DNA from: Rhizobium sp. SG_E_25_P2
GTDB lineage: Bacteria > Pseudomonadota > Alphaproteobacteria > Rhizobiales > Rhizobiaceae
Direction of reading: 5' to 3'
Assembly (NCBI RefSeq): GCF_029892285.1
Contig: NZ_JARXVM010000005.1
Location: forward strand, 1 to 64,000
Length of the DNA: 64,000 bases
The notes beneath the pieces were generated by a model. That model saw only the letters and a program-made list of their open reading frames with translations, was not told the DNA's origin and searched no databases. Shown here piece after piece: positions 1-64,000 of this stretch. Each line of letters starts with the position of its first letter. Within the stretch, counting starts at the first letter, position 1. Both the position numbers and the translations under genes were made by a program.

Positions 1-192
1 CGCATTCTTGCCCTTCCATGCGCTGACGCCGATATCGCTGAGGCCTTCATCAAGACGCAGGCCGTGCTCTTTGGCGAAGGACCGGGATTTTTCCAGCTGT
101 CGGCGCAGGCTGTCGCCGGATAGCTGTTTGTGGGTGCTCATACGAACGTAGGAATAGGCCCGCGTCCCAGGCCGGGGATGGTCTTGGGTCAT
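1..192 (-). CDS. Serine recombinase, N-terminal part (runs off the left edge)
   Basis: Reading the minus strand from ATG at 192 gives an open frame of 64 codons that is still open at base 1. The visible residues include AYSYVRMSTHKQLSGDSLRR, the start of a resolvase/invertase catalytic domain: the Y-x-R-x-S segment carries the nucleophile serine, and the following S-L-R-R-Q-L is typical of the family. A GGGAG ribosome site lies just upstream of this start. Serine recombinases cut and rejoin DNA through a phosphoserine link, in prophages, integrative elements or inversion switches. Size and subfamily cannot be judged because most of the gene is outside the window. The domain assignment is firm, the role is inferred. 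Confidence 0.85.
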   Translation of the reverse strand, partial: MTQDHPRPGTRAYSYVRMSTHKQLSGDSLRRQLEKSRSFAKEHGLRLDEGLSDIGVSAWKGKNA

Positions 193-538
193 GTCATCTC
201 CCTGTCAGCCCACGCCGGCCTTGGGCAGCGGCGAGGAAGGACGGGAGCCAGGGCAAAGCGTATCGCGCTATATTAGTGTGCTGTTCCAGCTAACAGGACA
301 AGAGCGCAGGCGGCTCCTGTAGAAAAGGCCGTGAGCGGCCGTTGGAAAGCAAACATAAATACCCTCAAGTCACTGGCATGACTGCGTTTCGCACCGGAAA
401 TCTGCAATTGTGCGAAGCTGATCCCAGCATGCGGGCCGGGTGTTAAAACTGCGTTAACCGGCGGCTTGCGCAAACGCATATAACATGACCCTGTGCGGGC
501 TTGCTGCGAGCGGAAAATTGCCCTTGCGAGCGCCGGCC

Positions 539-1651
539 ATGACCAGCATCCACACCAACAGCGGCGCGATCTCCGCGCTACAAACGTTGCGCTCGATCAG
601 CGGCGGCATGGAAAAGGCCCAAGGCCAGATATCCTCGGGTTTGCGGGTATCCACGGCCTCCGACAACGCCGCCTACTGGTCGATTGCAACGACGATGAAA
701 TCGGAGCGGGCCGATCTGTCTGCCGTGTCCGACGCCATCGAATTCACATCGGCTGTCCTGGCGACCGCCTATACCGGCATGGACGCCATTCAGAAGGAAT
801 TCTCCACAGTCCGAAACCTGATGATCGCGGCCTCGCAAATGCCTACGCCGAAGATTGCGTTTCCCTGGTCGGCCGTTGATCAGGTGGACCAACTCGACCC
901 CGGCTATAACCGGTCGCAGCAGGCGAAGATTGCCCATGAGGTCGATCAGCACATGCTGCAGATCAGGACCATCCTGCAAAGCTCGTCATTTGCCGGTGTG
1001 AACCTAATCTATCTGGGCGACAACAGTCCGGTTCGGGCAAGCGAAGTCGTCAATTCTTTCGTGACGGGATACGCCGATGGCAGGGTTTTAACCTCCGACC
1101 TCGCGTTGAAAGATACGCTGCTCGTCAACGAAAGCTTTATGGACGCCGCGACATTTTCTAACATGGACCCCGAGGATGATGGCTTGTTCGATCCATCCTA
1201 TAGCCTCACCGTAACCGGCGCTGACGGCGATACGCACGCAACGGGGCTCGCCAGTTTCAGCCAATATTCGGTGTCGTGGGAAGGTGGCAGCACCGCACCG
1301 ATTACGAAATCCAACGACATGATCAGAACAGTCGAAATGTATGCCCAACGCTACGGCGCAGACCGCCAGGCGGCTTGGGACTATCTCATTCCGCAGATCG
1401 ACGAAAGGCTGCAAGGGCTGATCGACCGGATGAGCACGCTCGGCAGTCTGCAAAAAGCGGTCCAAGCGCATGGCGAGACTGTCGTCGGCAAGATGGATGC
1501 CATCGACAGAGGCGTCGGCCGTCTCATCGATACCGACATGAACGAAGCGTCCACCCGGTTTCGCGCGCTTGAAACGCAGCAGCAGTTGGCAAACCAGGCG
1601 CTCACCATTGCCAACAGTAATGCGGAGAATATCCTGCGTCTGTTCGGGTGA
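539..1651 (+). CDS. Flagellin
   Basis: The 370-residue product has both conserved flagellin ends. The N-terminus has the helical D0/D1 pattern (SISGGMEKAQGQISSGLRV, then STASDNAAYWSIATTM) and the C-terminus has DTDMNEASTRFRALETQQQL followed by ANQALTIANSNAENILRLFG. The middle is short and variable, as in rhizobial flagellins. Start at 539 is preferred over the longer frame from 485 because MTSIHTNSGAISAL is the usual flagellin beginning, although its ribosome site is weak. It is exported by the flagellar apparatus and polymerises into the filament. The gene is alone here, next to a recombinase gene and about 47 kb from the chemotaxis and flagellar cluster, so it may be an accessory filament subunit. 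Confidence 0.93.
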   Translation: MTSIHTNSGAISALQTLRSISGGMEKAQGQISSGLRVSTASDNAAYWSIATTMKSERADLSAVSDAIEFTSAVLATAYTGMDAIQKEFSTVRNLMIAASQMPTPKIAFPWSAVDQVDQLDPGYNRSQQAKIAHEVDQHMLQIRTILQSSSFAGVNLIYLGDNSPVRASEVVNSFVTGYADGRVLTSDLALKDTLLVNESFMDAATFSNMDPEDDGLFDPSYSLTVTGADGDTHATGLASFSQYSVSWEGGSTAPITKSNDMIRTVEMYAQRYGADRQAAWDYLIPQIDERLQGLIDRMSTLGSLQKAVQAHGETVVGKMDAIDRGVGRLIDTDMNEASTRFRALETQQQLANQALTIANSNAENILRLFG

Positions 1652-1663
1652 CCCAGGGCGATG

Positions 1664-1694
1664 GCCATAAGATGGAAATATTCCATCTTATGGC
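1664..1694. repeat. Perfect inverted repeat after the flagellin gene
   Basis: Twelve bases after the flagellin stop, a 14-base arm (1664-1677) is followed by ATA and then its exact reverse complement (1681-1694). As RNA it would be a very stable hairpin that could end or protect the flagellin transcript. No run of T follows on either strand, so it is not a textbook intrinsic terminator. A recombination site is an alternative, given the recombinase genes nearby. Confidence 0.7.
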
Positions 1695-1943
1695 GGCGGC
1701 AGCTTCAGGGGGAGAGCCCCGTACACACGCGGCCCTCTCTGCGCGCATCGTTGCAGCAGCGCGCCCCATGACCGCATTGCACGAGCGCCGTAGGGCATTT
1801 GTGGCGCATGTAAGGGCAGGGGCAGCGAGCAACGCCGCCGGGTAAATATGCGGGTCGCCCAGATTAACCCTGCTGCCGTGTCTGTGCTCGCTCTTCCATC
1901 AAAAAGGATTTTTGTTGAGCCGATACAATCGGATCAGAGGCGC

Positions 1944-2552
1944 ATGGACGAGGGCAGCAACGGCAAAGGTGATAGCGACGCCAATACGAAAGCCGCCGTC
2001 TCTGTCCTCGATAGTGACCTCGCCGCGTTGGCTACATCCCGGCTGGTGATCGGCACAACACCACTCAGCGAGATCAAGCCGCCGAATGCTCGGCCTATGT
2101 GGATGCGCTTCGAAGAGGTCGGCATTGTTCACAATCGAATGTACCGGACAACGTCGCTTTGGCGTGTTCGGGTGACGTTCGCTCTAAAAGAGGGGCGCTC
2201 GATCCACGCGTTGGAGATGGACGAATGGGGGCGGCTGAAGGCGATGTTCCCCAAGGAAGTCTGTGCCCGTCTCGCCTGGAACGCTGCGCATGACGGCGAG
2301 GTTAAGCCGGTTGCGCGGTTGTTTGATCCGAACGGCCATGCGGAACTGCTGCTGTTCCGTAGCCGTTGTCACGGTCATGCCGTCCATGTCCTACACAATC
2401 TCACCGATGGTGGTCCGGTGTTTCAGCCGCTCTGGATCTCCGACATTATGCGGCTTCATCCGCTGCTCGGGATCAAGCTGGTGCGCGATGAGGCATTCAA
2501 TTCAGCCGCGCCGATCAGCATTTTGCTGGACCGCGACAACTCCGCCAACTGA
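1944..2552 (+). CDS. Hypothetical protein of the accessory block
   Basis: This frame encodes about 202 residues from ATG 1944, chosen because GAGG precedes it. The frame is open back to ATG 1848, where no ribosome site is visible. I do not recognise the family. The first 40 residues are polar and low in complexity; the rest looks like a compact globular domain with WMRFEEVG, WRVRVTF and VKPVARLFDPNGHAELL stretches. No signal peptide or membrane segment is seen. Its end overlaps the convergent replication gene by 51 bases, which suggests that both belong to the same mobile segment. Confidence that it is a real gene is moderate. Confidence 0.5.
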   Translation: MDEGSNGKGDSDANTKAAVSVLDSDLAALATSRLVIGTTPLSEIKPPNARPMWMRFEEVGIVHNRMYRTTSLWRVRVTFALKEGRSIHALEMDEWGRLKAMFPKEVCARLAWNAAHDGEVKPVARLFDPNGHAELLLFRSRCHGHAVHVLHNLTDGGPVFQPLWISDIMRLHPLLGIKLVRDEAFNSAAPISILLDRDNSAN

Positions 2553-3815
2553 TCGAGAATTGGGTGCAGAGGTCGATGGCGCAGATTTAACCGACGTGGT
2601 GTCCGTGGGCATCTCCCCAGTCCAGTTAGCATCATGTATAGATTTATTATACATGCATGATCCATGAACATCATGATCATCAACGAGCACCAGCTCCATC
2701 CCAGTCATCTCGATCATCTTCAAGTCCGAAGAGATAGACAGACACGAAATCCCATGAGCCTTCAACGGTTTGTCTTTCTCCTTATGTCGATTCCGAACAC
2801 GGTCGATAATCGCTGCACCCGGTGTCAGACCGTTCCCATCGTTTTCTACTTGTACTGCCGCATCAGAGCAATCGGCCTCATCGGCCTCCTTGCTGCCAAT
2901 GATGACGCGAAGCGACTGAAAGCCGGATCTTCCTGTCGGGCATAGCCAATCCACATAGGCGGCTATATCCGCTGCAGGCCACCAGGCGCGTGGGCGGGCC
3001 TTGTCCTCTGCGTTTTCCGCTTCGATGAAGTCCTGAGCATCCACGCGCTTGTAGTCGCGTTCGATGCGGAATTTCAGCGAGTACCGGATCACGTTCTTGA
3101 GATTCTCGGCGAAATCGCGGTTGGTGCGGAACCGCTGAAGGTCGACTTGATAGCTACCCGTATGGGTTTCCTTGCGCAGCGCTTGGGTGACCTCGTCAGC
3201 AGTCAATCTGCCCAGGCGAACGATCGCATGCAGGTGTGGCCGCCAGATTGTCTTGTCGGGAGCGGCGGCAATGGGGAAATCTAGGTCATCAAGCGCCAGA
3301 CGCGTGTTCCGACCCGCAGTCTCGTAGTCGCCGTGACTCATTCTATCGATCTCCCACCACCCCATGAGCTGGAAATCGTCCCAGCGAGAATCCTTCTTGC
3401 GGCGTCGATCGATGAGTGTTCGCAGGCGGCGCTTTTCTATTTCGAACAGCTCGGTCATGCCGCTGAAATCCAGCTGCACGGGCAGGAGGATCGTGGCGAA
3501 AGACATTTCCTCGTTCACCGCGCCGACGAATTCCCTCTTGATGGCGATCGCCGATTGCACGGTGCGCTCCCGCATATGGCATCTCGGACAAAGCGGCACT
3601 CGGCAATAAATGAGGTTGTTCCAGTCGTCGCGCTTGCCGCATTCCGTCATTTGATCGCGCAGCAAATGCTTTGCGGGCAGCGCATCCATCACCACGCGGC
3701 GCTGTTCGTTATGTGCGTCCGTCAGATATTCGATCGACTTTTTATCGCGGCGCGTAAACCCGCTACCCCGCTTAGTCATCATATTTGCGCGAAGCTGTTT
3801 GATCGGCGTCTTCAT
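2502..3815 (-). CDS. HUH-type replication initiation protein
   Basis: The product (437 residues) carries a zinc-type cluster CRVPLCPRCHMRER near residue 75, the metal-binding motif HLHAIVRLG of HUH endonucleases, and a downstream tyrosine motif, NVIRYSLKF. This order is that of rolling-circle Rep proteins, which nick one strand at an origin and remain bound through tyrosine. Start 3815 (MKTPIKQ) is chosen because GGAG lies at proper distance; the frame is open further to 3926 but without a ribosome site. The gene is divergent from the small gene at 3903, and the 87 bases between are the natural place for its promoter. It indicates that the element replicates, or once replicated, as a plasmid or phage-like circle. 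Confidence 0.75.
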   Translation of the reverse strand: MKTPIKQLRANMMTKRGSGFTRRDKKSIEYLTDAHNEQRRVVMDALPAKHLLRDQMTECGKRDDWNNLIYCRVPLCPRCHMRERTVQSAIAIKREFVGAVNEEMSFATILLPVQLDFSGMTELFEIEKRRLRTLIDRRRKKDSRWDDFQLMGWWEIDRMSHGDYETAGRNTRLALDDLDFPIAAAPDKTIWRPHLHAIVRLGRLTADEVTQALRKETHTGSYQVDLQRFRTNRDFAENLKNVIRYSLKFRIERDYKRVDAQDFIEAENAEDKARPRAWWPAADIAAYVDWLCPTGRSGFQSLRVIIGSKEADEADCSDAAVQVENDGNGLTPGAAIIDRVRNRHKEKDKPLKAHGISCLSISSDLKMIEMTGMELVLVDDHDVHGSCMYNKSIHDANWTGEMPTDTTSVKSAPSTSAPNSRSVGGVVAVQQNADRRG

Positions 3816-3902
3816 CAAAATCTCCAGTGTTATCAAAGCTATATATTTAGTACCTTGGGCGGATGGACCGGCGGAGCACATAAATAGGGGTGGAGGTGCC
3901 CA

Positions 3903-4226
3903 ATGAATGTTTCTGAAATCTACCAAGCGATGCGCTCACTCGGACTGGCAAGCTCGCAGGTGCAGTTCTCGACCGTGTGGCTCGGCCGCAGCCCGCGCTA
4001 TTACTCGCAACTCGTAGCGACTGGCCGCCAGCCCAGTGTTGGAGCGCTTCTGGGGTTAGCCAACAGGCTTGGGCGAATTGCGCCGTCGCTCCGGCCCAAC
4101 AGCGGGCATGCGATGCTGGATCTCAAGCTGGCGCTCGACCGCCATTGCGAGCGCAGGGAGCTTCTCGCGGTTCGCCGGCACAGCAGCCATGCGTTGGCCC
4201 CTGTGGCCGGTAGTGAGGGGCGCTGA
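3903..4226 (+). CDS. Small basic protein divergent from rep
   Basis: A 107-residue product with a strong GGAGGTG ribosome site. The N-terminal 70 residues (EIYQAMRSLGL, then FSTVWLGRSPRYYSQLVATG and PSVGALLGLANRLGRI) have the rhythm of a small helix-turn-helix DNA-binding domain. The C-terminus is rich in arginine and histidine. It sits head to head with the replication gene, a usual position for a repressor or copy-number regulator of a small replicon. The regulator role is inferred from position and composition only; I do not recognise a named family with certainty. Confidence 0.6.
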   Translation: MNVSEIYQAMRSLGLASSQVQFSTVWLGRSPRYYSQLVATGRQPSVGALLGLANRLGRIAPSLRPNSGHAMLDLKLALDRHCERRELLAVRRHSSHALAPVAGSEGR

Positions 4227-4267
4227 TAGCGCCCCTAAAGTCCCCTGCTATGGCGAGGCAAGCCCGT

Positions 4268-5524
4268 CTATCGGTCGTCATCTTCCATGGCCGCAGCAAC
4301 CGCGTAGTGGTTCAGGAAGTCCTTGTATCGCACTAGCTCTGTCATTGGCCTCTCCGACGAGAAAACTGCGTCGAAGCCGTTCCAGGCTTGCCGAATGGGC
4401 CAGGGCGTTTCGCCCATAGTGGATGCCGCCTCTGCTTCCGCCAGCCGGTTCACCTCTTGTAGAGCCGCGACTTCCTTGAATACCTCATGGTTCGAGAGCA
4501 TCTGCATCCCGAGCGTGTCCCACCCCGTCGCGCTATTTGCGTTGGCTGGATTGAAGTCGCCGATAGTCGTGAGGTCGCCGAGAGGACTGGAAAAAGGAAA
4601 GCGCGCTGATCGGTCCAACGCCGACCAATGGTCCGGGAAGCAGTAGCGTGAAAACCGCATGTCTTTACGGTCATAGTTGATGCCCGTGGTGATCTGCTTG
4701 TTCACCTGCACGATCCGGAATGCTAGGGAGCTATCGTAGCTGACCCTGATTTCCGAATGGAGGTGCTTTCTCAGAGCTCGCTGTAGCCCCGTCAACATGA
4801 CGCCGACGCCGGGCTGGGCGGTCCCCAGAACGTGGATCCATCGCAACTTGTCGAGAAGGCCTTGGTCTCTCATCTCCACCAGAATGCCAGCCCAGGCCGC
4901 AAAGTTCAGCTTCGTAGCACCGGCAAGCGCGATACCCTCAAAATCGTTTTGAAGCGGGGCAACCGCCGCGTTCCATGCCTTCGCCTCCCTGCCGCTCCTG
5001 CCTTGCATAACGGTGAGCAGGCGCATCTCGGCATTCGAGCGGTTCTCGATTGCGAACCGCATGCTGTCGAGGGTCACGTCCAAGCATTGCTGGAGGGTCG
5101 TGTAGGGGCTGCCTTTCACGTCAAGCGCGCGGGTCGGGACATCCAAGATGATGCCAACATCGCAATGCTTCTCCTGCCACGCAAGAGACTTGGGTCGGAA
5201 CGCCGCAAGGGGCTCCCGGAGCCCTCCGTTGATTTCCGTGAAGCCGCCGCTATCCCCAACTATGATCGTTTTCTCGCGGTCCCGCTGCGTGATGATGGTC
5301 GGCGCGTTTTCGTAAGCGCCGAAGGCCGCGCTATGCAGGCCGGCATGGTAATGAAACAACCGGCTCTTCGGCGATAGGTAATTTAGATCGGATACCCTGA
5401 TATTGCCGGGCAGTGCTCGTGACACATTCGCCGACGGCGTCAGGGGATAGCGTGCGAAGCTCTCGTTGATCGCCGGGAGATAGAGAGCATGAGCGTCCGA
5501 ATGGATGCTGAGATCGATAGCCAT
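4268..5524 (-). CDS. TGT-fold base-exchange enzyme, DpdA-like
   Basis: The 418-residue product shows the ordered landmarks of the tRNA-guanine transglycosylase fold: DSGGF (general-base Asp) near residue 91, GIILDVPTRALD, VMQGRSG at the Q-G position, GIALAGATKLN, HVLGTAQPG, and VSYDSSLAFR at the place of the nucleophile Asp. The C-x-C-x-x-C zinc site of bacterial Tgt is absent. That combination fits the DpdA-like branch that puts 7-deazaguanines into DNA rather than cellular Tgt. Start 5524 is set by an AAGAAGGGA ribosome site; the longer frame to 5716 would run into the upstream gene. No deazaguanine synthesis genes are present in the window, so it would need host precursors. Fold confident, DNA substrate inferred. 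Confidence 0.7.
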   Translation of the reverse strand: MAIDLSIHSDAHALYLPAINESFARYPLTPSANVSRALPGNIRVSDLNYLSPKSRLFHYHAGLHSAAFGAYENAPTIITQRDREKTIIVGDSGGFTEINGGLREPLAAFRPKSLAWQEKHCDVGIILDVPTRALDVKGSPYTTLQQCLDVTLDSMRFAIENRSNAEMRLLTVMQGRSGREAKAWNAAVAPLQNDFEGIALAGATKLNFAAWAGILVEMRDQGLLDKLRWIHVLGTAQPGVGVMLTGLQRALRKHLHSEIRVSYDSSLAFRIVQVNKQITTGINYDRKDMRFSRYCFPDHWSALDRSARFPFSSPLGDLTTIGDFNPANANSATGWDTLGMQMLSNHEVFKEVAALQEVNRLAEAEAASTMGETPWPIRQAWNGFDAVFSSERPMTELVRYKDFLNHYAVAAAMEDDDR

Positions 5525-5538
5525 TGGCGGCCGTCCCT

Positions 5539-5551
5539 TCTTTTTAAAAGA
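5539..5551. promoter_or_regulatory. Palindrome TCTTTTTAAAAGA, copy 1 (putative operator)
   Basis: A 13-base palindrome within a 16-base sequence (5538-5553) repeated exactly at 8408-8423. It lies between the terminator of the upstream gene and the start of the TGT-like gene, touching its ribosome site. A bound protein could therefore block expression of that gene. Confidence 0.45.
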
Positions 5552-5565
5552 TTGTTCGCTGAAAC

Positions 5566-5595
5566 TGAAAAGGCGGGGGGCAACACCCCCGCCTT
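5566..5595 (-). terminator. Intrinsic terminator after the 567-residue protein gene
   Basis: A perfect 10-base-pair G+C-rich stem (arms 5570-5579 and 5586-5595) with a six-base loop is followed on the minus strand by TTTT. It sits 20 bases past the stop of the gene at 5616 and before the TGT-like gene, so the two are probably transcribed separately. Confidence 0.8.
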
Positions 5596-5615
5596 GGGGA
5601 TTGGGCCGGATCGGC

Positions 5616-7319
5616 TCAGACCGAGTAGGGGAGCAAGAGCGCCGCCGTCCGGTCGCCTGCCGTGGTTCGGGCGGGGATGTAGACCTCGTAAGCGAAGTGC
5701 TCGGTGGAGAACGCAATGACCAGACCGATGTGGCGGGCGGCCTTCACAGTTATCTCGCCGATGACCGGCAGCGAAGTGATGACCTCACTGACCCGCTTGA
5801 AGTCCGCCGGAAAGACTTCGACATCGGTCGCCGCCCCCGATCCCTGGAAATCGCAGCGATCGTTTTTCTTGGCCGATCGGATCGTCCACTCGGTCGTGGT
5901 GAAGCTGTGCTTCTGAACCGTTTTGGTGTCGTCCTCCTTGTGCGACTTCGCCACGTAGTCCTTGTGACGACGCTTCCAGAGGTCGTGGCTGACGTTGCCT
6001 TCGATCTGGACGTTAAAGCGGTCGAGGTCGATTGCCAGCGGTAGATTATCCTGCGCCGATCGAAGCGGCTCGACGAGAACGCCGACATTGCGGCCGTTGT
6101 CCGTCTTCTCGGCGGCAACCTCCGTCGTCACGACGATGCGGAAGACCCCAAGGGTATCGCCGGCGTCTTCGACATAAGCAGAGAACGCGCCACGGCGTGC
6201 CGGTTCGGCGATGTTGGTCTCCATGATCCGACGCTCGCGTGTCCGGAAATGGCAGGGCTTCCCGAGCGGACGGCCGAACATCGGCTCGATCGGTGCCGCC
6301 CGCACAATCACGGACGAGCTTACAAGGATCGGCGCAATCACGACCGGCTTGTCATCCTCGAACACGAAATGGCGAAACGCCTTCCGGTAGCCCTCTTCAG
6401 GGTCTTCCGGATCATCCAGCGGATTGACCAGCGCGGTGGACGATTCTTCAGCCACCATCTCGCCGGCTTGAAGAAGTTCGCCCAGCTGATCGACGAGCGG
6501 ATCGACGACCTTAAGGTCAAGCAGCGCGCGCTCGATCACGTCGTCATTCGGCTCGATGACCGCGCCCACCGACCTGCTCGCGCCGTCATCATAGACGAAT
6601 CCCAGTTTCATCGTCGCGCCGGGGCTTGGCGCGTGCTTGACGAGCAGATCGAGCGCCCGATCGACGTGGCTCTTCTTTTGAGCCGCAGGATCGAGCTTGA
6701 TCTTCGCCGGACGCCGACCGCCGACCGCAATCTCCTTCAACGCGATGCGTTGTAGTTTCGCGATTTCGGAGAAGCCGCCATTGTCGTCGATGAGCTTCAG
6801 AACCGCTTCGACGCCAAGCTCGCTCGCCGGAAAATCCGTCGGGCGCTTCTTGACCTGGGTGACCAGCCAACCGACAGCCGCTGCCATCCGGTCAAGGAAC
6901 GCGGACAGCGCCTTTTTGGCTGTCTCAGTCGAGGTGGTGCCGCCAAAGGTGACCACGACCGCTGGCATCTGCGCGTGCCGGCTCTTCGGCACATCTATCC
7001 GATGGGCGTATGCGTCGCCCTTCCAATCCCTGGATGGGCCGCAGGCGATCTCAATCACGAGGTGGCCTACCGCGTTCTTTTGCGTCTGCCGCGACCCTTC
7101 GTATTCGTGCTGACTTTGCTGACCGAGCTGGTGTCGCTTTTCGGACCATGCCGGCCAGCCGCCGGTCGGGGCGACGGCTTCAAACTCCGCCGCCACCTCC
7201 TTGACCACCTCTGTTTCGCTACCTGCGCCGACCTTCGCTGCTGCGATGGTTGTGTCCGATGCCACCACGGCATCGGCTGCATAGGCTTCGTTGTGACGCT
7301 CTTCAAACGTATCAGCCAT
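5616..7319 (-). CDS. Large protein of unknown function in the accessory element
   Basis: A 567-residue product; start 7319 is fixed by AGGAGACAG upstream of MADTFEERHNEAY. I do not recognise the family. The first 75 residues are acidic and alanine-rich, the middle has charged helical stretches (FLDRMAAAVGWLVTQVKK, ELGELLQAGEMVAEE), and the last third looks beta-rich with IVVTTEV, LAIDLDRFNVQIEG and HIGLVIAFSTEH. No signal peptide, membrane segment or nucleotide-binding loop was seen. It is a single-gene transcription unit closed by its own terminator, between the 315-residue orphan and the TGT-like gene. Its length and position suggest a core protein of the element, but no function can be assigned. 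Confidence 0.7.
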   Translation of the reverse strand: MADTFEERHNEAYAADAVVASDTTIAAAKVGAGSETEVVKEVAAEFEAVAPTGGWPAWSEKRHQLGQQSQHEYEGSRQTQKNAVGHLVIEIACGPSRDWKGDAYAHRIDVPKSRHAQMPAVVVTFGGTTSTETAKKALSAFLDRMAAAVGWLVTQVKKRPTDFPASELGVEAVLKLIDDNGGFSEIAKLQRIALKEIAVGGRRPAKIKLDPAAQKKSHVDRALDLLVKHAPSPGATMKLGFVYDDGASRSVGAVIEPNDDVIERALLDLKVVDPLVDQLGELLQAGEMVAEESSTALVNPLDDPEDPEEGYRKAFRHFVFEDDKPVVIAPILVSSSVIVRAAPIEPMFGRPLGKPCHFRTRERRIMETNIAEPARRGAFSAYVEDAGDTLGVFRIVVTTEVAAEKTDNGRNVGVLVEPLRSAQDNLPLAIDLDRFNVQIEGNVSHDLWKRRHKDYVAKSHKEDDTKTVQKHSFTTTEWTIRSAKKNDRCDFQGSGAATDVEVFPADFKRVSEVITSLPVIGEITVKAARHIGLVIAFSTEHFAYEVYIPARTTAGDRTAALLLPYSV

Positions 7320-7408
7320 GTCTGTCTCCTGTTTTGGTTGGCTAACGATGCCAGGATTAGACACGGTCGGAGGGCCTTAAGCTCACCGAATAGCTCGGCA
7401 ACTGAGAA

Positions 7409-8356
7409 TTAGACCAGCGAAAAATAGTGATGAAAAATCAGATCTTTAGGCGGATATCTTCCGCGAGTTGAAATGGCTAGTTTTTGTGCAGTCAGGTAAG
7501 CGTGGTATTTTCGGGCGACTAAAGCGGCGAGCACCGGATCGAGCTGAGAGATCGGACTTGACTGTTTCCGCGGAATTGAGGCCGCCATGCTGATGGCGAT
7601 CCGCGACGTTCGCGAGCCAACCATCGTGAGGTGGTCATGGGAGGGAAGTCGCGAAACATGGAACTTCGTCTCAAGCCGCGACAGATCGATGGAGGTAAGC
7701 CTGGCTAAATCAGCTTCGAAAATGGCGAGCGCTTGGCAGGCATTAAACGACAGCTGACCTCGCCAAACTGTCTGTCGCTTGAGAAAGGTCGAGGCCGCAG
7801 CCTTCTTAGATGTAGAGTTATAGCGGGCAGAAGAGTGGAAGCCATCGGCCAGTCGAAAGCGTTCAGTGTGCTGCAGGCTTCGGTTGAACCTAAGCGTTTC
7901 TTCTTCCACCCTACGCGGGAGCTTCTCTTCGAGGTAATCTTCTAGGAGTGCGATGACCCGCCGCTCGTCAGGGAGCATGCCGTCCTCTTGAATGCCATTC
8001 ATGTCTTCAAGAATCTGCGACACTGGCTGTGGGCCAGCCCCAGGCGTTAAATCGCCCCGTGTAATTTGGAAATACACAAGCGACAGCACGGTCGCCGGAT
8101 CGGCTCGATTGTAGGTGTATCGTGCGGGGAGCCCTGGACGCGTGACACCTGGCCGTGCCGCCATGAAGCCAGCTATTTCGTGAAGGACCTCCAGCCGCTC
8201 CAAGAACTCCACCGCGCTATCGGAATTGGGGTTTACCGCGTCGTTCTGAAATCGGTCTCTTTTGTCGACAACGTTCCGATAGGACGCCCGGTCCAGAACG
8301 GAACCATGCACATTATAAGGGGATAGGCCTGTTACCCTGCTTCGTGGCGTGCCCAT
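7409..8356 (-). CDS. Hypothetical protein of the accessory element
   Basis: A 315-residue product starting at ATG 8356 behind a GGAAGGG ribosome site. I do not recognise the family. It is soluble in appearance, with charged helical regions (EFLERLEVLHEIAGF, ERRVIALLEDYLEEKL, then RRVEEETLRFNRSL) and a basic C-terminal third ending YPPKDLIFHHYFSLV. Codon use is less G+C-biased than in the chromosomal genes to the right, consistent with acquisition. It is transcribed in the same direction as the recombinase and the 567-residue gene, with a palindromic operator-like sequence about 50 bases upstream. Confidence 0.6.
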   Translation of the reverse strand: MGTPRSRVTGLSPYNVHGSVLDRASYRNVVDKRDRFQNDAVNPNSDSAVEFLERLEVLHEIAGFMAARPGVTRPGLPARYTYNRADPATVLSLVYFQITRGDLTPGAGPQPVSQILEDMNGIQEDGMLPDERRVIALLEDYLEEKLPRRVEEETLRFNRSLQHTERFRLADGFHSSARYNSTSKKAAASTFLKRQTVWRGQLSFNACQALAIFEADLARLTSIDLSRLETKFHVSRLPSHDHLTMVGSRTSRIAISMAASIPRKQSSPISQLDPVLAALVARKYHAYLTAQKLAISTRGRYPPKDLIFHHYFSLV

Positions 8357-8408
8357 CTTCCAGACCCTTCCGGACTAACCTTAAACCGCGTGGATGATGC
8401 TCGCAGTT

Positions 8409-8421
8409 TCTTTTTAAAAGA
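8409..8421. promoter_or_regulatory. Palindrome TCTTTTTAAAAGA, copy 2 (putative operator)
   Basis: This is the second exact copy of the palindrome seen at 5539, within the same 16-base shared block (8408-8423). It lies between the tyrosine recombinase gene and the start of the 315-residue gene, 53 bases upstream of that start. Two identical copies upstream of two element genes suggest a shared regulator. Confidence 0.45.
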
Positions 8422-8463
8422 TTATCGCGGCGCACATCCCTTCAATCATGCGAGCGGTTTGGC

Positions 8464-9033
8464 CTACAAAAGCTCTACCGCCGCCTTCATCATTTCGTCG
8501 CGGACATCGATATAGCGCTGCGTCGTCGTCAGGTTCTTATGACCGGCCAGCGTCATGATAACCTTCGGGCTCACACCGGAGTGGGCGAGGCGCGTGATGA
8601 ACCATCGGCGACCGCTGTGCGAGCTAGCCCCATCAAGACCGGCTTGGCCGTAGAGTTGGGCCATGAGCTGGCACAAAGTGTTGGCGGAGAATGCGGTTTG
8701 CTTCTGGGTCAATAAAAGCGGCGCGGCCGCCGGTCGTTCCTGAGGCCATTCCGCCCGGTGTCTTTCTATCTCACGGCGCAGTTTCTCGCCGACAAACACG
8801 ACCCGGGCATCACCGCCCTTTGTGATCTCGGCCCGTAGCCGGATTTGCTCCCGCACCTTGCCATCGCTATCGAGAACGTCCTGGACAGCCAGAGCGGCAA
8901 TCTCACCTACGCGTAGGCCGGCGAAGTGCGACAGCATCAGCGCGAGCCGGTTCCTGCCCGCATGCTTGCCCTGCGCTACGACCGCCAGCAGCCGTTTGAA
9001 TTCCTGGTCCGTTAAAACTCTCGCCTGTTTCAA
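8464..9033 (-). CDS. Tyrosine recombinase (catalytic domain only)
   Basis: The 189-residue product contains the whole phage-integrase catalytic set: Arg in AGLRVGEIA, Lys in ITKGGDARVV, H-x-x-R in SHSGRRWF, His in LAGHKN, and the nucleophile Tyr in TTTQRYIDV. It begins only about 25 residues before the domain, so the usual N-terminal core-binding domain is missing. Short recombinases of this kind occur in alphaproteobacterial mobile elements. It probably integrates or resolves the element at 2-9 kb. No convincing attachment-site duplication was found by eye at the edges. Alternatively the gene is the degraded remainder of a longer integrase, but the frame is clean. Confidence 0.85.
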   Translation of the reverse strand: MKQARVLTDQEFKRLLAVVAQGKHAGRNRLALMLSHFAGLRVGEIAALAVQDVLDSDGKVREQIRLRAEITKGGDARVVFVGEKLRREIERHRAEWPQERPAAAPLLLTQKQTAFSANTLCQLMAQLYGQAGLDGASSHSGRRWFITRLAHSGVSPKVIMTLAGHKNLTTTQRYIDVRDEMMKAAVELL

Positions 9034-9403
9034 AATCCCTCACAAAAAGTCTGGTTTCCACGGCTTTTATTGTGTTTCCGACTGGCTCAAAGAGCGACTG
9101 GAATTTGACGAGAAAAATTGTTCAGCATGATCAATGCGGTAACTTAGGATCGGAGCACTACCTAACAAAATGCACATTTTTTGAGGTTTTGAATTGACTG
9201 ATTGGAGCGCGACAAGCTGCAAAAATGTGGTCGGCGTCGCGGTTGGATTTAATGCCGACGATAACAATGAAAGTTGGCCTGCTAAACCTCGGCTGCGGGA
9301 TTTCCGAGTTAACCAACCACAAAGTTCAGACGAGCAACATCAATTTCGCACTTGCGAAGAATGGGAAATCCTGAATATTGATAGTGTAGTCTGGAGATTG
9401 TCG
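9034..9403. other. A+T-rich intergenic region between recombinase and rfbC
   Basis: About 370 bases without a convincing gene. The rfbC frame stays open back to 9194, but the extra 70 residues have no family resemblance and no ribosome site. The region should hold the right border of the accessory element and the rfb promoter. I see no clear attachment site or terminator. Confidence 0.4.
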
Positions 9404-9982
9404 ATGCAGTTTGAACGTCTAGCTATCCCCGATGTTGTTAAAATCACGCCTGCCCGTTTCGGTGACAATCGTGGATACTTCTCGGAAGTGTTCAAGGATT
9501 CCTGGTTTCGTGAAAACGTTGCCGATGTAAGCTTCGTGCAGGACAATCAATCCCTTTCCGCAACGCCGGGCACCGTGCGTGGCCTGCATTTCCAGCTGGA
9601 GCCCTTCGGCCAGGGAAAGCTGGTGCGTTGCATACAGGGTTCGATTTTCGATGTTGCCGTGGATATCCGCCTGGGGTCGCCGACCTATGGGCAATGGGTG
9701 GGTGCTGAGCTTTCCGCCGATAACGGGGCGCAGCTCTGGATTCCCGTTGGTTTCGCCCATGGCTTTGCGACCTTGGTTCCCGATACGATCCTCCACTACA
9801 AAGTGACAGCGCCCTATAGCGCCAAGGACGATCGCGGCCTGCTTTGGGACGATGCCGATATCGGCATCGAATGGCCGTTCGACATGAGCGCGGCCGTGTT
9901 GTCTGACAAGGACAAGGTCCAGCCGAAGCTGGCCGATCTTCCACCTTCATTCCATTATGCCGCCTCCGGGGAGACTGTCTGA
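9404..9982 (+). CDS. rfbC: dTDP-4-dehydrorhamnose 3,5-epimerase
   Basis: A 192-residue cupin-fold enzyme that epimerises dTDP-4-keto-6-deoxyglucose, the third step of dTDP-L-rhamnose synthesis in the cytoplasm. Family marks seen are [33 protein letters not shown] (active-site His), [25 protein letters not shown] and [13 protein letters not shown]. Start 9404 is chosen because GGAG precedes it and the alignment to the family begins there. It opens the rfbCBDA operon, with rfbB following one base after its stop. Full length, no oddities. Confidence 0.97.
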
Positions 9983-9983
9983 A

Positions 9984-11042
9984 ATGCGTATTCTGGTCAC
10001 CGGCGGCGCCGGTTTCATCGGGTCAGCCCTAGTCCGCCATCTCGTGCGCGACGTCGGCGCCGAAGTGCTCAATGTCGACAAGCTCACCTATGCCGGCAAT
10101 GAGGCCTCGCTGAAGGTCATCGAAAACGCGCCCAACTATCACTTCCTGAAGGCCGATATCTGCGACGGCCAGGCGATGAATGAGGCCTTTGGATCCTTCA
10201 AGCCCGACCGCGTCATGCACTTGGCGGCCGAAAGCCATGTCGATCGCTCCATCACCGGTGCGGCGGAATTCGTCCAGACCAATGTGATGGGCACGTTTAT
10301 GCTGCTGGAAGCCGCACGCCGTTACTGGGGCGGGCTTGATGGCGATGAGAAGGACGCGTTCCGCTTCCTGCATGTCTCCACCGATGAAGTCTATGGTTCG
10401 CTGGGCGACGAGGGGCTTTTCCATGAGACGACGCCCTACGATCCGTCTTCGCCCTATTCGGCCTCCAAGGCCGCCAGCGACCATCTGGCTATCGCCTGGC
10501 ATCGCACCTATGCCCTGCCGGTCGTGGTGTCGAACTGCTCGAACAATTATGGCCCCTATCATTTCCCTGAAAAGCTGATCCCGCTGATTATTCTCAATGC
10601 GCTCGATGGCAAGCCGCTGCCGGTCTATGGCCAGGGCGTCAACATCCGCGATTGGCTCTATGTTGAAGATCACGCCCGCGCTCTGCATCTGATCGCCTCG
10701 AAAGGCCGGCTCGGCGAGAAATACAATGTCGGCGGACGCAATGAGCGCCGCAATATCGACGTGGTCAAGCGCATCTGTGCGCTCATGGATAAGATGCGGC
10801 CCAAGGCTGAGCCGCATGAAGCGCTGATCAAATATGTCACCGACCGGCCCGGTCACGATGCGCGCTACGCGATCGATGCGACGCGACTGGAAACCGAGCT
10901 CGGCTGGAAGGCGCTGGAAAATTTCGATACCGGCATTGAAAAGACGGTCGCCTGGTATCTCGACAATGAATGGTGGTGGCGGCCCTTGCGCGACGGCGTC
11001 TATTCCGGCGAACGTTTGGGCACGCTGGAGAAAAAAGCGTGA
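9984..11042 (+). CDS. rfbB: dTDP-glucose 4,6-dehydratase
   Basis: A 352-residue short-chain-dehydrogenase-type enzyme that converts dTDP-glucose to dTDP-4-keto-6-deoxyglucose using bound NAD. The N-terminal Rossmann motif is [20 protein letters not shown]. Further marks are [22 protein letters not shown], the catalytic [11 protein letters not shown] (Tyr and Lys) and [15 protein letters not shown]. Start 9984 gives the canonical beginning; the upstream extension to 9957 only overlaps rfbC. Its stop overlaps the GTG start of rfbD, indicating translational coupling. Length is normal for the family. Confidence 0.97.
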
Positions 11043-11926
11043 GCCCGCTTCGCATCGCCGTGACAGGCAAGGAGGGCCAGGTCGCCCGCTCGATGATTGC
11101 GCTCGGCCCGGAGATGGGCGTCGAGATCATCGCCGTGGGCCGCCCTGACGTGGATCTTCTAGACCCCGCGTCCATCCTGCCGGCACTTGAGGCGGCGCGG
11201 CCCGACGCGATCGTCTCTGCCGCCGCCTATACGGCTGTTGACAAGGCAGAGACCGAGAAGGACGCGGCTTTCGCCATCAACGGCGCCGGCGCCGGCGCGG
11301 TGGCTGAGGCGGCCAGGGCGCTGGGCGTGCCTGTGCTGCATCTCTCCACCGACTATGTCTTCGATGGCTCGAAGGCCGAGCACTATCTGGAAAGTGATCC
11401 GACCGGCCCGACCTCGGTCTATGGCGCCTCAAAGCTTGAAGGCGAGCGCCAGGTGGCGGCGGCGACGGATGACCATGCGATTTTCCGCACCGCCTGGGTC
11501 TATTCGCCCTATGGCGCCAATTTCTTGAAGACCATGTTGCGGCTTGGCGAAACGCGCGATGCGCTGTCCGTCGTCGGCGATCAGTTCGGCTGCCCGACTT
11601 CGGCCGAAGACATTGCCCGCGCCATGATCCTCGCGGCGCAGAAAATGGTCGAAAGCGATGATAATAAGTATCGCGGCGTCTTCCATCTCACCGGGTCTGG
11701 CGAGGCGAACTGGGCCGATTTCGCGCGCGAGATTTTCGCCTGCGCCGAAGCGTTCGGCCGCAAGCCGGTGACGGTGACGGCGATCACCTCGGATCAATAT
11801 CCATCGCCGGTGAAGCGCCCGGCCAATTCCAGGCTGTCGGGCGAAAAACTGCAACAGATCTATGGCATTGTGCTGCCGCCATGGCGGCAATCGACCGCCA
11901 AAGTGGTCGCGACGTTACTGGGTTGA
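11039..11926 (+). CDS. rfbD: dTDP-4-dehydrorhamnose reductase
   Basis: A 295-residue NAD(P)H-dependent reductase that makes dTDP-L-rhamnose, the last step of the pathway. It begins with [15 protein letters not shown], the family's nucleotide-binding loop, and has [34 protein letters not shown] (catalytic Tyr and Lys) and [19 protein letters not shown]. The start is GTG at 11039, overlapping the rfbB stop by four bases; the longer upstream frame is antagonised by this overlap and by family length. It is followed by rfbA after 40 bases. Confidence 0.96.
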
Positions 11927-11966
11927 TCGGGGCGCGACAGCGTCCGACGCATAAGAGGGGAAGACG

Positions 11967-12839
11967 ATGAAGGGCATTATTCTGGCGGGCGGCAGCGGCA
12001 CGCGTTTGCATCCGATGACATTGGCGCTCAGCAAGCAGCTGATCCCGGTCTATGACAAGCCGATGATCTATTATCCGCTGACCACGCTGATGCTGGCGGG
12101 CATCCGCGAGATCCTGATCATCTCGACCCCGCATGACATGCCGCATTTCCAGAAATTGCTGGGCGACGGCTCGCAATGGGGCATTTCGCTGAGCTATGTC
12201 ATCCAGGAAAAGCCCGATGGCCTCGCCCAGGCTTTCGTGCTCGGCGCCGATTTCGTCGGCTCGTCCCCCTCCTGCCTGATCCTCGGCGACAACATCTTCT
12301 TCGGCCACGGCCTGCCAAAACTGATGGCCGACGCTCGCGCCAATCTCACCGGCGGCACCGTCTTCGCCTATCACGTCGCCGATCCCGACCGCTACGGCGT
12401 GGTGGAGTTCGACGACAAGATGAAGGCTGTCTCGATCGAAGAAAAGCCGGCGGCGCCGAAATCGAACTGGGCGGTCACCGGCCTCTATTTCTACGATTCC
12501 TCCGTCATCGACATCGCCGCCAATCTGAAACCCTCCGCGCGCGGCGAATATGAGATCACGGACGTCAACCGCATCTATCTCGAACAGGGCAAGCTGAAAG
12601 TGTCGATCATGGGCCGCGGCTACGCCTGGCTCGACACCGGCACGCCGGACAGCCTGATCGAAGCCGGCGAATTTGTGCGCACGCTCGAGAAGCGCCAGGG
12701 CTTCAAGATCGCCTGCCCGGAAGAAGTGGCGCTGCTGCAGGGCTTTGTGTCCAAGGAGACGTTCGAGAAGCAGGCGGCGCGGTATGGCAAGAGCGATTAT
12801 GGCAAGTATTTGATGAATATTGTCGGAACGCACTCCTAA
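11967..12839 (+). CDS. rfbA: Glucose-1-phosphate thymidylyltransferase
   Basis: A 290-residue nucleotidyltransferase that joins dTTP and glucose-1-phosphate to give dTDP-glucose, the entry step for L-rhamnose. The signature [13 protein letters not shown] is at the N-terminus, followed by [28 protein letters not shown] and [16 protein letters not shown], and the C-terminal [13 protein letters not shown]. An AGGGG ribosome site precedes ATG 11967. It completes the rfbCBDA set, so the cell can make activated L-rhamnose for the polysaccharide genes downstream. Full length. Confidence 0.97.
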
Positions 12840-12868
12840 TATCGTTTTCGAATTAAGGGGAGCTGAAA

Positions 12869-15388
12869 ATGCTAGAAGACACGGAAGTTGGTGAATTTCT
12901 TACCTTCGATGCCTGCATTGAAGCCATCGAAAAGTCACAGAATTTTATTGTCCTCGACGGGTGGATTTCAACTTCAAGGCCGCTAACACAAAGCGACGCT
13001 GTAACAATGAAGATTGGGCGGAAGAAATTCCGAATAGAGGGACTTTTCCCGCGCCCAGATTTACCCAGTGAATCGGACCTTAACTACTACGGCTTCAAAT
13101 CGGATCACCCCATCACAAGCCGCGATCTCAGGGGCGAGACGATAGAAATTGAATTTGAAGGTCACGGAGAGAGGGATTTTGATCTATCCGGGCTAAGTGT
13201 CGTCGATTTCGAACCTACAGGTGGTTTTGATCCAAGTACGTTCAGCTATGTTGCAGGATGGATTTACGCCCCGGGCATGTGGCATGATCCGGTTCGCCTT
13301 AAAACGTTGAACCTAACATGCGGCGATGTCGTTATACCTGTGGACATCAATTGTTTTCGTTACGAACTTCCCTTTTCTGCCGCCAGGGCGGGAAAGCGTT
13401 TGGGTTTCCAGATTTCGCTTGAACCGTATTTTGATAGCATTAAATCGCAAATCGGACCATCCAATTCCGATTCAGTGGTTTTAAGATTGATGTATGGCGC
13501 GTCTGAGTTGGCATCAGCCTCTGTAGATGTAAGTGAAGTTCTCAATGCTGAGATACGCCGTGTTCCAGTCAATTTAGACGTTAACCTAAATATTGCAGAG
13601 TCCGCGGAAACAAGTCTTCAGACATACTCAGCTGAGTCCGCAAAAGAAATCGGCTATATCGATTTCTGGAGCTATTGTCCGTCGCTCCAGGGATGGATCG
13701 TGGGGGGATGGATCCGTAATGAGAGCCAAGCCGACGCCGATAGTCCAAATGTCACCGTCGATTTCAGTGGAACGCATATAAAGTCTCTGGCCGAGATATG
13801 TTTCTTTGACAGAGAAGATGTAAAGTCCTTCGGATCTGGCTTTATCTTGTATTTCCCGGCGGGCCGCGCAGATGGTGCGCTTTCCAGTATTTGCGTCGAC
13901 GCTGGGAACAAATGCATCCTGCGCTCATCGGACGCGGCGCATAAAATCGACGAAAAAACAGCCGTTACTGAGGCCCGTATCCGATGCCAGAACGCATTAT
14001 CGGCCGCGCCCGAGTTTTTTAAGTCCTTGATCGAAAACTCGATTTTCGACGGATCCGACACAATTAGCCAGTTGGGGCCAGAGGTTCAGATCGGAATAGA
14101 CGAAACCTTCATTGCCCCCGGGGAAGGCGCGGTCATCATCGGATGGCTTCTGGATCCGAACAAACAGGTTGTTGGACTCCGCGTCAGGTCAGATGAGTTC
14201 TCCTCCCCGAATCTTTTGGATCATTGGATCACCACGGATCGGCCAGACATTGGTCAGGCATTCGGCAGCGCTATGGGTTTGACGCATTCGCGATGGGGCT
14301 TCACCACATTCGCTGCATTGAAAGACCTCACGGCGAACAAAGCCTATCTTGAGCTTCGATTGGCCAACGGGCGCATAGGATACCGGGCGCTGCCGCCCGC
14401 GAAACGCGCCGGCATAGCCGCCATTACCAGAATGCTCAATGACGTTGTGCTCTCAGCCGATGTGTTCATTCCAGCCCTGCAAGATGTGCTGGCGACGCCA
14501 GCGCGGGCGATCAACAGAGCGAGACTGCCGGAAAAGCCTTCCTGTTGGGAAGCTGTGGCCGGCGCTCCGCCGTCCAATCCGCGCGCGTCGATCGTTATTC
14601 CACTCTATGGCCGGCTGGATTTCTTGACGTATCAAACCGCATTGTTTGACAAGGATGAACACGCCGAAGACGAGATAATTTACGTTCTCGACCAACCCGA
14701 GCGTAAAGAAGAGTGTCTCGAACTCGTGAAGATGAGCTATATAAAATATGGCGTGCCAATTCGCTTGGTTATCCCCGAGCAAAATCTAGGCTTCGCGGGC
14801 GCCAGCAATGCTGGCATGCGTGTGGCCAAGGGGAAATATCTGGTTTTTCTGAACTCTGATGTCATCCCGAAGACCGGAAACTGGATAACGCGCCTGCTGT
14901 CAACCCTGAGAGACAGGCCAGATATCGGCATTATCAGTTCCATGCTTTTGTTCGACGACGAAAGCATCCAGCACATTGGTATGGACTTCGAACGAAACAG
15001 GCAGTTTGGCAACTTGCTGTTTCCTTTCCACCCGTCCAAGGGGCGGCGACCTCCGGCAAGTTCTGAAGTTGAGATTGTTCCGGCGGTCACCGGCGCGTGC
15101 ATGGTCATGGAGCGATCGCTAGCCGAGACCGTTGGCGGATTTGACGAAGATTATATCATCGGCGACTTTGAGGACGCGGATCTGTGCATGAAAATCAAGG
15201 CTATGGGCTTTGAGTGCGCCGTGGATTTCGGCACTGTCCTGTATCATCTCGAGCGTCAATCACAGTCCAAGGCTGTCAATCGGGGGCGCCTGAACCTGAC
15301 GCTTCTCAACGCCTGGACTTTCGCTGAGCGCTGGGATCAAAATCTCACCGACCGCCAGCCGGTCGAAACCGTCTTCCAGATCGTATGA
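12869..15388 (+). CDS. Large GT2 glycosyltransferase with repeated N-terminal modules
   Basis: An 839-residue protein. Residues from about 571 form a family 2 glycosyltransferase: PRASIVIPLYGRLDFL, NLGFAGASNAGMRVAKGKY, FLNSDVIPK (metal-binding D-x-D-like position) and GGFDEDYIIGDFEDADLC, as in rhamnosyl-type transferases. The first 560 residues lack a catalytic signature but contain four spaced turns of the form GWI/GWL (residues 31, 130, 275 and 425), each followed by a beta-rich stretch, suggesting repeated beta-sandwich modules. No membrane segment is seen. The gene is richer in A+T than the rfb genes and overlaps the next transferase by ATGA. The likely role is adding a sugar, perhaps rhamnose, to a surface glycan. 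Confidence 0.85.
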   Translation: MLEDTEVGEFLTFDACIEAIEKSQNFIVLDGWISTSRPLTQSDAVTMKIGRKKFRIEGLFPRPDLPSESDLNYYGFKSDHPITSRDLRGETIEIEFEGHGERDFDLSGLSVVDFEPTGGFDPSTFSYVAGWIYAPGMWHDPVRLKTLNLTCGDVVIPVDINCFRYELPFSAARAGKRLGFQISLEPYFDSIKSQIGPSNSDSVVLRLMYGASELASASVDVSEVLNAEIRRVPVNLDVNLNIAESAETSLQTYSAESAKEIGYIDFWSYCPSLQGWIVGGWIRNESQADADSPNVTVDFSGTHIKSLAEICFFDREDVKSFGSGFILYFPAGRADGALSSICVDAGNKCILRSSDAAHKIDEKTAVTEARIRCQNALSAAPEFFKSLIENSIFDGSDTISQLGPEVQIGIDETFIAPGEGAVIIGWLLDPNKQVVGLRVRSDEFSSPNLLDHWITTDRPDIGQAFGSAMGLTHSRWGFTTFAALKDLTANKAYLELRLANGRIGYRALPPAKRAGIAAITRMLNDVVLSADVFIPALQDVLATPARAINRARLPEKPSCWEAVAGAPPSNPRASIVIPLYGRLDFLTYQTALFDKDEHAEDEIIYVLDQPERKEECLELVKMSYIKYGVPIRLVIPEQNLGFAGASNAGMRVAKGKYLVFLNSDVIPKTGNWITRLLSTLRDRPDIGIISSMLLFDDESIQHIGMDFERNRQFGNLLFPFHPSKGRRPPASSEVEIVPAVTGACMVMERSLAETVGGFDEDYIIGDFEDADLCMKIKAMGFECAVDFGTVLYHLERQSQSKAVNRGRLNLTLLNAWTFAERWDQNLTDRQPVETVFQIV

Positions 15389-16752
15389 TGGCGCTTATGC
15401 AAAACAAGGCTCGGGCAACTGTGACATCATCTGCGGAACCGGACGGATTCGTCGTCATGAAGAAAAACCAGAAGAACGCGCAGCCACAGGCGAAGTCCCG
15501 GACCCCGCTCAAGGTGTTGATGGTGAGCCACATGGATCCGCGCCTGTCCAACGGCGGCGCGGAGATCGCCGCGTTCCAACTTTATAATCAGTTGCTCGAC
15601 ACGGGCGATGTCGACGGCTGGTTTCTATCGGCGGCCCCAAACAAGATTGAACGCAAGGATGGCGTGGTCTTTGCACAGCCCTTTGATGATCGCAGCTATG
15701 TCTATGCAGGCGGTGCGTTCAATCACTTCCTTCACGGCAACACCGACGCGATGTTCTTCGAGCACGCCCGCGAGCTCCTGGCCGATATAAATCCCGACAT
15801 CGTCCACTTTCATCACTACACCAATTTCGGCGTCGAGATGTTCAAGCTGGTCAAGGATGTCTGTCCCAAGGCCAAGGTCATTCTGACGCTGCATGAGTTC
15901 CTGGCGATCTGCAACCATTTTGGACAGATGGTGAAGCGGGGCAACTTCATGCTGTGCAACAAGAGCGGCGCCCGGGAATGCGCCAAATGTTTTCCCGAAC
16001 ATTCGCCGCAGGATTTTTTCCTGCGCAAAGCCTATCTGATGCGCTATTTCGGTGAAGTGGATCACTTCATCTCGCCCAGTCATTTCCTGGCCGAACGTTA
16101 TATCGAATGGGGCGTCGACAGGGAGAAGATGTCGGTCATCGAGAATGGCAGTCCGCATATTGAACCTCGACGCGATGACGAGCCCGCATCGGCGTCAGGC
16201 GTGCTGCGCGTTGGCTTCTTCGGTCAGATCTCCAAGCTGAAAGGCGTGAACGTCATTCTGGACGCCGCCGAAATCCTGGCCAACGACGAAGATACCTCCA
16301 TCCGCATCGATATCCACGGTGACTACAGTTCTCAGCCGCCGGATCTCCAGGCGGAGTTCCTGGCGAGGATCAAGGACGCGCCTGGCAACATCAATTATTT
16401 CGGCCCCTATGACAACAGTCGGGTGTCGCAACTCATGGCGACCGTCGACGCTGTGCTCGTGCCGTCGATCTGGTGGGAGAATTCACCACTGGTGATCCAG
16501 GAAGCCCTGGCGCGCGGCCGTCCGGTAATCTGCTCAGATATCGGCGGCATGAAGGAAAAGGTCAGGCCTGGGCTGGACGGCTTTCATTTTCAGGCAGGGA
16601 GCGGGTTGGCTTTGGCGAATTTGCTCAAGGAGTTGGCGGAAAATAGGAACAGACTTGACTCTCTCAGGTCCACGATTAGCACGCCACCTACAATTTCCGA
16701 AACGGCGTTCCAGACGGGAGAAATATACAACTTGATCTCTGCCGAAAGATAG
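15385..16752 (+). CDS. GT4-family glycosyltransferase
   Basis: A 455-residue GT-B-fold transferase. The N-terminal acceptor domain has KVLMVSHMDPRLSNGGAEIAA and the C-terminal nucleotide-sugar domain has RVGFFGQISKLKGVNVILDAAEIL, followed by VDAVLVPSIWWENSPLVIQEAL with the E-x7-E pattern of family 4. It has a cysteine-rich insertion, CNKSGARECAKCFPEHSPQDF, seen in a subset of bacterial GT4 enzymes. Start 15385 overlaps the previous stop as ATGA, so translation is probably coupled. It likely works with the preceding GT2 in surface polysaccharide assembly; the sugar it transfers cannot be told from sequence. Confidence 0.9.
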   Translation: MMALMQNKARATVTSSAEPDGFVVMKKNQKNAQPQAKSRTPLKVLMVSHMDPRLSNGGAEIAAFQLYNQLLDTGDVDGWFLSAAPNKIERKDGVVFAQPFDDRSYVYAGGAFNHFLHGNTDAMFFEHARELLADINPDIVHFHHYTNFGVEMFKLVKDVCPKAKVILTLHEFLAICNHFGQMVKRGNFMLCNKSGARECAKCFPEHSPQDFFLRKAYLMRYFGEVDHFISPSHFLAERYIEWGVDREKMSVIENGSPHIEPRRDDEPASASGVLRVGFFGQISKLKGVNVILDAAEILANDEDTSIRIDIHGDYSSQPPDLQAEFLARIKDAPGNINYFGPYDNSRVSQLMATVDAVLVPSIWWENSPLVIQEALARGRPVICSDIGGMKEKVRPGLDGFHFQAGSGLALANLLKELAENRNRLDSLRSTISTPPTISETAFQTGEIYNLISAER

Positions 16753-16795
16753 GCAACATGAAGAACGTTACAATCAAAGACGACGGGGGAATCCA

Positions 16796-17920
16796 GTGCG
16801 AGTAATCGTTTTAACTTTAAGTCCATATTTGCCGGATCCATGGACTCTGTCGGCTGATCAAATATTTGATTTGACGGGTGGCAATACTGGAAACATGGCC
16901 TTTCAGTTCGCCGTAATTCAACACATTGGATCACCATGCAAAGTAATGCATTTAGGCGCATCCCCTGAACAATTGCGAGAAGCGGGTGACATAATCGTAA
17001 TGCCGTTGGCAAATCAGCTAGGGAGCCACACAGATCTTGGCGCTCTTGCAGATAGGCTTGAAGCCGCCCAATTGCCGGTAATCGGCATCGGTCTGGGCGC
17101 GCAAGCTGCCAGCCAGTCTCAAGACATTAGTTTGTCTGAGGGGACTTTGCGTTGGGTTAAGACCATGGCGTCACTGTCTCCGACCGGTGGACCAAATCTT
17201 GGAGTTAGAGGCGAATATACTCGGCTCCAGTTGGAAAAGCTTGGTTTTGGTGATAGCGCAGTCGTGATGGGATGCCCGTCAAACTTCATTGCACCAGATG
17301 AAAATTTCATTCGAAAAATATCGAAAAAGTACAACGAGGAAATTCAAAAGGTCGCTGTCACTGCAGGTATTCCTTTTGTTCCAAAGCTAGACAAATTAGA
17401 AAGAGATTTGGCTGACATCGTAACTAGTTCAGGCGGGCTCTATATCGTACAACACGCTATCGATATGATACGTTTGGGGCGCGGTGAATTTGATAAGCTC
17501 AGCGACACTGCGATGGAAATGCATCGCAAATATGTTGCGCCACATCTCCCGACTGATGCCTTTAAGGTTTGGTGCCGTCGGTATGCCCGAGCATATACGG
17601 ATATTCGTCACTGGATGGACGATCTGAGCCAATGTGATTTTGCGGTGGGAACTCGGTTTCACGGTGCAATGCTTGCTATCCAAGCTGGGACGCCCGCTGG
17701 ATGTATCGCGCACGATAGCCGTGTATATGAGATGTGCCAAACAATGGGTATACCGGTCGTTCTTGAGCAAGATGTTAAGAATATTACTGCCAGCAGCTTG
17801 AAAGACACATTTGTTTGGGATGAAGAATATTACGTATCAAAGCGTAAAGCTCTAAAATCCATATATTTCAATCTTCTTACGTCAGCTGGAATAGAGACTA
17901 CAAGGCGTGTAAAACTTTAA
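16796..17920 (+). CDS. Polysaccharide pyruvyl transferase family protein
   Basis: A 374-residue protein starting at GTG 16796 after a GGGGGA ribosome site. The C-terminal hallmark CDFAVGTRFHGAMLAIQAGT, followed by PAGCIAHDSRVYEMCQTMGIP, and the N-terminal GNTGNMAFQFAVIQHI place it in the family that adds pyruvate ketals, or related groups, to glycans. The full-length fold is present without a signal peptide. Base composition is clearly more A+T-rich than rfbCBDA, a mark of the exchangeable part of a polysaccharide locus. A 15-codon open frame (16758-16805) overlaps its start. Family is confident, exact acceptor unknown. Confidence 0.85.
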   Translation: MRVIVLTLSPYLPDPWTLSADQIFDLTGGNTGNMAFQFAVIQHIGSPCKVMHLGASPEQLREAGDIIVMPLANQLGSHTDLGALADRLEAAQLPVIGIGLGAQAASQSQDISLSEGTLRWVKTMASLSPTGGPNLGVRGEYTRLQLEKLGFGDSAVVMGCPSNFIAPDENFIRKISKKYNEEIQKVAVTAGIPFVPKLDKLERDLADIVTSSGGLYIVQHAIDMIRLGRGEFDKLSDTAMEMHRKYVAPHLPTDAFKVWCRRYARAYTDIRHWMDDLSQCDFAVGTRFHGAMLAIQAGTPAGCIAHDSRVYEMCQTMGIPVVLEQDVKNITASSLKDTFVWDEEYYVSKRKALKSIYFNLLTSAGIETTRRVKL

Positions 17921-18428
17921 GTTTTCAACTGGGGTAAAATAGTAATTATTTTTACTTTGGTAAGTTGAGGTCGCGAGGTAGCTTAAAGTAGGTTGCTATT
18001 TGGGTTGGTGTTGCTTTAGAATTCGAGGGCAGAGGTCGCTTTTTGCTACGCGCCCGTTGTGGTTGTGGTGGAGCGGTTTGCTTACTGTCTTGGTGGCTTT
18101 GCTTGCTTAGGCGGCATAAACTGAGCTCGTAGTTGTTTTTGACGCGAGACGGAGGTCGTTCAGATATTGCGGTCCGCTGAGTATATTTGATGGTGTCGGT
18201 CATACTTCTGCAGTACTGCTATCGCTTAACTCTTGCTTCAAGAGCCGCTCGTTTGAAGGAAAGGTGATATCGCTCGAAAAGCCCATTCAGTACGAGAGGA
18301 ACGGTTGCTAGAGCCGTGCTTTAGATAGACTGTAGAGAGTGTGACGACATGAATGACAAACCTGGTCAAAACTATGGTTTCACATGCTTTGACCGGTGGA
18401 GTACTCTAATCTCATCAGAGAGGGCCTT
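17921..18428. other. A+T-rich intergenic region in the polysaccharide locus
   Basis: About 500 bases with no convincing gene. A minus-strand frame at 17952-18203 has no ribosome site and low-complexity content. At 18289-18304 the sequence AGTACGAGAGGAACGG matches the conserved sarcin-ricin loop of 23S rRNA in all but one position, without further rRNA similarity around it. The promoter of the GSCFA gene should be in the right half. Confidence 0.4.
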
Positions 18429-19403
18429 ATGATTGGGGATCAAGTAGAGTTTGGTGTGGCGCAAAAAACTGCATCTACAAACAAGCAACGTATATGGTCA
18501 TCCACCGGTAAGGGCGGCTCTGGGTTTGAGCGGATCAGTGGTCATTTCCCGGATTTAAAGATAAATCCTAAATTCAAAATCTCAAAAGATGCGAATTTTT
18601 TTACTATTGGCTCTTGCTTTGCAAGGGAAGTAGAAAGTGCGCTGCAGGCGCTAAACATTACTTCTTTAACATTAAGTGCTTTATTCCCAGCCACATATTA
18701 TGCCCTGGCCAAATCTGAAGCCTATAACGGAGCGCTGAACGTCTATACGCCTGCGTCAATGCGAGATCTGCTGTCTTTGGGATCTCGACCAAACCCAATG
18801 GAGATCGCCGCGCTCCAGGTCGGTGACGATTGGTACGATATGCTGCTTTCCGGGTTCCGCCCGTTAACCCGCGAGGAATTTGACATTGCGCGGGGTATTC
18901 TTGTGTCGACATACGCGCAGCTTTCAAGCGCGGACGTTGTTGTAGTTACGCTTGGATTCACCGAAGCGTGGTTGGATACGCATGATCATATCTACGTCAA
19001 TCGATCGCCCGCAGCGACAATGGCAACCGTAAAGGCAGGTGCTCGTTACAACTTTCATAATTTAGCCGCGCCTCAAGTGATGGACATGCTTGAGAACATC
19101 GTTTCAATAATCCAAGCCCAGACAAATGATAGGGCTAAGATTGTCTTCACGACATCGCCTGTCCCTTTGCACGCAACTTTTGGGGGGGCGGATGTCATCT
19201 CTGCCAACACATATTCGAAGAGCACGCTTGTCAGTGCGGCGAACTGGATCGCATCGAAATACGATTTTGTGGACTATTTTCCGTCTTACGAATTCGTTAC
19301 TCACATGCGCCGCGATCTAGCATATATTGAGGACGGTGTGCATGTGAACCGCGATGTCGTAGCAGCCATAATGAAGCTGTTTGTTGAGTCATATATCGAG
19401 TAA
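18429..19403 (+). CDS. GSCFA-domain protein
   Basis: A 324-residue protein with the family-naming motif FFTIGSCFAREVESALQAL near residue 60, and further family marks: VVVTLGFTEAWLDTHD, TTSPVPLHATF and the SANTYSKSTLVSAANW segment, where Ser and nearby His residues suggest an SGNH/GDSL-like hydrolase fold. Such proteins occur in polysaccharide loci and may act as glycan acyl-esterases or acyltransferases; this is inference. ATG 18429 has an AGAGGG ribosome site, so it is preferred to the GTG at 18396. No signal peptide is seen, so it acts in the cytoplasm unless exported with a partner. Confidence 0.88.
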   Translation: MIGDQVEFGVAQKTASTNKQRIWSSTGKGGSGFERISGHFPDLKINPKFKISKDANFFTIGSCFAREVESALQALNITSLTLSALFPATYYALAKSEAYNGALNVYTPASMRDLLSLGSRPNPMEIAALQVGDDWYDMLLSGFRPLTREEFDIARGILVSTYAQLSSADVVVVTLGFTEAWLDTHDHIYVNRSPAATMATVKAGARYNFHNLAAPQVMDMLENIVSIIQAQTNDRAKIVFTTSPVPLHATFGGADVISANTYSKSTLVSAANWIASKYDFVDYFPSYEFVTHMRRDLAYIEDGVHVNRDVVAAIMKLFVESYIE

Positions 19404-19482
19404 ATGCACGGCACACCGCACAACATCGCAAATTCTGATTGGGTGCGAAACCGCGCCGGTAAGTAGAAACCAGGAGACTGAA

Positions 19483-20628
19483 ATGGCGATGCGGGCTGTG
19501 CGGGCGCTGTTTCTGATCTTTATCTGCCTTAGTTGTTCATATGTGCTGGCGGATGTCCGGGTGGAAGCCGTCGGCGAGATCAAGACGCTTTACTCTTGGG
19601 AGGTGGACAGGTGCGAAGCGGAATTCATTCCTGACAGTCCGGCCAGGGCGTTTCGCCGTTACGATGGCAAGACTTTGCTGCTTGCGACGCATCGTGAGAA
19701 CTGGGTGTTGGAGGGCGACACCTTGTTGAATGTTCAACCACGCTGCAGATCTGTGTTGCGTAGCAGCGCCTATGCCAATTCCGGTTTGGGGGCGCTCTGG
19801 ATTGAAGCCGTGTATACGCCGGATGGCAAAAATGTCTATGCGCTAGTGAGCAACGATCTGACCAGCGTGATGCTTGGCCAAGGTTGCAAAAAAGATGGGA
19901 AGCCAGGGCGATGCTGGGTGAACCGCATTCTGGCGGCGCGTTCCCTAGATGGCGGGACGAACTTTTCTTTGGAGCCGGAGGCTAAGCGAGCAGTCGCTAC
20001 TGCGGGTGACGATTTTCCCGAGGGGCGAGAAGAGCGATATGGCGTTTTTACAACGAGTAATATTTTCAGGTGGCGAGATCACTATTTCACATTCGTGTGG
20101 CGCGGCTCCGCAGGTCGGACAAAGAGTGGCAACTGCCTTTTGCGCAACGCGGATCCTTCAAAGCCCCACGAATGGCTTGGATGGGATGGTAGGCAATTTT
20201 CGATCAAGTCAGCTGAAAAAGGCGCCATTCTCGACTGTGCGATTGTCGCGCCGAAGGAGTTGGTTGGAGAAGTGCGCTCTGTAATATTCGACAAGAAAAG
20301 CGGTATGTGGATCGCCGCCTTTTCGGGGCGACTTAATGTCGATGGCAAGGTGACTACGGGCTTCTACTATTCTGTATCAAAAAACTTAGTGGAATGGTCC
20401 ACCCCAAGACTTGCGATGGCGGCCCCGACAAAACCTCGGGAGCAACAGTCTGACTACTTCCTGATGTATCCCTCTATGTTGGATCCCAACAGCAAATCGC
20501 GAATTTACGATACTTTAGATGGGGATCAGCCGGTTATGTTTTTCACCAAACAGCATTTACTTCATGGACGCGGCACAATGAAACGTGATTTGCAGTTCGT
20601 TCAGCTTCGAATTGTACGCTCACCCTGA
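19483..20628 (+). CDS. Exported protein of unknown function
   Basis: A 381-residue product with a clear Sec signal peptide (MRAVRALFLIFICLSCSYVLADV; about 25 residues) and an AGGAG ribosome site before ATG 19483. I do not recognise the family. The mature part has repeated short beta stretches with Trp and Asp (LGALWIEAVYTPDGKNVYAL, ARSLDGGTNFSLEP, HYFTFVWRGSAGR, PHEWLGWDGRQFS), like a beta-propeller of the sialidase or family 43/62 glycosidase type. It contains several cysteines, which fits a periplasmic or secreted protein. Its place at the end of the polysaccharide locus suggests that it handles surface glycan, but this is only inference. Confidence 0.7.
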   Translation: MAMRAVRALFLIFICLSCSYVLADVRVEAVGEIKTLYSWEVDRCEAEFIPDSPARAFRRYDGKTLLLATHRENWVLEGDTLLNVQPRCRSVLRSSAYANSGLGALWIEAVYTPDGKNVYALVSNDLTSVMLGQGCKKDGKPGRCWVNRILAARSLDGGTNFSLEPEAKRAVATAGDDFPEGREERYGVFTTSNIFRWRDHYFTFVWRGSAGRTKSGNCLLRNADPSKPHEWLGWDGRQFSIKSAEKGAILDCAIVAPKELVGEVRSVIFDKKSGMWIAAFSGRLNVDGKVTTGFYYSVSKNLVEWSTPRLAMAAPTKPREQQSDYFLMYPSMLDPNSKSRIYDTLDGDQPVMFFTKQHLLHGRGTMKRDLQFVQLRIVRSP

Positions 20629-21314
20629 TGCTTATGGACACTCAGTCTTTCCGCTTCGGCTTGGAGATTCCAAATTTCCATAAAGTGAAAATAATTCTGT
20701 CGCCGCCCTTGCAATGGTGAAAAATGCCGCCTTAATAAAAAGGCGTGTAAGATATACGTAACTCCATTCAGAATGCGCTTTCAGTGCGACGAATAAATCT
20801 AGCGCAACTCTAGCGCACCAGGACACGACATTTTTAAAATCAAATGCTTATGCACTGGTTCACTCAATTGAAAATCCGCGTATGATTTTCAATTCCGCTT
20901 CACCTGTCTCAACGAAAATCGCTTGCCTACTTCCTCGCTGTCCCATGCCATGCCGCACTCCGCTCCCCCGCTTGACATCCCGCCCGCTCCGGACAACATT
21001 GTTTGCATACAAATAAGCGGCATGCTCCGTTTCAACCCGCATGGGTTTCAAAAACCGACGTCATGAGCGTCAACGCTCCAGTTTGGGTCCTGTTTGCCTC
21101 CCGCTGTCGCTGCGGGACGTTTGTCCTCGAAAAATAAACAGATAAAACAATCAGTTGCTCGGGATATTGCCCAAAATATCCCCTTGCAAACAAATTAAGC
21201 TTTGTTATCCTTCCCCGGTAATTCAAGCGCATACGCTCAAACCGCAAAGAGGCTGCAAAGGCCCGGCGGCGCAGGCTTCCGAGAGTGATCAGAACAGAAG
21301 CAAGGGGAACCAGA
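20629..21314. other. Long intergenic region upstream of the ABC importer
   Basis: Nearly 690 bases without a convincing gene on either strand. It contains two exact copies of TCTAGCGCA (20798 and 20809) spaced by 11 bases, a short hairpin at 20728-20745, and TTGTTTGCA (20999-21007) mirrored by TGCAAACAA (21185-21193). These may be regulator sites for the substrate-binding protein gene that follows. Confidence 0.35.
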
Positions 21315-22601
21315 ATGACAAGGCAATCCGAAAAATTCGCCGTCACCAGGCGCGGCGCGTTGAAGACGTTGGGCGCAGGCGCTTTGGCGCTCGCCTGTCC
21401 GGCGGTGCTCCGGCCGGCGTTCGCCGCCGACGGCAAGATCAAGTTTGGCGCGCCGATCCACCGTACCGGCATCGGCGCCTCCTATGGGCGCTGGTATGAG
21501 CGGACGGCGGCGGCGGCGATCAAGCTGGTCAATGAAACCGGCGGCATCAATGGCCGCGAAGTGGAGCTGATCGTCGAGGATGACGGCACCGATCCCAAGC
21601 GCGGCACCGAACTGATCGAGAAATTCGCGACCGATTACAAGGTCGACGCCGTGTTCGGCCATCTCTTCTCGCATGTGGTCGCCGCCGCCGCGCCCCGCGC
21701 CGGCGAATTGAAGATGCCCTATTTCATTTGTTCGGAAGCGAGCCTGCTGCCGTCAGGCGCGCTCAACCGCTATGTGTTCCAGCCGGGGATCACCGATGTG
21801 CATGCGCAAGTGCACGCCATGGCGCCCTGGGTCAGCTCGACGCTCGGCAAGAAGGTGACGATGTTCATCCCCGATTACAATTTCGGGCATAACCATCGCG
21901 ACTTCTTCACCGCCGCCATCAAGGCGCAAGGCGGCGAGGTGATTTCTGTGATCGCCGTTCCGCCGACCGAAACCACCTTCACCCGCTATTTCCCGCAGAT
22001 CCCGCCGGAGACCGACGTCATCTACCATGTCATGGTCGGTCCCGCCGTGCTGACCTTCGTCAAGGAAATGGGCGATTATCTCGGCAGCCAGCGGCCGCAG
22101 ATTTTTGGTTTCATCGATTCGCTCGAAGCGGTCGATCTCGCCACGCCGCAGCTCGAATTCCTCGATGGCACCTATTTCTGGGAAGCCATGCCCCGCTACG
22201 CCCAGGCCGACCAGAGTGAATTCGACAAGTTCTACCGCGAGAAGGTCGGCGTCGACGCCAATGGCGCGAGCCTGTCGGATCCCAAGGACATTTCCACCTA
22301 TTCGCACATGTTCTCCTGCTGGGAGACGGTGTTCGCCATGAAGCAGGCGATGGAAATGGCCAATTACAAGGGTCCGGACAGCAAGAAGGACCTGGTCGTG
22401 GCGATGGAATCCATCAGTGATTTGCCCGAGAGCAAGGAGCGGCCCCAGGGCGCCAAGATCTTCGACGGCAAGACCCATCAGGCCTTCGGCAAGCAATCTA
22501 TCTCCAAGGTCGAAGGCGGCAAGCTTAAGGTGGTCCACACCACCTCCATCGAGGATGGCCGCTACGAGACGACGGTCGACTACACCAAGATGGATCTCTG
22601 A
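21315..22601 (+). CDS. ABC transporter substrate-binding protein (branched-chain amino acid/amide type)
   Basis: A 428-residue periplasmic binding protein. The N-terminus, VTRRGALKTLGAGALALACP, has twin arginines and a hydrophobic stretch like a Tat signal, ending at AFAADG. The mature part matches the two-lobed Peripla_BP_6 type: IKFGAPIHRTGIGASYG, INGREVELIVEDDGTDPKRG and HLFSHVVAAAAPRAGEL. Start 21315 is set by AAGGGG upstream. It is followed by a hairpin and then four transporter genes, the usual livJ-H-M-G-F order. The ligand may be an amino acid, amide or urea; the sequence does not say which. The hairpin probably makes the binding protein more abundant than the rest. Confidence 0.92.
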   Translation: MTRQSEKFAVTRRGALKTLGAGALALACPAVLRPAFAADGKIKFGAPIHRTGIGASYGRWYERTAAAAIKLVNETGGINGREVELIVEDDGTDPKRGTELIEKFATDYKVDAVFGHLFSHVVAAAAPRAGELKMPYFICSEASLLPSGALNRYVFQPGITDVHAQVHAMAPWVSSTLGKKVTMFIPDYNFGHNHRDFFTAAIKAQGGEVISVIAVPPTETTFTRYFPQIPPETDVIYHVMVGPAVLTFVKEMGDYLGSQRPQIFGFIDSLEAVDLATPQLEFLDGTYFWEAMPRYAQADQSEFDKFYREKVGVDANGASLSDPKDISTYSHMFSCWETVFAMKQAMEMANYKGPDSKKDLVVAMESISDLPESKERPQGAKIFDGKTHQAFGKQSISKVEGGKLKVVHTTSIEDGRYETTVDYTKMDL

Positions 22602-22620
22602 TCTCTCCGTGCTGTTCAAA

Positions 22621-22642
22621 GCCCTCCGCTCTGGCGGAGGGC
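22621..22642 (+). terminator. Intercistronic hairpin after the binding protein gene
   Basis: A perfect nine-pair stem (22621-22629 with 22634-22642) and a four-base loop lies between the binding protein and permease genes. It lacks a full T-run, so it is more likely an attenuator or 3' RNA stabiliser than a full stop. Confidence 0.55.
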
Positions 22643-22710
22643 GGATGTTTAATCGCGGCGGCGGCGCTGGCTAGCCGGGGCGCGTCGCCGCATGTCCGAA
22701 AGGTCCCTTC

Positions 22711-23592
22711 ATGGGAATGGGCCCCTATTTTCTTCTCGCCACGCTCGAAGGCCTCGTCCAGGCGGCCGTGCTGACAATCATGGCCGCCGGCCTGTCGCTG
22801 GTGTTCGGCGTCATGCGCATCGTCAATGTCGCGCATGGCGAATTCGTCATGCTCGGCGCCGTCATCGCCTGGTTTGCGGCGAGCCTGATCTCGGGCCATC
22901 CCGCCCTCGGTTTCATCGTCGCGCTGCTGGTCAGTCCGCTGCTGGTCGGCGCGATCGCTTACGCCAGCGACCGCCTCATCCTCAAACGGCTCGATTACAA
23001 TCCAGAGGCGACGATCGTCGCGACAATCGGCCTTCTCTATATTCTCCAGCAGGGCGTGCTGATCATTTATGGACCGGATGCGCGCCCGGTCGAGCCGCCA
23101 TTCTATTTCACGATCCGGCTGCCCTGGTTCGGTTATTCCGGCTACAAGCTGTTCGTCATCGCCGCCGCTGTGGCGATCATGGCGGGCATCTGGGTGGTGA
23201 TGCGCAAGACGCGTCTCGGCTTGATCATGCGCGCCGCCCAATATGACCGCGAGACAGCGCAGGCTTTCGGCATTCCCGTCGATCGGGTCTCGGCCTTCGT
23301 GTTCGCCTTCGGCGCCATGCTGGCTGCTCTGGCGGGTGTGCTGGTGGCGCCGATCCAGCAGGCCCACTATCTGATGGGGGCCGATCCTTTGCTGTTGTCC
23401 TTCATCGTGGTGATTATCGGCGGGCTCGGCTCGCTGTCCGGCGCCGTCGTCGCCGCCATGCTGATCGGCCTGTCGGACGGGATCATGTCGATGATGTTTT
23501 CGCCGACGCTGGCCAAGATGGTGTCGACGCTGCTGGTGGCGCTGGTGCTGGTCTTTCGGCCCAACGGCCTGTTTGGAAAGGCGACCCGATGA
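22711..23592 (+). CDS. Branched-chain amino acid-type ABC permease (LivH-like)
   Basis: A 293-residue inner-membrane protein with about eight hydrophobic segments. Family marks are AAGLSLVFGVMRIVNVAHGEF near the start, EAFG-type loop RETAQAFGIPVDRVSAFVF, and the C-terminal GGLGSLSGAVVAAMLIGLSDG. It forms the channel with the next gene product. Its stop overlaps the start of that gene by four bases (ATGA), so the two are coupled. Length and topology are normal for the family. Confidence 0.93.
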   Translation: MGMGPYFLLATLEGLVQAAVLTIMAAGLSLVFGVMRIVNVAHGEFVMLGAVIAWFAASLISGHPALGFIVALLVSPLLVGAIAYASDRLILKRLDYNPEATIVATIGLLYILQQGVLIIYGPDARPVEPPFYFTIRLPWFGYSGYKLFVIAAAVAIMAGIWVVMRKTRLGLIMRAAQYDRETAQAFGIPVDRVSAFVFAFGAMLAALAGVLVAPIQQAHYLMGADPLLLSFIVVIIGGLGSLSGAVVAAMLIGLSDGIMSMMFSPTLAKMVSTLLVALVLVFRPNGLFGKATR

Positions 23593-24535
23593 CCCGCGCC
23601 TTCGCCAACAATCTCGCCCTCGTGGCGGCCACGCTTATCGGCCTGTTTTTACTGCAATTCAGGTTGGCGGATTACTATGTCCTGACCGCCACCCGCATGA
23701 TGGTGCTGGGCGTTTTCGCGCTCGGTTTCAACGCCTTGTTCGGCTATGTCGGGCTGCTCAGCCTGGGGCATGCGATGTTCTTCGCCTGTGGTCTCTATGC
23801 CGCCGGTCTCACCTCCTATCACCTCGGCTGGAGCGCGCCGGCGGCCTTCGTGGCGGCGCTGGCCGCTTCCGCCGCGCTGGCCGTGGTCATCGGCGCGATC
23901 ACGCTCAGAACCGCTCGGGTCTCCTTCATGATCGTGACGCTGATGTTCGCCCAGGTCTTCTATCTGGCGAGCCTCTATTTCTCCGCCTACACCAATGGCC
24001 AGGAAGGCCTGTCGATACCGGTCGCGCAACGCCGCTTCACACTGGCCGGTTTCGAGATCAATCTCGCCGACGCCGTGACGCGCTACAATATCGCCCTCCT
24101 GCTTCTGGCGGCTGCGCTTATCATCCTGTTTCTCTATCTGAAGGGCGCGCGCGGAAGGCTGGCGGTCGGCGTGCGTGAAAATGAAGAGCGCACGGAGATG
24201 CTGGGCTTCAACATCTTCGCCGCCAAGCTGGAAATGTTCGTGCTGTCGGGCCTGTTGTCGGGGGCGGCCGGCGGCGCCTATGCGCTATTGTTCGGCTATG
24301 TCGGCTCGACCTTCGCCTCGTTTCAATATTCGATCGAGGCGCTGCTGTTCACGCTGCTCGGGGGTGCGGGCACTCTGCTCGGACCGCTGGTCGGCGTCGT
24401 GTTGATGGTAACGATGATCGACAAGCTCAGCGAATTGACCAGCGCCTATCTCCTGGTCATCGGCGTTGTGCTCATCGCGTTGGTGCTTTGGTTCCCCAAA
24501 GGTCTCCTCGGAACGATCCGCGAAAGGTGGGCCGC

Positions 24536-24548
<13 letters not shown>
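23589..24548 (+). CDS. Branched-chain amino acid-type ABC permease (LivM-like)
   Basis: A 319-residue inner-membrane protein, second half of the translocation channel. It shows ALGFNALFGYVGLLSLGHAMFF, typical of LivM, the cytoplasmic coupling loop RENEERTEMLGFNIFAAKLEM, and GGAGTLLGPLVGVVLM near the end. The start overlaps livH, and the following ATPase gene begins 13 bases before its stop. Full length and unremarkable. Confidence 0.93.
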
Positions 24549-25266
<718 letters not shown>

Positions 25267-25267
<1 letters not shown>

Positions 25268-25968
25268 TGCTGAAGATCGATAGACTGGACGCATTTTACG
25301 GGCAGAGCCAGGCGTTGCGGGGCTTTACCATCACCGTCTCACCCGGCGAGGTGCTTTGCCTGCTGGGACGCAACGGCGCTGGCAAGACCACGGCGCTGAA
25401 GGCCATCATGGGCGCGGTGGACCGCAAGGTCATGGGCATGGAGCTTGACGGCGTCGATCTCGCGCAATTGCCGGCCCATCAGATCGCCAAGCGCGGCGTC
25501 GGCTATGTGCCGCAAGGCCGGCGGCTGTTCGCCGAACTGACCGTGCGGGAAAACCTCGAAATCGGCCTGATGACCCGCAACACCGGACAGGCCGCGTTCG
25601 AGCGCGCGCTTTCCTATTTTCCGGTGTTGACCGAACGCATGGATCAACGGTCCGGCACGCTGTCGGGCGGCGAGCAGACCATGCTGGCCATCGCCAGGGC
25701 GCTCTGTATCGAGCCGAAGATCATCATTCTCGACGAACCGACCGAAGGCCTGATGCCGAGCATGATCGGCAAGATCCGCGATGTCGTGCTCAAGCTGCGC
25801 GGCGAGGGTGTCGGCGTGCTGCTGGTGGAGCAGCGTATCGATGCGGTGCTGCCGGTGGCCGACCGCATCGCCTTCATGGATCACGGCGAGGTCAAGGCGG
25901 AGTTCGGCATTGAGGATGTCCGCGCCGACACGTCGATCCTCAAGAAATATCTCGGCATCGGCCATTGA
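25267..25968 (+). CDS. Branched-chain amino acid-type ABC ATPase (LivF-like)
   Basis: A 233-residue ATPase partner of the preceding protein. Walker A is GRNGAGKTT, the signature is TLSGGEQTMLAIARAL, and Walker B is IIILDEPTEGLMPSM. The phrase GVGYVPQGRRLFAELTVREN is characteristic of LivF. ATG at 25267 shares one base with the livG stop; a GTG three bases earlier is also possible. It is the last transporter gene, 17 bases before the next start, so the membrane protein at 25986 may be on the same transcript. Confidence 0.93.
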
Positions 25969-25985
25969 GCGCGAGGGGAGGGGAC

Positions 25986-27428
25986 ATGCCGGCGTCGCGC
26001 CAACTGCTCCATCCTCTGCTTCGTCCACGCGCCGTGTTCTGCGGCCTCGCTCTCGTGGCGATCGCCGGCGAGGCCGCAGCGCATAGTTCCGAAGGCGGGC
26101 TGGTGCTTCTGCTGCCCACCGGCTATTTCATTCTCGCTGGCGTCCTCGCCGTGGCCGCGACCTTTCTGATCCTCGCGCTTGCACCGGCAGGGCCCATTCG
26201 CGCGCTGCGTGAGAAGCAAATTTTCATCGGCGTGATCCCGGCCATTTCGCCCGTCATCCCGAGCAGCCTGTCCTTTCTGCTTCTCCTGTTCATGGTGGTT
26301 TGCGGCGCGTTGGGCAGCGTCGATCCGGCTCACAATCCCTTGCCTGCTTTTGTCTGGACGGTGTTTTGGGTCTGTCTCGTCTTCGCGCACGGAATTGCAG
26401 GCAAACACTGGACCTTCGTCAATCCCTGGGCCGGGCCGCTCGCTTTGCTCGAGCGACTGGCCCCCGGCGCCGCAAATCCGCATGGACGGTTTACCCTGCC
26501 GAAAAAGCTGGGCTATAGCGCAGCCATTCTGCAATTTGCGGCATTCGCCTGGTTCGAACTCGTCTATCTCTATCCAGAGGATCCCCGCCGGCTCGCCGCA
26601 GCGGTTGCAGCCTATTGGTTGGTCAATGCGCTGGGCTTTCTGTTGTTCGGCGAGCGGCAATGGGGAGGTCGTGCCGAGCCCTTCGGCATTTTCTTCGATC
26701 TCATTGGCCGGCTTGCTCCGTTCGGCTGGGAGAAAAGCGGCGTGCGATTGCGGCTGTTTCTCGCCTGGCCTGGGATGCAATTGGCTCGCCAGCGGGCCAT
26801 GAGCCCGAGCGGCGTCATCTTCGTGCTGCTTACATTGTCGACAGTCTCTTTCGACGGATTGTCCTCGACTTTTGCCTGGCTCACCGCAATCGGCATTAAT
26901 CCGCTCGAATTTCCGGGCAGAAGTGAGGTGACGCTCTCCTCCAGCCTTGGCCTGCTTTTGACGTTCCTCGCTTTGGCCGCCGCTTATTTCGGCAGCATCG
27001 CGCTCGGTTGCGGGCTCTCCGGCGAACGGCGGTATGCGGAGATCGCAGGGCGTTTGGTTTTCTCGATCCTGCCGATTTCACTCGGCTTTCAGGCTGCGCA
27101 CTACCTGACGCTCGCCATGGTCGGCCTGCAGGATTTCGCTGTCGCCGCCTCGGATCCTTTTCATCGCGGCTGGAACCTGTTTGGCTTTTCGGACTATCAG
27201 GTCAGCACGTCCTTCCTGAATGTCTATTCCTCGGTGCGGATGATCTTCGTGACGCAAACCATGGCGGTCACGCTCGGTCATGTCATCGCGGTCATTCTGG
27301 CGCATGTTATCATCAAGGCTATCGCGGGCGACCGGCGAAAGACGCTGATGATCGAAACGCCTTTCGCGTTGCTGATGATCGCCTATACCGGCTTCGGCCT
27401 GTGGCTCCTGGCTGCGGCGAGGATCTGA
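25986..27428 (+). CDS. Polytopic inner-membrane protein of unknown function
   Basis: A 480-residue protein with roughly ten to twelve hydrophobic segments, starting at ATG 25986 after GAGGGGAGGGG. The N-terminus looks like a signal or first membrane helix (AVFCGLALVAIAGEAAAHS), followed by EGGLVLLLPTGYFILAGVL. Conserved-looking polar points in membrane regions include FAHGIAGKHW, NPWAGP, SFDGLSSTFAWL and FQAAHYLTL. Proteins of this general look are sometimes labelled fenitrothion hydrolase in databases; I would not rely on that name. It is two bases from a MarR-type regulator gene, which may control it. Confidence 0.65.
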   Translation: MPASRQLLHPLLRPRAVFCGLALVAIAGEAAAHSSEGGLVLLLPTGYFILAGVLAVAATFLILALAPAGPIRALREKQIFIGVIPAISPVIPSSLSFLLLLFMVVCGALGSVDPAHNPLPAFVWTVFWVCLVFAHGIAGKHWTFVNPWAGPLALLERLAPGAANPHGRFTLPKKLGYSAAILQFAAFAWFELVYLYPEDPRRLAAAVAAYWLVNALGFLLFGERQWGGRAEPFGIFFDLIGRLAPFGWEKSGVRLRLFLAWPGMQLARQRAMSPSGVIFVLLTLSTVSFDGLSSTFAWLTAIGINPLEFPGRSEVTLSSSLGLLLTFLALAAAYFGSIALGCGLSGERRYAEIAGRLVFSILPISLGFQAAHYLTLAMVGLQDFAVAASDPFHRGWNLFGFSDYQVSTSFLNVYSSVRMIFVTQTMAVTLGHVIAVILAHVIIKAIAGDRRKTLMIETPFALLMIAYTGFGLWLLAAARI

Positions 27429-27430
27429 TC

Positions 27431-27925
27431 ATGGCCAACCTGCCATACGAGGAAAAACGCCTGCGGGACGACGCAACCGGGCGTTCGGCTCCCGAAGGGG
27501 CAGGTGGCGAAGCCTATGTCGTCACCCAGCAGGTCGGGCATCTTCTGCGCCGCGCCTATCAGCGGCATCTGGCGATTTTTCAGGAGTTCGCCGAGGATCT
27601 GAACCTCACATCAATGCAATTCGTCACGCTCTGTGCGCTCTCGGACCGAGGGCCTTGTTCGCAGCGCGATCTGGTCGAGGCGACCGCGATCGATCAGGCA
27701 ACCATCCGCGGCATCATCGATCGGCTGCAGGCGCGTTTCCTGTTGCAGGTGTCGCGCGATGAAAGCGACGGCCGCAAGGTGGTGATGTCGCTGACCGGTC
27801 AGGGCGAAGATCTGCTCGCCGCCATGCTGCCGCGCGGGCCGGCGATCTCGGAAAAGACCATGGAGCCCCTCAACCCGGCCGAACGGGTGGCGCTGCTTTT
27901 TCTGTTGCGAAAACTGTCGGATTGA
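27431..27925 (+). CDS. MarR-family transcriptional regulator
   Basis: A 164-residue winged-helix protein. Family marks are VTQQVGHLLRRAYQRHLAIFQ (dimer helix), LTSMQFVTLCALSDRGPCSQ, DLVEATAIDQATIRGIIDRLQ (recognition helix) and the wing VSRDESDGRKVVMSLTGQG. Start 27431 follows the previous stop by two bases, so it is co-transcribed with the membrane protein gene. MarR proteins usually bind small aromatic ligands and repress their neighbours, here most likely the membrane protein and the exported protein that follows. The target is inferred. Confidence 0.9.
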   Translation: MANLPYEEKRLRDDATGRSAPEGAGGEAYVVTQQVGHLLRRAYQRHLAIFQEFAEDLNLTSMQFVTLCALSDRGPCSQRDLVEATAIDQATIRGIIDRLQARFLLQVSRDESDGRKVVMSLTGQGEDLLAAMLPRGPAISEKTMEPLNPAERVALLFLLRKLSD

Positions 27926-27970
27926 CAACCGGGACTTGATTGGCGGAGCGCAAGACCCGAAGGTGTGTAC

Positions 27971-28594
27971 ATGTTGAAGACGCGCCCGTTGCTGTTTCTG
28001 GTTTTCGCCGTCTGGTTCGCGCCGGGCGCGCAGGCGCATGTCTTCTCCCCGCCCGCTGATGTCAGCGGGGTGCCCATCCCTTCCATATCGCATGGAGAAA
28101 TGGCTGTTCTTTCGCGCTATCGCGGCGAGGTCATGGACCTTGCGGAACAAACGTCTCAAAGAGACGCGGAAATCAGGGCCCTGCTGATGTTCACCGGCCT
28201 GCAGTCGGCCAATTGCGCCTGGGGCCTTGTGCCCGGAAGCGTGACCGACGAGGCGAATCCGCTCAACGAATGCGCCCATGCCGAACTCGCGGGCGTCAAG
28301 GCGATCCTGCTCAAGCTTCGCGACTTGCCGGCAGCGCAGCCGATGGCCGGCGATCTGGTGTCGCGCATCGACCGCGAGATGACGCTTGCCGGGGCAGCGC
28401 TGATCCAATGCGAGTTCAGCGCCGAGGGCTTTAATACGGCTTCGCCCGTGGTTCCCGACTGGGGTGCGGTCGGCGCCTATCTTTGGCAGCGCTTCGGCAA
28501 GATCACATCCGTGCTGATCGCAACGCTCCTCGCCACTCTGGCGGCGATCGCCGTTCTCCGCGCGCCGGGGCGTCGCGCCGGCCCGCTCGGTTGA
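27971..28594 (+). CDS. Exported protein with C-terminal membrane anchor, unknown function
   Basis: A 207-residue product beginning with a Sec signal peptide, KTRPLLFLVFAVWFAPGAQA, and ending with one hydrophobic helix (ITSVLIATLLATLAAIAVL) and a basic tail, so the central 150 residues should face the periplasm. Two cysteines near the middle (SANCAWG and NECAHAE) could pair. I do not recognise the family. The position just after the MarR gene suggests that it belongs with the membrane protein at 25986. ATG 27971 is preferred to the GTG two codons earlier. Confidence 0.65.
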   Translation: MLKTRPLLFLVFAVWFAPGAQAHVFSPPADVSGVPIPSISHGEMAVLSRYRGEVMDLAEQTSQRDAEIRALLMFTGLQSANCAWGLVPGSVTDEANPLNECAHAELAGVKAILLKLRDLPAAQPMAGDLVSRIDREMTLAGAALIQCEFSAEGFNTASPVVPDWGAVGAYLWQRFGKITSVLIATLLATLAAIAVLRAPGRRAGPLG

Positions 28595-28600
28595 AGCGTG

Positions 28601-28897
28601 TCAGCACGCCGCGACGTCCATCGTCTTCTGCCGGCTAAGGTCGCGTTCGACGATGGCGCGAACCCGAACCTGGCTGACGGGCAAGGCTCCGCGCGGCGTC
28701 GGCGACACGATCGCGAAGGGCCGACCATCGCCCATGCGCACATGGATGCGGATCGCAGCCTCATCGGCCCCGCGCGCCAGCCGATTGGCGATCACGCGTG
28801 CGTAGTAAAGCGCCGAACCTTCGTCGAAATGCGACGCGCCGTCATCGTCCTGGAGCATTTCGCCGTTCCAGTTGATGTCGAAGAAATAGGTCTGCAT
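28601..28897 (-). CDS. DUF6894-like small protein
   Basis: A 98-residue protein beginning MQTYFFDINWNGEMLQDDDG, then FDEGSALYYARVIANRL. This fits the small soluble family labelled DUF6894, common in Hyphomicrobiales, whose members begin with a Phe/Tyr-rich strand and an acidic D-x-x-G turn. Start 28897 has GGAG upstream; the frame extends 11 codons further without one. The gene is convergent with the preceding exported protein gene. Function of the family is unknown. Confidence 0.7.
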   Translation of the reverse strand: MQTYFFDINWNGEMLQDDDGASHFDEGSALYYARVIANRLARGADEAAIRIHVRMGDGRPFAIVSPTPRGALPVSQVRVRAIVERDLSRQKTMDVAAC

Positions 28898-29213
28898 GGC
28901 CGGCTCCGATAACGCCTCGATCTTGGCCATATTAAAGCAGCCGGCATCCGAACCAGGCCTGAATTGGCCGTTCAGCCGCCATTCACATTTCTGATCCGGC
29001 TTCCGTCGGATCTTGATCGAAAGCGCCTAAATACAGCCGTCCGCCAATTGATTTATGTCATGGTTGAAACGGCGCCTGTCCCTAAGCTCTCCTCGACTTG
29101 CGACGGGTGGTTCACCAGCAGGATTTCGAGCACGAAGGGATTTGCCGCATGCGTTTATCCAGACAGTTTTTCGCCGGCGCCCGTACGCTCAATGACCGGA
29201 CCATAGGAGAGGT
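28898..29213. other. Intergenic region between the DUF6894-like gene and the exporter operon
   Basis: About 315 bases. A plus-strand frame from 28964 to 29206 has no ribosome site and no family resemblance. The right end carries the AGGAG ribosome site of the next gene. It should hold divergent promoters, but I see no clear site. Confidence 0.35.
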
Positions 29214-30287
29214 ATGATTATGGCGTCTTCCAAGATGATGCCGGTGCTGATCGCGGCGGCGCTTGCAGCCGGTTTCGGCTATTACGGCTACAAGACCTAC
29301 CAGGGAAACGGTCTACCGGATGGCATCGCCGCCGGTAATGGCCGGATCGAAGCGGTCGAGATTGATGTGGCGGCAAAAAGCGCCGGGCGGGTCAAGAGCC
29401 TCGAGGTCAAGGAGGGCGACTTCGTCCAAGTCGACCAGGTGCTGGCGCGGATAGATACCGAGCAACTCGAGGCGCAGAAGCGTCAGGCGGAGGCGGATTT
29501 GCGCCGGGCCTCCATCAGTGTCGACACCGCCAGGAGCCTGGTCGAACAACGGCTCGCGGAAAAGCGGGCCGATCAAGCGACCGTGGCTCAGCGCCAGGCG
29601 CAGCTCGACGCCGCCGCCAAACGCCTGGCGCGTTCAGAAAAGCTGACTCAGACCAACACCGTTGCGCTACAGGTGCTCGATGATGACCGGGCGAGCGAAG
29701 CCGGCGCTCGCGCCGCGCTCGCGGCTGCCGATGCATCGGTCGCGGCGGCTGACGCCGCTATCGGCGCGGCCCGGGCCCAGGTGGTGGACGCCGAAGCCGC
29801 GGTGGACGCCAGCCGCGCCGCGATTGATTCCGTCGACACGCAGATCCGCGACGGTGTGTTGAAGGCGCCGCGCGACGGGCGCGTTCAGTATATCGTCGCC
29901 GAGCCCGGCGAAGTCGTCGCCAGCGGCGGCCGCGTGGTCAACATGGTGGATCTCACCGATGTTTACATGACATTTTTCCTGTCGTCCGAAATGGCGGGCA
30001 AACTGGCGCTCGGCGCGGAAGCGCGGCTCGTTCTCGACGCTGCCCCGCAATATGTCATTCCGGCGACGGTGTCCTTCGTCTCCGACGTCGCGCAGTTCAC
30101 GCCCAAGACTGTGGAAACCGAAGAAGAGCGACAGAAACTGATGTTCCGCGTCCGCGCCCATATCGCGCCGGATCTGCTGCGCAAATACATAACTTATGTG
30201 AAGACCGGTCTGCCCGGTATGGCCTATGTCCGTCTCGACAAATCCGTCGCCTGGCCTGCTGATCTCGAAAAAGGTCTTGTCAAATGA
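29214..30287 (+). CDS. HlyD-family membrane fusion protein of an ABC exporter
   Basis: A 357-residue periplasmic adaptor. One N-terminal membrane helix ([19 protein letters not shown]) is followed by a biotinyl-lipoyl half ([20 protein letters not shown], then [15 protein letters not shown]). Next comes a long alanine-rich coiled coil from about residue 85 to 215, then the second lipoyl half ([20 protein letters not shown]) and a beta-barrel region. It resembles E. coli YhiI, which sits upstream of rbbA, as here. The stop overlaps the start of the ATPase gene by ATGA. An alternative start is ATG 29220. It links the inner-membrane ABC complex to the cell exterior; the cargo is unknown. Confidence 0.9.
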
Positions 30288-33019
30288 CCTCGGCCGCAGA
30301 GCCTGTCGTTCGACTGTCCAATGTAAGCCTTGCCTACGGAAAAACCCGTGCACTGGAAGATATCACGCTGGATATCCCGGCGGGGCGGATGGTCGGGCTT
30401 ATCGGTCCCGATGGCGTCGGCAAGTCCAGCCTGATGTCGCTGGTTTCGGGCGCGCGCGCCATTCAATCAGGCGCCGTGACCGTGTTGGGCGGCGACATAG
30501 GCAAGCCCGCTGTTCGCGCCGACCTCTGCCCGCGCATCGCCTATATGCCGCAAGGCCTCGGCAAAAATCTCTATCCCACGCTGTCGGTGTTCGAAAACAT
30601 AGATTTCTTCGGCCGACTGTTCGGGCAGGACAAAGCGGAGCGCAAGGCGCGGATCGCCGATCTCGTGGCGCGCACGGGGCTTCACCCCTTTGTCGACCGT
30701 CCAGCCGAGAAACTGTCGGGCGGCATGAAGCAGAAGCTCGGCCTGTGCTGCGCCCTCATTCACGATCCCGATCTGCTGATCCTCGACGAGCCGACCACCG
30801 GCGTAGATCCCCTGTCGCGCCGCCAGTTCTGGGAAATGATTGATGCGATCCGCGCCGGCAGGCCGTCGATGAGCGTGCTGGTGGCAACGGCCTATATGGA
30901 AGAGGCCGCGGGTTTCGACTGGCTTGTGGCGATGAATGACGGCCGGGTTCTGGCCGAAGGCGCGCCGGCCGACTTTTTGGCGCGCACCGGCGCTGAAAAC
31001 CTCGATGAAGCCTTCATTGCGCTGATGCCCGAAGAGGTCACGCGCGGCCATCAGTCTGTCGTAATGCCGCCACGCTCCGGGAACGAGTCCGACCTCGCGA
31101 TCGAAGCCGAGCATCTCACCATGCGCTTCGGCGATTTCACAGCTGTCAGCGATGTCAGCTTCGCGATCCCGCGCGGCGAGATCTTCGGCTTTCTTGGCTC
31201 GAATGGCTGCGGCAAAAGCACGACCATGAAAATGCTGACCGGTCTGCTGCCAGCCACCGAGGGCAAGGCGCGCCTGTTCGGCCGCGAGATCGACGCGGGC
31301 GACATGGAGGCGCGTCGGCGGGTCGGTTACATGTCGCAGGCCTTTTCCCTCTATACGGAATTGACGGTCCGGCAAAATCTCGAATTGCACGCTCGGCTGT
31401 TTCAGATGCCGCCGGAAACCGTTGAGCCCCGGATCCGCGAACTGACGGAGCGCTTCGGCCTCGACCCCATCATGGATGAATTGCCCGATGGCTTGCCGCT
31501 CGGGGTGCGCCAGCGTCTTTCTCTCGCCGTGGCGCTGATCCATCGGCCCGAAATCCTGATCCTCGACGAGCCGACCTCTGGCGTCGACCCGGTGGCGCGC
31601 GACGATTTCTGGCGAGTGCTCGCCGATCTCTCGCGCAAGGACAATGTCACGATCTTCATCTCCACCCATTTCATGAACGAGGCGTCGCGTTGCGATCGCA
31701 TCTCGCTGATGCATGCCGGCAGGGTTCTGGTCAGCGATACGCCGGCGGCAATCATCCAAAGCCGCGGCGTAAGCGATCTCGAAACCGCCTTCATCGCCTA
31801 TCTGGAGGAAGCCTCCGGCGAAACGCCCAAAGCGGATGCACCTGCATCCCCATCTGCGCCATCCAGCGCGTTTCAGCTTCCCAAACGTCGCGCCTTCGAT
31901 CTCCGTCGTCTCCTGAGCTACAGCCAAAGGGAGGCGATGGAATTGATACGCGATCCGATCCGCGCCACGCTCGCTGTCCTCGGCAGCCTGATCCTAATGT
32001 TCGTGATCGGCTATGGCGTCAATCTCGATGTCGAGAACCTCACTTTTGCTGTCCTCGATCGCGACGACACCTCCATCAGCCGTGATTACGCCTTGGACAT
32101 CAAGGGCTCGCGATACTTTGTCGAGAAAGAGCCGATACGCGACTATGCGGACTTGGATCGCCGGATGAAAAACGGCGACATCAGCCTGGCGATCGAAATC
32201 CCTCCCGGCTTTGGCCGCGATCTGCTGCGCGGCGACACGGTGTCCGTCGCAGCCTGGATCGACGCGTCCATGCCCTCTCGCGCCGAAACAATGGCGGGTT
32301 ATGTCCAGGGCATTCACAATACCTGGCTGACCGCCAGGTCGCGGCTCCTCTATGGCGACGCCGCCCAATCCGGCGCCTTCACGATCGAAACGCGCTATCG
32401 CTATAACCCCGACATCAAGAGCCTTGTCGCCATGGTTCCGGCGGTCATCGCGCTGCTGCTCATCCTGATCCCGTCCATGCTGACGGCTCTGTCTGTGGTG
32501 CGGGAGAAGGAGCTTGGCTCGATCGTCAATCTCTATGTGACGCCGGCGACGCGGCTTGAGTTTCTGTTGGGAAAGCAGGCGCCCTATATCGTCATCGGCA
32601 TGTTCAATTGCCTGTTGATGTGCTTCGTCGCGGTTTTCCTGTTCGGCGTTCCGTTCAAGGGCAGCTTCCTTGGTTTCGTGCTGGGCGGGTTCTTTTATGT
32701 CTGCGCCACCACCGCAATGGGGCTCCTGATCTCCACCTTCATGTCCAGTCAGATCGCCGCTGTCTTTGCGACCGCGCTCCTGACGCTCATTCCCGCGGTC
32801 CAGTTTTCCGGCATGATCGACCCGGTTTCGTCATTGCAAGGCGGCGGGCGGTTCGTCGGCGAAATCTACCCGGCGACCTATTTCATGAACATTGCCCGCG
32901 GCGCATTTTCCAAGGGACTCGATTTCCACGGATTGTCGGGATCGTTCTGGCCGATCCTGTTGTCGATCCCCGTTCTCATGACGCTGAGCGTCGCCCTTCT
33001 CAAAAAACAGGCGAGATGA
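30284..33019 (+). CDS. rbbA: Fused double ATPase/ABC-2 permease, RbbA-like
   Basis: A 911-residue protein with two ABC ATPase domains and a C-terminal ABC-2 permease domain. Domain one has [30 protein letters not shown] and [20 protein letters not shown]; domain two has [32 protein letters not shown] (a degenerate signature) and [19 protein letters not shown]. From about residue 540 there is a large periplasmic loop and about six membrane segments ([16 protein letters not shown]). Length and layout match E. coli RbbA/YhiH, which has been linked to ribosomes as well as to transport. Here, with an adaptor upstream and a YhhJ-type permease downstream, export is the likelier role. Confidence 0.9.
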
Positions 33020-33022
33020 TCC

Positions 33023-34135
33023 ATGCGGCTTGCCAATATCTTCAATCTCGGCGTCAAGGAAATCCGCGGTCTCCTCAGAGACTCCATGCTGATGATCCTG
33101 ATCATCTATTCCTTCACGATATCCGTCTACACGGCGTCGCGCGCGATGCCCGAAGCGCTCAACCATGCCGCCATCGCGGTGGTCGACGAAGATCGCTCGC
33201 CGCTGTCGGCGCGGATCGAAACGGCGTTTTATCCTCCTTATTTCACGACGCCGAAACTGATCGACATTTCCGAGATGGATCGCCGCATGGACGCCGGCCT
33301 CGACACATTCGCTCTCGACATTCCCGCAGACTTTCAGCGTGATCTCTTGGCGGGCCGGCAGCCGACACTGCAATTGAATGTCGACGCCACGCGCATGACG
33401 CAGGCTTTCAGCGGCAATGGCTATATCCAGTCGATCGTCACGTCTGAAATCAACGAATTCGTCAAACGCTATCGCGGATCGACCAGCGTTGGCGCGGACC
33501 TCGTGATGCGCAACCGCTTCAACCCGCAGCGGGACAGCCTCTGGTTTGGCTCCATCGTCAATCTGATCACCTCCATCACCATGCTGGCGATCGTTCTGAC
33601 CGGAGCGGCGCTGATCCGCGAACGCGAGCATGGCACGGTCGAGCATCTGCTGGTGATGCCGGTGACCAGCACCGAGATCATGCTGAGCAAGATCTGGTCG
33701 ATGGGACTGGTCGTTCTCATAGCGTCGGCTTTTTCGATCACGGTGGTCATCAATGGTCTTTTGAACGTGCCGATCCAGGGATCGCTGGCGCTATTCCTCG
33801 TCGGGGCGGCGCTTCACCTGTTCGCCACGACCTCGCTCGGCATATTCCTGGCCACGACCGCCGGCTCGATGCCACAATTCGGCATGCTGCTGATGCTGGT
33901 GATGATTCCGCTCCAGGTTCTCTCGGGCGGGGTGACGCCGCGCGAGAGCATGCCGATGATCATCCAGGATATCATGCTGGCCGCGCCGACCACGCATTTC
34001 GTCATGCTCGGCCAGTCGATCCTGTTCCGAGGCGCGGGCCTGTCCGTGGTCTGGCCGCAATTCCTGGCGTTGATCGCCATCGGCGCCGTATTGTTCGCCA
34101 TCTCGCTGCACCGCTTCCGCGCCTTTCTGCGCTGA
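33023..34135 (+). CDS. yhhJ: ABC-2 type permease, YhhJ-like
   Basis: A 370-residue inner-membrane protein with one N-terminal helix (SMLMILIIYSFTISVYTAS), a periplasmic domain of about 140 residues, and five C-terminal helices from about residue 175 (LITSITMLAIVLTGAALIRE). The phrase EREHGTVEHLLVMPVTSTEIM is typical of the ABC-2 family and of YhhJ. It begins three bases after the RbbA-like gene stop. Together with the HlyD protein and the double ATPase it completes a three-gene exporter like yhiI-rbbA-yhhJ of E. coli. Confidence 0.9.
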   Translation: MRLANIFNLGVKEIRGLLRDSMLMILIIYSFTISVYTASRAMPEALNHAAIAVVDEDRSPLSARIETAFYPPYFTTPKLIDISEMDRRMDAGLDTFALDIPADFQRDLLAGRQPTLQLNVDATRMTQAFSGNGYIQSIVTSEINEFVKRYRGSTSVGADLVMRNRFNPQRDSLWFGSIVNLITSITMLAIVLTGAALIREREHGTVEHLLVMPVTSTEIMLSKIWSMGLVVLIASAFSITVVINGLLNVPIQGSLALFLVGAALHLFATTSLGIFLATTAGSMPQFGMLLMLVMIPLQVLSGGVTPRESMPMIIQDIMLAAPTTHFVMLGQSILFRGAGLSVVWPQFLALIAIGAVLFAISLHRFRAFLR

Positions 34136-34209
34136 GAGAAAGGGGCGTTCGATAAAAAGTGAGCCCGCGCTCTTGGAAATGCGTATGATGCTTCGAATGG
34201 AGGATCGAG

Positions 34210-34401
34210 ATGACACGCAAGATCTTGATGGCTGCGGGCCTGCTGATTGCCTTGATGGGCTTGATCTGGATGGGGCAGGGAAGCGGGATGTTTCCCTATC
34301 CCGAACAGAGCTTCATGATCAACGACCGCAGTTGGATCTGGTGGGGCGGCGGCATGATCCTGGCAGGTCTTGGCCTGTTTGCCGCCGCGAGACGGATCTG
34401 A
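34210..34401 (+). CDS. Small two-helix membrane protein
   Basis: A 63-residue product with two hydrophobic helices (ILMAAGLLIALMGLIWMG and IWWGGGMILAGLGLFAAA) separated by a short polar loop with FPYPEQSFMINDRS. A GGAGG ribosome site precedes the ATG at ideal distance. This layout occurs in a widespread family of tiny inner-membrane proteins without known role. It ends four bases before the convergent sulfite-oxidase-like gene. Confidence 0.7.
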   Translation: MTRKILMAAGLLIALMGLIWMGQGSGMFPYPEQSFMINDRSWIWWGGGMILAGLGLFAAARRI

Positions 34402-34405
34402 ACGA

Positions 34406-35071
34406 TCAGTCGTCCGAATAGCGCTCTTCCCGCCAGGGATCGCCGCGCATGTGATAGCCGTTGCGTTCCCAGAACCCGGCTTTGTCTGCGTCGATGAACT
34501 CGATGCGGTTTAGCCATTTGGCGCTTTTCCAGAAATAGAGATGCGGCACGACCAGCCGCATAGGGCCGCCATGCTCCGTAGTGATCGGCTCGCCTTGCCA
34601 GTGTGTGGCGAGAATGGCGTCCTCGCTGGCGAAATCCGCAAGCGGAAGATTGGTGGTGTAGCCGTCATAGCTGGTCAGCATCACATGCGTGGCTTCGGGC
34701 GTCGGCGGAGCCGCATCCAGCAGGTCACGCACGAACACGCCGCGCCAGTCATTGTCGTAACGCGACCACGTCGTCACGCAATGAATGTCGCTTCGGCTCT
34801 CCGACTGGTCGAGCGCGAGAAAGCTTTTCCACGATAGCGTTACAGGACTGTCTATCAGACCGCGGATATCCAGCCGCCAGTTCTCCAGACGGATCTCTGG
34901 CTGTTGGCCAAGATCCAGCACGGGCCAGTTTTTGACCAGATGCTGGCCGGGCGGCAGCCGCTCGGCTTCGGGTCGGGCGATCCGTCCGGTCAGAAACTTG
35001 CCTTCCTCGGCCCAGCGGCGCTTGGAACGCGTCAGCTTGCTGTCGACCGGTTCGTCATGGTCTGTCGTCAT
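34406..35071 (-). CDS. Sulfite oxidase-like molybdopterin oxidoreductase
   Basis: A 221-residue protein of the molybdopterin-binding sulfite oxidase fold, without heme or dimerisation domains. Visible marks are RLENWRLDIRGLIDSPVTLS, SDIHCVTTWSRYDNDWRGV with the Cys expected to bind molybdenum, MLTSYDGYTTNLPLADF, and GGPMRLVVPHLYFWKSAKWL. It has no signal peptide, so it is a cytoplasmic relative of MsrP/YedY with unknown substrate. ATG 35071 is chosen because GGGAG lies upstream; a second ATG is directly adjacent at 35074. A GGAAC-N16-CTTT sequence upstream hints at weak stress-sigma control. Confidence 0.85.
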   Translation of the reverse strand: MTTDHDEPVDSKLTRSKRRWAEEGKFLTGRIARPEAERLPPGQHLVKNWPVLDLGQQPEIRLENWRLDIRGLIDSPVTLSWKSFLALDQSESRSDIHCVTTWSRYDNDWRGVFVRDLLDAAPPTPEATHVMLTSYDGYTTNLPLADFASEDAILATHWQGEPITTEHGGPMRLVVPHLYFWKSAKWLNRIEFIDADKAGFWERNGYHMRGDPWREERYSDD

Positions 35072-35103
35072 CATCTGCTCCCTTGGCGGCCAAGTGTCGG
35101 ACA

Positions 35104-35128
35104 AAAGCGTGTCGCGCGCAAGAGTTCC
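35104..35128 (-). promoter_or_regulatory. Weak EcfG-like promoter upstream of the sulfite oxidase-like gene
   Basis: On the minus strand GGAAC (35128-35124) is followed after 16 bases by CTTT (35107-35104), one base away from the EcfG -10 form CGTT. It lies about 30 bases upstream of the start at 35071. The -10 mismatch makes this tentative. Confidence 0.35.
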
Positions 35129-35180
35129 CCCATGCGGCTATTGTCGTGGCGATCACGTCCGCGTGAGACCAAATCGACGG

Positions 35181-35205
35181 GGAACCTTCCCGCCGTCGCC
35201 GCATT
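35181..35205 (+). promoter_or_regulatory. EcfG-like promoter upstream of the SH3 protein gene
   Basis: GGAAC (35181-35185), a 16-base spacer, and CATT (35202-35205). The -10 differs in one base from CGTT, but the same CATT form with the same spacer occurs upstream of two other genes here. It lies 60 bases before the start at 35266. Confidence 0.5.
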
Positions 35206-35265
35206 TTCTCAGCGACGAATAAACCTCAAACGCCTGAAAAACTCGGGCTTCAGGAGATAGGGAAA

Positions 35266-35577
35266 ATGAAGATCCTCTCCACGATCTTGCTTGCCGCCAT
35301 GATTGGCGCTCCGTCCGCAGCGCTTGCCGAGGATATCGCGCTGGCCAAGAATTCCATGCGTCTGTATGGCGGCCCCTCGATGGATTTTCCCCGGATCGGA
35401 TTGATCGCCTGGGGGCAGGGATTAAAAGTGATCGGCTGCGAGCGCGACACCGGCTGGTGCGAGGTCATCGCTGACGGACAGCGTGGCTGGGCGCCGTCCG
35501 ACGCGATGAACTGGCCGGACCCCGTCCGCGCGCCTGTAATCGACAAGTCAACCCATGTCTATCGACTGGTTCTTTGA
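35266..35577 (+). CDS. Exported SH3-domain protein
   Basis: A 103-residue protein with a Sec signal peptide (KILSTILLAAMIGAPSAALA) and one bacterial SH3-like domain: LAKNSMRLYGGPSMDFPRIG, then GLKVIGCERDTGWCEVIADG and QRGWAPSDAM. Two cysteines in the domain could form a disulfide. Such domains bind cell-wall peptides or partner proteins in the periplasm. An AGGAGA ribosome site precedes the ATG, and an EcfG-like promoter lies upstream, which suggests induction in general stress. Confidence 0.85.
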   Translation: MKILSTILLAAMIGAPSAALAEDIALAKNSMRLYGGPSMDFPRIGLIAWGQGLKVIGCERDTGWCEVIADGQRGWAPSDAMNWPDPVRAPVIDKSTHVYRLVL

Positions 35578-35725
35578 CGAAGGCTGTAAAACTTAACCGT
35601 GTTTCACCTCATTCCACGCCAGTGAAAATGAAGGAGGGTGTCGAAATCCATTGTTAAGACGCAAAAGTTACACCTGAGATCAAATGGGGCAGAATTATCG
35701 AACATTTGTAAGGGCGTAACGGGGA

Positions 35726-38422
35726 ATGTCTGACGGGGCGGCAGAATCCACCAAAAGGCCGAGACGGATTCTCGGATTTGTATCACTTCACTATGTGCCG
35801 GCCTTCGTCGCAATCGTCGCGATGGTGGGCATTCTCGTCTATGCCGATTGGCAGCATCAGTCCGCCGCCTATCAAGAGCAGCGCCTCGCCTCTCTTGATC
35901 GCCTGAACCAGATTTCCTCCAAGCTGCAAAGCGATATCCAGGGCAATTTGCATCTCATGCGGGGTTTGGTCGCCACGATCGAGGCGCTGCCGGATATGCA
36001 GCAGGCGCAGTTCTCACAGATCGCCGACCAGGTCATTCAGGGCCAGACGCAGATCATCAACGTCGCGGCGGCTCCCGGTCTGGTGGTCCGTATGGTCCAT
36101 CCCTATGCGCCCAACACAGCCGTGCTCGGTCTCGATTACATGAAGTCGCCTACACAACGCGAAGCCGTGTTGATGGCGCGCGACACCAGTGCGCCCGTCA
36201 TCACCGGGCCAGTCAATCTCGTCCAGGGCGGCCAGGGCTTGATCATCCGGCTCCCGGTTTTCCTGCCAAGAGAGAATGGCAAACGCGAATTCTGGGGCGT
36301 CCTGTCCTCCGTGGTCAGTCTGGAGGCGCTGTACAACCGTAGTGGACTTTTGGAAGCCCAGCGAACGGAGCGTCTGGCGATCCGCGCCGAGACCAGGGAT
36401 GGCTTGCCGCCTGAGTATTTTTTCGGGGACAAGGCGTTGGCGTCGGTCGACAATATTTCGGTGTCCCTGGACGTCGGACGCGAGACATGGGTGATTTACG
36501 CCGCGCCAAAGAGCGGTTTCGGCCTCTCCTTCGCCGACATCTGGCTCTTCAGGCTGCAGTTGCTGCTCGCCGAGGCGATCGTGGTGCTGCCGATGGTGTG
36601 GGCGGGCAGGCTCATGCAAGAGCGCCAACGCAACCTGGTCATGCTCCATGAGCGCGAAGAGGCGATGCGTTTGTTATCGCACCGGCTGCAGGTGGCGCTG
36701 GAGACGTCGCAGATCGGAGTGTGGGAATATGATCCCACCGCCAATCTTCTGGTCTGGGACGAACGGATGAAGGTTCTCTACGGCCTTCCTGCCTTGGCGC
36801 GAACCGCATGTTATCAGGACTGGAAGGACGCCTTGCATCCGGCCGATTTCGCTCAGGCGCAGCGGGAATTCACCGAGGCGGCGACCGGCGCCGGAGAATA
36901 TCGCAGCGAATTCCGGGTTGTCGGCAAGGACGGCTCCATCCGCTTCATTCGCGCCATCGGCAACGCCTATGTCGACAGCAAGGGTCGGAAAAAGATCGTC
37001 GGCGTCAACTGGGACGTCACCGAGGACATTCGTCTCCAGGCCGACCTCCGGCGCGCCAAGCGCCAGGCCGAAGACCAGAACCGCGAGTTGGAAAAAGCCC
37101 ATCTGCGCATGGAGAACGCGGCGCTCCATGATGCCCTGACGGGGTTGCCAAACCGGCGTTATCTGGATCAGGTTCTGGCGGATATGGACGGCGCCCCCGG
37201 AGAGGCCGATGTCACCGTTCTGCATATCGACCTTGATCGCTTCAAGGACATCAACGACACCCTCGGCCATGCCGCGGGCGACGTGATCCTCAAGCACGCA
37301 GCCCAGGCTCTGAAGCTCAATGTTCGCGGCAGCGACTTTGTCGCCCGCATCGGCGGCGACGAATTCGTCGTCGTCTCGCGCATGCCGGGCACCGTCGAGG
37401 AACATTCCGATATGGCGACCCGGCTTGTGGAGGCGCTCAGCAAGTCGGTCGATTACGAAGGTCACGAATGTCGCGTCGGCGCGAGCATCGGCATCGCCTC
37501 GCGCACGGATGCGTCGGAGCCGGTGGAGCAATTGCTTGTCGACGCCGACATCGCCCTTTATGAGGCCAAGAGGCGCGGCCGCAATCGCGTCGAGCGCTTC
37601 AACGAAACTTTGCGGCTCAATGCCGTCAACACCAAGAAGACGGCGGATGACATTCTGCGCGGTCTGGAGCAGAACGAGTTCGTATCGTTCTTTCAGCCGC
37701 AGTTCGATGCGACGACGCTCGAAGTGGTGGGGCTCGAGGCCCTTGCGCGCTGGGATCATCCGGTCAAAGGCCTTCTCGGCGCCGACACGTTCCTAAAGAT
37801 CGCCGAAAATCTGAAAGTCCTCGCCGCCATAGACGAGATCATTCTCAATCAGGCTCTCATGCAACTCAACCGGCTGAAGCTGGCGGGGATGCCTGTACAA
37901 AAAGTGTCGGTCAACATTTCCGCCCAGCGCTTGCGGGAAGAAGGGCTGATCGAAAGGTTGGCTGCATTGCCGATCCTGCCGGGAACGCTGTCCTTCGAAC
38001 TCCTGGAATCCACCTCGTTCGATGGCCATGACGGCGAACTCGTGCCGCAGATTGAAAAAATTCGCGCGCTCGGGATCGACATCGAGATCGATGATTTCGG
38101 CACCGGTTACGCCTCCATCGTGACCCTGCTCAAGCTGACGCCCCGCCGGCTCAAGATCGACCGGCAACTGATCCAACCGATCGTGGACTCCGAGCCGCAG
38201 CAGCAACTGGTTCGGTCGATCATCGACATCGGCAGATCGCGCGGCATCGAGATTGTCGCTGAGGGCGTGGAAACCATGCGTCATGCCGAAATCCTCCGCG
38301 ACCTCGGTTGCCATTACCTTCAAGGCTATGCCCTGGCGCGCCCCATGAGTCCGGCCGACCTTCTTCCCTTCCTCAAAGCGCGCAATTGGATGCCGCAGCC
38401 GCTGCTGGAAAATGTAGGCTGA
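35726..38422 (+). CDS. CHASE-PAS-GGDEF-EAL cyclic-di-GMP signalling protein
   Basis: An 898-residue membrane protein. A first helix (VPAFVAIVAMVGILVYAD, residues 24-42) is followed by a periplasmic CHASE domain of about 220 residues, a second helix near 270, then a PAS domain (about 320-440; VWEYDPTANLLVWDERM). The GGDEF domain (about 475-630) has an intact ARIGGDEFVVVS, and the EAL domain (about 650-890) has VVGLEALARWDHP and IDDFGTGYAS. Both cyclic-di-GMP synthesis and breakdown sites appear intact, so direction of activity cannot be told. It likely senses a small external ligand and shifts motility or attachment. It is monocistronic, with 150 A+T-rich bases upstream. Confidence 0.92.
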   Translation: MSDGAAESTKRPRRILGFVSLHYVPAFVAIVAMVGILVYADWQHQSAAYQEQRLASLDRLNQISSKLQSDIQGNLHLMRGLVATIEALPDMQQAQFSQIADQVIQGQTQIINVAAAPGLVVRMVHPYAPNTAVLGLDYMKSPTQREAVLMARDTSAPVITGPVNLVQGGQGLIIRLPVFLPRENGKREFWGVLSSVVSLEALYNRSGLLEAQRTERLAIRAETRDGLPPEYFFGDKALASVDNISVSLDVGRETWVIYAAPKSGFGLSFADIWLFRLQLLLAEAIVVLPMVWAGRLMQERQRNLVMLHEREEAMRLLSHRLQVALETSQIGVWEYDPTANLLVWDERMKVLYGLPALARTACYQDWKDALHPADFAQAQREFTEAATGAGEYRSEFRVVGKDGSIRFIRAIGNAYVDSKGRKKIVGVNWDVTEDIRLQADLRRAKRQAEDQNRELEKAHLRMENAALHDALTGLPNRRYLDQVLADMDGAPGEADVTVLHIDLDRFKDINDTLGHAAGDVILKHAAQALKLNVRGSDFVARIGGDEFVVVSRMPGTVEEHSDMATRLVEALSKSVDYEGHECRVGASIGIASRTDASEPVEQLLVDADIALYEAKRRGRNRVERFNETLRLNAVNTKKTADDILRGLEQNEFVSFFQPQFDATTLEVVGLEALARWDHPVKGLLGADTFLKIAENLKVLAAIDEIILNQALMQLNRLKLAGMPVQKVSVNISAQRLREEGLIERLAALPILPGTLSFELLESTSFDGHDGELVPQIEKIRALGIDIEIDDFGTGYASIVTLLKLTPRRLKIDRQLIQPIVDSEPQQQLVRSIIDIGRSRGIEIVAEGVETMRHAEILRDLGCHYLQGYALARPMSPADLLPFLKARNWMPQPLLENVG

Positions 38423-38441
38423 GGTTTTTCGAAGCAGCCTT

Positions 38442-38466
38442 GGAACTTTCCTGTTGCGCGCGCGTT
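38442..38466 (+). promoter_or_regulatory. EcfG promoter of the CHASE3 kinase operon
   Basis: A perfect GGAAC (38442-38446), 16-base spacer, CGTT (38463-38466), about 120 bases upstream of the kinase gene start. The spacer equals that of the nepR promoter. It places the kinase and two receivers in the general stress regulon. Confidence 0.7.
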
Positions 38467-38587
38467 TCTGGTTGTCGAGACGGGCAAGGCGCGAGAGGGA
38501 CATATGGAACGAGTGAAGGCGGCCGCTGCTGCTCATGGAGCATGGGCGGATGAGGCCCGGACATCGCCGCGCGGGGGCCGCGCCTGA

Positions 38588-40087
38588 ATGTCCGACCAAC
38601 AGCAGTCGCTGATTAGGTCGACCTTTGTCGCCCTGATCGTAAGCGCTTTTCTTCTTGCCGGCATCGTCGCCGGCATCATTTACCTGGTTTACAAGACTCA
38701 GGACTATGTCGCCGGCGCCGCCGAAGCGCGCCGTGTCCGAAGCGCCGCTGCGGACTTGTTGCTGTCGTTGCAGGATTCCGAAAGCGGTCAACGGGGCTTC
38801 CTGTTGACCATGGAACCGACATTTCTCAAACCGTATCGTGATTCCATCGACGAAATCGGCCGCCGCGAAAATGTTCTTGAGGCGGCAATCGCCGGAAGCC
38901 GGTTTTCTGAAATCGAGATCGAGCCGCTCCGCCGCGTCATCGCGCAGAAGTTAAACGAACTGAAGACGACCTTGTCGCTCGCCCAATCGGAGCGCCGCGA
39001 ACAAGCGCTTGCCATGGTGCGAAACCAGGTTGGCCTGACGCTGATGAACGACATCCGCAGCACGCTCAGCGAAATGATCGCCGAGGCCGACCGCCAGATT
39101 GCCGGGCAGCTGAAGAGCCATCTCAGCCTTGCCGCAGGGCTCCGCATGGTGACGATCGCGGGCGCGATCGCCGTTCTCGCTGTTTTTATCATCGTGTTCC
39201 TGATCATCCGCCGCTATGTCCAGGAAATCCTGGTCGCGCGGCGAGAGCTTGAAGGCTTGAACGCGGGGCTGGAACAGCGCGTGCGGGAGCGCACCGAGGA
39301 CCTGATCCAGGCCAACCAGGAAATTCAGCGCTTCGCCTATATCGTCACCCATGATCTGCGCGCGCCGTTGGTCAACATCATGGGCTTTACCAGCGAACTC
39401 GACAATGCGCTGAAGACGATCCAGTCCTATTTCAAGAGCGAAACCGGCTCAGTCGGCAATGAAACCTCCCGCGTCGAAACAGTTCTTGCGGTCGAGGAGG
39501 ATCTGCCGGAGGCGATCGGCTTTATCAGGTCGTCGACTCGCAAGATGGACGAACTGATCAACGCCATTCTGAAGATCTCGCGCGACGGCCGCCGGCAGTT
39601 GAAGCCCGAGCGCATCGATCTCGCCGCGCTTATCCAGCATAATGTCGCCGCCATCCAGCACCAGGTTCTGGAAGCCCGTGGCGAAGCCGACATCAAGGTC
39701 GACGTTAAGTCCGTCGTCACCGATCGTTTCTCGCTCGAACAGGCGCTTGGCAATCTGCTCGACAACGCCGTGAAATATCGCGAGCCGGAGAGGCCCCTGC
39801 GGCTGTCCGTTCGCGCCTTCCGGGTCAACGCATTTACCATCGGCATAGATGTGTCCGACAATGGCCGAGGCATCGCGCCGGAGGATCACGAACGCGTCTT
39901 TGAATTGTTTCGCCGCTCCGGAGTGCAGGACAGGCCGGGCGAAGGGATCGGGCTGGCGCATGTCCGTTCGCTCGTGCGCAATATGGGCGGCGATATCCAG
40001 CTGAAATCTGAACGGGGCACAGGCTCGACATTCATGATCCGGATGCCTTCGGATCTCAGTCGTTTTGTAGGGAGTATCAGCGAATGA
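38588..40087 (+). CDS. CHASE3 sensor histidine kinase
   Basis: A 499-residue inner-membrane kinase. Two membrane helices (VALIVSAFLLAGIVAGIIYLV and AGAIAVLAVFIIVFLIIRR) frame a helical CHASE3 domain with the typical LLSLQDSESGQRGFLLTMEP. After a coiled coil comes the phosphoacceptor box FAYIVTHDLRAPLVNIMGF, and the ATPase domain with LGNLLDNAVKY, DNGRGIAPEDHERVFELF and GEGIGLAHVRSLVRNMGG. The receiver gene at 40084 overlaps its end, so they form one operon. The architecture resembles phytochrome-type kinases with small single-domain receivers. A perfect EcfG promoter lies upstream. Confidence 0.93.
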   Translation: MSDQQQSLIRSTFVALIVSAFLLAGIVAGIIYLVYKTQDYVAGAAEARRVRSAAADLLLSLQDSESGQRGFLLTMEPTFLKPYRDSIDEIGRRENVLEAAIAGSRFSEIEIEPLRRVIAQKLNELKTTLSLAQSERREQALAMVRNQVGLTLMNDIRSTLSEMIAEADRQIAGQLKSHLSLAAGLRMVTIAGAIAVLAVFIIVFLIIRRYVQEILVARRELEGLNAGLEQRVRERTEDLIQANQEIQRFAYIVTHDLRAPLVNIMGFTSELDNALKTIQSYFKSETGSVGNETSRVETVLAVEEDLPEAIGFIRSSTRKMDELINAILKISRDGRRQLKPERIDLAALIQHNVAAIQHQVLEARGEADIKVDVKSVVTDRFSLEQALGNLLDNAVKYREPERPLRLSVRAFRVNAFTIGIDVSDNGRGIAPEDHERVFELFRRSGVQDRPGEGIGLAHVRSLVRNMGGDIQLKSERGTGSTFMIRMPSDLSRFVGSISE

Positions 40088-40521
40088 TGGCGGCAGGCAA
40101 GGAAGTGACGATCGTGATGGTCGAAGACGACGAGGGCCATGCGCGCCTCATCGAGAAGAATGTTCGGCGGGCAGGGGTCAACAATCCGATCATCCCATTC
40201 ATCAACGGCAATTCCGCCCTCGATTTCATTCTCGGTGAAGATCGCTCAGGCTCGGTGAGCGAAGGTCGCTACCTTTTGATACTCCTTGACCTCAATCTGC
40301 CTGACATGTCGGGAATCGATATTCTAGATAAGGTCAAGGCCAACGCGCATACGAAACGTTTGCCGGTGATCATCCTCACCACCACCGACGATGAGCGGGA
40401 AATCCAGCGCTGCTATGACCTGGGGGCAAATGTCTATATCACCAAGCCGGTGGACTATGACAGTTTCGCCCATGCCATCCGGCAATTGGGGCTGTTTTTC
40501 TCCGTGATGCAAATTCCTTGA
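40084..40521 (+). CDS. Single-domain response regulator
   Basis: A 145-residue receiver of the Rcp1 type. The acidic pair is in VMVEDDEGHARLIEKN, the phosphorylated Asp in LILLDLNLPDMSGIDIL, the Thr in VIILTTTDDEREIQRCY and the Lys in NVYITKPVDYDSF. No output domain is present. It overlaps the kinase gene by four bases and is its probable phosphate acceptor, perhaps passing it on to the receiver-kinase encoded next. Confidence 0.92.
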   Translation: MMAAGKEVTIVMVEDDEGHARLIEKNVRRAGVNNPIIPFINGNSALDFILGEDRSGSVSEGRYLLILLDLNLPDMSGIDILDKVKANAHTKRLPVIILTTTDDEREIQRCYDLGANVYITKPVDYDSFAHAIRQLGLFFSVMQIP

Positions 40522-40534
40522 AGGCGACGCGGCG

Positions 40535-41563
40535 ATGGCGAAAAAGATACTCTATATCGACGATGATTATGCTCTTTTCCGCCTTGCCCAGAAGTCGCTC
40601 GGTCGTCTGGGCTATGAGGTCGAACATGCCCAGGACGCAGGGCAGGGTCTGGAACGCTTGGTCGGCGGCGGCTTCGACGCCATCGTGCTCGATCATTACC
40701 TCCAAGGGTCGACGGGGCTGGATTTCATGCGTCGTCTCGACGAGCAGGGCGTCGTGCTGCCGGTGGTCTATGTCACCGGATCGAACGACGCGACCATCGC
40801 GGTCGACGCGTTGAAGGCTGGCGCGGCCGATTACGTGATCAAGACCATCGGCGAGGATTTCTGGCCTCTGCTTGGCAACGCCCTGCAGCAGGCGCTCGAA
40901 AACGCCGAACTCAGGGCGGCGCGCGAACAGGCTGAGCAGGAAATTCGTCTCGGCAAGGAACGCGCGGAAATCCTGCTCGCCGAAGTCAATCATCGTGTCG
41001 CCAACAGTCTGGCGTTGGTCGCCGCTCTTATCCGTCTGCAGGTGTCGGCGAGCGAAAGCGATGACGTCCGGCATGCGCTTTCCGAAACGCAGGCGCGGAT
41101 ATCGGCCATCGCCGGCATGCATCGAAGCCTCTATACGTCGGACGATGTGCGCGAGGTGGAGATGAGCCGCTATCTGTCGACGCTGATTTCGGAACTGGCC
41201 GAAACCATGGCCAAGGATCGGCGTAAATCGAATATCCGCTCGCATTTCGATAGCGTCACATTTCCTTCGGACCGCGCGGTGTCGACCGGCATGATCGTGA
41301 CCGAGCTTTTGACCAACGCCATAAAATACGCCTATCCCGAAGAAGAAGACGGGGAAATTCGCGTGGAACTGACACGGCTTACCGACAGCGAAGCGCTTTT
41401 GGTCGTCGAAGACGATGGGCGCGGCATCGAACTCTCGCAGCCGGCACAGGGCACCGGTCTGGGCTCGCGTATCGTCGCCTCCATGGCCCGCACGGTCGGC
41501 GGCGGCATCCGCTATGTGCCGCGCGAAAAGGGCACGAGAGCGGAAGTCAGCCTGACCATCTGA
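40535..41563 (+). CDS. Receiver-HisKA_2 hybrid kinase
   Basis: A 342-residue soluble protein. The N-terminal receiver (about 1-125) has KILYIDDDYALF, AIVLDHYLQGSTG and YVIKTIGED. A linker coiled coil leads to an HWE/HisKA_2-type kinase with the phosphoacceptor in LLAEVNHRVANSLALVAALI, then HATPase marks VTELLTNAIKYAYPEE and VEDDGRGIELSQ. Kinases of this class feed PhyR in the alphaproteobacterial stress response. Its place between a sensor operon with an EcfG promoter and ecfG-nepR supports a role upstream of PhyR. The final link is inferred. Confidence 0.92.
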   Translation: MAKKILYIDDDYALFRLAQKSLGRLGYEVEHAQDAGQGLERLVGGGFDAIVLDHYLQGSTGLDFMRRLDEQGVVLPVVYVTGSNDATIAVDALKAGAADYVIKTIGEDFWPLLGNALQQALENAELRAAREQAEQEIRLGKERAEILLAEVNHRVANSLALVAALIRLQVSASESDDVRHALSETQARISAIAGMHRSLYTSDDVREVEMSRYLSTLISELAETMAKDRRKSNIRSHFDSVTFPSDRAVSTGMIVTELLTNAIKYAYPEEEDGEIRVELTRLTDSEALLVVEDDGRGIELSQPAQGTGLGSRIVASMARTVGGGIRYVPREKGTRAEVSLTI

Positions 41564-41655
41564 GACACGTTAATGCCGGGGATCATGAATAAATGCGCTT
41601 GAGCTCCTGTCAGGGGCACTTGGTGTAAGTCGCCCCCCATGCAGCACCGGACATG

Positions 41656-41683
41656 AAAAAACCGCCAGCCGGAAGGCTGACGG
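41656..41683 (-). terminator. Intrinsic terminator of the nepR-ecfG operon
   Basis: On the minus strand a nine-pair stem with one G-U pair (41683-41675 with 41670-41662) and loop TTCC is followed by TTTTTT. It lies 26 bases after the ecfG stop. Confidence 0.85.
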
Positions 41684-41708
41684 CGTCATTGCCACGATGT
41701 CATTGGGA

Positions 41709-42275
41709 TCAGCCGACGAAGGTCCGACCGGTGACGGCGAGGGCGCGGGAATCCGGGCCGTATTCGCGGTCGCCCTCCACAGCCAGCAATTCGGCCAGCC
41801 GGTTTCGGGCGCGGTTGACGCGGCTCTTGATGGTGCCGATGGCGCATTGGCAAATTTCGGCGGCTTCTTCATATGAAAAACCGGATGCGCCGATCAGAAT
41901 GATCGCTTCGCGCTGGTCATCCGGCAATTTTTCGAGCGCCGCCTTGAAATCCTGTAGATCCAAGGCGCCATATTGACCGGGATGTGTCGAAAGCTGCTCG
42001 GTATAGTATCCGTCGGAATCCTGAATCTCGCGGCCGCTCTTGCGGATCTGGCTGTAGAATTCGTTGCGAAGGATCGTAAACAGCCAGGCCTTCATATTGG
42101 TGCCGGGTTCAAACGAACTCTTCTTCGCCCAGGCCTTCATGATCGTGTCCTGGACCAGATCATCCGCCCGGTCGTGGCGTCCGGTCAGTGAAACGCCGAA
42201 AGCGCGCAGGCTGCCGAGGCAGGCAAGCATCGTACGCTTGAAATCTCTTTCGATGCTGTCTTCGTCTTGCGTCAT
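41709..42275 (-). CDS. ecfG: EcfG-type extracytoplasmic function sigma factor
   Basis: A 188-residue sigma factor with only regions 2 and 4. Region 2 shows RADDLVQDTIMKAWAKKSSF and NMKAWLFTILRNEFYSQIR; region 4 shows LEKLPDDQREAIILIGASGF and EEAAEICQCAIGTIKSRVNR. Length and motifs fit the EcfG/SigT group that directs the alphaproteobacterial general stress response. The start overlaps the nepR stop by ATGA, so anti-sigma and sigma are made in a coupled way. NepR holds it inactive until phosphorylated PhyR takes NepR away. It is ended by a clear terminator. Confidence 0.96.
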   Translation of the reverse strand: MTQDEDSIERDFKRTMLACLGSLRAFGVSLTGRHDRADDLVQDTIMKAWAKKSSFEPGTNMKAWLFTILRNEFYSQIRKSGREIQDSDGYYTEQLSTHPGQYGALDLQDFKAALEKLPDDQREAIILIGASGFSYEEAAEICQCAIGTIKSRVNRARNRLAELLAVEGDREYGPDSRALAVTGRTFVG

Positions 42276-42481
42276 GATCCGCTGTCCTCCGTCATCAGAG
42301 GCTGCATCTTGCCGGTATGAAGACGCTCGGCTTGATCCAACTGCTCAAGAAGGTCCAGAAACCGATCCGGAACAGCCTCTTCCTGCAGGGAATCGTAGTA
42401 TTCTTTAAGTTTTTTGGGGATTTCGCCGAACGGGCCAGGCACGCCTGGATCTCCCATTCTGTTCGTTTCATCACTATTCAT
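42272..42481 (-). CDS. nepR: NepR anti-sigma factor
   Basis: A 69-residue protein with the NepR core GEIPKKLKEYYDSLQEEAVPDRFLDLLEQLDQ (split here as IPKKLKEYYDSLQEEAVP and DRFLDLLEQL). The family binds either EcfG or the sigma-like domain of phosphorylated PhyR. ATG 42481 is chosen because the family begins with a short disordered arm; the frame to 42580 would run across the EcfG promoter. Its ribosome site is weak, which may keep anti-sigma levels matched to the sigma made from the overlapping gene. Confidence 0.92.
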   Translation of the reverse strand: MNSDETNRMGDPGVPGPFGEIPKKLKEYYDSLQEEAVPDRFLDLLEQLDQAERLHTGKMQPLMTEDSGS

Positions 42482-42521
42482 ATGTGCGGACTCGTATTGT
42501 TGCGACGATGATCTTCGCGGG

Positions 42522-42546
42522 AACGTTCTGCCCCGACGTTGGTTCC
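42522..42546 (-). promoter_or_regulatory. EcfG promoter of nepR-ecfG
   Basis: On the minus strand GGAAC (42546-42542) is followed by 16 bases and CGTT (42525-42522), exactly the EcfG consensus, about 40 bases upstream of the nepR start. It gives positive autoregulation of the sigma factor. Confidence 0.85.
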
Positions 42547-42576
42547 ACACTGCTGAAAATTTTGGGCGCTGTCTTT

Positions 42577-43707
42577 TCATTTGGGCTCCAGACGCCGCAG
42601 GCGTCCCTCGGAATCATCTTCGATGACCCAGACATAGCCGCTCGAATCGACCGCGACATCACGAATACGCGCTTCCATGTCCCACCGCTCCGCTTCATGC
42701 GCCGCGCCATTGTCCTCGAAAGTGATGCGGCTGAGGCTCATTCCGGCCAGGCCGCCGATCAACGCCGAACCGCGCCATCCGGAAAACCGCGCCTGCGTAT
42801 AGAAAACCAGGCCGGCAGGGGCGATTACCGGGGTCCAATAGACGGATGGGGCGGCCAGGTCCGGACGCGTGGAATGCCGCGGGATCGGCGCGCCGCTATA
42901 TTGATCGCCATTGGAGACCAGCGGCCAACCATAATTCGAGCCGGCCTTTATGAGGTTGAGCTCGTCTCCTCCGCGTGGGCCCATTTCGTGCGCCCAAAGG
43001 GCGCCGTTGGGGGCAAAGGCGAGGCCATAGGGATTGCGGTGCCCATAACTCCAGATTTCAGGCCGGGCTTCTACGTTATTTTCAAAAGGATTTCCCTTTG
43101 CGGGAGCGCCGTCGAGCGTAAGCTTGACGATGCTGCCTTGAGGCGTCGAAAGATCCTGGGCGCGTCGCGGACGCATTCGATCGCCGACGGTCAGGAAGAG
43201 ATGTCGGCCATCGGGCGCAAAAGCGATCACGCCTCCGGGCTGGCCGCCTCCCGGCATCGCTCCGTCGCGCCAGATGACCTTCAGGTTTTCGAGAGCGGCT
43301 TTGCCGTCGGTCCGCGTGAGTGCGGCGCGCGCGAGCGCGAGCGATCCGCCTTTTGACGTCGGCGCGACATAGCTGAGATAGACAAGGCCGGATTGCGCGA
43401 AATCCGGCGCGGGCGCAATGTCGAGCAGTCCTAGCTGCCCGTCATGGACGACTTCCGGAACGCCCTCCACCGGCTGCTTGTGGCCCTGGGAGTCGACGAG
43501 CCAGACAAGACCGCCTTTTTCAGTGACGAGCATTTCGGTCCCATTGAGGAAGGCGAGCGCCCAGGGCGTATCGAATATCGCGACATCCCTGGCCAGAAAG
43601 GGCGGATCGCTTTTAGCAGTGTTTTTGCCCGCGTTTTCCGAAGCGATCGCGACGGTCGCCGAAAATAGGGCTGCGGCTCCCGCCAGAAGCTTGATCATTT
43701 TCGGCAT
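42577..43707 (-). CDS. Soluble PQQ-dependent aldose dehydrogenase-like protein
   Basis: A 376-residue periplasmic beta-propeller protein. The signal peptide is MIKLLAGAAALFSATVAIA. Family marks are TPWALAFLNGTEMLVTEKGG, HDGQLGLLDIAPAPDF, HLFLTVGDR, SYGHRNPYGLAFAPNGALWA, EMGPRGGDELNLIKAGSNYG and IAPAGLVFYT, as in glucose/sorbosone dehydrogenases and E. coli YliI. It probably oxidises sugars with PQQ, whose synthesis genes are not in this window. Start 43707 has a GGAGG ribosome site; the longer frame to 43965 crosses the small RNA promoter. It lies directly upstream of nepR on the same strand. Confidence 0.92.
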   Translation of the reverse strand: MPKMIKLLAGAAALFSATVAIASENAGKNTAKSDPPFLARDVAIFDTPWALAFLNGTEMLVTEKGGLVWLVDSQGHKQPVEGVPEVVHDGQLGLLDIAPAPDFAQSGLVYLSYVAPTSKGGSLALARAALTRTDGKAALENLKVIWRDGAMPGGGQPGGVIAFAPDGRHLFLTVGDRMRPRRAQDLSTPQGSIVKLTLDGAPAKGNPFENNVEARPEIWSYGHRNPYGLAFAPNGALWAHEMGPRGGDELNLIKAGSNYGWPLVSNGDQYSGAPIPRHSTRPDLAAPSVYWTPVIAPAGLVFYTQARFSGWRGSALIGGLAGMSLSRITFEDNGAAHEAERWDMEARIRDVAVDSSGYVWVIEDDSEGRLRRLEPK

Positions 43708-43904
43708 CGTCGCCTCCTCTGTCAGACCTTTGCTCGCGGTCTCCATCTCAAGACCACAGCTGGTCGAATGGAGAAAAGCGCCACTGCATATAGGGTGGGA
43801 GGCGACGCTGATGAAGGGAGCCATCGATTTGTGGCGGCGCACGATCCCGTGAATGCGCATCGTGATGGATTTTTTGAAAAACTCGAGATTCTGGCCTGTC
43901 CGGA

Positions 43905-43929
43905 GGAACCAATCGCCAAACGCGCCGTT
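43905..43929 (+). promoter_or_regulatory. EcfG promoter of a putative small RNA
   Basis: A perfect GGAAC (43905-43909), 16-base spacer (43910-43925), CGTT (43926-43929). No protein start follows before a strong terminator ending near 44070. Spacer length matches the nepR and CHASE3 kinase promoters. Confidence 0.75.
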
Positions 43930-43935
43930 ATTCGG

Positions 43936-44070
43936 TCGTCGAATGCGGAGCCCCCTCCTCTTCATTCGAAAGCTGGCGCCGGATCCGCCCCTTCATCCCC
44001 CCGAAGGCGCCAGACGCATAAAGGAGAGAACCTTTCCTCCCGCCGGAATGGTTCTCTCCTTTTTATTTTC
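43936..44070 (+). ncRNA. Putative EcfG-dependent small RNA with three C-rich loops
   Basis: Starting a few bases after the -10 at 43926, three hairpins follow in order. Hairpin 1 has a seven-pair stem (43939-43945 with 43963-43969) and a loop containing GCCCCCTCCTCTT. Hairpin 2 has an eight-pair stem (43973-43980 with 44006-44013) and a loop with CGCCCCTTCATCCCCCC. Hairpin 3 is a 13-pair stem (44020-44032 with 44050-44062) with loop TTTCCTCCCGCC and a T-rich tail, an intrinsic terminator. Each loop is complementary to Shine-Dalgarno sequences. Alphaproteobacterial small RNAs such as GsrN and the ar14/cuckoo type use C-rich loops in this way. Length is about 135 bases. Ends are estimates. Confidence 0.65.
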
Positions 44071-44073
44071 TCG

Positions 44074-44098
44074 GGAACTTTTCCAGCTTCCGTGCATT
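44074..44098 (+). promoter_or_regulatory. EcfG-like promoter of the DUF883 operon
   Basis: GGAAC (44074-44078), 16-base spacer, CATT (44095-44098), directly after the small RNA terminator and about 58 bases before the DUF883 gene. It has one mismatch to CGTT. Confidence 0.55.
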
Positions 44099-44155
44099 TT
44101 CCGGGGCAGGCGCGGCCAAGGCCGCGCGAGTTTCGAGATGATAAGGGATGACATC

Positions 44156-44482
44156 ATGGCTTTTTCCGACGCGAACGAAAAGAATGCGCCCACCGTCGAA
44201 GACCTCGAGGCGCAGATCGGCGATCTCAAGCGCGATATCGCTGAATTGACCAAGAGCCTGGCCGCCTTTGGCGCAGCCAAAGCCGAAGCCTATCGCGACG
44301 GCGCCGAGAAAATGGCGGCGGACGCTGCGGCCGCGTCGCGTCGCGCTTTCAATGACGCCCGCGAGGAAGCTCATTCCTTTGGTCGCGACGTGGAGGATGA
44401 GATACGCGCCCGCCCTTTTCAGGCGGTGGGACTGGCGCTCGGCCTCGGCTATCTCGCCGCGCTTCTCACCCGCAGGGGCTGA
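44156..44482 (+). CDS. DUF883 family protein (ElaB/YqjD-like)
   Basis: A 108-residue protein with an amphipathic helical body (TVEDLEAQIGDLKRDIAELT, then many Ala and charged residues) and one C-terminal membrane helix, RPFQAVGLALGLGYLAALLT, ending in RRG. This is the layout of ElaB/YqjD proteins, which in E. coli are stationary-phase membrane-anchored ribosome-binding proteins. The ATG at 44156 has AAGGGATG upstream; an in-frame ATG at 44138 is possible. It lies behind an EcfG-like promoter and is followed after two bases by another membrane protein gene. Confidence 0.88.
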   Translation: MAFSDANEKNAPTVEDLEAQIGDLKRDIAELTKSLAAFGAAKAEAYRDGAEKMAADAAAASRRAFNDAREEAHSFGRDVEDEIRARPFQAVGLALGLGYLAALLTRRG

Positions 44483-44484
44483 GC

Positions 44485-44904
44485 ATGCAGCAGTTCATGA
44501 TGCTGGCCGGGCGGAGCCTGGCGGACGGCGCGAGCCGAGCCGCAGCGCGCGCCGCGCTCTACCTTGCATTGTCGATCTTGCTCGCGGCGGGACTGTCCTT
44601 CATTCTCGTCGCTGCCTCCCTCGCCATTGCCAATGTCTATGGCGCCGTTATCGGCTGGCTGTTTTCCGGATCGGTTCTTATCGCGATTGCATCGTTCGGA
44701 TTGCTGTTAATCGCCGTTCGCCGTCGCGGCGTGATCCTGCGCCAGCCGCCCGCGCGGCCGGTTTCCGACGTTGATCTTGCGCTCGGGCTGATGCCGGACC
44801 TGGTGCGGACAAGCCCGTGGGCCGTGTTGGCGGTCTGCGCGGCGGGGGCGTTTTTCGCGGGGCGGAGCGTGCATGGCGCCAGCAAGCGCGCCGACCGGCG
44901 TTGA
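44485..44904 (+). CDS. Small membrane protein, stress-locus holin-like
   Basis: A 139-residue protein with about three hydrophobic segments (ALYLALSILLAAGLSFILVA, GWLFSGSVLIAIASFGLLLI and PWAVLAVCAAGAFFAG) and a basic C-terminus. The first two form a hairpin, like the Phage_holin_3_6/YqjE-type proteins often encoded after YqjD. It begins two bases after the DUF883 gene and is surely co-transcribed with it. Function unknown; a membrane role in stress is inferred from the neighbourhood. Confidence 0.75.
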   Translation: MQQFMMLAGRSLADGASRAAARAALYLALSILLAAGLSFILVAASLAIANVYGAVIGWLFSGSVLIAIASFGLLLIAVRRRGVILRQPPARPVSDVDLALGLMPDLVRTSPWAVLAVCAAGAFFAGRSVHGASKRADRR

Positions 44905-44923
44905 GATGGCGACATAAAAATTG

Positions 44924-44945
44924 CCATGACGACTTAAAGTCATGG
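44924..44945. repeat. Inverted repeat upstream of phyR
   Basis: Seven-base arms CCATGAC (44924-44930) and GTCATGG (44939-44945) with an eight-base A+T-rich loop, between the membrane protein gene and phyR. The right arm overlaps a GGAAC box at 44944, whose -10 region does not fit EcfG. It may be a short hairpin or a regulator site. Confidence 0.4.
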
Positions 44946-45010
44946 AACCTTTTGCTTATCTTCGAATTATCTAACGCGTCAGCAGAATCCAAGAAGGGGA
45001 GAATATCTGA

Positions 45011-45817
45011 ATGACCTTGACCGAGCGCGTGGCTGCCCATTTGCCGTTCCTGCGCCGCTATTCGCGCGCGATCACCGGATCACAGACGTCTGGCGACGCT
45101 TTCGTGGTTGCGACCCTTGAGGCGCTGATCGCTGATCTCAGTATTTTTCCGGAAGCCTCTTCCGATCGTGTGGCGATTTACAAGCTCTTTGTCCGGATCC
45201 TGAAATCCGCCCAGGTTGACGTGCCGCATGCCGTCTCTCCCTTCGCCTGGGAAAAAAAGGCGGTCGCCAATCTTTCCGCTGTGCCCACGCAAGCCCGGCA
45301 CGCCTTCCTGCTGGTGTCGGTGGAAGGCTTCTCCTTCTCCGAAGCGGCGGAGATCCTGACCGTCAGCATCGAGGATGTGAAACGGCTGATCGACGAAGCC
45401 ACTCAGGAAATTTCGCGTCAGATTTCCACCGAGATCATGATCATCGAGGATGAGCCGCTGATCGCGCTCGATATCGAGCATATCGTCCTCGATCTCGGCC
45501 ACAGCGTCAGCGGCATCGCCCGCACCCATGCCGAGGCGCTGGACCTCTATCGCCGCAGCAATCCGGGCATGATCCTCGCCGACATCCATCTTGCCGATGG
45601 CAGTTCCGGTATCGATGCGATCAATGATATCCTCAAGGTCGCTAGCGTGCCGGTTATCTTCATTACGGCATTCCCGGAACGACTTTTGACCGGCGAACGC
45701 GCCGAACCGACATTCCTGGTCACGAAGCCTTACAATCCCGATATGTTGAAAGCGTTGATCAGCCAGGCGCTTTTCTTTAACGACGGCGACAAGGCCTATC
45801 AGGCGCTGTCTGCCTGA
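45011..45817 (+). CDS. phyR: PhyR, anti-anti-sigma response regulator
   Basis: A 268-residue protein with a sigma-like N-terminal domain (RVAAHLPFLRRYSRAITGSQ, then LSAVPTQARHAFLLVSVEGF and EAAEILTVSIEDVKRLIDEA) and a C-terminal receiver (IMIIEDEPLIALDIEHIVLD, phosphorylated Asp in MILADIHLADGSSG, Lys in LVTKPYNPDM). On phosphorylation the sigma-like domain is released and captures NepR, freeing EcfG. The gene is 2.5 kb from ecfG-nepR, with an HWE kinase next to it. A GGAAC box upstream has no good -10, so its own stress control is uncertain. Confidence 0.96.
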   Translation: MTLTERVAAHLPFLRRYSRAITGSQTSGDAFVVATLEALIADLSIFPEASSDRVAIYKLFVRILKSAQVDVPHAVSPFAWEKKAVANLSAVPTQARHAFLLVSVEGFSFSEAAEILTVSIEDVKRLIDEATQEISRQISTEIMIIEDEPLIALDIEHIVLDLGHSVSGIARTHAEALDLYRRSNPGMILADIHLADGSSGIDAINDILKVASVPVIFITAFPERLLTGERAEPTFLVTKPYNPDMLKALISQALFFNDGDKAYQALSA

Positions 45818-45900
45818 AATATCGAAATTGCCGAAGCCGGCGCGGTTGGCGAATTGACGCGAAGAGTGCTTTCGCCGCCGCAATAAATCGAGGTGCGAAG

Positions 45901-46905
45901 GTGCGGCGATTCCTTTGGTATGCCAAGGATCTCAACGAGGGGGAACTTGGCCCGTTCTTCATCACGGCCTTGCTCGACATGAATGCCAGCCTGATCCTTC
46001 AGGATCACGATCATCGCTATCTCTGCGTCACCGGCCTGCCTGATGTCTGGAGACTGAAATCCGATGAGGCGCCTGACGATGACATGGTGTTCGGGGCCGA
46101 GATCGGTGGCCGGCTTGGGGAATCGAAGGCGCGCGCACTCGAAACGCGACAGACCGAAATTCTGGAAGTGACGCTTGAAAGCGGCGGTGTGTTCGAGTTT
46201 AGGGTCCTCGCCTTCACGGGTCCTGGCGGACAGATGCAGTTCATCACCACGATCATTGACCGCAGTGAGGACCGCCGGCGAGAGAGGGTGCTGCAATCCC
46301 TGTTGCGGGATGTCAGCCACCGTTCCAAAAATCTCCTGGCGATTATTCAGAGCATCGTGACCCAGACGTCGCAATATACCGATTCGATCGAAGCCTATGT
46401 CCAGAAGCTCCGCGGCCGAATTTTCTCTTTGTCCCGGTCGCAGGATCTGGTCACGGATTCCGGCTGGCGCGGCGCATTCGCGCGAGAACTGCTGGAGCAG
46501 CAGGTTTCCGCCTATATTCCGAATGGTCAGCAACTTGTCACTTTCGAAGGGGAAAATCTGCTCCTCTCGCCGAATGTGACCATGCATCTCGGCCTCGCTT
46601 TCCACGAATTGCTGATCAATGCCATCAATTTCGGCAGTTTTCTGCCGGCCGGACAAACCATCGTCGTGTCGATTTCCATGCAGGAGAAAGACGGGCGCGA
46701 TTTTGTCAGCGTCTCCTGGCGCGAACCCCTGGATGCCGGCCTTCGCAAAAGTCAGGATTCGGGGTTGCCGGTCCGGCGGCTCGGAACTGCGATCCTGGAA
46801 CGTGTCGTTCCGGCGTCGGTCAATGGCCGCGCCGAATACAGCGTCTCGCAAAGCGAGGTGCGTTATGGTCTGATTTTTCCTGCGGACCCGCGCAAGGCAG
46901 CCTGA
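45901..46905 (+). CDS. HWE-type sensor histidine kinase (PhyR kinase candidate)
   Basis: A 334-residue soluble kinase beginning at GTG 45901 behind GAGGTG. The first 125 residues form a PAS-like sensing domain (LDMNASLILQDHDHRYLCVT). The phosphoacceptor box is LLRDVSHRSKNLLAIIQSIV, and the ATPase domain has HLGLAFHELLINAINFGSFL and FVSVSWRE. This is the HWE/HisKA_2 class that phosphorylates PhyR. Adjacency to phyR, only 83 bases away on the same strand, makes it the best PhyK candidate in the window. What its PAS domain senses is not visible. Confidence 0.9.
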   Translation: MRRFLWYAKDLNEGELGPFFITALLDMNASLILQDHDHRYLCVTGLPDVWRLKSDEAPDDDMVFGAEIGGRLGESKARALETRQTEILEVTLESGGVFEFRVLAFTGPGGQMQFITTIIDRSEDRRRERVLQSLLRDVSHRSKNLLAIIQSIVTQTSQYTDSIEAYVQKLRGRIFSLSRSQDLVTDSGWRGAFARELLEQQVSAYIPNGQQLVTFEGENLLLSPNVTMHLGLAFHELLINAINFGSFLPAGQTIVVSISMQEKDGRDFVSVSWREPLDAGLRKSQDSGLPVRRLGTAILERVVPASVNGRAEYSVSQSEVRYGLIFPADPRKAA

Positions 46906-46936
46906 AGCCGATATCGCGCTCGCCTAAGCCGCCGCC

Positions 46937-47689
46937 TCAAATAAAGGGGCGGCGCCTCGGAATGGGGGGACGCCAATCGGCGATTCGCGCCAGTTCAACC
47001 TCGTTCAGCACCTCGCAGCCGCGTTCCAGCCAGCGGATTACGCCTCGCTCCGCGAGTTTGCGAAGCGTTTTATTGGTGTGAACGATCGAAAGCCCCAACG
47101 TATCGGCGACATGGGACTGTGTGACCGGCAGATTGGTGAGCTTGCCCTCGGCCAGGCCGGATTCGCGGGCTTTATGAGCGAGGAAGGCGAGAAGATAGGC
47201 GGCGCGTTCGATGGCGCTGCGCCGACCGATGCTCAAGAGATGCTCGTCGAGAATCCGTTCTTCTCTCGCGGCGATCCAGGTCAGGTCGAAAGCAAGGCCC
47301 GGATGGTCGCGAAACAGGTCGCCAAGTCTTTCACGCTCGAAGATGCAGACTTCAAGCGGTGAAAGCGCTTCCACCGAATGCTGCATTTCGCCCATCAACG
47401 TTCCCTGCAGGCCAAGCAAGTCGCCGGTCGATACGTAATTCAGCACTTGTCGTCGGCCATCTTCCAGAATCTTATAGCGGAAACCCCAACCCGACAGCAC
47501 TGTGTAGAGATGTGGGCTGAGAGAGCCTTCGCTGAGGACGGTCGAGCCAGGTTCGACCTGCATTTGTCCACTCTTGAAAGCGGACACGAATTCAAGTTCC
47601 GGAGGCGAAAACTCCCGGAAGGTTTCAAGATGTCGGACCCAGCAATTTTCGCAGTCGTGTCGCACTGCGCGGCGAGACGATGACTCCAC
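46937..47689 (-). CDS. Crp/Fnr-family transcriptional regulator
   Basis: A 250-residue regulator with a cyclic-nucleotide-binding type domain (VEPGSTVLSEGSLSPHLYTV, RRQVLNYVSTGDLLGLQGTL) and a C-terminal helix-turn-helix (LPVTQSHVADTLGLSIVHTN, then KTLRKLAERGVIRWLERG). Cysteines near the N-terminus (HDCENCWVRH) are reminiscent of FnrL/FixK-type proteins but too few to claim an iron-sulfur cluster. GTG 47689 is chosen: GGAG lies upstream, and an EcfG-like promoter sits 30 bases before it; the frame to 47842 would cover that promoter. It is divergent from the receiver gene at 47822 and convergent with the HWE kinase gene. Confidence 0.88.
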   Translation of the reverse strand: MESSSRRAVRHDCENCWVRHLETFREFSPPELEFVSAFKSGQMQVEPGSTVLSEGSLSPHLYTVLSGWGFRYKILEDGRRQVLNYVSTGDLLGLQGTLMGEMQHSVEALSPLEVCIFERERLGDLFRDHPGLAFDLTWIAAREERILDEHLLSIGRRSAIERAAYLLAFLAHKARESGLAEGKLTNLPVTQSHVADTLGLSIVHTNKTLRKLAERGVIRWLERGCEVLNEVELARIADWRPPIPRRRPFI

Positions 47690-47718
47690 CCGGTCTTCTC
47701 CGTAGGACGCAGATCGAC

Positions 47719-47743
47719 AATGCGAGGGGCCCGTAAAAGTTCC
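47719..47743 (-). promoter_or_regulatory. EcfG-like promoter of the Crp-family regulator
   Basis: On the minus strand GGAAC (47743-47739), a 16-base spacer and CATT (47722-47719). It is located 30 bases upstream of the proposed GTG start at 47689 and has the CATT form also seen at 35202 and 44095. Confidence 0.5.
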
Positions 47744-47821
47744 GGCTATGTCAAATTTAAATGACGCGCCGCCGCGAAAGCTATTGATTGCGCGACATCG
47801 AAACCGGGTCCGGAGAGTGAT

Positions 47822-48178
47822 TTGCGTATACTCGTGGTGCAAAAAGAATATCTCATCGCCCTTGATGTGAAAGAGGCGCTGGCGGAGTTGCTGCCGGGAG
47901 ATATCGAAACCGGTTCACTGGCAGAACTGGGGCCGCAGTTGCGGGCGAAATCCTGGGACCTCGTGCTCCTGGATACGGGCGATACGGCGGATATGGACCG
48001 GCGCAACGCTTCGGCTGTGCTCGCATCGGGAGCGGCGCTGGTGTTCCTGACCGGTCATGTGGATTTTTCCGACGGAGTGCCGGGGTTTCAGGAATGGCCG
48101 GTGCTGGTGAAGCCTTTCATCGAAGGGCAATTGCTTGACGTGGTCCTGCGCGGCCTGGCGCTGGTTGGGAAAAGCTGA
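47822..48178 (+). CDS. Degenerate receiver-domain protein
   Basis: A 118-residue stand-alone receiver-like protein starting at TTG 47822 behind GGAGAG. The central Asp is kept (WDLVLLDTGDTADMD) and so is the Lys (VLVKPFIEG), with Thr in VFLTGH. The acidic pair that binds magnesium is replaced: the first strand ends VVQKEYLIALD, where family members have E-D. It resembles the PhyR receiver in having VxxxYLIALD spacing. Phosphorylation may be impaired, so it could act as an unphosphorylated binding partner. It lies divergent from the Crp gene near phyR. Confidence 0.8.
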   Translation: MRILVVQKEYLIALDVKEALAELLPGDIETGSLAELGPQLRAKSWDLVLLDTGDTADMDRRNASAVLASGAALVFLTGHVDFSDGVPGFQEWPVLVKPFIEGQLLDVVLRGLALVGKS

Positions 48179-48190
48179 AAAACCTGTCCC

Positions 48191-48649
48191 TTATTGACAG
48201 ACATCGACCCATTCCGCATCCACCAGCGCCGCCATCCGCTCGGGCGCAATCCTGACTGCGGCGTGAATGTCACCCGCGGCTGGGACGACTTCCGGATAGG
48301 CTTGCAGGGATGTGTCGCAGAATACTCTGAGAGGGTTCAGTAGGCCAAACGGGCAGACCCCTCCCACGGGATGACCGGTTACCGCCACAACGTCCTCCGG
48401 TGCGAGCATGCGCGGTTTTGCAGCGAAACGGGACTTGAACTTCTTGTTGTCCAGTCGCGCGTCGCCCTTGGCGACCAGAAGGATGGTCTCGTCGCCGATT
48501 CTGATCGCCAGCGTCTTGGCGATCTGGCCCGGCTCCACCCCATGCGCTCGCGCTGCGAGTTCGACGGTCGCGGTGCTGACGGTGAGTTCGATCACGGCGA
48601 TATCGGGAGCTTTTTCGCTAAAGAACTGCGTCACGCTCTGGAGGCTCAT
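48191..48649 (-). CDS. YbaK/EbsC-family aminoacyl-tRNA deacylase
   Basis: A 152-residue protein of the YbaK/ProX editing family. Marks are EPGQIAKTLAIRIGDETILL (the catalytic Lys region), VAKGDARLDNKKF and the family loop VTGHPVGGVCPFGL. Such free-standing enzymes remove wrongly attached amino acids from tRNA, or hydrolyse related thioesters. Start 48649 has AGGA upstream; the frame extends five codons to a TTG. It is convergent with the degenerate receiver gene. Confidence 0.9.
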   Translation of the reverse strand: MSLQSVTQFFSEKAPDIAVIELTVSTATVELAARAHGVEPGQIAKTLAIRIGDETILLVAKGDARLDNKKFKSRFAAKPRMLAPEDVVAVTGHPVGGVCPFGLLNPLRVFCDTSLQAYPEVVPAAGDIHAAVRIAPERMAALVDAEWVDVCQ

Positions 48650-49128
48650 GCGGGATTCCTGCAAATATGTTGATACGTGATCATAAGGTTCCGGCCACCG
48701 CAGGCAAGCCCGGGCATAAGGCGTAAAAGTTAATAGCGTCAGCCCATAGGGATTAATATGGGAAGCGTGCCAAAACGCGATGCCGGCTGTGCGGAAATCT
48801 CTTCGGCAAATCGATGATTAACCGGCTTCTTTTGCCGATGCTCGTAATTCCGGTAGCTCTTATTTTAGAAAAAATGCGTGTTGGTGAGCGGCGTTAACCT
48901 TCAGGCAAGGAATTAACCATAAACATTTTACCTACGCCGGAATGGGATCGCTGCGCGGTCCAATAGGCATGAAGCCGCTTCGCCGTGCCGGTACTTAGCC
49001 CGGAGTTAACGAATTCAACAATGCAGATCGTGCCTGGCGCGTCTGGGAGCGGATATGTGTCCGCTGCCATGCGGAGCAGGCCGTGTCAGCCCGTCGGCTG
49101 GCGTCATGCGTTTGGACGGGGAAGAGAA
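48650..49128. other. Intergenic region upstream of the chemotaxis operon
   Basis: About 480 bases, A+T-rich in the middle (48830-48960). It must contain the promoters of the chemotaxis operon and of the deacylase gene. Several GTTAAC/ATTAAC stretches (48893, 48911) stand out, but I cannot name a binding protein. No small gene is convincing, although the receptor frame stays open back to 48985. Confidence 0.4.
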
Positions 49129-50730
49129 GTGGTGGACGAGGCGGCAACGGCGGACAGGGAAAGACGCGAAGGCGGAAGCCTCGGCGGTCGCCTGCGTTTT
49201 GCCGGGCTCGCCGCCGATGAGGCCGCGCTTCTTCGAGATCGCCGGAGCGAACTGCTTCCCCATGTAAAAACCGGCCTGCGCGACCTCTTCCAGCGTTATC
49301 AAACTTTCCCGGATGCGGCCCGACAGTTCCAGAGCGAAGGGCAGATCGATCGTCTCCACGATCTCTGCCAGTCGCATTGGGATGTGTTGACCGATGCGCG
49401 ATTCGACAGTCTCTATGCCGAACGCGTCAAAGTGCTCTCGGATACCGAAAGCAGAGGCGGGCTTGACCCGCGTTGGCGCATCGCCGGCCAGGCGGTGGTC
49501 CTCGAGCATCTCGTCGACGGCGTTCTCAGGGCGAACTGGCCGAAGAGCTGGTTTGGCGGCGCGCGCAAGCGCGACGAGACGTTGCGTCTCGTCTCCACGC
49601 TCATTCGCGCGGTTATGGTGGATCTCGAAATCGCGACATCGCTGCGCTTTAACGAAACGCGCCTTGGCTATCAGAAAGACCTCGCCGCCAAAGACGCCGC
49701 GCGGCGCGGCGAAGCGCGCGCCCTGATCGGCGAAATCACCGAGCGACTCACGGGCAAGGATTTCTCCCAGCCGGTAGGCGGCGACGCGCCGGACGACTAT
49801 CGCGATCTTGTCGAAAGCCTGAATGGCGCTTTGAAAGTCATCAGCGAAGAATTGCGCCAATCGTCGGATGCCGCCGAACGAGCAAGCGAAGGGGCAAGCC
49901 GTATCGCTCTGTCCGCCTCGGCTTTGGCGACCGGAAGCGATCAGGCGGCCAGCCGATTGGACGAGGTCTCTTCCGACGTCACCGCTCTTGCCGCGAAAGT
50001 CTCAGCCGCCGCCGATCGGGCTGGCTTCGCCGAAGGCGCATCAGGAAAGGCGCGCGACGCCGTCCTCGAAAGCGGCAAGATCGTGGGACAAGCGATCGAC
50101 GCCATGGCGGATATCGAAAGCTCGGCTGAAAAGATCGGCCAGATTATCGGCGTCATCGATGAAATCGCCTTCCAGACAAATCTTCTCGCTTTGAACGCCG
50201 GCATCGAGGCGGCCCGCGCGGGCGATAGCGGCCGGGGTTTCGCGGTCGTCGCGCAAGAGGTTCGGGGCCTTGCCCAGCGATCCGCCGAAGCGGCGCGCGA
50301 AATCAAGGATCTCGTCACCGGGACGAAGGCTCAGGTCGATAGCGGTGTGGCGATGGTCAACCGCACGCAAGGCGCAATCGGGGAAATCGCGACCCAGGTG
50401 ACCGAGATCAATACCGCCATTTCTCAATTGGCGCGCGACACCGGCGAATGTGCATCCGAAGTATCAAGTCTGGCTGCTGCAGCCAGTTCGATTGGCCGCA
50501 TGCTCAATGAAACTTCTCACGTCGCGACGGGCGCGTGTGAACACTCCGATAACCTTAAGGCTGTAATAGTAGAGCTTGGCGACACGATCAGGGCGTTCAG
50601 GCTCGGCCAATTCGACCATGGCCGAACATGGGGACCTTCCAAAAAGACCGGAAGCGACCAGATCGTTTCGCCCATGGCGGACACCGGACAGACAGCTTTC
50701 GCCTTGCTGGATGAAAGGGTGGCGTCATGA
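49129..50730 (+). CDS. icpA: Globin-coupled soluble chemoreceptor (IcpA-like)
   Basis: A 533-residue cytoplasmic chemoreceptor without membrane segments. The N-terminal half is a protoglobin domain: LHDLCQSHWDVLTDARFDSL holds the expected heme-binding His, and GRKRDETL-type and LIRAVMVDLEIATSL helices follow. The C-terminal signalling domain has IIGVIDEIAFQTNLLALNAG, IEAARAGDSGRGFAVVAQEV and RGLAQRSAEAAREIKDLV, the canonical tip. It probably senses oxygen or redox state. In rhizobia the soluble receptor IcpA is also the first gene of the che operon. The start is uncertain: GTG 49129 follows GGGGAAGAG, GTG 49132 is equal, and the frame is open to 48985. Confidence 0.88.
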   Translation: MVDEAATADRERREGGSLGGRLRFAGLAADEAALLRDRRSELLPHVKTGLRDLFQRYQTFPDAARQFQSEGQIDRLHDLCQSHWDVLTDARFDSLYAERVKVLSDTESRGGLDPRWRIAGQAVVLEHLVDGVLRANWPKSWFGGARKRDETLRLVSTLIRAVMVDLEIATSLRFNETRLGYQKDLAAKDAARRGEARALIGEITERLTGKDFSQPVGGDAPDDYRDLVESLNGALKVISEELRQSSDAAERASEGASRIALSASALATGSDQAASRLDEVSSDVTALAAKVSAAADRAGFAEGASGKARDAVLESGKIVGQAIDAMADIESSAEKIGQIIGVIDEIAFQTNLLALNAGIEAARAGDSGRGFAVVAQEVRGLAQRSAEAAREIKDLVTGTKAQVDSGVAMVNRTQGAIGEIATQVTEINTAISQLARDTGECASEVSSLAAAASSIGRMLNETSHVATGACEHSDNLKAVIVELGDTIRAFRLGQFDHGRTWGPSKKTGSDQIVSPMADTGQTAFALLDERVAS

Positions 50731-50773
50731 CGCATGAACGGGGACCTGAAATTAAAGCGACGGGAAAGACCCA

Positions 50774-51067
50774 ATGAGTGGCAAAGCAATGAAGAAACTC
50801 AGTCTGGAGAAGATCCTCGATCTGAACGAGGCCTCCGCCCTGCACGGCAAGCTGATGTCGATGCGCGGCAGCGATCTCGCCATCGATGGATCCGTGGTGG
50901 AGCGTTGCGGCGCTCTGTCGATCCAGGTGTTGATGTCGGCATCTAAAACCTGGGAACAGGAAAAGCTCTCGTTCAAGTTCTCGAAAATATCCGATGCGCT
51001 CGCCAAGACGATGCAGCTCATCGGTGTCAATCACGAAATGATGCTCGCAAAGGAGAGCAAGCAATGA
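50774..51067 (+). CDS. cheS: CheS-like STAS-domain protein
   Basis: A 97-residue protein with a STAS-type core (LDLNEASALHGKLMSMRGSD, LAIDGSVVERCGALSIQVLM) and a C-terminal helix. Length and position, between the soluble receptor and cheY1, match rhizobial CheS (orf2), which binds CheA and speeds loss of phosphate from the sink regulator CheY1. Its stop overlaps cheY1 by four bases. Assignment rests on synteny and size as much as on motifs. Confidence 0.8.
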   Translation: MSGKAMKKLSLEKILDLNEASALHGKLMSMRGSDLAIDGSVVERCGALSIQVLMSASKTWEQEKLSFKFSKISDALAKTMQLIGVNHEMMLAKESKQ

Positions 51068-51429
51068 AGAAACGCGTTCTCACGGTGGACGACTCCAGAA
51101 CCATCCGAAACATGCTTCTGGTCACTCTCAACAATGCCGGCTTCGAAACCATCCAGGCCGAAGACGGAGTTGAAGGCCTCGAAGTTCTCGAAACCTGCAA
51201 TCCCGACGTCATCGTCACGGATATCAATATGCCCCGTCTCGATGGCTTCGGCTTTATCGAAGGCGTGCGCAAGAACGACAAATATCGCGCGATCCCGATC
51301 TTGGTTCTGACCACGGAGAGCGACGCTGAGAAAAAGAACCGCGCTCGTCAAGCTGGCGCGACGGGCTGGATCGTAAAACCGTTCGACCCGACAAAACTGA
51401 TCGATGCCATCGAGCGCGTAACCGCTTAA
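51064..51429 (+). CDS. cheY1: Chemotaxis response regulator CheY1
   Basis: A 121-residue receiver: acidic pair in VLTVDDSRTIRNMLL, phosphorylated Asp in VIVTDINMPRLDGFGF, Thr in ILVLTTESDAEKK, Lys in GWIVKPFDPTKL. In rhizobia the CheY1 encoded just before cheA is a phosphate sink that drains CheY2 through CheA. It overlaps cheS and is followed by cheA after 13 bases. Full length and canonical. Confidence 0.93.
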   Translation: MKKRVLTVDDSRTIRNMLLVTLNNAGFETIQAEDGVEGLEVLETCNPDVIVTDINMPRLDGFGFIEGVRKNDKYRAIPILVLTTESDAEKKNRARQAGATGWIVKPFDPTKLIDAIERVTA

Positions 51430-51442
51430 CGGGAACAATCCT

Positions 51443-53737
51443 ATGGATATGAACGAAATCAAAGAGATCTTTTTTCAGGAATGCGAGGAACAGCTCGCGG
51501 AACTGGAATCGGGTCTGCTCAAGATGAATGATGGAGATACGGATCCAGAGACGGTCAACGCCGTTTTTCGAGCCGTTCACTCCATCAAGGGCGGCGCAGG
51601 CGCCTTCGGTCTTGACGACCTCGTGGCGTTTGCCCACGTGTTCGAGACGACTCTGGATTGCGTTCGTTCCAACAAGCTTGATCCTGGTCCTGACGTTATG
51701 AAGGTGATGCTCAAGTCGGCGGACGCGCTGGCCGACTTGACCAACGCCGCCCGCGAGGGCAGCTCCGTCGATCCGAGCCGGACATCGGGTCTGGTCAAGG
51801 ATCTCGAAGCGCTTGCGCATGGAGACCCCCTGCCAAGCTCTGGCGGCGCAGAACCGGCTCCGAAGGCTCCGGCGCCCGCGCCAAAGCCAGTCGCCGCGGC
51901 GGCTCCTTCACCGACGGACGACAGCGGCTTTCAGCCGATACCCTTTTCCTTCGACGATTTCGGCGATGAAGGCGACCCCGCTGCCGCGCCGACATTCGAA
52001 GTCAACTTCAAGCCGCGCACGGAACTCTACACCAAGGGCAATGACGCGGCGCTGTTGCTGCGCGATCTTCGCCGTCTCGGCGACATGAGCCTGCATTGTG
52101 ACATGACCACGCTGCCAGGCCTTGACCAGCTGGAGCCGGAGAACGCCTACTTCTCCTGGAAGATCTGGATCAAGACCGACAAGGGCGAAGAAGCGATCCG
52201 TCAGGTGTTCGAATTCGCCGAATGGGATTGCGAACTCGACATCAAGCAGCTTGCCGACGGCGAAGGCATCGGCAAGGAGGAAGCCGAAGAGCTTCCGATG
52301 ATCCCGATCCTCTTCGACCTCAGCATCCTTGAGGATGAAGAGCCGGCGGTGATGATCGAAGATCACAATGCTGAAGAAGACATGGCCGCCGCCGCAAGCA
52401 TGGCCAAGAAAACCGCTGCCGCAGCCTCCGAGGTCGTGGCGAAGGTCGAACGCGCCGCAGCGCCCGCCGCTGAGAAGCGTGAACCGGCCGCAGCCGCCAA
52501 GGCCGCCGACGCCAATTCGGCCGCCGGCGCCAACCAGACGATTCGCGTCGATCTCGATCGTGTCGACCGCCTGATCAACCTGGTGGGCGAACTCGTCATC
52601 AATCAGGCCATGTTGGCCCAGAGCGTCATTGAAAACGACTCGACCGGCACGCAAGGCATCAATATGGGTCTCGACGAGCTGCAGCAGCTCACCCGCGAGA
52701 TTCAGGACTCGGTGATGGCCATTCGAGCCCAGCCGGTCAAGCCAGTCTTCCAGCGCATGTCGCGCATCGTTCGCGAAGTCGCGGACATGGTTGGCAAGTC
52801 CGTGCGCCTTGTAACGGAAGGTGAAAACACCGAAGTTGACAAGACCGTCATCGACAAGCTCGCCGAGCCGCTGACGCATATGATCCGCAATTCGGTCGAC
52901 CACGGCATCGAAAGCCCAGAAAAGCGCGCCACCATCGGCAAGCCGGCCGAGGGCACCGTCAAGTTGACCGCGAAACACCGTTCGGGCCGCATCCTGATCG
53001 AGCTGTCCGACGACGGCGCCGGCATCAACCGCGAGAAGGTCAGGCAGAAGGCGATCGACAACGATCTCATCCCCGCCGACGCGAACCTGTCGGACGAGGA
53101 AATCGACAACCTGATCTTCATGCCGGGTTTCTCGACCGCCGACAAGATCACCGACGTGTCCGGCCGCGGCGTGGGCATGGACGTAGTCAAACGGTCGATC
53201 CAGGCGCTTGGCGGACGCATCTCGATCCAGTCCCGTCCGGGGCAGGGCTCTACCTTCATCATGAGCCTGCCGCTCACGCTGGCCGTTCTTGACGGCATGG
53301 TGGTGACGGTCGCCAACCAGACGCTGGTGGTGCCGCTGACCGCCATCGTCGAAACTTTGCAGCCCGAGGCGAGCGCCATCCACTCCTTCGGCGCCCATCA
53401 GAAACTCATCGCCATCCGCAACTCCTTCTGCCCGCTGGTCGATGTCGGCCGCATCCTCAACTATCGCAGCAATTCGGCCAATCCGGTCGATGGCGTCGCG
53501 CTGCTGGTGGAATCGGAAGGCGGCGGACAGCGCGCGCTCATGGTCGATGCGATCCAGGGGCAGCGTCAGGTGGTCATCAAGAGTCTCGAAGCCAACTACA
53601 CGCATGTGCCGGGCATCGCCGCCGCAACCATTCTCGGCGACGGCCGGGTGGCGCTGATCCTGGATGTTGACGCCGTGGTCGCAGCCTCCCGAGGTCAGTC
53701 CTTGAGATCGGAAGGCGCGCTCGCCGCGACGGGTTGA
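51443..53737 (+). CDS. cheA: Chemotaxis histidine kinase CheA
   Basis: A 764-residue kinase with all five domains. P1 has FRAVHSIKGGAGAFGL with the phosphoacceptor His46; a Pro/Ala-rich linker follows near 135-155, then a P2-like CheY-binding part. The dimer helices contain TIRVDLDRVDRLINLVGELV, the P4 ATPase domain has LTHMIRNSVDHGIESPEKR, SDDGAGINREKVRQ and GRGVGMDVVKRSIQALGG, and the C-terminal P5 binds CheW and receptors (LTLAVLDGMVVTVANQ). It autophosphorylates in response to receptors and passes phosphate to CheY1, CheY2 and CheB. Confidence 0.97.
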   Translation: MDMNEIKEIFFQECEEQLAELESGLLKMNDGDTDPETVNAVFRAVHSIKGGAGAFGLDDLVAFAHVFETTLDCVRSNKLDPGPDVMKVMLKSADALADLTNAAREGSSVDPSRTSGLVKDLEALAHGDPLPSSGGAEPAPKAPAPAPKPVAAAAPSPTDDSGFQPIPFSFDDFGDEGDPAAAPTFEVNFKPRTELYTKGNDAALLLRDLRRLGDMSLHCDMTTLPGLDQLEPENAYFSWKIWIKTDKGEEAIRQVFEFAEWDCELDIKQLADGEGIGKEEAEELPMIPILFDLSILEDEEPAVMIEDHNAEEDMAAAASMAKKTAAAASEVVAKVERAAAPAAEKREPAAAAKAADANSAAGANQTIRVDLDRVDRLINLVGELVINQAMLAQSVIENDSTGTQGINMGLDELQQLTREIQDSVMAIRAQPVKPVFQRMSRIVREVADMVGKSVRLVTEGENTEVDKTVIDKLAEPLTHMIRNSVDHGIESPEKRATIGKPAEGTVKLTAKHRSGRILIELSDDGAGINREKVRQKAIDNDLIPADANLSDEEIDNLIFMPGFSTADKITDVSGRGVGMDVVKRSIQALGGRISIQSRPGQGSTFIMSLPLTLAVLDGMVVTVANQTLVVPLTAIVETLQPEASAIHSFGAHQKLIAIRNSFCPLVDVGRILNYRSNSANPVDGVALLVESEGGGQRALMVDAIQGQRQVVIKSLEANYTHVPGIAAATILGDGRVALILDVDAVVAASRGQSLRSEGALAATG

Positions 53738-53767
53738 GGATGATGTGAGGAGTTTGGGTTCGTCAGA

Positions 53768-54235
53768 ATGTCGTACACAGCGAAAACCATTTCGCAATAC
53801 GGTCGCGAACTCATCGCGTTCCGGATCGGCGATCAGGAGTTTACCGTGAACATCATGTCTGTCCGGGAGATCCGTGGATGGACGCCTGCAACCCCGATGC
53901 CGCATACGCCGTCTTACATGCGCGGAGTGATCAATCTCCGCGGGGCCGTATTGCCCATCATCGATCTTTCGGCCCGGCTAGGCATGAAGCCCGCCGAACC
54001 GACCGAGCGCCACGTTATTATCGTGGCCCAGGTGCGGGACAAAATCGTGGGGCTACTGGTCGACGCCGTGTCGGACATCCTGACGGTGACGGATGAATTG
54101 ATACAGCCGACGCCAGAGATCGCGTCGGACCTCGAAAGATCCTTTGCTCGCGGCATCATCGCGATCGAGGGGAGAATGATCTGCCTGATGGAGCTGGAAG
54201 CCCTGTTCCACGAGAGTGAAAGCGAAGCAGCGTGA
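53768..54235 (+). CDS. cheW: Chemotaxis adaptor CheW
   Basis: A 155-residue coupling protein. It shows [60 protein letters not shown] and [17 protein letters not shown], the standard CheW fold. It joins CheA to chemoreceptors at the array. cheR begins at its stop. Normal length. Confidence 0.96.
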
Positions 54236-54237
54236 CC

Positions 54238-55140
54238 ATGAGTTTAGCCATTGACCCGCGCCGTAATCAGGAAGAGATCCTCGCAGGAGGTGAGTTCCCG
54301 TTGACGCGCCGTGATCTCGCCGAAATAGCCGCGATGATCTATTCGGATGCGGGCATCTATCTCAATGAGACCAAGGCTTCGCTTGTCTATTCCCGGCTCT
54401 CCAAGCATATCCGTCAATTGGGTCTGCGCGACTTCCGGACCTATTGCGAACTCGTCTCCTCACAGCATGGCGCGGCCGAGCGCCGGGAGATGCTATCCTT
54501 CCTCACGACGAACTTCACGCGCTTCTTCCGTGAAAACCATCATTTCGATCATCTGCGCACGGAAGTTCTGCCCGGTATGATCAGCCGCCTGAAATCCGGT
54601 GGTCGCGCCCGTATCTGGTCTGCGGCGTCTTCCGATGGTCAGGAGCCCTATTCGATCGCGCTGACGGCATTGTCCGTCATGCCGAATATCGCCGATTACG
54701 ATTTCAAGATCCTCGCCACCGATATCGACCCGAAGATTTTGGCCGCGGCGCGGCTGGGGGCCTATGACGCCAACTCGCTCGAGACCGTCAGCCCGCAAAT
54801 GCGCAAGCAGTATTTCTCCGAGGTGAATGTCGACGGGAAACAGAAGTGGCAGGTTGGCGACCAGGTCAAGCGGCTGATCACCTATAACGAACTCAACCTC
54901 ATGGCCAACTGGCCATTCAAGGGCAAGTTCGACGTCATCTTCTGCCGCAATGTGGTGATCTACTTCGACGAGCCCACCCAGGTGCGCATCTGGAACCGTT
55001 TCTCCGATCTGCTCACCGACGGCGGTCATCTCTATATCGGTCATTCCGAGCGCGTGTCCGGCGAGGCGAAGGCCTATTTCGACAATACCGGCATCACGAC
55101 TTACAAGTTCATCGGCAAATCAGGGGGGAGGAAGACCTGA
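54238..55140 (+). CDS. cheR: Chemotaxis protein methyltransferase CheR
   Basis: A 300-residue SAM-dependent enzyme that methylates receptor glutamates. The N-terminal helical domain has [20 protein letters not shown] and [18 protein letters not shown]; the SAM domain has [40 protein letters not shown] and [18 protein letters not shown]. Start could be GTG 54232, overlapping the cheW stop, or ATG 54238; neither has a strong ribosome site. It shares one base with the cheB start. Confidence 0.96.
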
Positions 55141-56198
55141 TGGCGCCAGCACGCGTTCTCGTTGTCGACGACTCCCCCACCATGCGCGGTCTCATTTCGG
55201 CGGTCTTGAATTCGGATCCCGATGTGAACGTGATTGGTCAGGCGCGTGACGCCATGGAAGCGCGCGCGGCGATCAAGGAGCTCAACCCCGATGTCGTCAC
55301 CCTCGACATCGAAATGCCGGATATGAACGGGCTCGAATTCCTTGAAAAGATCATGAAGCTCCGTCCTATGCCGGTCATCATGGTTTCGTCGCTCACCCAT
55401 CGCGGCGCTGAAGCCACCATCGCGGCGTTGGAAATCGGCGCTTTCGATTGCGTCGGCAAGCCTGCGCCGGGCGATACTCGTCCGTTCCACGAACTGATCG
55501 ACAAGGTCAAGGCGGCGGCCAAATCGAGTTATCGCTACCAGTATATGCGCCGGCCGGCGCATCCGGTCCCGGCCGCGAATGTCAATTCGGCGCCATCCGA
55601 ATACAGGGTCGGCCGGAAAGTCGTGGCAATTGGCTCTTCAACGGGCGGCGTCGAAGCGCTGATAGAAGTTCTTAAGAAATTTCCGGTTAATTGCCCGCCG
55701 ACTGTCATAACCCAGCACATGCCGTCGACCTTTACGAAAAGTTTTGCGGAAAGGCTGAACCGGCTATGCGCGCCGCAGGTGCAGGAAGCGACCGATGGAG
55801 CCCGGCTCGAAATCGGTCGCGTCTATCTCGCGCCGGGCGGCGAGCGACATATGACGGTCACAAACGCCCACGCTCCCGTGTGCCGTCTGCTCGATAAGCC
55901 GCCGGTCAACGGACATCGACCTTCGGTCGACGTTCTTTTTGACTCCGTGGCTGAACTCGCCGGGCGCAACGCCGTGGGAGTCATTCTGACCGGTATGGGC
56001 CGCGATGGCGCATCGGGACTGTTGAAGATGCGTCACGCTGGAGCGCGCACCGTCGGTCAGAATGAAAAGACCTGTGTGGTCTATGGAATGCCCCGCGTGG
56101 CTTTCGAGCTCGGAGCTGTGGAAACACAGCTTCCGCTGACGGCTATAGGGGAAGAGATATTGAAACTTACTGCCGCCCGAAAAGAAGGGAGCGACTGA
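55140..56198 (+). CDS. cheB: Chemotaxis methylesterase CheB
   Basis: A 352-residue protein with an N-terminal receiver ([46 protein letters not shown]) and a C-terminal esterase domain whose catalytic Ser lies in [18 protein letters not shown], His in [17 protein letters not shown], and Asp in [17 protein letters not shown]. It removes methyl groups from receptors, and with CheR gives adaptation. Its start and stop each share one base with the neighbouring genes. Confidence 0.97.
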
Positions 56199-56587
56199 TG
56201 TCTATCGCTGAAAAAATCAAAGTCCTTATTGTCGATGATCAGGTAACGAGCCGCTTGCTTCTTAGTGACGCTTTGACCCAGCTCGGGTTCAAGCAAATTA
56301 CAGCAGCCGGCGACGGGCAACAGGGCGCACAGATCATGGCCCAACAGCCTCACCATCTGGTCATCTCGGACTTCAACATGCCGAAAATGGATGGCCTGGG
56401 ACTTCTTCAGGCCGTTCGATCGAACCCGGCCACGAAGAAAGCCGCCTTCATCATTCTGACTGCTCAGGGCGACCGCGCGCTCGTCCAGAAAGCGGCGCAG
56501 ATGGGGGCCAACAATGTCTTGGCCAAACCTTTCACCATCGAAAAAATGAAAGCGGCTATTGAAGCCGTGTTCGGATCCCTCAAATGA
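56198..56587 (+). CDS. cheY2: Chemotaxis response regulator CheY2
   Basis: A 129-residue receiver: [20 protein letters not shown], phosphorylated Asp in [35 protein letters not shown] and [12 protein letters not shown]. By position between cheB and cheD it equals rhizobial CheY2, the regulator that acts on the flagellar motor. The start shares one base with the cheB stop; cheD overlaps its end by four. Confidence 0.92.
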
Positions 56588-57132
56588 GCGATGGCTTCAA
56601 ACGTGTCCATGTAATCCAAGGCGAGTGGAAAGTCTCGCGCGACCCGGATGTGGTCCTTTCAACGGTGCTCGGCTCCTGCGTGGCGGCATGTCTTCGCGAC
56701 CCGGTGAACGGTGTTGGCGGGATGAACCACTTTCTCCTGCCCGGATCCGCAGAAGCCATGGCGCAGGGCGGTGACGTGTCGCGCTACGGCGTCCATCTGA
56801 TGGAGCTTCTGATCAACGGGTTGCTCAAGCAGGGCGCTCGCCGCGACCGGCTCGAGGCCAAAATCTTCGGTGGAGCAAAGACCATCGCGACATTTTCGAA
56901 TGTCGGCCAGCAGAACGCAGAATTCGCGATGCGCTTCCTCAAAGACGAAGGCATCAAGATGGTAGGGGCCTCCACCGGCGGCGACGCCGGCCGCAAGCTC
57001 GAATTCTGGCCGGTATCTGGCCGGGCCCGTCAATACGCCCTCACCGGCGCTGAAACACAGCGGACCGTCCAGCTCGAAACGCGCCCAGTGCCCGTGCCGA
57101 AGCCAGCCGAGTCGTCGATCGAGTTTTTCTGA
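56584..57132 (+). CDS. cheD: Chemoreceptor glutamine deamidase CheD
   Basis: A 182-residue protein. The active-site Cys and Thr are in [18 protein letters not shown] and the His in [13 protein letters not shown]; further family marks are [20 protein letters not shown] and [20 protein letters not shown]. It deamidates receptor glutamines and may bind CheY-type or CheC-type partners. Its start overlaps cheY2 by ATGA; cheT follows after 17 bases. Confidence 0.95.
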
Positions 57133-57149
57133 TCTGGAAGGGTCACGCC

Positions 57150-57539
57150 ATGCATTCGAGTGTAGTATCGCATACGGTTCCGACAGAAGAGTCGCTGCCA
57201 GAAATTCTGATGCGGGTGGTCTCTGAACTGCACGACGTCGCCTATCTCATCGAGCGGATCGAACCCTTCCTGACCAATTCGAACGGCGTTGATTTCATGG
57301 ACGCCGCCGATCGTATGATGGTTCTTCAGGGTATTGACCTTGCGGTTCAGAAAACCCGCGGTCTCGCCGAATTCATCGATACCGTAACGGCTTCGATTCC
57401 GGAGGAAATGCTGATCGACATCACGACCGCCTTGAGCCTTGTCAAGCTGGCGGAAATGCAACGCGCGCTTTCCGGCGGAACGCGCCGCGGACATTCGCAG
57501 CCGATCATCAAGACTGCTGGAGATTGTGATCTGTTCTGA
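57150..57539 (+). CDS. cheT: CheT-like chemotaxis protein
   Basis: A 129-residue, mostly helical protein behind a GGAAGGG ribosome site. It sits between cheD and fliF, exactly where rhizobial che operons carry cheT. The sequence LQGIDLAVQKTRGLAEFID contains a D-x-x-x-Q pattern like the catalytic motif of CheZ phosphatases. It may therefore help end CheY signalling; in rhizobia CheT is also linked to adaptation through CheR. Assignment is by synteny, size and this motif. The C-terminal tail is polar and probably disordered. Confidence 0.75.
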   Translation: MHSSVVSHTVPTEESLPEILMRVVSELHDVAYLIERIEPFLTNSNGVDFMDAADRMMVLQGIDLAVQKTRGLAEFIDTVTASIPEEMLIDITTALSLVKLAEMQRALSGGTRRGHSQPIIKTAGDCDLF

Positions 57540-57697
57540 CGTCGCCACGGCGATGACCGGGCAGATTGACCGGAAATAGAGCGCCGCAACGGGAAGTCGA
57601 GGCCCGACGGGCAACATCCTCGCGCAAGTTTGAAGCCGTAGAGTGACAGCAAGGAATGATACCTTGACCTCGTGGCGCTTAACTTCGCGGGAACAGA

Positions 57698-59407
57698 ATG
57701 AATCTGTTGAATCAGCTTACGGCTATACTCAAAAACCTGACATCGCTGGGCGCGACCAAGCTGGTTGCCCTCGGAGCGATCTTCGGGTTGACCCTCCTGG
57801 CGATTCTTGTCGGCAGCTACTACGTCAACAAACCTGGGTATGAGACCCTGTATGTTGGCCTGGACGCTTCCGATCTCAATCAAGTGGGAATCGCGCTCGC
57901 CGAAGGCGGGCTCGACTATCAGGTCGGAACAGACGGCGGCTCCATCGCGGTGCCTGTCGGCCAGACGGGAAAATCGAGACTTTTCCTGGCTGAGCGCGGA
58001 CTTCCGAATTCGGCCAATGCCGGCTACGAATTGTTCGACAATGTCGGTTCGCTCGGCCTTACATCCTTTATGCAGGAAGTCACGCGGGTGAGGGCGCTCG
58101 AAGGCGAAATCGGCCGCACCATCCAGACCATCAACGGCATCAACGCCGCGCGCGTTCACATCGTGATGGCTGATCGCGGATCTTTCCGCCAGACGGAACA
58201 GAAACCGACCGCCTCCGTGATGATCAGAGCTTCCGAACAGGTCGGTCGCCAGGCTGCGGCGTCCATCCGGCATCTGGTGGCGTCCGCTGTGCCAGGCCTC
58301 AATGTCGACGACGTCACCATTCTCGACTCGGCCGGCCAGTTGCTCGCCTCTGGCGACGATCCGTCCAGCAGTTCGCTCAACCGGTCTCTCGGAATCCTTC
58401 AGAACGTCCAACAGGAAATCGAGAGCAAGATCGACAATGCGCTCGCCCCCTTCCTGGGCATGGACAACTTCCGCGCATCTGTGACCGCGAAGCTCAATAC
58501 CGACGCGCAACAGATCCAGGAAACCATTTTCGACCCCGAATCAAAGGTCGAGCGGTCTGTACGTGTGACCAAGGAAGACCAGAAATCTGAACAGGTTTCC
58601 CAGGAACAGGCGACCACGGTCGAGCAGAATGTTCCCCAGGGCAATGAGAGCGCTGGGACAGGTCCGAAGTCTTCAGACCAAGCCAACAAAAAAGAAGAAC
58701 AGACAAACTACGAAATCAATCAGAAAACCGTCGCGACGGTGCGCAACGGCTATACGATCGACAAGCTGTCGATCGCCGTCGTCGTCAATCGCGGCCGAAT
58801 CGCCAAACTCGCCGGCGAGCCTTTCGATCAGGCCAAGTTCGACAGTATTGTCGCGGAAATGCAGAAGATCGTAACTTCCGCCGCCGGGATCGATGCTCAG
58901 CGTGGCGACATCATCAATGTTTCGGCGATCGATTTTCTCGACAATCAGCTCCTGAACGAGGCTGCCTCTTCGGATTCCTTCGCCGATATCTTCATGCGCA
59001 ACATGGGCACGATGATCAACGCGCTGGCCTTTGTCGCCGTTGCTTTCCTGATCGTCTGGCTTGGCTTCCGTCCTTTGATCAAGGCGATTGGTGGTCCCGA
59101 ACTCGGTGCGGCTGCACTCGGAGCTCCAGGATCCGTGCCGCTCGGCGAAAGCGCCGGCCTGGAACTGCCGGACTTCTCTCCGCCGACAGTCGGCGGTCCA
59201 GGGGCCACGCTCATGGACGGCTTTGGTTCGGACTTCGGCTTCGACTCAACCGACGACATCCTCAACCCGAGCGAAGACGATGGCTCCGGCCTCGCCAAGC
59301 GGGTCAAGGAAGGTCCGGAACGCCGACTCGGCCGTATGGTGGAAATCAGCGAAGAAAGAGCAGCCAAAATTCTTCGCAAATGGGCGCTTCCCGAACAAGC
59401 AGCCTAG
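57698..59407 (+). CDS. fliF: Flagellar MS-ring protein FliF
   Basis: A 569-residue inner-membrane protein. The first helix (LVALGAIFGLTLLAILVGSY) leads to the ring-building motifs (GLDASDLNQVGIALAEGGLD, LTSFMQEVTRVRALEGEIGR, INGINAARVHIVMADRG). After a Gln/Glu-rich stretch the second helix is at INALAFVAVAFLIVWLGFRP. The cytoplasmic tail, VKEGPERRLGRMVEISEERA, followed by AKILRKW, binds FliG. It makes the base of the flagellum. It is the last gene before an intrinsic terminator and probably shares the che operon transcript, though 158 bases precede it. Confidence 0.96.
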   Translation: MNLLNQLTAILKNLTSLGATKLVALGAIFGLTLLAILVGSYYVNKPGYETLYVGLDASDLNQVGIALAEGGLDYQVGTDGGSIAVPVGQTGKSRLFLAERGLPNSANAGYELFDNVGSLGLTSFMQEVTRVRALEGEIGRTIQTINGINAARVHIVMADRGSFRQTEQKPTASVMIRASEQVGRQAAASIRHLVASAVPGLNVDDVTILDSAGQLLASGDDPSSSSLNRSLGILQNVQQEIESKIDNALAPFLGMDNFRASVTAKLNTDAQQIQETIFDPESKVERSVRVTKEDQKSEQVSQEQATTVEQNVPQGNESAGTGPKSSDQANKKEEQTNYEINQKTVATVRNGYTIDKLSIAVVVNRGRIAKLAGEPFDQAKFDSIVAEMQKIVTSAAGIDAQRGDIINVSAIDFLDNQLLNEAASSDSFADIFMRNMGTMINALAFVAVAFLIVWLGFRPLIKAIGGPELGAAALGAPGSVPLGESAGLELPDFSPPTVGGPGATLMDGFGSDFGFDSTDDILNPSEDDGSGLAKRVKEGPERRLGRMVEISEERAAKILRKWALPEQAA

Positions 59408-59428
59408 CCGACAAGATCAAAAACCAAC

Positions 59429-59458
59429 AACGCCGGCCCCGCGCCGGCGTTTTTCTGT
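59429..59458 (+). terminator. Intrinsic terminator after fliF
   Basis: A perfect nine-pair stem (59429-59437 with 59443-59451), loop CCCGC, and a T-rich tail. It lies 22 bases past the fliF stop and closes the che-fliF operon. Confidence 0.9.
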
Positions 59459-59634
59459 TCGTAGACGGGCATGTTCACGTCGAAAATCAGGGGGCTACTT
59501 GAGTTAAAGGATTAAAAAATTGTATTCGATGTCGAATCAGTTTCACCATGAAAGTGTTCGGATCTATCGTGATGACGACATTGAACAGGCTTCCGCGAGA
59601 TTTACGGACTCGCGGCAAATGACCGGGTGGTGAA

Positions 59635-60375
59635 GTGACCGCTAAAAGCGACAGCGGATCGAAAACGGAAGGGTCGGGCTCACCGAGAGCCCAGGTTCAC
59701 GGTACGATCAGCGCGGACCAGATGTTGGACCGCTTGAACAAGAGCGTCTCTGCTCAGGATGTCGCTGCTGCGGTCATTGCGCTCTCGGATTACGTCGGCG
59801 CGGATGGCTACCTGCTGGCGCGACATGAGTTGAACAGCGAAGCGGGCCTGGACAATGTCATTTCTTCCAACTGGCCGTTCGATCTTGTGCGCAACAAGGG
59901 GAGGGAATTGCTCGCGCGTTTGTCGCGGAGCACGGAACTCGAAAAATGCCTGTCCGTGCTTAATCCCGCATTTTCGTTGCTGGTCGATGATCAGAACACG
60001 GTCGGCGACCCTGGACGAGAATATTGCACGATCATCTTCAATGCCGGACGGACCCGGTATTGCCTGATGTTTATCTGCCCCCAGGATGTGATCCTGTCAC
60101 AACAGCGATTGCGTGAAACGGGGTTGTTGGCGGGATATCTGGCCAGCCTGTTGTTCCGTGATGCGGTGCGAAGCGTAAGGGACATGGACCTGACGGATCG
60201 TGAGCTCGAATGCCTTTATTGGATCGCTGAGGGCAAGACGAGCGACGAGATCGCCACCATCATCGGCATTTCCAAAAACACAATCAACAATTACATCACC
60301 AGCGTCATGCGCAAGACCGCCACTCGAACGCGATCGGAGGCAATCGCTTATGCGGTGCGGCACAATCTGGTTTGA
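59635..60375 (+). CDS. visN: LuxR-type flagellar master regulator VisN
   Basis: A 246-residue regulator with an autoinducer-binding-like N-terminal domain and a C-terminal LuxR helix-turn-helix: DMDLTDRELECLYWIAEGKT, SDEIATIIGISKNTINNYIT. It begins at GTG 59635. Together with VisR, encoded 12 bases downstream, it fits the rhizobial pair that forms a heterodimer and switches on flagellar and chemotaxis genes through Rem. The position after fliF is the same as in rhizobia. No ligand is known for these domains. Confidence 0.9.
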   Translation: MTAKSDSGSKTEGSGSPRAQVHGTISADQMLDRLNKSVSAQDVAAAVIALSDYVGADGYLLARHELNSEAGLDNVISSNWPFDLVRNKGRELLARLSRSTELEKCLSVLNPAFSLLVDDQNTVGDPGREYCTIIFNAGRTRYCLMFICPQDVILSQQRLRETGLLAGYLASLLFRDAVRSVRDMDLTDRELECLYWIAEGKTSDEIATIIGISKNTINNYITSVMRKTATRTRSEAIAYAVRHNLV

Positions 60376-60387
60376 GGAGCGTCTCCC

Positions 60388-61119
60388 TTGAAGGATGGCA
60401 AGACAGGCATGGACGGCGGCTCGAAGCGAAACATTCGCTCGCTTAGCCGTTCTGATTTTTTTCCGAGGTTGGTGTCGATGCAACGCACGGCTCATGCGCG
60501 GAATTTCGCCGTCTTCAAGACAAACAATTCAGGATTGCCAAGCAAGCGTAAGCTGGCCTGCATTCTCGACAATTTCCAATCGGACAACCAGATCGCCGCA
60601 TCCGCGATCCTGGAGCACTACAGCCAGGTTTTCCTCGATCACCTCGAAACATCCTCGCTGCCACTGCTGTGGAATGGTTTGGGTGAAGCTCAAACGGCTG
60701 AGACGCCAGATTTCACCGGCTTCGTCAGCCGGATCAAACAGCGAAGTCTGCCAGTTTGTGGGATAGCCTTTCCGGTTCGCCTCGGCTCGATGGGCAACGG
60801 TTATATCGTGTTTTCCGCCAACTATCTCGATCTCGCCTGGGAGACGATTCTCGATCTGCACGCCAAGTCGCATCAACTGATGATGGATCTCCTGACGCTC
60901 GACGAGCGTCGTTCGGCGCCGGACGAAGTCTTATCCAGTCGCGAAATCGCCTGTCTCCAACTGGCTGGCGATGGTTTGGTGAGTGAAGAGATCGCCGTTC
61001 AACTCGGCCTGTCCGTTCATACGGTCAATGCGTATCTGTCTTCGGCCACTGTTAAGCTCGATTCGGTCAACCGTATCCAGGCGATCGCCAAGGCCATACG
61101 CCTTGGCTACATCGCCTGA
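60388..61119 (+). CDS. visR: LuxR-type flagellar master regulator VisR
   Basis: A 243-residue partner of VisN with the same domain order. The helix-turn-helix is VLSSREIACLQLAGDGLVSE, EIAVQLGLSVHTVNAYLSSA. TTG 60388 is the likely start because GAGGAG lies upstream; ATG 60409 is possible but its ribosome site is worse. It is co-transcribed with visN (12-base gap) and convergent with the unknown gene at 61138. A rare TTG start may set a lower level than VisN. Confidence 0.9.
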   Translation: MKDGKTGMDGGSKRNIRSLSRSDFFPRLVSMQRTAHARNFAVFKTNNSGLPSKRKLACILDNFQSDNQIAASAILEHYSQVFLDHLETSSLPLLWNGLGEAQTAETPDFTGFVSRIKQRSLPVCGIAFPVRLGSMGNGYIVFSANYLDLAWETILDLHAKSHQLMMDLLTLDERRSAPDEVLSSREIACLQLAGDGLVSEEIAVQLGLSVHTVNAYLSSATVKLDSVNRIQAIAKAIRLGYIA

Positions 61120-61137
61120 ATTTTCACGGATGTCAGT

Positions 61138-61599
61138 TTATTGAAGCGAGCCGGAGGCATGGGCATCGAACGCCTGCATCTTGGGCGTGATGAACCGGGC
61201 GCGGGCCAAGCTTTCGGCGAGCAGGGCGGTATCGTGACCCGGATTTTCATTCGGTTCATGAAAGGCGATGTGGTTGATCTCTATTCCCGCCAATTCGTCC
61301 GTCAGTGAAAGCTGGGCGTAAACGGTCACCGCGTCGGCCATGATTTCAAGGTCGAGCGAGATCTGCGGCAACTTGTTCCAGTCCATTTCATAATTGCCGC
61401 CTATGCCGAAGCGGATCGTGCCCGGCAGGAAATACAGCTCTGCTGCAGAGTTCACGAGATCCGCGATATTGCCCCAGCGCTCATAGCGCAGGAGCGAAAC
61501 GAGGTCTGCGGCGTCAATGAGCCTGAGTTCTGTCGCAACGGGACGCAACGCCTCGGCCACGATTTTCTCGTGTTCGATGGAGAAAGGGCTTTTTTTCAT
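61138..61599 (-). CDS. Conserved unknown protein of the flagellar cluster
   Basis: A 153-residue soluble protein encoded just after flhB on the same strand, with five bases between, so it is surely co-transcribed. It contains RLIDAADLVSLLRYERWGNI, AELYFLPGTIRFGIGGNYEM and DLEIMADAVTVYAQLSLTDE. No signal peptide or membrane segment is seen. A similar small unknown gene lies between visR and flhB in rhizobial flagellar clusters, so this is a conserved neighbour rather than an intruder. Function unknown; a link to flagellar assembly is inferred from position only. Confidence 0.75.
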   Translation of the reverse strand: MKKSPFSIEHEKIVAEALRPVATELRLIDAADLVSLLRYERWGNIADLVNSAAELYFLPGTIRFGIGGNYEMDWNKLPQISLDLEIMADAVTVYAQLSLTDELAGIEINHIAFHEPNENPGHDTALLAESLARARFITPKMQAFDAHASGSLQ

Positions 61600-61604
61600 C
61601 GTTT

Positions 61605-62687
61605 TCAGTGAACCCGTCTGGCTTTATTCTTGGACGCATAAATGCGTTGTATCAGTTCGGCGACGGCCTTGTAGAAGACCGGCGGGATGACACTATCCAC
61701 CGAGACTTGCGCAAACATGGAGCGAGCTAGAGGTGGGTCCTCGAACACTGGGACGCCGTTTTCCTCGGCGACCTGGCGGATTTTAAGGGCGATGAGGTCA
61801 GTTCCCTTGGCCACCACAACCGGAGCCGCATCTTCGTTGCGCACATAACGCAGGGCGACGGCATAGTGTGTCGGGTTGGCGATGACGAGCGTGGCGCGCG
61901 GCACGGAATTGATCATTCGCTTGCGGGCGAGATCTCTGGCGAAAGAGCGTTGGCGCTGCTTCACCATCGGATCGCCATCCGTCTGCTTTCGCTCTTCCTT
62001 GATTTCCTCCTTCGTCATCTTGAGCTCTTCATACCAATGATGATGAGTCCAGAAATAGTCCGCGATGGCGATGATTGCCGCGGCGAATAGGATGATGACG
62101 AGGATCGTCCGCACATCCGACGACAGCCGCTTGAGCAGAAAGTCGGGGTCCGCATACATCGCGTCGAGTGATTTGAAATATTCCGATCGCAGGCTCAAGC
62201 CCACGACCATCCCCACGACCAGGATCTTGATCAGGGATTTTCCGAACTCCACCATGCCCGGCATGCCGAACAGACGGCCAAACCCGGCGGCGGGATTGAG
62301 CCGCGAGAATTTGGGCGCGATTCGCTCGAGCACGGGGGTTGGAAGATTCTGGAGAATCGAGGCGGCAATGCCGAAAGTCGCCATCAGGATGAAGGCTGGC
62401 GTGACGATCGCAGCCGATTCCCAGAAGACGCGGCCGAACAGGGCCACGATATCGGTCCCGGTTTCGAATCGCCATTGCTCGGGCTTCTCAAACACGCCTC
62501 TTAGCGTATCCCAGAGTTGGGCCACGCCGCTCGGCAGAAAAAACACGAAGTAGACATAGATGCCGAGCGTGGAGGCGAACACCGTAATTTCGCGGGAGAA
62601 GGGCACGTTGCCCTTGTCCGCAGCTTCGCTATAGCGCTTTTGAGTCGGTGCTTCTGTCTTGCTGTCCTTGTCCGCGCTCTCGGCCAT
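61605..62687 (-). CDS. flhB: Flagellar export-gate protein FlhB
   Basis: A 360-residue inner-membrane protein of the flagellar type III export gate. Four membrane segments lie in residues 35-210 ([37 protein letters not shown]). The cytoplasmic domain carries the self-cleavage site NPTHYAVAL at residues 271-279, cut between Asn271 and Pro272. The C-terminus has [20 protein letters not shown]. Cleavage switches export from hook to filament proteins. It is 15 bases downstream of fliG and followed by the unknown protein gene. Confidence 0.96.
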
Positions 62688-62702
62688 GCCCGTTTACCTC
62701 CG

Positions 62703-63737
62703 TCAGGCCGCTTCGACCGCGCCTCCGGATTCCTTGAGCTGGATCTGGCCGTTGGCAGCGAGTCGAATCGCTTCCTGGGCGATGGACCGGCGGGCAATGG
62801 CTATCGTGCGCGGATTCGCAGTTGTGTCGGGCGCTCCGAGATCCGATTCGATCATGCGGCGCTGGCGCGCGCCGATCGAGGAAAGCACGGCTTCGCGGAT
62901 ATCCATCGACGCTCCCCGCAACGCCATGGTGATGACGTCGCCGGCAATGTCGTTGAACAGCATGACGCGGCTGCGCTGCGGCATGACGAGCAGATCCTCG
63001 AACAGGAAGATCTTCGGACGGACTTTCTTGGCGGCTTCCTGGCTGATCGCCTCGAGCGAATCGAGCAGGTTTTCGACCTGATTCTTCTCGAGTTCGTTCA
63101 TCAGTTCGGCCACCTTCATCGTGCCCGGCGCGTTGCGCTCGGCATTGAGGTCGCGAATGATATCCTGAACGCGGCTTTCGATGACCTGAACCGCCTTGGG
63201 GTTCACGTCCTTGAGGTTGACCGTACGGTTGAGAATATCGGCGCGGCGTGTTTCCGGCATCTCCAGAAGCACCTTGGCGCCGGCCGAAGACGGCATCATC
63301 GACATGATGTAGGCGATGGTCTGCGGATGTTCGTTGATCAGATATTTGGCGACGAAAGCGGGTTCGGCGCTTTCCAGCTGTTCCCAGATCGTCGTCTCAT
63401 AGGCCTGGAAGGCGGCGCGCCGGCCCAACAGTCCATCGACTTCGTCCGGCGTCAGACCTTCCTCGAGAATGCCCTCGATCGCCTTGGCGTTGTCCATGAG
63501 GCCCGCGCCTTCGGTGAACAGATCCTCGAATTCGTTGACGAGGTCTATCAATTCGTTCGGCGGGATCTGGCGCAGTCTCTGGGCGGAATGGATGATGACC
63601 TGCAATTCGGCCTGGGTAAAATATTTAAGTAATTTTCCTGCGACCTGCCTGCCCATGGCAAGCAGCACAGCCGCCGCCTTTTCGGGCGGTGACAGCGTGC
63701 TCGCTGAGGTGGTCTCAAAACTGTCGAAGTCGAACAT
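62703..63737 (-). CDS. fliG: Flagellar motor switch protein FliG
   Basis: A 344-residue cytoplasmic rotor protein. N-terminal marks are LSPPEKAAAVLLAMGRQVAG; the middle has the EHPQ motif (YLINEHPQTIAYIMSMMP), and the C-terminal domain that meets the stator has LFNDIAGDVITMALRGASMD and SSIGARQRRMIESDLGA. It links the FliF ring to FliM and FliN and takes part in torque and reversal. It is followed by flhB and preceded by fliN on the same strand. Confidence 0.96.
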   Translation of the reverse strand: MFDFDSFETTSASTLSPPEKAAAVLLAMGRQVAGKLLKYFTQAELQVIIHSAQRLRQIPPNELIDLVNEFEDLFTEGAGLMDNAKAIEGILEEGLTPDEVDGLLGRRAAFQAYETTIWEQLESAEPAFVAKYLINEHPQTIAYIMSMMPSSAGAKVLLEMPETRRADILNRTVNLKDVNPKAVQVIESRVQDIIRDLNAERNAPGTMKVAELMNELEKNQVENLLDSLEAISQEAAKKVRPKIFLFEDLLVMPQRSRVMLFNDIAGDVITMALRGASMDIREAVLSSIGARQRRMIESDLGAPDTTANPRTIAIARRSIAQEAIRLAANGQIQLKESGGAVEAA

Positions 63738-63781
63738 ATCGACGCTCCCCCGGAATCATTCCGGTTTGTAACTCTGATACT

Positions 63782-64000
63782 CTAAGACTTGCCGCTCGAC
63801 TTAACTTCCAACAGTTTGATGCCGAAACGGGTTTCATCATTCTCCATAATGGTGATTTCACCACGACCGATGAGCCTTCCATTGACGATCAGATCGACCG
63901 GTTCGCCAATTTTCCGATCTAGAGCGATAATGGCCCCTTCGGTCAGATTCATCAAGCCGGAAACCTGCATTTTGCTAGTTCCTAGAATGATTTGAACATC
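63782..64000 (-). CDS. fliN: Flagellar motor switch protein FliN, C-terminal part (runs off the right edge)
   Basis: The frame is open at base 64000; 72 residues are visible. They match the C-terminal surface-presentation domain of Fli[61 protein letters not shown]. An internal ATG at 63970 is not the start, since family similarity continues before it. FliN forms the bottom of the switch ring together with FliM. It lies 44 bases before fliG on the same strand. Confidence 0.93.

Follow-up and report, generated by a model that had tools for sequence, protein, structure and literature searches.

A candidate small RNA under predicted EcfG control with three C-rich hairpin loops between nepR-ecfG and phyR of a Rhizobium genome

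The general stress response of the Alphaproteobacteria has been studied mostly as a transcriptional switch, and GsrN showed one RNA arm of this response in Caulobacter. The C-rich 5' loop of GsrN is described to pair with the katG leader, and EcfG-driven homologs of GsrN are predicted near the stress locus of R. etli, S. meliloti, Brucella, Agrobacterium, Rhodopseudomonas and Bradyrhizobium (PMC5869019). The small RNA ReC64 of Rhizobium etli is located behind phyR-tcrY and has an EcfG consensus promoter, with its start determined by 5' RACE; expression of a ReC64 fusion was lost without ecfG1, and in E. coli either EcfG1 or EcfG2 could switch it on (PMC3892343). ReC64 was visible by northern blotting together with a further, unexplained larger band (PMC2881028) and was over-expressed upon salt shock in a study that predicted SigA and RpoH promoters there (PMC4167512). 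The ar14/NfeR1 RNAs carry CCUCCUCCC hairpins (PMC10746234, PMC3927594).

Promoter, fold and gene neighborhood of the predicted RNA

We analyzed a stretch of 64,000 nucleotides of a Rhizobium genome (the window), in which a sequence-only reading had placed a small RNA between the nepR-ecfG and phyR parts of the stress locus. This placement was confirmed by the Pfam domains of the neighbors, with NepR, Sigma70_r2 and Sigma70_r4_2 detected for nepR-ecfG (41709-42580, minus strand) and PhyR_sigma2, PhyR_sigma-like and Response_reg for phyR (45011-45817, plus strand), behind which Pfam revealed an HWE kinase gene. The window comes from a relative of Rhizobium sp. G21 and R. setariae, as its PhyR protein was 96% identical to that of the former and 80% identical to that of the latter. 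The nepR-phyR interval of the window also has a glucose/sorbosone dehydrogenase gene; at this place three genomes of the genus (G001, G005 and G008) have small-protein genes (from their translations probably CsbD-like, short membrane protein and DUF883-like; L108:2164-3870, L111:2007-3303 and L113:2228-3531).

By sequence inspection, GGAAC at 43905-43909 and CGTT at 43926-43929 are separated by 16 nucleotides on the plus strand, and the EcfG-type promoter at 43905-43929 is therefore an exact match to the consensus GGAAC-N16-CGTT, as had been claimed. The motif alone was at chance level genome-wide (98 matches vs 110 for the reversed pattern used as control), so the case for the RNA is made by the combination of features and by their recurrence. 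Perfect EcfG sites were likewise observed ahead of the CHASE3 histidine kinase gene at 38588 (38442-38466, plus strand) and ahead of nepR (42522-42546, minus strand).

Transcription would start 6-8 bases 3' of CGTT and give a small RNA of ~130 nt (43936-44066, plus strand). This interval folded into three hairpins at -55 kcal/mol compared to -35.39 kcal/mol (sd 3.65) in 200 shuffles (z -5.4), none of which was as good. By fold and partition function, hairpin 1 (43939-43969) has 7 + 4 pairs around one mismatch, and its open loop CCCCCUC (43951-43957), located ~15 nt into the RNA, had an ensemble unpaired probability of 0.83-1.00. Hairpin 2 (43973-44013) has 8 pairs and the large C-rich loop CCGCCCCUUCAUCCCCCC, most of which is open. 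Hairpin 3 (44020-44064) is the intrinsic terminator that had been described, with a stem of 13 pairs, a U-run (U5) and the open loop UCCCGCC at 44038-44044, and was evident from the sequence as well as from fold and partition function. The loop sequences of hairpins 1 to 3 are CCCCCUCCUCUU, CCGCCCCUUCAUCCCCCC and UUUCCUCCCGCC. All three loops are C-rich, in agreement with the sequence-only reading; of the letters it had quoted for loops 1 and 3, just CCCCCUC and UCCCGCC are open and the others are paired in the ensemble. The three-hairpin fold also stood, while the description of the hairpins before the terminator as perfect did not apply to hairpin 1 with its mismatch.

The RNA is followed on the same strand by a DUF883-like gene (44156-44482; Pfam DUF883_C at 21.4 bits, below the cut-off of 27), which starts ~90 bases after the terminator. 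This arrangement would suit an alternative in which the segment is no free small RNA and forms an attenuator-bearing 5' leader of that gene. By contrast, a second EcfG-like promoter, GGAAC-N16-CATT (44074-44098, plus strand), is located directly 3' of the terminator and 5' of the DUF883-like gene, and both G002 and G004 have retained it; the like RNA of Rhizobium, Neorhizobium and S. meliloti loci is on the opposite strand, behind phyR or its kinase; and no leader family was detected at the Rfam cut-off. We thus regard a leader as very improbable. The -10 variant CATT also precedes the like RNA in G006 and in S. meliloti and Ensifer loci.

The stretch had also been described as devoid of any protein start, a loose statement, as the plus-strand frame 43853-44482, open in the window genome, crosses the RNA into the DUF883-like gene. 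That the RNA is instead the upstream part of this protein-coding frame is hardly credible and was rejected: the same frame has stops inside the RNA in G002 and G004, the conserved protein by eye begins near the ATG at 44156, and substitutions within the RNA keep its base pairs. A free small RNA ending at hairpin 3 is the reading followed below.

Relation to ar14 and GsrN RNAs and proposed mode of action

Rfam covariance models, to which the sequence-only reading had deferred the question of a known family, gave no family at gathering score in the window and none in nine related loci with like RNAs. Among matches at lax thresholds, the best-ranked, a plastid 3'UTR family (E 0.016, antisense of the terminator), was taken as chance. 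ar14 (RF02344) matched over its full length at a weak 24.2 bits (E 0.019 in a 601-base search). A diverged ar14/cuckoo (NfeR1) member that has acquired EcfG control and whose anti-Shine-Dalgarno loops block ribosome-binding sites would account for this match. Similar to NfeR1 and SmelA075, the window RNA has three hairpins (SmelA099 has four), the last being the terminator; these hairpins have C-rich loops as in NfeR1, and C-rich loops are held constant with variable stems in ar14/cuckoo RNAs as in the window RNA (PMC10746234, PMC3927594). CCUCC, moreover, occurs in two hairpins, with four of its five letters open and one paired in hairpin 1 and three open and two paired in hairpin 3. By sequence inspection it is absent from hairpin 2, which has a C-tract loop; the claim of three anti-Shine-Dalgarno loops thus stood in part for loops 1 and 3, where CCUCC is partly paired, and fell for loop 2.

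Against ar14 membership, which was rejected, the score of 24.2 bits is far from the gathering cut-off of 58.8, and the locus is missing from the list of ar14 genes of this genome, five of which are encoded elsewhere (C4:294290, C12:129141, C2:157890, C4:290348 and C11:174022) and score 60 to 105.6 bits. In addition, none of the three loops has a complete CCUCCUCCC, the nine loci with like RNAs gave no family at gathering score either, and NfeR1 is described with a sigma-70 promoter and LsrB control compared to the EcfG promoter of the window RNA (PMC10746234, PMC3927594). A diverged ar14 member is accordingly unlikely. The five ar14 genes above the Rfam cut-off indicate that the cell has several C-loop RNAs besides the window RNA.

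GsrN resembles the window RNA as a direct target of an EcfG-type sigma factor, usually encoded near the stress locus, with an exposed C-rich loop near its 5' end (PMC5869019). Of the features described for GsrN-like RNAs, the window RNA has the near-consensus EcfG site (43905-43929) and the proximity to the sigma factor-phyR locus, between nepR and phyR (PMC5869019). This likeness is judged from the description of GsrN, which is reported as ~100 nt with one 5' C-rich loop and a second exposed 3' region (PMC5869019). The RNA belongs to no known family by Rfam gathering score, but for other Rhizobiaceae EcfG-driven small RNAs that expose a C-rich loop and are encoded close to the stress locus are described or predicted (PMC5869019). 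Among the papers listed by literature searches, none was seen to report this RNA for the genus; RNAs of the same kind are known from Rhizobium etli (ReC64) and Caulobacter (GsrN), and the window RNA is thus not a new kind.

The three loops were compared by duplex energy to ten leaders (nine gene starts of the region and katG), and no signal beyond chance was found. The lowest value, for the gene at the holin position, was equaled or surpassed by 2 of 100 shuffles, as expected among 30 tests. For katG, no stretch of four consecutive G was present close to the gene start, and the duplex with loop 2 was equaled by 10 of 100 shuffles; these data gave no support for the katG target of GsrN in the case of the window RNA. 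Target prediction with the three loops, which had been proposed together with the anti-Shine-Dalgarno assignment, thus failed to single out a duplex with katG or with stress-locus leaders.

We consider it likely that the window RNA is a stress-induced small RNA that works in trans as part of the general stress response, with C-rich antisense seeds for multiple targets. Promoter, fold, terminator, locus and recurrence in relatives are features of the sequences themselves; transcription of the window RNA, its dependence on EcfG, its seed function and its targets would follow from them as predictions. Under stress, phosphorylated PhyR would pull NepR off EcfG, and EcfG-RNA polymerase would transcribe the ~130-nt RNA from the promoter at 43905-43929, with hairpin 3 ending the transcript. 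The three hairpins would offer C-rich single-stranded loops as partly redundant seeds, which may pair with G-rich segments located in the leaders or at the ribosome-binding sites of several mRNAs, and this pairing would alter translation or stability of the target mRNAs. The most likely seed mode, by analogy, is that of the 5' loop of GsrN combined with the redundant loops of NfeR1. With such putative targets, the strong post-transcriptional arm of the stress response envisaged in the sequence-only reading is plausible.

Recurrence at stress loci of relatives and comparison to ReC64

A plain DNA search found the RNA in 4 of 61 genomes, its own included. A covariance model was built from four congeners, with the promoter not part of the model, and was run over 134 sources. 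These consisted of 70 sources (1.31 Mb), namely the window, 21 of 87 earlier loci (chosen partly for having scan matches) and 48 loci of other genera, and of 64 further loci (1.00 Mb), from which just the duplicates L108 and L110 were omitted. Ten sense-strand matches were found outside the model members (E 1.8e-6 to 0.034). Five occupied the corresponding interval of those five genus genomes, out of nine, that had not contributed to the model (G005, 36.9 bits; G003, 35.4; G008, 24.6; G001, 21.4; G007, 19.6) and five in further loci (L196, 33.2 bits; L043, 26.6; L154, 24.4; Neorhizobium L013, 21.5; Breoghania L038, 20.9). With the model members counted, candidates are present between ecfG and phyR in all nine genus genomes, those of G001 and G007 being weak. 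An EcfG-like site begins 22-35 bases upstream of all ten matches and has the strict pattern in seven, compared to a background at random positions of 1.3% (loose) and 0.47% (strict). Seven of the ten candidates (L109, L112, L013, L038, L043, L154 and L196) were already known from promoter-based scans, and those of G005, G008 and G001 were new.

The best match in 800 kb of control DNA had an E of 0.49, and nothing outside the model was below E 0.24 in the 64 further loci. Opposite-strand matches at E < 0.05 (three in the 70-source run and one in the 64-locus run) were the palindromic terminator read antisense. Weak matches of Neorhizobium L011 and L012 (E 0.28 and 1.8) were near the position of the L013 RNA, and those of L188 and L151 (E 0.11 and 0.4) were without an EcfG site. 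When the search was extended to the order, 5 of 198 other genomes matched at E <= 0.01 per genome (~2 expected) and none of the matches had an EcfG site; all five were judged false for lack of this site or of PhyR, NepR and EcfG in the 20 kb fetched, and outside the locus a bit score of 25-33 is thus no proof by itself. This draw also included six further genomes of the family, which gave no match under its stricter filters.

Conservation of the stems in relatives, which the sequence-only reading had named as a check, was borne out on 11 matches (E <= 0.01, run over ten loci): 92.6% of the alignment cells are paired and double changes number 94, compared to 26.7 in shuffled alignments, in an alignment that favors this result, as it was fitted to the structure, and that has one antisense row. 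Slid-alignment controls gave at most 50% pairing and 23 double changes. In G006, the lower stem of hairpin 1 is rewritten with pairing kept (by hand alignment, six of seven pairs changed on both sides) around the loop UCCCCUC, and hairpin 2 lacks its outer two pairs.

Loci around phyR were also scanned for an EcfG site followed by at least two C-rich hairpin loops and a terminator. By this approach, 14 of 87 loci matched (552 EcfG sites; among the loci, L009/L110 and L010/L108 each represent one genome twice), compared to one match in 807 sites, overlapping a true case, for seven permutations of the motif (Fisher p 3e-5). Among loci of other genera of the family, 11 of 48 matched (356 sites), compared to one match in 670 sites for eight permutations (p 7e-5). 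Two of ten permutations (GAACG and CGGAA) were excluded as one-base shifts of the real motif; they matched real sites 6 times, and with them the control gives 7 matches in 983 sites. The loci matched included S. meliloti, Ensifer, Rhizobium, Neorhizobium and Pseudorhizobium. The counts of 14 and 11 are lower bounds, as the scan misses known cases in G003 and G006. No match was detected in 40 control regions of 20 kb from the same family, which contain just 63 EcfG sites; the difference to the stress loci reaches significance when calculated per base (p 0.001) but not when calculated per EcfG site (11/356 vs 0/63, p 0.38). Without the promoter, three-hairpin C-loop terminators numbered 16 in 941 kb of stress loci vs 4 in 800 kb of control DNA, with none in nine further Rhizobiaceae-type loci. 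Descriptor and promoter-free scans gave no like RNA in G001, G005 and G008, where the covariance model later gave candidates.

ReC64 resembles the window RNA in being a small RNA that is encoded at the ecfG-phyR locus and has an EcfG consensus promoter (PMC3892343, PMC2881028), and RNAs at the ReC64 position in the Rhizobium loci analyzed here fold into three hairpins, of which two or more have C-rich loops. By contrast, ReC64 is reported behind phyR-tcrY with a length of 88 nt, compared to a position between nepR and phyR and a predicted ~130 nt for the window RNA. A second model, R2, was built from ReC64-position RNAs (five Rhizobium, one Ensifer and one S. meliloti sequence) and matched five further genera at 79.7 to 36.1 bits. 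For four of these five matches, a strict EcfG site was present at -32 or -33; the fifth, L160:9292-9409 (plus strand, 36.1 bits), is less than 10 kb from phyR and has no EcfG-like site. R2 gave no window match at E <= 10 over 74 sources including the window, and the two models do not find each other's RNAs. The ReC64-position RNAs thus form a group of their own, and promoter, locus and architecture are common to both groups. Judged from position and not from the R. etli sequence, the ReC64-position RNAs are presumably ReC64 orthologs.

Taken together, promoter, terminator, fold and recurrence in relatives make the RNA at 43936-44066 a well-supported candidate for an EcfG-controlled small RNA. 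The experimental finding that ReC64, encoded at a similar locus in R. etli, depends on EcfG1 (PMC3892343) adds to this by analogy. We give an even chance to a broader proposal, in which one uncatalogued class of EcfG-driven RNA is present at the stress locus in many Rhizobiaceae and in some neighboring families and keeps promoter, locus and C-rich loops, with stems and even place in the locus turning over faster than the protein neighbors. ReC64 and the window RNA would then be two branches of this class, with the loops constant and the stems free as in the ar14 RNAs of the same cell. If true, the general stress response would have in this class a persistent arm that works post-transcriptionally. 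An EcfG-driven RNA that recurs at the switch itself and has multiple C-rich loops, in a plant-associated family and unmatched by Rfam at gathering score in the window and nine loci, would provide candidates for an RNA arm as a standard part of the response.

Two further observations were made in these searches. A model match in another family of the order (L248:9909-10025, minus strand) has the hairpin loop CCGCCCCTTCACACCGG and a strong third hairpin, and is without an EcfG site or stress-locus genes in 20 kb. Strict EcfG sites (CGTT) were ~8.5-fold denser near phyR than in control DNA, with 240 in 941 kb (L151-L198) compared to 24 in 800 kb (L199-L238).
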